Shown: in pieces, positions 1-21,447 of the stretch | How positions within the stretch are numbered: the stretch's first letter is position 1 | How the letters are laid out: every line of letters begins with the position of its first letter | Source of the DNA: a virus | Length of the DNA: 21,447 nt | IMG/VR virus record: IMGVR_UViG_3300025138_000448 | Location: 1-21,447 of that record | Direction: 5' to 3' (one strand) | The notes under the pieces: model-generated | Told to the model about the DNA's origin: nothing | The model's database searches: none | Seen by the model: the letters and a program-made list of their open reading frames with translations, nothing else | Translations under genes and position numbers: made by a program

Positions 1-23
1 CCAGCATAAAAACTAAAAAGATA

Positions 24-41
24 AATATTTATAATAAAATA
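24..41 (+). promoter_or_regulatory. Repeated upstream motif, copy 1 (putative late promoter or leader element)
   Basis: The 18-base string AATATTTATAATAAAATA lies 10 bases before the start of the tail tube gene and recurs exactly at 1664-1681 before the tape measure gene, with related copies at 3926 and 20499. It contains a TATAAT-like core. The very short distance to the ATG means it would give a nearly leaderless mRNA if it were a -10 box; it could instead be a translation-enhancing A/T leader. The function is inferred from position and recurrence only. Confidence 0.45.
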
Positions 42-51
42 AGAAAATAAA

Positions 52-540
52 ATGGCAGTATTAAACCCAAACGAAATATTTTTCACAGCATTTGAACCAA
101 AACAAAAGAATAGATTTATTTGTTTTGTGGATGGATTCCCAGCTTACATTATGAAAGGTGTAGGAGCTGTAACTGTAGAACAAGGAACAGTACCTTTGAA
201 TCACATTAATGTTGAAAGATATGTAAAAGGCAAAACAAAATGGGGTACAATTGAATTTACATTATTTGATCCTATTACTCCATCTGGTGCACAATCAGTA
301 ATGGAATGGGTTAGATTACACCACGAATCAGTAACTGGTAGAGATGGTTATAGTGATTTCTATAAAAAAGATCTTACAATTAATGTACTAGGACCTGTAG
401 GTGATATCGTTTCAGAATGGATTATCAAAGGAGCAATGATTACAAACGCTTCATTTGGAGATTTTAATTGGGATACTGAAAATGCTGCTCAAGAAATTAC
501 AATGACTGTACAACCAGATTATTGTGTATTAAATTTCTAA
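52..540 (+). CDS. gp19: Tail tube protein, T4 gp19-like
   Basis: This 162-residue protein is almost exactly the length of T4 gp19 (163 residues) and reads like that family: an N-terminal segment with NRFICFVDGFPAY, a central beta-rich part with ERYVKGKTKWGTIEFTLFDP, and a C-terminal TMTVQPDYCVLNF. Tail tube proteins stack as hexameric rings around the tape measure inside the contractile sheath and form the DNA channel. It is the first complete gene here and is followed directly by a strong terminator, which suits a highly expressed structural gene needing its own transcript. The ATG has no Shine-Dalgarno sequence; the leader is A-rich. An in-frame CCA-GCA-TAA at positions 1-9 might be the end of an upstream gene such as the sheath, but that cannot be shown. 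It could be a tube paralogue, but tube identity is well supported by length, motifs and neighbours. Confidence 0.85.
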   Translation: MAVLNPNEIFFTAFEPKQKNRFICFVDGFPAYIMKGVGAVTVEQGTVPLNHINVERYVKGKTKWGTIEFTLFDPITPSGAQSVMEWVRLHHESVTGRDGYSDFYKKDLTINVLGPVGDIVSEWIIKGAMITNASFGDFNWDTENAAQEITMTVQPDYCVLNF

Positions 541-563
541 AAATTTTACCCACCCCTAATTTG

Positions 564-596
564 AAAAATTGCTTGGCTTCGGTCAAGCTTTTTTTT
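564..596 (+). terminator. Rho-independent terminator after the tail tube gene
   Basis: A 7-bp stem, GCTTGGC with GTCAAGC (one G-U pair), closes a TTCG tetraloop and is followed by eight T residues; an A-rich stretch precedes it. UUCG loops are exceptionally stable and typical of intrinsic terminators. It sits 24 bases after the tube stop codon, so the tube gene probably forms the end of a transcript. Confidence 0.92.
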
Positions 597-643
597 ATAT
601 TAATATGTATCAACGATAAAAACGTTTTAATTAAATAAAGATT
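597..643 (+). promoter_or_regulatory. Leader of the gp26-like gene with degenerate upstream motif
   Basis: Immediately after the terminator, the sequence from 598 contains TATTAATATGTATCAACGAT, then AAAACGTTTTAATT, before the ATG at 644. The first part resembles a diverged copy of the motif at 24 and 1664. The ACGTTTTAA / ACGTTTAA string is shared with the leader at 3941 before the 62-residue gene. A restart of transcription is expected here because the terminator lies just upstream. The exact promoter is not resolved. Confidence 0.3.
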
Positions 644-1372
644 ATGGCTGAATTTAAATTTCCAACAGAAGAAATAGAATTACCTTCACAAGGTTTAGTA
701 TACCCAAAAGACAATCCTTTATCAAGTGGTAAGGTTGAAATTAAATATATGACTGCTAAAGAAGAAGATATTTTAACCAACCAATCATATATTGAAAAAG
801 GAACAGTAATTGATAAATTATTAAAATCTTTAATTATTACTAAAATTAATTATAATGATCTTATAACAGGTGATAAAAATGCTATAATGGTAGCAGCTCG
901 TGTGTTAGGTTATGGGGGAGAATATAAATTTACCTACTTAGAAAAAGAATACGAAGTTAATCTATCAGATATAGAAAATAAAGAATTAGATTCTAGTGTG
1001 TATGAACCTGGTAAAAATGATTTTAAATTTACTTTACCTCATTCTAAAAATGCAATTACATTTAAACTTCTTACTCATGGAGATGATGTAAAAATTCAAC
1101 AAGAATTATTAGGGCTTAAAAGGTTTAATAAAGAATCTAATCCTGAATTATCTACTAGATTAAAGTATATGATTACTTCACTTAATGGGGAAGTAGAAAC
1201 TCCTAAAATTAGGGAATTTGTAGATACTGCTCTTTTAGCTCGAGATTCTCGAGCATTAAGGGAATATATTCAACAAATCCAACCTGATGTAGATTTGACT
1301 TTTTTTCCCGATAATTCAAATGACAAAAAACCCATCCCTGTTAATATCAACTTTTTTTGGCCTGAACTCTAG
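644..1372 (+). CDS. gp26: Baseplate hub protein, T4 gp26-type
   Basis: This 242-residue protein has the hallmark N-terminal pattern of the T4 gp26 baseplate family: ELPSQGLVYPKDNPLSSGKV (residues about 12-31), then IKYMTAKEEDILTNQSYI and VIDKLLKSLI, followed by a D-K-N-A-I-M-V-A-A-R-V-L-G-Y-G block. In T4 gp26 takes part in hub assembly with gp51; family members often sit just before the tape measure gene, as here. The C-terminus ending NFFWPEL looks native and not truncated. The last 53 bases overlap the next gene in the +1 frame, and the stop is the CTC-TAG-G context discussed under findings. The start ATG follows the A/T-rich leader and has no Shine-Dalgarno sequence. The family assignment is strong; the precise baseplate role is by analogy. 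Confidence 0.8.
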   Translation: MAEFKFPTEEIELPSQGLVYPKDNPLSSGKVEIKYMTAKEEDILTNQSYIEKGTVIDKLLKSLIITKINYNDLITGDKNAIMVAARVLGYGGEYKFTYLEKEYEVNLSDIENKELDSSVYEPGKNDFKFTLPHSKNAITFKLLTHGDDVKIQQELLGLKRFNKESNPELSTRLKYMITSLNGEVETPKIREFVDTALLARDSRALREYIQQIQPDVDLTFFPDNSNDKKPIPVNINFFWPEL

Positions 1373-1652
1373 GGAGGCATCATCTATTAGACAAAATATT
1401 TTTAGGCAAATACATAACATAGTTTACCATGGTAACGGTGGATATGATTGGACTACAATATATAATATGCCAATTTGGTTAAGAAAATTTACTTTTAAAG
1501 AAATTCAAGATTTTAATGATGAACAAAACCAAAAAATAAAATCTCAAACTAACTCAGGTAAAACTTCATTGGTTAGTTCAGATGGGCAAATTAATGCCCC
1601 TCAATTTCAAAAAGCATCAAAACCGTATCAAGGAAAAAGTAGCTATAAATAG
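1320..1652 (+). CDS. gp51: gp51-like baseplate hub assembly protein, overlapping the gp26-like gene
   Basis: The first ATG in this frame at 1320 gives 110 residues, but the first 16 or so are simply the gp26 C-terminal codons read one frame over and are unlikely to be a conserved part. The recognisable core starts near residue 22: IRQNIFRQIHNIVYHGNGGY, then DWTTIYNMPIWLRKFTFKEI. This resembles the small gp51-like proteins that follow gp26 in marine T4-like phages and assist hub assembly. The tail is polar and probably disordered (K, Q and S rich). Translation may begin at ATG 1320, may arise by ribosomal frameshifting from the gp26-like gene, or may begin at ATT 1386, which lies 8 bases after AGGGAGG. 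The stop codon lies in the terminator at 1634-1663. The real N-terminus is unresolved; the gene itself is well supported by its composition and context. Confidence 0.68.
   Translation: MTKNPSLLISTFFGLNSREASSIRQNIFRQIHNIVYHGNGGYDWTTIYNMPIWLRKFTFKEIQDFNDEQNQKIKSQTNSGKTSLVSSDGQINAPQFQKASKPYQGKSSYK
1352..1377 (+). other. Candidate recoding site at the gp26/gp51 junction
   Basis: In the gp26 frame the sequence reads AAC TTT TTT TGG CCT GAA CTC TAG GGA GG. A +1 shift at CTC-TAG would give ...WPEL-REASSIRQNIF..., joining both conserved parts without spurious residues. A +1 or -2 slip on the seven-T run at 1352-1358 also enters the gp51 frame, which is open from 1299. CTC-TAG-G resembles the CTT-TGA-C arrangement of the release factor 2 shift site. 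This is a hypothesis; separate initiation or an assembly indel in the T run would also explain the layout. Confidence 0.35.
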
Positions 1653-1663
1653 TTGCTTTTTTT
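1634..1663 (+). terminator. Rho-independent terminator overlapping the gp51-like stop codon
   Basis: Bases 1634-1645 (AAAAAGTAGCTA) can pair with 1650-1661 (TAGTTGCTTTTT), with two G-U pairs and a TAAA loop, and a T tract follows. The TAG stop codon at 1650-1652 lies in the 3' arm, so terminating ribosomes would cover the hairpin. The stem is A/U-rich and weaker than those at 564 and 20472, so it may be leaky. The embedded TATAAATA is explained by the hairpin loop and flanks. Confidence 0.65.
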
Positions 1664-1681
1664 AATATTTATAATAAAATA
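1664..1681 (+). promoter_or_regulatory. Repeated upstream motif, copy 2, before the tape measure gene
   Basis: This is an exact 18-base copy of 24-41 (AATATTTATAATAAAATA), sited immediately after the terminator T tract and 8 bases before the ATG at 1690. Exact conservation at a non-coding site before two structural genes argues for a functional signal, probably a phage-specific late promoter or a translation leader. Which of the two is not determined by sequence. Confidence 0.5.
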
Positions 1682-1689
1682 TTTCTTAA

Positions 1690-3924
1690 ATGGCTGATGA
1701 GATTAAACAATCTAAATTAGATGCTCAAGCATATAGAGATGCACTAAAAGAAGCTAGTGTAATTGCGGCAGAATCTAGACAAACCTTTAATGATATAGGG
1801 GCTGCATTATCTAATAATGCTAAAACTAATAAAGAATTTTCCGAAACTTTTAAAACAGCTCAAAAGGAAGCTGGAGGGTTATCTGGTGTTGCAGCAAAAT
1901 TAGCACAATACGGAAAAGAAGATTTAGCTAATTCTAAAGTTAGAAATAAACTAGCTAATGATTTAGCTGCTGTAGCTAAAAAACGTGCATCAACTGAAGC
2001 TACATTATTAGCTAATAAGAAAAAACTTGCAAATGCTACTGGTGATGAACGTACGGCTTTATTAGAAGCAAATCAAGCATTATCAGATTCACTTGATACC
2101 GCAGATAATTTAACAAAAGCATTTTCAAATTCTAAGGAACAGATTCAAGAAATAAATAAATCTACTGGGTTTATTGATAAATTAGCAGAGGGGTTAAAAA
2201 TTCTTCCGGGTATTGGGCCTTTACTAGCTGGTCCTATATCAAATTTATCTAAAGGTATAGCCCAATTTAAAGTAGGAATAGATTCAAGCTTAAAAGGATC
2301 ATCCAAAACAGCGGCACAATTAGAAAGAGCTAAAAATGCAACTGATGCTTTAGGTAAAGGTGCTTTAGCTTTTGTTATAGCAGGTATAGTAAAAGCTGAT
2401 AAATACACCACAGAATTTTCTAAAACTTTAGGAATATCTAAAAGTGATGCCAGAGATTTAGGACAGGAAATGAATACATTTGCCGTAAACAGTGGTAAAG
2501 CTTATTTAACTGTTCAAAAAATGCAAGAAGCTCAAATGGGCCTTGCAGATTCATTAGGAACTACTACTGGGTTTACAAATGATCAATTACAAGATCAAGT
2601 AATGCTTACTAAAAAAGTAGGATTACAAGGAGCAGAAGCTGCTAATTTACTAAAACTTAGTATGGCCCAAGGAAAATCGGCCAAAGTTGTATCAGAAGAA
2701 GTCTTAGACACAGTAGCTACTTTAGAAAAAGAAACAGGAATAAGATTAGATGGTAGAAAGGTATTAAAAGAAGTAGCCAATGCAACAGGACAATTAGGAG
2801 CACAATATGGGTTTAATAATAAGGCCCTAGCTGAAGCAGTTATAATTTCTAATAAATTAGGTCTTTCATTAAAAGAAACCCAAGGAATAGCTAGAGGACT
2901 ACTTGATTTTGAGAGTTCAATTCAATCAGAATTAGAAGCTGAACTATTAACGGGTAAAAATATTAACCTTAATCGAGCTAGAAGTTTAGCTTTACAAGGA
3001 AAAAGTGCAGAAGCAACGGCAGAAATAGTAAAACAGATGGGTACCTCAGCTGAATTTGCTAGTATGAATGTTTTACAACAGGATGCCCTAGCTAAATCAG
3101 CTGGTATGACTAGTGATCAATTAGCTGAAACTTTAAGAAATCAAGAAACTTTAAATGCTTTAGGAGCTACAAGTATAGCTCAATTAGCAGAAAAAGGAGA
3201 ATTAGAAAAATTAAATTCAACAGAAAACGGAAAACAGTTACTGCAAAACTATCAAAACCAACAGGTTCAAGAAAAATTAGCAGATTTAGTAACTAAAATT
3301 CAATCTTCTTTAGCTAATTCTGCTGAACCTTTACTAGGTTTAGTTGAAGGGTTTGCCAAATTATTAGAAAATGCAACAGCAGTTAAAGTTATAGTTGGTG
3401 TTATTACTACTGCTTTAGCAGCTCAATTTGCTTTAACAACAGCAAGTAAAATAACCCAATTATCTTTAAATAGAAGGTTATTAAAATCTAATGTAAAAAA
3501 TGCAGCTGTAACAACAGTAGAAGCGGGTGCTGAAGGTGCAAAAAGTGTTGCTAAAATACCATATGTTGGTGGTTTTCTTGCCCTTGGTATAGGAGCTGCC
3601 CTAATAGGTGGATTATTAGGATATCTAGCAGGAGCTAAGTCTGGTAATGATATAATGTCACCTGGAGGATCAGGATATGGTAATAGAACATTATTAGGCC
3701 CAGAAGGAGCTATTGCTTTAAATAATAAAGATACTGTAATAGCAGGAACTAAATTATTCCCAAATCAACAAACCCAACAATCCCCTGCTCAAACAATTGA
3801 CACATCAAGAATGGAAAATCTATTAGCTGCAGTTTTATCTAAACCAGCACCACAACCAGTAATAGAAATGAATGATGTAGCTTTAGGTACAGCTGTAGAC
3901 ATGAATGCATTTTCTATACAATAA
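1690..3924 (+). CDS. Tail tape measure protein
   Basis: This 744-residue protein is rich in Ala, Lys, Leu and Gln with long predicted helices and coiled coil through most of residues 1-560. Two hydrophobic segments lie near residues 564-585 (starting AVKVIVGVITTALAAQ) and 623-647 (IPYVGGFLALGIGAALIGG), as expected for a protein that crosses the inner membrane during genome ejection. The C-terminal part carries GPEGAIALNNKDTVIAGT (about residues 675-692), a signature familiar from tape measure proteins of marine T4-like phages. The protein fills the tube and fixes tail length. If the usual rule of about 0.15 nm per residue holds, the tail would be about 110 nm. The position after the gp26/gp51-like pair and before the baseplate genes fits. 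It starts with ATG after an A/T leader. There is no sign of disruption. Confidence 0.85.
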   Translation: MADEIKQSKLDAQAYRDALKEASVIAAESRQTFNDIGAALSNNAKTNKEFSETFKTAQKEAGGLSGVAAKLAQYGKEDLANSKVRNKLANDLAAVAKKRASTEATLLANKKKLANATGDERTALLEANQALSDSLDTADNLTKAFSNSKEQIQEINKSTGFIDKLAEGLKILPGIGPLLAGPISNLSKGIAQFKVGIDSSLKGSSKTAAQLERAKNATDALGKGALAFVIAGIVKADKYTTEFSKTLGISKSDARDLGQEMNTFAVNSGKAYLTVQKMQEAQMGLADSLGTTTGFTNDQLQDQVMLTKKVGLQGAEAANLLKLSMAQGKSAKVVSEEVLDTVATLEKETGIRLDGRKVLKEVANATGQLGAQYGFNNKALAEAVIISNKLGLSLKETQGIARGLLDFESSIQSELEAELLTGKNINLNRARSLALQGKSAEATAEIVKQMGTSAEFASMNVLQQDALAKSAGMTSDQLAETLRNQETLNALGATSIAQLAEKGELEKLNSTENGKQLLQNYQNQQVQEKLADLVTKIQSSLANSAEPLLGLVEGFAKLLENATAVKVIVGVITTALAAQFALTTASKITQLSLNRRLLKSNVKNAAVTTVEAGAEGAKSVAKIPYVGGFLALGIGAALIGGLLGYLAGAKSGNDIMSPGGSGYGNRTLLGPEGAIALNNKDTVIAGTKLFPNQQTQQSPAQTIDTSRMENLLAAVLSKPAPQPVIEMNDVALGTAVDMNAFSIQ

Positions 3925-3925
3925 C

Positions 3926-3942
3926 AATATTTATAACAAAAC
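3926..3942 (+). promoter_or_regulatory. Repeated upstream motif, copy 3
   Basis: AATATTTATAACAAAAC matches 15 of 17 bases of the motif at 24 and 1664. It lies 24 bases before the ATG of the 62-residue gene and directly after the tape measure stop codon. The following ACGTTTAACCATTAAAAATT resembles the leader at 622-643. It probably marks the start of the baseplate expression unit. Role inferred from recurrence. Confidence 0.42.
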
Positions 3943-3966
3943 GTTTAACCATTAAAAATTAAAATT

Positions 3967-4155
3967 ATGCCTCTATTAAACAAATTTGAACAACAAGGAA
4001 GTACATTAACTCCACTAAGAGGAGAACAACCATCTGCCCCATTAAAGGGAAATGGAGTAATTCCTGTTAATAATACATTTGAAGCTGGTACTTATCAAGA
4101 TTATGTTGTTGATACCCCAAGAGCATCAGATGTAACAGGTAATGTAGGAAACTAA
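3967..4155 (+). CDS. Small 62-residue protein of the tail module, unknown function
   Basis: The protein is small, polar and rich in Pro, Gly, Asn and Thr (MPLLNKFEQQGSTLTPLRGE at the N-terminus, VTGNVGN at the end). It has no membrane segment, signal peptide or cysteine, and looks mostly unstructured, as minor virion or adaptor proteins often do. It has its own upstream motif copy and A/T leader, and the next gene begins 3 bases after its stop, so the two are probably translated together. It lies between the tape measure and baseplate genes, which suggests a minor baseplate or tube-tip component. No family was recognised. Codon use matches its neighbours, supporting a real gene despite its length. 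Confidence 0.6.
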   Translation: MPLLNKFEQQGSTLTPLRGEQPSAPLKGNGVIPVNNTFEAGTYQDYVVDTPRASDVTGNVGN

Positions 4156-4157
4156 AA

Positions 4158-6353
4158 TTGCCTAGATTATTAAATATAAAAACAGACCTTTCTTCTTATA
4201 AAACAGCCCAGTATGGGTATGATAGAAGAGGGGCAGGACCTCGCAATACTAATGCGAGTGGCCAACCCTATAAATTAGAAAACCTACCCTCAAGAAACTT
4301 TGATGAAAGTGATATTGGAAGTAGTGTACAAAATCGACAATTTACAGATTTTATATTAAGAGGGGGTCAATTATTACCTGAAACTATTGCTACAGATGTT
4401 TCTAGATTAACAAAAATGTTTACAGATTTAAAATCTCCAAACGGGCTTTTATTTACAGCTAAACAAAATGTTTTATCAAGAAGTGGAGTTAATGTTTTAG
4501 CTGTTAGTAACGATAATGCAAACTCTAAAAATAGAAGAGCTTTAAATAATGGTCTTTATTTACCAACTTCAACTATTGCTCAAGCTGCTGTTAACCCTTT
4601 AGGAGGTCATTTACTTAAACAAGGATTAGACCCAACAGCATCTACAGGACCAGATGGAGGAATATTAGGTGGGTTATTAGGTGATCTTTTTAATTTAAAT
4701 GTACAAGATCCTTTAGGAAACCCTACTTACTTTTCTACAGTAGCTTATAATGAAAGAAGAGGTAGTAATGAATCAAGTAGTAGATTAATTGGGTTTACTA
4801 ATTTTAATTTAAATAAAAATACCAGTGGTGAAAATGAATTATATAATTATTCTGGAGGACCTGATTCTGTTTTAGGGGTAGGTAGAACTAGCATAAAAAT
4901 GCTAAATGACCAAAGAACAGGATTAAATAATACAGAATTAAGAAACAGTAAATTTTTTACAACCGGAAAAACTTTAGATACTAATTTTGGGTTTGATTAT
5001 AGTGTTTTTAAAGGAGGAACTACAAACCCTAATTTTGAAACTTTTAGAGGAGGTACTTATTTTGGTGATATACAATCTTCTGGTATAAAATCTGTAACAG
5101 GAAGATATGCTACATTTTCAAATACTGATTTAAATCCTCTTTTAGGAGATTTAAATAATCCACCTACATTTAAATTAACAAATGATAATATAAATGGCGC
5201 AAAAATAAGTAATGTTGGGCAAAGTGTATTTAAACCTTCTAGCTTCCAGGCAAACACAGACGGAGTAACAGGTTTAGGTTCATCTTTAGATTATGATAAG
5301 TTAATGAGCTCTAAACCATCAGCTCAAGTAGGTAATCAAGATAATGATTATTTACAAGCCCAAATATTACAAGATTTTAGAAAAATAACTAAAAATAAAA
5401 ATTCAACATCATCCCCTGATTATACAGATTTAAATGTTAGATTTCCTAAAAGAGTAAACTTAGGGGACCCAGGAATAAAGGGCAATAAAACAAGTTATAC
5501 ATTAGGTAAACGTAATACAGCAGGTCAAAATTTAGGTCCTTTAGATAAATTAAATGCTTTATCTCTTTATCAATCTTCAACAAATGCTACCACTACAGAA
5601 AAACCAGTTAATGATTTTTGTAAATTTAGGATAGGTGTAATTAATAATGATAACCCCTCATTAAAAACATATATTCATTTTAGAGCATTTTTAGATAATA
5701 TGGATGATTCATATACATCAGATTGGTCATCCCAAAAATTTGCTGGTAGAGGTGAAAATTTTTATAACTATCAAGGTTTTGATAGAAGTGTTAATTTATC
5801 TTGGACTGTAGTTGCTCAATCTAAAGAAGAATTAATACCTATGTATCAAAAATTAAATTACTTAGCTTCTGTAACGGCCCCTGATTATTCAGCAGACGGT
5901 TATATGAGAGGCAATTTAATAGAACTAACAGTAGGAGGTTATTTATACAATCAGGTTGGAATTATGAAAGGGATTAATTATACTATACCTATGGATTCAC
6001 CATGGGAAATATCAATAGATGAGTTTGGAAAAAGTGATTCATCTGTTAAGGAACTTCCATTTATGATAAAAGTATCAGGGTTTAATTTTATACCAATACA
6101 TGATTTTGTACCATCAATTCAGAAAAATGAATATAAAGAACTTAACAATATAGGCCCAGATGTAAAAGGTGATGTTTATAATTATGGGGATCAAAGATAT
6201 ATAGCTTTAAGTAATGGAAATTCAACAAATTATGAAACTAAAAATAGTATGATTAATATGAGTGGAATTCCTGAAGTTGGTAATGATGAAACTATTAATA
6301 ATTTTGATTTTATAAATGGAGGTACTGATGTATCATTAAATAGATTAGCTTAA
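4158..6353 (+). CDS. Baseplate / tube-junction type structural protein (731 aa)
   Basis: The N-terminal two thirds (to about residue 480) are Asn, Gly, Ser and Thr rich and repetitive in style, as in extended virion proteins. The C-terminal third is more ordered and familiar from marine T4-like phages: FCKFRIGVINNDNPSLKTYI, HFRAFLDNMDDSYTSDWSSQ, FAGRGENFYNYQGFDRSVNL, EELIPMYQKLNYLASVTAPD and ELPFMIKVSGFNFIPIHDFV. It lies between the tape measure and the LysM-like and hub genes, where contractile phages keep tube-initiator or junction proteins (T4 gp48/gp54 position). That role is inferred from position; no homology to gp48 or gp54 is claimed. The start is TTG at 4158, 3 bases after the previous stop; the first in-frame ATG would remove over 80 residues, so TTG is preferred. 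Confidence 0.7.
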   Translation: MPRLLNIKTDLSSYKTAQYGYDRRGAGPRNTNASGQPYKLENLPSRNFDESDIGSSVQNRQFTDFILRGGQLLPETIATDVSRLTKMFTDLKSPNGLLFTAKQNVLSRSGVNVLAVSNDNANSKNRRALNNGLYLPTSTIAQAAVNPLGGHLLKQGLDPTASTGPDGGILGGLLGDLFNLNVQDPLGNPTYFSTVAYNERRGSNESSSRLIGFTNFNLNKNTSGENELYNYSGGPDSVLGVGRTSIKMLNDQRTGLNNTELRNSKFFTTGKTLDTNFGFDYSVFKGGTTNPNFETFRGGTYFGDIQSSGIKSVTGRYATFSNTDLNPLLGDLNNPPTFKLTNDNINGAKISNVGQSVFKPSSFQANTDGVTGLGSSLDYDKLMSSKPSAQVGNQDNDYLQAQILQDFRKITKNKNSTSSPDYTDLNVRFPKRVNLGDPGIKGNKTSYTLGKRNTAGQNLGPLDKLNALSLYQSSTNATTTEKPVNDFCKFRIGVINNDNPSLKTYIHFRAFLDNMDDSYTSDWSSQKFAGRGENFYNYQGFDRSVNLSWTVVAQSKEELIPMYQKLNYLASVTAPDYSADGYMRGNLIELTVGGYLYNQVGIMKGINYTIPMDSPWEISIDEFGKSDSSVKELPFMIKVSGFNFIPIHDFVPSIQKNEYKELNNIGPDVKGDVYNYGDQRYIALSNGNSTNYETKNSMINMSGIPEVGNDETINNFDFINGGTDVSLNRLA

Positions 6354-6363
6354 ATAATAATTA

Positions 6364-6666
6364 ATGGGAAGATACTCAAGTATATCAAAAAGAATAACAA
6401 CCAAAAACAAACCTTTTATAGGGACAGTTAAATATCCTGACATATCCTTAAGTTTTGGGGATATTTATGCCTATACTGATGAAGGAGATAGATTTGATAT
6501 TTTAGCACAAACCTATTATGGTGACCCCAGTTTATGGTGGGTTATATCTATAGCAAATCCTCAATTTAATCAAAATTCTATGTTTCCTCCTTTAGGGGTA
6601 CAAATTAGAATTCCTGGGAATATCGCAGGAATAATATTAGATTATGAACAGTTAAATGCAAGATAG
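6364..6666 (+). CDS. gp53: LysM-like baseplate protein, T4 gp53 type
   Basis: This 100-residue protein contains a LysM-like block at residues about 35-85: a short acidic strand (YTDEGDRFDILAQTYYGDPS), then LWWVISIANP and a Pro-rich stretch ending IRIPGN. This pattern, with DxL-x-x-YGDPSLWWxIxxxN, is shared by the gp53 wedge proteins of T4-like phages and the tail protein X family. In tails these domains do not bind glycan but join hub, tube and wedges. T4 gp53 is about twice as long, so this is a minimal version. It starts 10 bases after the previous stop and ends 2 bases before the hub gene, indicating one transcript and coupled translation. The alternative name, tail protein X, would describe much the same fold and place. 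Confidence 0.75.
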   Translation: MGRYSSISKRITTKNKPFIGTVKYPDISLSFGDIYAYTDEGDRFDILAQTYYGDPSLWWVISIANPQFNQNSMFPPLGVQIRIPGNIAGIILDYEQLNAR

Positions 6667-6668
6667 TT

Positions 6669-9600
6669 ATGAAAGGAAATGTAATAGGAGATCCAATAAT
6701 TCCTGTAATAGATGAACAAATTGATATTAGACAAAAACTTCATGGTGCTGGTTATAATGAATCTTCTATTGAACGTACTCCTGAAGTATTAAATATTTTA
6801 AATAATAAAAATGCTTGGATAAAAATGGCTTCGGGGGTTGCCCTAAAAGATGATACTAGATTAAAAATCCTACAACAATCAGATACATCTGGAGATTATT
6901 TTACTGATAATGATATACCTAGTTTAAGGGGAATGGAATTAGCTAAAAACTATGTTTTATTTAACTCTACACAAGCCCTAACTCAAGGAGCAGAATTTAC
7001 AACTACGGGCACAGGAAGAGATTCTGTTACAACCCAAACCAGAGCTGCCACTTATAATACTAGAAGTGGTGTAAGAGATACAAAATCATGGGGAGGAAAT
7101 AATGATAAAATATATGGTGGAATGGGTGGTAGTAGCAGAGGATTACAACCTATCCCAGGTATTACGGGTATAAAAATTGAATCTATTAATAGGGGTTCAA
7201 TTAGAAAAGCTACTGTTAGTTTAAAAGCATACAATAAATTTCAATTTGGTGTTATTGAAGTACTTTATTTAAGATTAGGATATTTAATGATGTTAGAATG
7301 GGGGTGGGATAAGTTTGTAAGTAAAATAGACGATGATAATAAACCTGTTGTAGAAAATGTAGAATCTACAATAATAGAAAATCAATGGTTTAAAACTAAA
7401 AGTTATTCTCAATTAGAAATGCTATCACAAATAAATATTTTTGTAGACAGATATAGGGGAAATTACCAAGGGTTTTTTGGTAAAGTAAATAACTTTAGTT
7501 GGAAGTTAAATCAAGATAACACTTATGATATTACAGTAAATTTAATTACTCTTGGAAGTATAGTAGAATCAATGTCAGTTAGAGTACCTTCACCACCTAT
7601 ATCTGCTCAAGCTCTTGCACAAAGAAAATCTGCACTTAAGAATTTATATAAACTTAACCCCCCACCACCTGAAGAAGGACAAGAACCAACAACATCAACA
7701 AATTCTAATAGTGTAATTAATAATTTGGGTACGGATAGATTATCTACTTTCATTGCCCAACAAATTGAATCATTTTTTGAACAGAATCTTCAAACTAATA
7801 AAAATTATTTATATCTCCCTAATGCAATAGGACAAAGATCAGAAGATGGAAACAGTGATATAAATATTAATAGAGATAAAATTCCTCCTAATTCACGTTA
7901 TTATATAAGATTTGGAGAATTAATAGATAAAATAGAAAATAATGTAATATTACAGGTTAAAAATGGAAATTCAAATCCAATTCCTAGGGTAAAATTTGAA
8001 ACATCTGAAAAATACACTCGAATTAGTTATGAACCTAACTTAATACCTTTAGATCCTTCAATATGTATTTTTAAACCTGTATATACTGCAGATTTAGGTG
8101 TTGTAGGAAATGTAAATCTTCCTACTTTTCAAGGAATTAAAGATTATGTAAAAGAAAAAAATGGAATTTATTATGGTGAACTAATGAATGTATATCTTAA
8201 TTTAAATTTTGTATCAAAAACTTTATCTAATAATAAGGATAAAAAAGGAGATATAACATTGTTTGACTTTTTACAAAAATTATTAGACGGTATTAATAGA
8301 TGTATGGGTAATGTTTGTGATCTTAATGTTTCTTTAAAAGATGATAATATTATATATTTTTTAGATGAAAACCCAATACAAGGGTATGACTTAGTATTTC
8401 CTAAAAAAGAAACAAAGTCAGTATTTAATGTTATAGGATATAACAGTGATGGTTCTTCTACGTTTGTAAAAAATTTTAGTTTTCAAACTAAAATAACACC
8501 TAGATTATTAAATCAAATTTCTATGGGGGCAGCAGATCCAAAGTCACCAAATAATTCTACAGATTCTATTGGGTTTTTAAATCTTAATAGTGGTCTTAAA
8601 AATAGATTTGAAGAGAAATATAAAGTCGGTCCTTTAGATAAATTTATAGCCCCTGTAGATAAAGAAACGGTAGCTAAAAAAGCAGCAGCAGAAGATACTA
8701 AAAAGTATAATACATTATATGAACAATTTAAAAAAGAAGCTCAATGGACAGGAGCATCCGGATATTATGGTTGGACATATAGAGGTTATAATAAAAACTA
8801 TAGGGGAGATGAAACATCTAAATGGAGTTATAATTCTACAAATTTTGCAGATGAAACTCTTAAACAAGCTGTTATAGAAGGAATAAAACAAATTGATAAA
8901 ACTTTAGAAAATTCATTAATGGAAATTAATGAACCAAATTCTCCTGGGGTTAATGATTATCCTACTTATTTATTAGATGCATTTGGGGGAAAAGGTACTA
9001 AAAAAATACTCGTAAAAACTAAAGACTTATATGAGACAAAAACAGAACGGATTAAAATAGGAAGTGAAGGTGGAAAACCTATGTATACTTATCAAACTAC
9101 AAAAACACTTAAAAATCCTAACCAACGTACTACAGAAGTACCACCCATTGCAGGAACAGTAACCGGGCAAATAACGGGACAAGTTTTTATAGATCAAGAA
9201 GTAGGAACATCTGATGCCTTATATTGGTATTCTTCAGATAATTCAGATTTTATAGATAGAGCCCTTAATATGTGGAAAAAATATAAAGTAGCTAATGATA
9301 CAACCAATTTTGAGGTTGCTGGTCAAGTAAATGGAGGTACTGGTTTTATTCCTGTAACTTTAGAATTAACTTCTGAAGGTATAGGAGGAATAAAAATATA
9401 CAATTCTATAAAAGTAAATCAAAAATCCTTACCTTCTTCATACCCAGCTAAACTAAATTTTTTAGTAGATAAAGTAAACCATACAGTAAAAGATAATAAA
9501 TGGGAAACTTCAATTTCAACAATCTCTACACCCAGAACTACTAAGGGTGAAGCAAGAAAAGTTGTTGCAGCTAAGCAAGTTTATGTTAAAGGAAAAACTA

Positions 9601-10427
9601 AAGCTAAATCTTCTGGAGGTGGGGGAATAGTAAGACCATGGACAGGAGACCCAGCTATGGCTAAAACAATTACATCTGGTTATCCATTAATAGCACCAAC
9701 AAGTAATGGGTTAGTATATTGGGATAGGATTTTAGAACCTAAAATCCAAATAGTACTTCACCATACAGCAGGATTAAACTCAGTTGAAAGTGTTATTAAA
9801 TCTTGGTGTAGAAAAGATGAACACGTTTCTACTCATTTTATTATCCAAAGAAGTGGATTTGTAGAACAATTATTCCCATTAAAATATTATGGTAATCATT
9901 TAGGATCAAAAATTTCACCTGCCTCTTATTTACAAAAAGCTACAGTTTCTATAGAACTACAAGCCTTAGGTTATGTAAAAGTTAAAGGTGCTAGTAAAAG
10001 CAATTCTACATTTAACAAATCCTCAGTTTTTGTTCAAAGTGATAAAGAATATACTTACGAAAGACTTCAACAAGGCCAACCAGATGTACCTGTTGCAGAA
10101 CCTTATAAAATGAAACCTGATGGTACACTTGTAAAAGCAGGTGATTATAAAGGTTATGGTCTTTATCATGCTTATACTAAAAAACAAATTAATGCTTTAG
10201 CTTTTACACTAGCAAGAATTAAAGCAGCATACCCTAATATTACAATAAACTCTAGATATAGTGGTGGAAATGCTTTTTACGAACAATTTCCAGATAAAAA
10301 TAAAGTTGCTAAAACAGCTTATAGTAAAAATCGAGGTACTTTTACTCATAATTCTTACAAAACAAGTAAAAGTGATATATTCCCACAAAAAGAAATGATA
10401 GAAATGTTACAAAAATTTAACGATTAA
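6669..10427 (+). CDS. Baseplate hub protein fused to a C-terminal peptidoglycan amidase
   Basis: This 1252-residue protein has two parts. Residues 1 to about 975 look like a baseplate hub protein of marine T4-like phages, with IPGITGIKIESINRGSIRKA and LRLGYLMMLEWGWDKFV near residues 160-220. A basic, Gly-rich hinge (KSSGGGG, about 980-986) leads to an N-acetylmuramoyl-L-alanine amidase domain (amidase_2/PGRP type, about 1025-1245). The visible catalytic pattern is HHT at 1031-1033, HVSTHF with His1052 and His1056, Glu1096 in SIELQ, and His1227 followed by Lys1234 and Asp1236 in THNSYKTSKSD, an AmpD-like arrangement of zinc ligands. Such a domain cuts the cell wall during tail penetration, the job done in T4 by the gp5 lysozyme at the gp27 hub. 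The gene is 2 bases from the LysM-like gene and 1 base from the next. The amidase call is strong; gp27 equivalence is inferred. Confidence 0.82.
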   Translation: MKGNVIGDPIIPVIDEQIDIRQKLHGAGYNESSIERTPEVLNILNNKNAWIKMASGVALKDDTRLKILQQSDTSGDYFTDNDIPSLRGMELAKNYVLFNSTQALTQGAEFTTTGTGRDSVTTQTRAATYNTRSGVRDTKSWGGNNDKIYGGMGGSSRGLQPIPGITGIKIESINRGSIRKATVSLKAYNKFQFGVIEVLYLRLGYLMMLEWGWDKFVSKIDDDNKPVVENVESTIIENQWFKTKSYSQLEMLSQINIFVDRYRGNYQGFFGKVNNFSWKLNQDNTYDITVNLITLGSIVESMSVRVPSPPISAQALAQRKSALKNLYKLNPPPPEEGQEPTTSTNSNSVINNLGTDRLSTFIAQQIESFFEQNLQTNKNYLYLPNAIGQRSEDGNSDININRDKIPPNSRYYIRFGELIDKIENNVILQVKNGNSNPIPRVKFETSEKYTRISYEPNLIPLDPSICIFKPVYTADLGVVGNVNLPTFQGIKDYVKEKNGIYYGELMNVYLNLNFVSKTLSNNKDKKGDITLFDFLQKLLDGINRCMGNVCDLNVSLKDDNIIYFLDENPIQGYDLVFPKKETKSVFNVIGYNSDGSSTFVKNFSFQTKITPRLLNQISMGAADPKSPNNSTDSIGFLNLNSGLKNRFEEKYKVGPLDKFIAPVDKETVAKKAAAEDTKKYNTLYEQFKKEAQWTGASGYYGWTYRGYNKNYRGDETSKWSYNSTNFADETLKQAVIEGIKQIDKTLENSLMEINEPNSPGVNDYPTYLLDAFGGKGTKKILVKTKDLYETKTERIKIGSEGGKPMYTYQTTKTLKNPNQRTTEVPPIAGTVTGQITGQVFIDQEVGTSDALYWYSSDNSDFIDRALNMWKKYKVANDTTNFEVAGQVNGGTGFIPVTLELTSEGIGGIKIYNSIKVNQKSLPSSYPAKLNFLVDKVNHTVKDNKWETSISTISTPRTTKGEARKVVAAKQVYVKGKTKAKSSGGGGIVRPWTGDPAMAKTITSGYPLIAPTSNGLVYWDRILEPKIQIVLHHTAGLNSVESVIKSWCRKDEHVSTHFIIQRSGFVEQLFPLKYYGNHLGSKISPASYLQKATVSIELQALGYVKVKGASKSNSTFNKSSVFVQSDKEYTYERLQQGQPDVPVAEPYKMKPDGTLVKAGDYKGYGLYHAYTKKQINALAFTLARIKAAYPNITINSRYSGGNAFYEQFPDKNKVAKTAYSKNRGTFTHNSYKTSKSDIFPQKEMIEMLQKFND

Positions 10428-10428
10428 T

Positions 10429-11277
10429 ATGTATTTTCCAAAATCTCAAATAACAACTAATTTATATACTAATGGAAATGAGTACGTGTACTCAAACTCC
10501 CCAGATGGTGAATATTATATAGGGTTTTATTTTAAGACATCTAAAGGTAAATATTATACAGGAAAAAATCCTAGTGATGCTCCAATTCAAGAAATTATTT
10601 TAGAAATTCAACCTCAAACTGAAGATGCTGAAGAAGGAATAGCGGGGTCTTATACAGCAGAGGCTAATTTATATTTAGTTCCGGATATATATGCTATAAA
10701 TATTGATTTAGGTTTAGACGCAACTCCACCATTAGCACCAGTACTATCAACTAATATCCCAACAGAAGAAGATTATAAAATAGAAGAATATCAAAGATAT
10801 TTTGCATCAAAAAACAATGAACCAAAATACATAGAAATTAACAAATCTCAATTTACACAATTTAAAGATGAATTACCAACTGTAGATTATGTTATGTATG
10901 AAGTATATACCCTTCCATGGTTAATAGCAGGCAATAGAAATAAGGCTTATAATATCAATAAAAATACTGTAAAGAGGATAGAAAAAAATCTTTCATTAGT
11001 AGGATTTAGCTCTTATTTTAGAAATAGATACGATCAATATTTTAAATACACCCCGGGAGAAAATTTAAAAACTGATGGTAGTGAGTTTTTAATAGAAAAA
11101 ACAAATAAACCTTATATTGGTTTATACCATATCCACCCAACAAAAGGACCAATGGTAGGAGCACAACACATAAATACCCCACATAATTATTTAATTCCAA
11201 TTAGTGGATCAAACCAACAATATAAGGTTAACAAAATAGAAACCCAAAATAGCAATAGAATAAGTGGAGGTTACTAA
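10429..11277 (+). CDS. Putative virion protein with repeated YIGxY...KG...G motif
   Basis: This 282-residue protein was not assigned to a named family. A motif occurs twice: YIGFYFKTSKGKYYTG at residues 30-45 and YIGLYHIHPTKGPMVG at 229-244. The second copy is His-rich, with HIH and two further His in AQHINTPH. Between them lie an acidic stretch (62-70) and a Pro-rich linker (100-112). The C-terminus is Asn, Ser and Gly rich. It has no signal peptide or membrane segment. It begins 1 base after the hub-amidase gene and ends the tail run, so it is probably a baseplate or spike-associated protein. HxH pairs can hold a metal at phage spike tips, but no spike repeat is visible, so this is only a possibility. 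A promoter-like site follows at 11283. Confidence 0.6.
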   Translation: MYFPKSQITTNLYTNGNEYVYSNSPDGEYYIGFYFKTSKGKYYTGKNPSDAPIQEIILEIQPQTEDAEEGIAGSYTAEANLYLVPDIYAINIDLGLDATPPLAPVLSTNIPTEEDYKIEEYQRYFASKNNEPKYIEINKSQFTQFKDELPTVDYVMYEVYTLPWLIAGNRNKAYNINKNTVKRIEKNLSLVGFSSYFRNRYDQYFKYTPGENLKTDGSEFLIEKTNKPYIGLYHIHPTKGPMVGAQHINTPHNYLIPISGSNQQYKVNKIETQNSNRISGGY

Positions 11278-11282
11278 ATAAT

Positions 11283-11294
11283 TTCGTATATTAG
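11283..11294 (+). promoter_or_regulatory. Putative promoter for the replication module, copy 1 of TTCGTATATTA
   Basis: The 11-base string TTCGTATATTA is shared exactly with 13050-13060, upstream of the ssDNA-binding protein gene. TATATTAG resembles the Bacteroidota -7 element TAnnTTTG in part; no good -33 TTTG is seen here. It lies 19 bases before the polymerase ATG. The structural genes use a different repeated motif, so this one may mark early or middle transcription. Confidence 0.4.
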
Positions 11295-11312
11295 GGGTTA
11301 AAATAAAGGTAT

Positions 11313-12584
11313 ATGTACTGGCTTGTAGAAAACGAGGAACAGTTAAATGTTTTAATAAATAGTGGTTATAAAAAAGCGTTCATTGAGGTAATACCTTATA
11401 ATGATACAATTCACCCCGTACTAAATCATGTAAGTTTAGTGTATATTAGACCGATTAAAGCGAGTAAAGGTTTTATGGTATGTATTACGCATAGTGAATC
11501 TTTAAATGCGTTAAACACGCGTATAAACGATTTATTAAACAAGTTTGATATACTATATTGTCGTGATAAAAAAGAGATGTTACATTATTTTCCAATCAAA
11601 ACTCTTTATGACATTAATACACCTCCTAATCCGTATATACGACCTACAACACAAACACACGATTTATATTATAGACAACACAAAGATAATCCGGAGTTAA
11701 ATTTAATTATACCGATTGTCAAACATTATGAATTGTGTGAAACAATTTTTAGAGATCTAAAAGCAAATATTAACATAGAAAAAACAAAATATGATGAATT
11801 CTTTAACAGTCGAGTATCCGTGGTATTCAACGCCATCGAGAGAAGTGGCATACGTATACACAATGACACCTTCAGTGAATACTTCCACGCAGTTGACGGT
11901 AAATACGTCAACACTCAGTTCAACTTAAAAACAACAACTACTAGACCTAGTAATAAATTTAATAATGTAAATTATGCAGCACTTAATAAAGAAAATGGAT
12001 GTAGAAAAAGTTTTATACCACGTAATAATAGGTTTGTGGAAATTGATATCTCTGCTTACCATCCTAGCTTGTCTGCTCGTCTTATTGATTATGATTTTGC
12101 CGGCGTTGATATTCACAAGCATTTTGCTTCCTTATATAGAGTGGATTACAAAAAATCGAAAGAACTTACCTTCAAGCAACTCTATGGAGGCGTTTTTGAC
12201 AATTACAAAGGCCTGGAATTCTTTCAAAAAATCGAGGAATATGTAGGAGGACTTTGGGGTAAGTTTCAAAGCGATGGGTTTGTAGAATGTGAGATTTCTG
12301 GGTATAGATATGAAAAGGAAAACTTGGATAATATGAATCCACAAAAGTTATTTAATTACATATTACAAAATTTAGAAACGTCTACAAATGTGTTGATATT
12401 GTGGGATATACTTTGTATATTAAGAAAATACAAGACACAACTAGTATTATATACATATGATTCGTTTTTATTTGATGTAGATAATGAAGAAGCAGAAGTT
12501 TTAGAAGAAGTTAGAGAAGTATTTAAAAAATATAAATTAAACATAAAAGAAATAGAAGGTTATGACTACAATTTTACAGAATAA
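11313..12584 (+). CDS. Divergent family A DNA polymerase without a visible proofreading domain
   Basis: The C-terminal half of this 423-residue protein has the family A (Pol I/T7) polymerase motifs in order. Motif 1 is TTTTRPSNKFNNVNYAAL with Arg211, followed by GCRKSFIP with Arg231. Motif A is EIDISAYHPSLSARL with Asp245 as the first metal ligand. Motif B is KELTFKQLYGG, where Lys283, Phe287, Tyr291 and Gly292 match the spacing K-x3-F-x3-YG of the O helix; the usual leading Arg is Tyr. Motif C is YDS (Asp383) in place of HDE. Residues 1-150 sit where the 3'-5' exonuclease would be, but no DxE or other exonuclease motif is visible. T4 itself has a family B polymerase, so this is a non-orthologous replacement or a second polymerase. 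It opens the replication run, just after a promoter-like site. Codon use shifts sharply near 11800-11935 and 12041-12240. The palm assignment is firm; replicative role is inferred. Confidence 0.78.
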   Translation: MYWLVENEEQLNVLINSGYKKAFIEVIPYNDTIHPVLNHVSLVYIRPIKASKGFMVCITHSESLNALNTRINDLLNKFDILYCRDKKEMLHYFPIKTLYDINTPPNPYIRPTTQTHDLYYRQHKDNPELNLIIPIVKHYELCETIFRDLKANINIEKTKYDEFFNSRVSVVFNAIERSGIRIHNDTFSEYFHAVDGKYVNTQFNLKTTTTRPSNKFNNVNYAALNKENGCRKSFIPRNNRFVEIDISAYHPSLSARLIDYDFAGVDIHKHFASLYRVDYKKSKELTFKQLYGGVFDNYKGLEFFQKIEEYVGGLWGKFQSDGFVECEISGYRYEKENLDNMNPQKLFNYILQNLETSTNVLILWDILCILRKYKTQLVLYTYDSFLFDVDNEEAEVLEEVREVFKKYKLNIKEIEGYDYNFTE

Positions 12585-12591
12585 TATTAAT

Positions 12592-13029
12592 ATGTATAAT
12601 ATAGAATATGATGTCGTATCTGACATTAAAATATTAGGAGATTTGAATAATAAATTATTTTGCACTTTTACTGATTTAGATGGGTTAGATGCACTTATTG
12701 AAGATATAAAAAGTAAATATGATATTATATATAACAAGCTTTTTGTACTAGAAATAGTAGGTAAAGATGAATATGTAATTACATATAATGTTGATCAAAC
12801 TAATTTAAATTCTATCCCCGAAAATACTATCCTAGTTCATAGGAAAAAGGAATCTAATACCTTATACACTATTAATGCTTTAAACGAACTTATTAAAAAG
12901 CTTAATGGTGGTGTTGTTGATACAAGCTATAAAGTAGATTGGCAACATTATCGAAATTGTGTTTTACTTACTCAACACAATGAGTTAAATCAACTTAATA
13001 CAAAAATTTACAAAATTATTGAATTATAA
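12592..13029 (+). CDS. Conserved-looking protein of unknown function in the replication module
   Basis: The frame is open from ATG 12562, which overlaps the polymerase by 23 bases, but ATG 12592, 7 bases after the polymerase stop, is the more likely start and gives 145 residues beginning MYNIEYDVVSD. The N-terminal half is acidic with alternating strand and helix character (LFCTFTDLDGLDALIEDIKS). The C-terminal half contains LYTINALNELIKKLNGG, then VDWQHYRN and ending LNTKIYKIIEL. There are no membrane segments or recognised catalytic motifs. It lies between the polymerase and the ssDNA-binding protein, with a 75-base gap after it holding a promoter-like site, so a role in replication or its regulation is plausible but unproven. 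No name is offered. Confidence 0.62.
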   Translation: MYNIEYDVVSDIKILGDLNNKLFCTFTDLDGLDALIEDIKSKYDIIYNKLFVLEIVGKDEYVITYNVDQTNLNSIPENTILVHRKKESNTLYTINALNELIKKLNGGVVDTSYKVDWQHYRNCVLLTQHNELNQLNTKIYKIIEL

Positions 13030-13061
13030 TTTGGCTCCCCAATTTATGATTCGTATATTAC
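13030..13061 (+). promoter_or_regulatory. Putative Bacteroidota-type promoter before the gp32-like gene
   Basis: TTTG at 13030-13033 and TATATTAC at 13054-13061 are separated by 20 bases, close to the -33 TTTG and -7 TAnnTTTG arrangement of Bacteroidota sigma factors. The -7 region is part of the 11-base string TTCGTATATTA shared with 11283-11293. It would start transcription near 13066-13070, leaving a leader of about 35 bases for the gene at 13105. Confidence 0.48.
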
Positions 13062-13104
13062 AGTTACATTAACAAAAGTTATAAAATAAAAATTAGTTAC
13101 ATTT
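13062..13104 (+). promoter_or_regulatory. A/T-rich leader with direct repeat, possible gp32 autoregulation site
   Basis: The 9-base string AGTTACATT occurs at 13062-13070 and again at 13095-13103, directly against the ATG. The bases between are almost entirely A and T, with no stable hairpin. T4 gp32 represses its own translation by binding an unstructured A/U-rich leader; this leader has the same character. The function is inferred by analogy. Confidence 0.3.
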
Positions 13105-13935
13105 ATGGATTTATCAAAACTTAAACAGAAATTGGATACCCTCCAATCAAAACCACAGGGTGGTCAAAAGACCGATTACTCAACAATTTTTTGGAGACCT
13201 ACAGTAGGTAAACAACAAATTAGAATTGTACCATCTGCATATGATTCTTCAAACCCATTTACAGAACTTAAGTTCTACTATGGTATTACTAATAAAGTAA
13301 TGATTTCACCTACAAATTTTGGTGAAAAAGACCCAATTGCTCTATTTGCAGGAAAATTACGTGAAGGTGAGTATAATAAAGAAAATTATGTACTTGCAAA
13401 AAAGCTAGATGCTAAAAACCGAGTTTTTGTTCCTGTAGTAGTACGTGGAGAAGAAGATAAAGGTGTTAGACTATGGCAATTTGGAAAATTAGTATATGAA
13501 GAATTATTAGCTCTTGCAGTTGATGATGAAATTGGAGATTATACTGATATTGTAAATGGTAGAGATCTTACAGTAGAAACAGTAGGACCAGAAGCAACTG
13601 GAACTCCTTATAATAAATCATCAGTTAGAGTAAGATTAAAAACATCCCCACTTAGTGAAGATGCTTCATTAGTAGAAAAATGGGGTAATGACCAACCTAA
13701 CCCTAAGGAATTATTTAAAAGATTTACATTTGATGAAATGAAATCAGCACTAGAACAGTGGTTATCACCAGAAGATGAAGGTAGTGAAGAAGAAGTTGCT
13801 ACACCAGTTGCAACTCAACCTTCAACAAACTTTAGTTTAGATACTTCAAAAGCCAAACAAAGTAAAGTAGATCAATTTGATTCATTATTTGATGATAAGG
13901 CTAGTAGTAATAAAGTTGATGATCTACCGTTTTAA
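13105..13935 (+). CDS. gp32: Single-stranded DNA-binding protein, T4 gp32-like
   Basis: This 276-residue protein begins with a Lys-rich segment (MDLSKLKQKLDTLQSK) like the cooperative N-terminal domain of gp32, followed by an OB-fold-like core (about 25-220) with YSTIFWRPTVGKQQIRIVPS and FTELKFYYGI, many aromatic and basic residues. From about residue 226 it turns acidic and low complexity (EDEGSEEEVATP) and ends in DDLPF. T4 gp32 has a zinc site with Cys and His; this protein has no cysteine at all, so the zinc site is missing. The DDLPF tip resembles the DDDIPF tip by which bacterial SSB recruits partners. It protects ssDNA and organises UvsX, helicase and polymerase. The following uvsX gene starts 2 bases later. 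Name by family resemblance and context. Confidence 0.8.
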   Translation: MDLSKLKQKLDTLQSKPQGGQKTDYSTIFWRPTVGKQQIRIVPSAYDSSNPFTELKFYYGITNKVMISPTNFGEKDPIALFAGKLREGEYNKENYVLAKKLDAKNRVFVPVVVRGEEDKGVRLWQFGKLVYEELLALAVDDEIGDYTDIVNGRDLTVETVGPEATGTPYNKSSVRVRLKTSPLSEDASLVEKWGNDQPNPKELFKRFTFDEMKSALEQWLSPEDEGSEEEVATPVATQPSTNFSLDTSKAKQSKVDQFDSLFDDKASSNKVDDLPF

Positions 13936-13937
13936 AT

Positions 13938-15011
13938 ATGGCGAAAAAAATATCAAAGTCTCTCTCGGCAGCAGTGTCTGCCGAGATTAAGAGCAAATTT
14001 GATTTAAATAAATTTAAATCTTCTAAAGGTTTAAATAAAAATGTCAAATTTAAGGACCAACAATGGATACCATTATCCCCTGCTTTTCAAAAAGTAGCTG
14101 GAGTACCTGGTATACCAATGGGACACATTTCACTACTTAGAGGACATTCTGATACAGGTAAAACAACAGCTTTACTTGAAGCAGCAGTATCTGCCCAAAA
14201 TATGGGGATACTTCCTGTATTTATTATTACTGAGATGAAGTGGAATTGGGAACATGCCGCTCAAATGGGATTAGAAGTTAATTTAATTAAAGATGATGAA
14301 GGTGATGTTGTAGATTACGAAGGTAATTTTATTTATGTTGATAGAGAAACATTACATACAATTGAAGACGTAGCAGCATTTATAATGGATTTACAAAATG
14401 AACAGAAAAAAGGTAATTTACCTTATGATTTAGCGTTCTTTTGGGATTCAATTGGATCTATTCCTTGTGCAATGTCAGTTGAAAAACTGAAAAATAATAA
14501 TGAATGGAATGCTGGTGCAATGTCAACTCAATTTGGTAATACAGTTAACCAAAGTATTGTAATGTCTCGTAAAGAATCATCACCATATACTAACACACTA
14601 ATTGCAGTCAATAAAGTTTGGACAGCAAAAGCTGAATCACCTATGGGTCAACCTAAAATGATGAATAAGGGTGGAATGGCTATGTGGTATGATGCAACAT
14701 TTGTAGTTACATTTGGTAATATTTCAAATGCCGGAACATCTAAAATTAAAGCAATTAAAGGTGGTATGCAAGTAGAATGGGGTAAAAGAACTAATTTACA
14801 GATTGATAAAAACCACGTTAATGGTATGCAATCAAGAGGTAAAATTGTTATGACAAACCATGGTTTTATTCAAGATACTGATAAGGATAAAAATGCTTAT
14901 AAAAAAGATCATGCAGATGAATGGTCTAAAATTCTAGGAGGAGGACAATTTAAAATTGTAGAAGACCAAGAAGATACAACACCTGTTCTTTACGATGTAG
15001 AGGATTTATAG
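13938..15011 (+). CDS. uvsX: RecA/UvsX-type recombinase
   Basis: This 357-residue protein has a RecA core: Walker A GHSDTGKT at residues 69-76, a strand and catalytic Glu region VFIITEMKW near 94-102, Walker B-like LAFFWDSIGSI, and a long C-terminal part ending in an acidic tail (EDQEDTTPVLYDVEDL). The segment QFGNTVNQS followed by ESSPYTNTLIAVNKVW matches the L1 and DNA-binding side of RecA relatives. It forms ATP-dependent filaments on ssDNA covered by gp32 and carries out strand exchange for recombination-dependent replication. Unlike T4 UvsX, it retains a canonical GKT. Start ATG lies 2 bases after the gp32-like stop. The first 50 bases contain a strong GC-rich hairpin built from codons that are rare in this region (CTC, TCG, GCC, GAG). 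Calling it UvsX, not host RecA, rests on context and length. Confidence 0.88.
   Translation: MAKKISKSLSAAVSAEIKSKFDLNKFKSSKGLNKNVKFKDQQWIPLSPAFQKVAGVPGIPMGHISLLRGHSDTGKTTALLEAAVSAQNMGILPVFIITEMKWNWEHAAQMGLEVNLIKDDEGDVVDYEGNFIYVDRETLHTIEDVAAFIMDLQNEQKKGNLPYDLAFFWDSIGSIPCAMSVEKLKNNNEWNAGAMSTQFGNTVNQSIVMSRKESSPYTNTLIAVNKVWTAKAESPMGQPKMMNKGGMAMWYDATFVVTFGNISNAGTSKIKAIKGGMQVEWGKRTNLQIDKNHVNGMQSRGKIVMTNHGFIQDTDKDKNAYKKDHADEWSKILGGGQFKIVEDQEDTTPVLYDVEDL
13963..13986 (+). promoter_or_regulatory. GC-rich hairpin in the first codons of uvsX
   Basis: TCTCGGCAG (13963-13971) and CTGCCGAGA (13978-13986) form a perfect 9-bp stem with the 6-base loop CAGTGT. It starts 25 bases after the A of the start codon. 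There is no T tract, so it is not an intrinsic terminator. It could slow ribosomes, define an RNA end or separate gp32 expression from uvsX expression. Confidence 0.5.
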
Positions 15012-15021
15012 AAAATAAAAC

Positions 15022-16062
15022 ATGAAACATAAAGAATTATTTAACCTACTGGATAGTGTCCAGGAGGATCAGGAAGAGACTATCCAAAAAAAACATGATA
15101 GAGTACTAATTTTAGATGGTTTAAATCTATTTTTTAGAAACTTTGCTATGATGAATATGGTTAATCCCGATGGAGTTCATATTGGGGGATTAGGTGGGTT
15201 TTTTCGTTCTTTAGGTGCTATGATTAGACAAACAAATCCAACTTCTGTTTATGTAGTATTCGATGGGGCAGGTTCAACAGTAAATCGTAAGAATCTGCTC
15301 TCCGAGTACAAAGGAACAAGAAATTTACAACGAATTACAAATTGGGAAGCATTTGATAATATTGAGGAAGAACATGACTCAAAAATTGACCAAATAGTGC
15401 GTATAATCCAGTATTTAAAGCTATTACCTGTTAAAACCACCATACTCGATAAAGTCGAAGCTGATGACATTATAGCTGTGTTAGCTGAAAAACTAGTAGA
15501 AAAACATAATTCAACTTGTTTTATAGTATCTAGTGATAAAGATTTTCTACAGTTAGTAACTGATAAAATTATTGTATATAGGCCAATGGAAAAAGAATAC
15601 TACACTCCAAAGGTTGTACAAGAAAAAATTGGTATATTACCCTCAAACTTTATTCTACATAAAACACTATTAGGGGATAATTCGGATAATATTCAAGGTA
15701 TTAAAGGTCTTGGTGCTAAAGGTATATTTAAAAAATTTCCTGAATTAAAAACACAAGAATTAACACTTCAAGATATTTTTGATATATCAGCTAGGAAATT
15801 TAAAGAACATGTTGTATATTCACGCATAGTCCAGGAACAAGATAGGATTGAAACTAATTATAAAGTTATGGATTTAAGTGTTCCAATGATTGATGATAAA
15901 GGAAAAAAACATATAAATAATCTAATTACAGAAGATTTTCCTGATTTTAATCCTGAAATGTTTGTTCAATTTTATAATGAAGATAAACTAGGAGGGATGA
16001 TTAGAAATTTAGAAACATGGTTAAAAGATATATTTTCACAATTTAAAGGTTATAAAGATTGA
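15022..16062 (+). CDS. 5'-3' exonuclease / flap endonuclease (FEN family, T4 RNase H-like)
   Basis: This 346-residue protein carries the FEN-family metal-binding acidic residues in order: Asp32 in LILDGLNLFFRN, Asp81 in VVFDGAG, then the YKGTR basic motif, Glu146, Asp148 and Asp149 in KVEADDIIA, Asp172 and Asp174 in SSDKDFLQL, and Asp219 and Asp222 in LLGDNSDNIQG leading to the helix-three-turn-helix GIKGLGAKG. Such enzymes remove RNA primers and flaps from lagging-strand fragments; T4 uses the rnh product for this. It is shorter than the fused Pol I exonuclease, and the polymerase nearby lacks such a domain, so the pair may act together. ATG follows the uvsX stop by 10 bases, in an A-rich leader. 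The stop TGA overlaps the next gene's TTG start. An imperfect hairpin lies at codons 10-22. Confidence 0.88.
   Translation: MKHKELFNLLDSVQEDQEETIQKKHDRVLILDGLNLFFRNFAMMNMVNPDGVHIGGLGGFFRSLGAMIRQTNPTSVYVVFDGAGSTVNRKNLLSEYKGTRNLQRITNWEAFDNIEEEHDSKIDQIVRIIQYLKLLPVKTTILDKVEADDIIAVLAEKLVEKHNSTCFIVSSDKDFLQLVTDKIIVYRPMEKEYYTPKVVQEKIGILPSNFILHKTLLGDNSDNIQGIKGLGAKGIFKKFPELKTQELTLQDIFDISARKFKEHVVYSRIVQEQDRIETNYKVMDLSVPMIDDKGKKHINNLITEDFPDFNPEMFVQFYNEDKLGGMIRNLETWLKDIFSQFKGYKD
15050..15086 (+). promoter_or_regulatory. Imperfect hairpin near the exonuclease start with AGGAGG in its loop
   Basis: TGGATAGTGTC (15050-15060) pairs with GAGACTATCCA (15076-15086) except for one mismatch; the 15-base loop contains AGGAGG at 15062-15067. 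It starts 28 bases into the exonuclease gene, nearly the same place as the uvsX hairpin. No usable start codon follows in a sensible frame, so the AGGAGG is not an obvious ribosome binding site. Function unknown. Confidence 0.3.
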
Positions 16063-17432
16063 CACTAAACAGCATAAACCAGTACGGACACGAATTTCAA
16101 ATAAAGGTTTTATCCTCGTTATTAACTCATAAGGAATTTTTAGTTAATATACATGATATAATTTCTGATGAATATTTCGAAAATCCAGCTCAAAAATGGG
16201 CTATAAAGGAAATATTAAAATATTATGACAAATATCATACTACACCTTCATTAGATATATTAAAAGTAGAATTATTAAAAGTAGATAATGAAGTATTACA
16301 ATTATCTATTAAAGAACAACTTAAATTAGCATATGTAACTTCAGATGAGGATTTAGAATATGTTCAGGAGGAATTTACAAACTTTTGTAAAAACCAACAA
16401 TTAAAAAAAGCACTAATGTCTTCTGTTGATTTACTTAAAGGAGGAGATTTTGACGGTATTCGTTATTTAATTGATAATGCTTTAAAAGCAGGACAAGATA
16501 AAAATTTAGGACATGAATATATTAAAGATATTGAAGAACGTTATAGAGAAAATTCAAGAGAAACTGTTCCTACCCCTTGGCCAAAAATTGATCAATTACT
16601 ACAGGGTGGACTTGGAAATGGAGATTTTGGTCTCATATTTGGTAATCCAGGAGGTGGTAAATCTTGGTCATTAGTAGCCTTAGGTGGTCATGCTGTTAGA
16701 TTAGGGTATAATGTACTCCATTATACTTTAGAATTAGGTGAAGAATATGTTGGAAAACGATATGACGCTTTTTTTACAAAAATCCCAGTTAATAAAGTAG
16801 ATTCACATAGAGATAAAATTGAAGAAATCATACCTCAATTACCAGGTCAGTTAATTATTAAAGAATACCCAACAGGAAGAGCATCAGTTTCAACAATTGA
16901 GTCACATATTGCGAAAAGCACAAGTATGGGAGTCAAACCAGATTTAGTAATAATTGATTATGTAGATCTTCTTTCATCAAGAAAAACAAATAGGGAACGT
17001 AAAGATGAAATTGATGATATTTATACAAGTACTAAAGGATTAGCTAGACAACTTAATATACCAATTTGGTCAGTTTCACAAGTTAATCGTGCAGGAGCTC
17101 AGGATAAAGTTATCCAAGGAGATAAGGCAGCAGGGTCATATGATAAAATTATGATAACTGATTTTTGTATGTCTTTATCTCGTAAAAAAGAAGATAAAGT
17201 TAATAACACAGGGAGATTCCATTTAATGAAAAACCGATATGGTATGGATGGAATTACTTTTGGGTTAGAAGCTGATACTTCTACTGGACATTTTATTGTA
17301 AAAGATGAGTATGTTGAAGGTGAAGAAGATGAAAATTTCACACCTTCCTCAAAGTCTAATAAATTTGATACAGATGTAGATACATTTGATAAGCAGTTAT
17401 TACGTAAGAAATTTTTTGAATTAAACCCTTAA
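16059..17432 (+). CDS. gp41: Replicative DNA helicase, DnaB / T4 gp41 family
   Basis: This 457-residue protein has the DnaB layout: an N-terminal helical domain (about 1-150) and a RecA-like motor with Walker A GNPGGGKS at residues 195-202, Glu225 in YTLELGEE, Walker B PDLVIIDYVDLLSS with Asp300, and a later QVNRAGAQ segment matching the DnaB H3/Q motif region. The C-terminus is charged. It would form a hexamer on the lagging strand and unwind the fork. The start is TTG at 16059, overlapping the TGA stop of the exonuclease as ATTGA, a classic translational coupling arrangement; no ATG lies near the beginning of the frame and the N-terminal sequence LNSINQYGHEFQIKVLSSLL fits the family. The gp41 label is by phage context; no primase (gp61) gene is seen in the window. 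Confidence 0.88.
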   Translation: MTLNSINQYGHEFQIKVLSSLLTHKEFLVNIHDIISDEYFENPAQKWAIKEILKYYDKYHTTPSLDILKVELLKVDNEVLQLSIKEQLKLAYVTSDEDLEYVQEEFTNFCKNQQLKKALMSSVDLLKGGDFDGIRYLIDNALKAGQDKNLGHEYIKDIEERYRENSRETVPTPWPKIDQLLQGGLGNGDFGLIFGNPGGGKSWSLVALGGHAVRLGYNVLHYTLELGEEYVGKRYDAFFTKIPVNKVDSHRDKIEEIIPQLPGQLIIKEYPTGRASVSTIESHIAKSTSMGVKPDLVIIDYVDLLSSRKTNRERKDEIDDIYTSTKGLARQLNIPIWSVSQVNRAGAQDKVIQGDKAAGSYDKIMITDFCMSLSRKKEDKVNNTGRFHLMKNRYGMDGITFGLEADTSTGHFIVKDEYVEGEEDENFTPSSKSNKFDTDVDTFDKQLLRKKFFELNP

Positions 17433-17441
17433 ATATAATAA

Positions 17442-18428
17442 ATGGCAAAAAGAGACATTACCAAAGAAAGAATAGTTTATAAACCTTTTGAATACCAAGA
17501 AGCATCAGATTATTGGTTAAAACAACATCAAGCACATTGGCTACATACAGAAGTACCTATGATGTCAGATGTTAATGATTGGAAACAAAATCTTAATGAA
17601 TCCGAAAAAAATATTATTGGTACTATCCTAAAGGGGTTTGCTCAAACTGAAACTGTAGTAAATGATTATTGGACTAATTTAGTAACAAGTTGGTTTAGAA
17701 AGCCTGAAATAATTAAAATGGCTGTTACATTTGGGGCGTTTGAAACTATCCATGCTGAAGCTTATTCTTTATTAAATGAAGAATTAGGATTAGATGATTT
17801 TAGTGAATTTTTAGAGGATGAAGCAACAATGGCTAAAATTGATGCCTTAACAACAGTAAGAGATTCACATGATGGTACTCCTAATTGGCATGAAAGAGCT
17901 AAATCCTTAGCTATATTTTCAGCATTTACAGAAGGAGTTAATTTATTTTCTTCGTTTGCAGTTTTGTTATCATTTAAATTAGATAATAAACTTAAAGGTG
18001 TAGGTCAAATAGTTGAATGGAGTATTAGGGATGAATCATTACATTCAGATGCAGGTTGTTGGTTATTTAGAACATTAATGCAAGAACACCCTGAATTTAA
18101 CACACCTGAATTAAAAGCAGATATTGAAAAAGCAGCATTATTATCTTTAAAATTAGAATTAGATTTTATTAATAAAGTATATGAAATGGGTGATTTAAAA
18201 GGATGCCCAAAATATGATTTAGTGTCATTTATCAAACATAGAGTAAACACTAAAATGAGTGATTTAGGATATGGTGCAATTGTAAATGGTATAGATAAAG
18301 AAGCAGTAAAAAGAATGAAATGGTTTGATAGCTTATCAGCTGGTAAACAACATACAGATTTCTTTGCAAACCGAGTTACTAACTATTCAAAAGGTGTTCA
18401 AGATTGGGATGCTGGATCATTATTTTAA
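17442..18428 (+). CDS. nrdB: Ribonucleoside-diphosphate reductase, small (radical-generating) subunit
   Basis: This 328-residue protein shows the ferritin-like R2 ligand set: Glu101 and His104 in FETIHAEAY, Glu164 in FTEGVNLF, and Glu198 and His201 in IRDESLHSDAG. The radical tyrosine is present as Tyr108, seven residues after Glu101. The first ligand, Asp84 in E. coli, falls at Glu70 here (QTETVVNDYW) if the 31-residue spacing holds, which is a variation seen in some other class I subgroups. The C-terminal DWDAGSLF is the expected tail that docks on the large subunit. It reduces ribonucleotides together with NrdA, supplying dNTPs for phage replication. The order nrdB then nrdA is the reverse of the E. 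coli operon. ATG lies 9 bases after the helicase stop. Confidence 0.93.
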   Translation: MAKRDITKERIVYKPFEYQEASDYWLKQHQAHWLHTEVPMMSDVNDWKQNLNESEKNIIGTILKGFAQTETVVNDYWTNLVTSWFRKPEIIKMAVTFGAFETIHAEAYSLLNEELGLDDFSEFLEDEATMAKIDALTTVRDSHDGTPNWHERAKSLAIFSAFTEGVNLFSSFAVLLSFKLDNKLKGVGQIVEWSIRDESLHSDAGCWLFRTLMQEHPEFNTPELKADIEKAALLSLKLELDFINKVYEMGDLKGCPKYDLVSFIKHRVNTKMSDLGYGAIVNGIDKEAVKRMKWFDSLSAGKQHTDFFANRVTNYSKGVQDWDAGSLF

Positions 18429-18431
18429 AAT

Positions 18432-20147
18432 ATGGAAAACAACGCACTACAAGTAGATTATAATAATTGGGAAGCTGGAAAGCAATACCCAGAATGGATG
18501 GATGAGATTTCATTAGCAACAATTTCTAAAGGGTATTTATTACCTAATGAAACTGTAAAAACAGCATATAGAAGAGTAGCAAACGCTTCGGCAACTAGAT
18601 TAAAAAAACCAGAACTAGCAAATAAATTTTTCAAAATAATGTGGAATGGGTGGTTAGGGTTAGCATCACCTGTGTTGTCAAATATGGGGACTGATAGAGG
18701 TTTACCTATTTCGTGTTTTGGTGTTGATACACCTGATTCAATACGTGGAATCGGTTTAACTAACGCGGAACTAATGAAGCTAACAGCATCCGGTGGTGGT
18801 GTTGGTATTTCGTTATCTCGCATTAGAGAACGTGGGGAAGGAATTACTGGAAACGGTAAAAGTGAAGGTGTAGTGCCATGGGCTAAAATATTTGATTCAT
18901 CAATTATTGCTACTAATCAAGGAAATGTAAGAAGAGGAGCAGCATCTGTAAATTTAGATATTGAACATGGGGATATTGAAGAATTTTTACAAATTCGTAG
19001 ACCTAAAGGTGATCCAAACAGACAATGTTTAAATTTACATCAATGTGTTGTTGTAGGTGACTCATTTATGAGAAAATTAGAAGCAAGAGACCCAGATGCT
19101 ATGAATAGATGGGCTACTGTTTTAAAATCTAGAATGGAAACAGGAGAACCTTATATAATGTATAAGGATAATGTTAATAAAGATAACCCAATTGCTTATA
19201 GGTTAAATAATTTAGAAGTATCTATGACTAATATCTGTTCTGAAATTACTTTATTTACAGATGAAGAACATTCATTTATTTGTTGTTTATCTTCTATGAA
19301 TTTAGCAAAATATGAAGAATGGAAGGATACAGACGCAGTTGAATTATCTACTTGGTTTTTAGATGGAGTAATGCAAGAATTTATAGATAAATCAAATGGT
19401 AAGGAAAGTTTAAAAAGAACACACTCACATGCTAGAAAAGGTAGAGCTTTAGGTTTAGGTGTAATGGGTTGGCATTCATTCTTACAACAAAAGGGATTAC
19501 CATTTAACTCTATAGCATCTACAGCTCACACTCATAATATATTTTCTGATATTAGAGGTAAAGCTGAAAAAGCATCTATGGCTTTAGCTGCTGAATACGG
19601 AGAGCCACTATGGTGTAGAGGAACAGGTATGAGAAATACTCATTTACTAGCTATAGCACCCACAGTATCAAATTCGGTGATTGTAGGAGGAATTAGTGCT
19701 GGTATTGAACCTTTACCTGCTAACATTTATACTTTTAATGGTGCTAAAGGAACATTTATTAGAAAGAATAAAGAATTACAAAAGATTTTAATTTCTAAAG
19801 GTGAAGATAAAGATAAATGGTGGGATCAAATGTTAGCTGAAGATGGATCAGCACAAGGTCTTCCAGATAATGTTTTAACACCAGAAGAAAAAGAATTGTT
19901 TTTAACATTTCCTGAAATTAATCAATTAGAATTAGTTCGACAGGCAGCTATTAGACAACGTTATATTGACCAAACTCAATCACTAAATTTATCATTTGAT
20001 GTTAATGACTCACCAAAATGGATTAATCAAGTACATTTAGAAGGATGGAAACTAGGTATAAAAACATTTTATTATTTAAGAACAGATAGTGTAATAAAGG
20101 GTGATCTTGGTTCAAGAATGGCAGATTGTGTATCTTGTGATGGATAG
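18432..20147 (+). CDS. nrdA: Ribonucleoside-diphosphate reductase, large (catalytic) subunit
   Basis: This 571-residue protein carries the class I catalytic residues: Cys95 in LPISCFG and Cys284 in ICCLSSMNL as the redox pair (E. coli 225 and 462), the finger-loop NICSE with Asn267, Cys269 and Glu271 (E. coli 437, 439, 441), the radical-transfer pair Tyr547-Tyr548 in TFYYLRT, and a C-terminal CVSC pair (566, 569) that passes electrons from thioredoxin or glutaredoxin. It is about 190 residues shorter than the E. coli protein and lacks the N-terminal ATP cone, so overall activity control by ATP/dATP is probably absent. It begins 3 bases after nrdB, so the two are co-translated. All key residues are present, and the gene looks functional. 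Confidence 0.94.
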   Translation: MENNALQVDYNNWEAGKQYPEWMDEISLATISKGYLLPNETVKTAYRRVANASATRLKKPELANKFFKIMWNGWLGLASPVLSNMGTDRGLPISCFGVDTPDSIRGIGLTNAELMKLTASGGGVGISLSRIRERGEGITGNGKSEGVVPWAKIFDSSIIATNQGNVRRGAASVNLDIEHGDIEEFLQIRRPKGDPNRQCLNLHQCVVVGDSFMRKLEARDPDAMNRWATVLKSRMETGEPYIMYKDNVNKDNPIAYRLNNLEVSMTNICSEITLFTDEEHSFICCLSSMNLAKYEEWKDTDAVELSTWFLDGVMQEFIDKSNGKESLKRTHSHARKGRALGLGVMGWHSFLQQKGLPFNSIASTAHTHNIFSDIRGKAEKASMALAAEYGEPLWCRGTGMRNTHLLAIAPTVSNSVIVGGISAGIEPLPANIYTFNGAKGTFIRKNKELQKILISKGEDKDKWWDQMLAEDGSAQGLPDNVLTPEEKELFLTFPEINQLELVRQAAIRQRYIDQTQSLNLSFDVNDSPKWINQVHLEGWKLGIKTFYYLRTDSVIKGDLGSRMADCVSCDG

Positions 20148-20214
20148 CCATATGTATAAGTGTTATTCTTTATAGTTGTTAGTTATATTTTGTTTAACTA
20201 AAATCAAATATTTT

Positions 20215-20445
20215 ATGGAAATTTTAACTAAGATTGGCTCTTGGGCCAACAAACTGACTGAGATAGGAATTTCAGTTATCGCACTCGGAGTAGTACTCGA
20301 AGTACTATTTGGTGGAATTGGTATCCCCTTTTGGAAGGATATATCTGTAGTAGATAATATTATGGGAATACTTGGCAATCTGGATGGAAAAGGCTTATTA
20401 GGCCTAGTAGGTGCTTTTGTGCTAATTCATATACTAAAAAAATAG
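20215..20445 (+). CDS. Small predicted membrane protein, holin candidate
   Basis: The frame opens at TTG 20176, but ATG 20215 gives the more natural 76-residue protein starting MEILTKIGSWANKL. Two hydrophobic stretches are predicted at about residues 18-38 (starting GISVIALGVVLEVLFGGIGI) and 57-74 (KGLLGLVGAFVLIHILKK), joined by a mildly acidic loop (WKDISVVDNIMG), and the C-terminus is basic. This size and layout fit a class II-like holin or another small phage membrane protein, but no family is recognised. It lies after nrdA with 67 bases of A/T-rich sequence before it and a strong terminator 24 bases after its stop, so it may end the replication transcript or be its own unit. Confidence 0.66.
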   Translation: MEILTKIGSWANKLTEIGISVIALGVVLEVLFGGIGIPFWKDISVVDNIMGILGNLDGKGLLGLVGAFVLIHILKK

Positions 20446-20471
20446 TATAAAAAATTGCAAAGAGGATTAAG

Positions 20472-20498
20472 AAGGGTGCATTAGCACCCTTTTTTTTT
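20472..20498 (+). terminator. Rho-independent terminator after the small membrane protein gene
   Basis: AAGGGTGC (20472-20479) and GCACCCTT (20484-20491) form a perfect 8-bp stem with an ATTA loop, followed by an unbroken T run to 20498. This is a textbook intrinsic terminator and the strongest in the window with that at 564. It separates the replication and nucleotide genes from the outer-membrane-type gene that follows. Confidence 0.94.
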
Positions 20499-20564
20499 AT
20501 ATTTATGAGCAAATATGGTTGTTAAAATATATAGTTATCTACTTAAATAAATAAATTAAACTAT
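20499..20564 (+). promoter_or_regulatory. Leader of the secreted protein gene with a degenerate upstream motif
   Basis: ATATTTATGAGCAAATATGG follows the terminator T run directly, as the related motif does at 1664. It keeps the ATATTTAT core but not the AATAAAA part. The rest is A/T-rich (ACTTAAATAAATAAATTAAA) up to the ATG at 20565, with no Shine-Dalgarno sequence. A promoter is expected because of the terminator upstream; its exact site is not resolved. Confidence 0.3.
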
Positions 20565-21447
20565 ATGAAAAAACTACTATTATTAGTGTTTATATTATTA
20601 CTAACAGTCCCTTCTTTTAGCCAGGAAGAAGAAAAAACTTCATTCTTTAAAAAGGCAACTAAAGAATTTTATAAAGATTTCCTTAAATACGGAACAGTAT
20701 ATGGTGCTGGTAGTATTTCTAATTCAATTGAAGCTGCTGAACCAACATATTTTTTAAGAACCAACTCAGATGGGAGTATCTACTCAATTCCAGATGTAGT
20801 AAATAATACAGAAGTATTTCCATTCGATTACAGATATGGGTTTGGTATTAGAAAATTAGCAAGATTCGATTACGAGAGAAAGCCAAGAAATTATTATGAT
20901 GGTACTGAAGAACAATTAGTATTTGGAGCACCTACATCAGCAGTTCAAGGATTAGAATATCAATTCCATTTTGAAAAAGAAAGATGGAGAGGTGAAGATT
21001 TTATTAATTATAATTTTTTCTTAAAACATACTGGTAAATATCACATCGCAAAAATACAAGCTAGAGAAGTAGGTAAAATTAACTTAAAATATAACTCAGC
21101 TGAGTTAAGAGGTAGACTACCGATTGGAGAAAAATTTAGTGTATCTGCGGGTGCTATAGTAAGAGGACATGAAAGAGCATATGGTTATAATCCAGTTGAA
21201 ATTTGGTTAAATGAAACTGAAGTAGCTATGGATGGTAATGGTAATCCAGTTATAGGCCCAGATGGAAATCCTTTAGAGTTTCCTATTAATCAATGGTATA
21301 GTTTAGGAAGAGAATATGGGTACACTGATGTATTTTATTCTCAAACAAGTACAGATTATAATACAGGAGAAGAAACTACAACGCAAGATTGGTATTGGGT
21401 TAATGAAGAAGGAGAAACGGTTGCATCCTCTGATTTAGATTTTAGAG
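20565..21447 (+). CDS. Secreted, probable outer-membrane beta-barrel protein, 3' end outside the window
   Basis: The frame is open from ATG 20565 to the window end (294 codons) with no stop. The N-terminus is a clear signal peptide: two Lys, a run of Leu, Val, Ile and Phe, then TVPSFSQ before EEEK, with cleavage probably at or near Ser-Gln, in the style of Bacteroidota exported proteins. The mature part has alternating polar and hydrophobic strands rich in Tyr, Phe, Gly and Arg (DYRYGFGIRKLARFDYERK, INLKYNSAELRGRLPIGEK, FSVSAGAIVRGHERAYG), as in outer-membrane barrels, plus an Asn-Gly-Pro-rich loop near residues 225-243. A role in the host envelope such as altering surface properties or blocking superinfection is possible, and so is a virion protein. 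No family was recognised. Codon use matches the phage genes around it. Confidence 0.68.
   Translation, partial: MKKLLLLVFILLLTVPSFSQEEEKTSFFKKATKEFYKDFLKYGTVYGAGSISNSIEAAEPTYFLRTNSDGSIYSIPDVVNNTEVFPFDYRYGFGIRKLARFDYERKPRNYYDGTEEQLVFGAPTSAVQGLEYQFHFEKERWRGEDFINYNFFLKHTGKYHIAKIQAREVGKINLKYNSAELRGRLPIGEKFSVSAGAIVRGHERAYGYNPVEIWLNETEVAMDGNGNPVIGPDGNPLEFPINQWYSLGREYGYTDVFYSQTSTDYNTGEETTTQDWYWVNEEGETVASSDLDFR

Follow-up and report, generated by a model that had tools for sequence, protein, structure and literature searches.

Two-component spanins such as lambda Rz/Rz1 and T4 PseT.3/PseT.2 are phage-encoded, often lie beside holin and endolysin genes, and pair an inner-membrane protein having an N-terminal helix and a periplasmic coiled coil with a partner in the outer membrane (PMC6139136). 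In the same source an outer-membrane protein acting as o-spanin is raised as an untested possibility (Kongari et al. 2018), and the phages listed as lacking spanins include those of Bacteroides and Croceibacter. Only unimolecular spanins were reported from Bacteroidota phages in one survey (PMC12596118). The three-gene module described here is likewise phage-encoded, often adjoins holin and endolysin genes, and has a putative inner-membrane protein with a predicted N-terminal helix and a probable coiled coil together with an outer-membrane partner. It differs from two-component spanins in that this partner is a predicted beta-barrel with a non-lipoprotein signal, and in that a third, thioredoxin-like (Trx-like) periplasmic protein is added. 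Because the lipoprotein is missing, the module falls outside the known kind of spanin, and it may still work like one. Outer-membrane breakage by Bacteroidota phages is poorly known; the module offers a specific, widely distributed candidate whose partners can be named, and it makes the suggestion of an outer-membrane protein as o-spanin directly testable. Our search of open-access literature, covering titles and the starts of abstracts, returned no description of this module. Phage outer-membrane proteins are known in general; the searches made turned up neither this family nor its partners or setting.

The window, by which we mean the whole 21,447-base virus record that was analysed, carries ribonucleotide reductase (RNR), helicase, nuclease and UvsX-like genes and ends inside the barrel gene (Table 1). 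The open reading frame runs from its ATG to the window end without a stop (294 aa), which is about the first 70% of the gene; roughly the last quarter to third is missing. Complete relatives have about 400 aa and can be aligned with the window frame along its whole length, so the frame is real and not a chance one. As the window gene is truncated, we turned to relatives for the complete protein, the nearest of which (L047) is 90% identical over 278 columns. The original prediction was of a clear secretory signal, and the N-terminus, MKKLLLLVFILLLTVPSFSQ, is indeed plausible as a Sec signal peptide; of 115 complete relatives, 114 pass a crude charge-plus-hydrophobicity rule for such signals. 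The lipobox cysteine is absent, which makes the signal one of the non-lipoprotein type. Residue Q20 is invariant in an 89-row alignment, and cleavage probably occurs at or just before it. Codon use was said to match that of the phage, which agrees with the correlation found against 15 pooled window genes (r = 0.962), and the GC content of the gene is 0.318 against 0.306 for the window.

Table 1. Features of the window that bear on the barrel gene and its setting.
Feature	Position	Strand	Remarks
Motif ATATTTATRANNAAA	25..39	+	27 bases before ORF 52-540 (tail-tube-like by eye)
Motif ATATTTATRANNAAA	1665..1679	+	25 bases before ORF 1690-3924 (tape-measure-like by eye)
Motif ATATTTATRANNAAA	3927..3941	+	40 bases before ORF 3967-4155
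Small membrane protein, 76 aa	20215..20445	+	79% identical to L122:7798-8025
Intrinsic-terminator-like hairpin with T-run	20469..20494	+	11 pairs; separates barrel gene from upstream genes
Motif ATATTTATRANNAAA	20499..20513	+	66 bases 5' of barrel start codon
Predicted outer-membrane beta-barrel protein gene, signal-peptide-bearing	20565..21447	+	ORF; ~400-aa relatives; 12-strand model of complete relative
Probable signal peptide region, aa 1-20	20565..20624	+	Translation; invariant Q20; crude rule on relatives

AlphaFold models of a complete relative gave a barrel that is closed and has an even strand count, both with 22 sequences (mean pLDDT 66) and with 89 (mean pLDDT 80, pTM 0.69), and the same 12 main strands were found in the two. 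A fold other than a barrel had been named in advance as evidence against the original prediction; what the models of the complete relative predict is a 12-strand barrel. When both models were compared with the PDB by Foldseek, barrels were matched with no family prominent. The pLDDT-80 model reached E 1.9e-6 to 6ehe and had only 15 matches below E 0.001, and its top match by VIA was CymA (Z 11.4, rmsd 6.0, 215 aligned residues). CymA, KdgM, NanC, FapF and NalP have the barrel architecture in common with the family at about 4-14% identity, and such middling matches, spread over many unrelated barrels, imply no family membership. Sequence searches of the barrel against Pfam, PHROGs, NCBIfam and PDB sequences gave no convincing match. 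Among 89 members compared with Pfam-A no family matched more than one, and a single member reached OMP_b-brl at E 0.0087; assignment to Ail/Lom or to another Pfam outer-membrane family was rejected on this profile comparison. Together, the signal rule, the AlphaFold models and the PDB fold matches support an exported outer-membrane beta-barrel, as had been proposed from the window alone.

Other phages also have outer-membrane barrels. Lambda Lom, a phage-encoded outer-membrane protein, is one such case, and cyanophage and porin-like proteins were matched in a search of viral folds. These viral matches were short or weak with one exception, the 342-aa BFVD protein A0A516LKJ4 (Foldseek E 1.9e-27, TM-score 0.64/0.75, 24% identity, 413 columns), which, judging from the models, is very probably a true distant relative. 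The last strand of an outer-membrane barrel is expected to end in an aromatic or hydrophobic residue. The C-terminus, which lies beyond the window and was read in relatives, is TFR, TFK, SFK, SFR or TFN in 91 of the 115 and TLK, TLR or TIK in the other 24, so that the F or L/I stands one residue before the end. Invariant positions make up 26% of periplasmic (n=43), 18% of extracellular (n=182) and 28% of strand (n=140) positions; the idea that the periplasmic loops form the conserved face of the barrel is suggestive only. One periplasmic loop of 31 residues (98-128) is conserved and was modelled at a pLDDT of about 41-66.

Such genes had been called uncommon in lytic phage genomes, a statement that did not hold. 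In the viral collection a single-sequence search found barrel relatives in 45 of 49 pattern stretches, and an alignment search found them in at least 247 (247/330 pattern stretches), 80 of which were kept for study; the membrane-protein family described below has at least 575 relatives in viral stretches, of which 80 were kept. In the cultured-phage collection, tblastn with the barrel and with its partners returned chance-level matches or none. A scan of genome contigs with the Trx-like alignment identified five contigs in metagenome-assembled genomes (L122-L126), with the barrel gene complete in four and its end only in one. The same scan with the barrel alignment gave 28 pattern matches and no relatives, its patterns being limited, as the five contigs found with the Trx-like alignment make plain. 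A bacterial origin was rejected for L122, L123, L124 and L125, which look viral by their neighbours. The fifth contig, L126 (3.7 kb, module at 1957-3724), was binned as a Flavobacteriaceae genome and may be a prophage or a virus.

In the relatives the barrel gene is followed on the same strand by a gene for a membrane protein of about 94 aa and then by one for an exported Trx-like protein. Among 83 non-redundant loci, all 70 with at least 2.5 kb of downstream sequence had the full trio. A second set, built from 80 loci found through the membrane protein and the five metagenome-assembled-genome contigs, comprised 82 new loci, 74 of which had the trio complete. The Trx-like gene was missing in three of the 82, all at contig ends, and five had no barrel within four genes upstream. 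Three of these five (L177, L181 and L192) have less than 430 bp of upstream DNA, L139 has its barrel gene farther upstream (2253-3419), and L195 is a real exception, with no barrel in its 5 kb. From this gene order we expect the window's two partner genes to lie beyond the window end. The proposal that the barrel gene has its own unit therefore stands in part: the terminator and the motif it shares with putative virion genes set it apart from what lies upstream, but relatives have it at the head of three genes.

The membrane protein stands alone between the barrel and Trx-like genes in 99 of 119 complete modules; in another 16 a lipoprotein-like ORF lies in this interval, and these lipoproteins could be ordinary o-spanins. 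In one sub-lineage (L138:4583-5026, L139:4583-5026 and L124:685-1128) a Tyr/Pro-rich lipoprotein is encoded by a gene that shares about 30 bases with the start of the membrane-protein gene, an overlap like that of spanin genes, and it is a candidate ordinary o-spanin.

The best 19-residue hydrophobic window of the membrane protein begins near residue 17 in most members, a second one beyond residue 45 is found in only one of 115, and the tail reads by eye as helical and heptad-like. The protein thus probably has one N-terminal membrane helix followed by a coiled coil. It had no match to a known spanin, and reached the PHROG Rz-like spanin family only at E 0.075. That family (PHROG 739) has matches in 7 of 16 phage records and in 11 of 14 control genomes, Gram-positives and archaea included, and identification as an Rz-like spanin by this profile was rejected as unspecific. 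The phage of locus L056 has another Rz-like coiled-coil gene. In L089 (11233-11538), L104 (11077-11403) and L177 (123-425) a longer paralogue with a conserved KWPRGEMGALPDD stretch adjoins the membrane protein.

Profile searches place the third protein in the thioredoxin fold (best E 1.2e-8 to solved thioredoxins; Pfam PF00085, 7.7e-6). No CxxC is present in any of 115 relatives, the active-site stretch reading like EFWAxFNxxNxF, and an export-type N-terminus was recognised by the crude signal rule in 107 of 115. These two counts contradict the notion that the Trx-like protein is the reductant of the neighbouring RNR and the barrel a bystander; both main lineages do have RNR genes nearby, but RNR is cytoplasmic, and we practically discount this explanation.

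Within 17000-21447 two terminator-like sites were found against 1.7 expected from shuffles, a count that is uninformative by itself; the hairpin upstream of the barrel gene stands out by its paired stem, its long T-run and its recurrence in the corresponding position of L055, L059, L061, L108 and L131. The motif just beyond it has four exact matches in the window, all on the + strand (shuffle mean 0.08, 0/100 shuffles with four or more), a figure that flatters the motif because the pattern was composed after inspection. Looser forms precede the barrel gene in L055, L059, L061, L063 and L131, and in related loci also precede an amidase gene and a small membrane gene. The T4 late promoter consensus is TATAAATA; the window motif reads TATTTATA on the coding strand, the reverse complement. 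Identity with the T4 late promoter was rejected for this reason, and the motif is called late-promoter-like by position only. Its occurrence before putative virion genes suggests that the barrel protein would be made late in infection.

Downstream of the Trx-like gene the neighbours differ by locus and include an M15 peptidase (PF08291, 2.2e-16), an amidase with a wall-binding domain (PF01510 plus PG_binding), other endolysin-like genes and a holin (PF05105, 3.4e-5), with PHROG matches to endolysins 894 and 33083 and to holin 199. Peptidoglycan hydrolases of four families lie within 2.5 kb downstream at 72 of 108 loci and within the same distance upstream at 6 of 108, and at 2.5-5 kb downstream at none of 37; counted on either side, they are present at 61 of 86 loci. 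At 36 of the 108 none of the tested hydrolases is next to the module downstream, and these loci include a lineage with a giant virion-type gene upstream and RNR downstream. Since the hydrolase families had been picked from downstream genes, we made a seed-free repeat in which 120 downstream and 65 upstream ORFs from 28 random loci were compared with PHROGs. Endolysin family 894 was matched by 10 of the 120 downstream and 1 of the 65 upstream ORFs, and family 33083 by five downstream and none upstream among the 25 families listed of 34. Families 2649, 1224 and 1493 had four, three and three downstream matches against one each upstream, and RNR families were common on both sides. The barrel gene of L123 shares its beginning with an M15 endolysin gene. 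Among the 16 phage records also compared with PHROG 739, which were chosen for length and not for having this endolysin, none matched the M15 endolysin family PHROG 894. Relatives of the 76-aa membrane protein upstream of the window's barrel gene were detected 11 times, three directly before an endolysin-like gene and three directly before a barrel gene.

By their neighbours, 115 complete modules were divided into 31 T4-like (RNR upstream), 52 'giant' (preceded by a very long gene, or followed by RNR on the opposite strand) and 32 unclassed. On a quick barrel tree with long branches at L166 and L170 the labels change seven times, and well-supported branches force at least six of these changes. 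The module is in at least two phage lineages and has been transferred repeatedly, and the forced changes indicate that it tracks the biology of the host and not the type of virion. At 61 loci the partial correlation of divergences, given RNR, was 0.33 for the membrane and Trx-like proteins (0/200 permutations as high), 0.15 for the barrel and Trx-like proteins (0/200) and 0.11 for the barrel and membrane proteins (8/200). The weakness of the two barrel correlations suggests that exchange of the barrel is in part independent of its partners and tells against a tightly co-evolving complex.

The hosts appear to be marine Bacteroidota, as indicated by the glutamine after the signal peptide, by GEVED and type IX secretion (T9SS) sorting domains in a related phage and by contig binning. 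A glutamine in this position is typical of Bacteroidota. Contigs were binned with Bacteroidetes and Flavobacteriaceae, and three others with an archaeal genome, probably wrongly. Directly upstream of its barrel gene, L058 (4303-9972; near-identical to L056) has a run of secreted surface-protein genes, and similar genes are present in L074 (5585-9937). The L058 run encodes a GEVED domain (E 7.8e-14) accompanied by a weak match to dockerin, a fusion of a cohesin (2.1e-8) with a C-terminal T9SS sorting domain (8.5e-9; TIGR04183, 5.1e-11), a protein that is CsgG-like by eye and lacks Pfam, NCBIfam and PDB confirmation, and another exported long protein. It would be unusual for a phage to use the type IX secretion of its host. 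Curli genes are known in a T4-like marine Bacteroidetes virus (PMC7198788).

We propose, with a probability of about 40%, that the trio is a late-made, envelope-spanning complex of three proteins that disrupts the outer membrane at lysis. This role is preferred because the three-compartment anatomy is like that of a spanin complex, because lysis genes adjoin the module and because the barrel gene carries a late-type signal. The barrel would sit in the outer membrane in place of the spanin lipoprotein, the Trx-like protein, without its redox centre, would serve in the periplasm as an adaptor, and the single-span protein would be anchored in the inner membrane with its coiled coil in the periplasm. 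Holin and endolysin would first open the inner membrane and the wall; the trio would then link inner and outer membrane and break the latter. We infer this physical association, topology and timing, as well as the function in lysis, from the gene order and the predicted properties of the three proteins. A bolder version, in which the trio represents a third class of outer-membrane disruption machine with a beta-barrel as its outer subunit, transferred among unrelated phages of marine Bacteroidota, is doubtful but worth stating. Even with some other role, a strict trio with one part per envelope compartment, found in at least two marine lineages and built on a barrel with no Pfam or PHROG family, deserves a name.

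Lysis was not among the roles first listed for the barrel, and of those that were, nutrient uptake and a decoy function gained no finding in their favour. Superinfection exclusion keeps a place as an unlikely but serious alternative. The barrel and its partners might mask a receptor, blocking adsorption or injection by related phages or the loss of progeny on debris, as the outer-membrane location, the large extracellular loops (including ones of 101 and 36 residues in the model) and the occurrence in unrelated phages with probably shared hosts would allow. However, the motif is of a late type and the setting not an early one, the neighbourhood is one of hydrolases and holin, the extracellular loops show no hypervariability, and the strictly conserved presence of periplasmic partners would need another reason.

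The barrel may instead be an outer-membrane channel or exporter used during infection, for example for phage proteins bound for the surface, which we think rather improbable. Its fold resembles CymA, KdgM, NanC, FapF and autotransporter domains, but all of these matches are generic. The cohesin and T9SS-sorted proteins directly upstream in L058 might be such cargo, but among the loci read surface-protein genes occur only there and in L074, whereas the module is general, and a Trx-like partner without CxxC together with a single-span coiled coil is unlike any known exporter.

Improbable, too, is a tether or timing device, in which the trio holds or senses the envelope and delays lysis until progeny are sufficient. 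The three-compartment anatomy and lysis neighbourhood would suit it as they suit outer-membrane disruption; no convincing antiholin or lysis-inhibition match was found in PHROGs, though, and two members compared with the RIIB lysis inhibitor gave chance-level values (E 0.36 and 0.68). A virion or genome-ejection component is very improbable: the barrel gene directly follows the giant virion-type gene in one lineage, but the signal peptide would export its product from the cytoplasm, where virions assemble, and the T4-like lineage has the gene behind RNR, apart from the tail genes.

Two further proteins of the window drew our attention. A tail or baseplate-type protein of 1252 aa (6669-10427) clusters with the lysis-cassette amidase of L049, and it seems to share an amidase domain with endolysins. 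A protein of 423 aa (11313-12584) matches phage DNA polymerase only weakly (PHROG 17, E 1.9e-4) and is possibly a short or degenerate polymerase.
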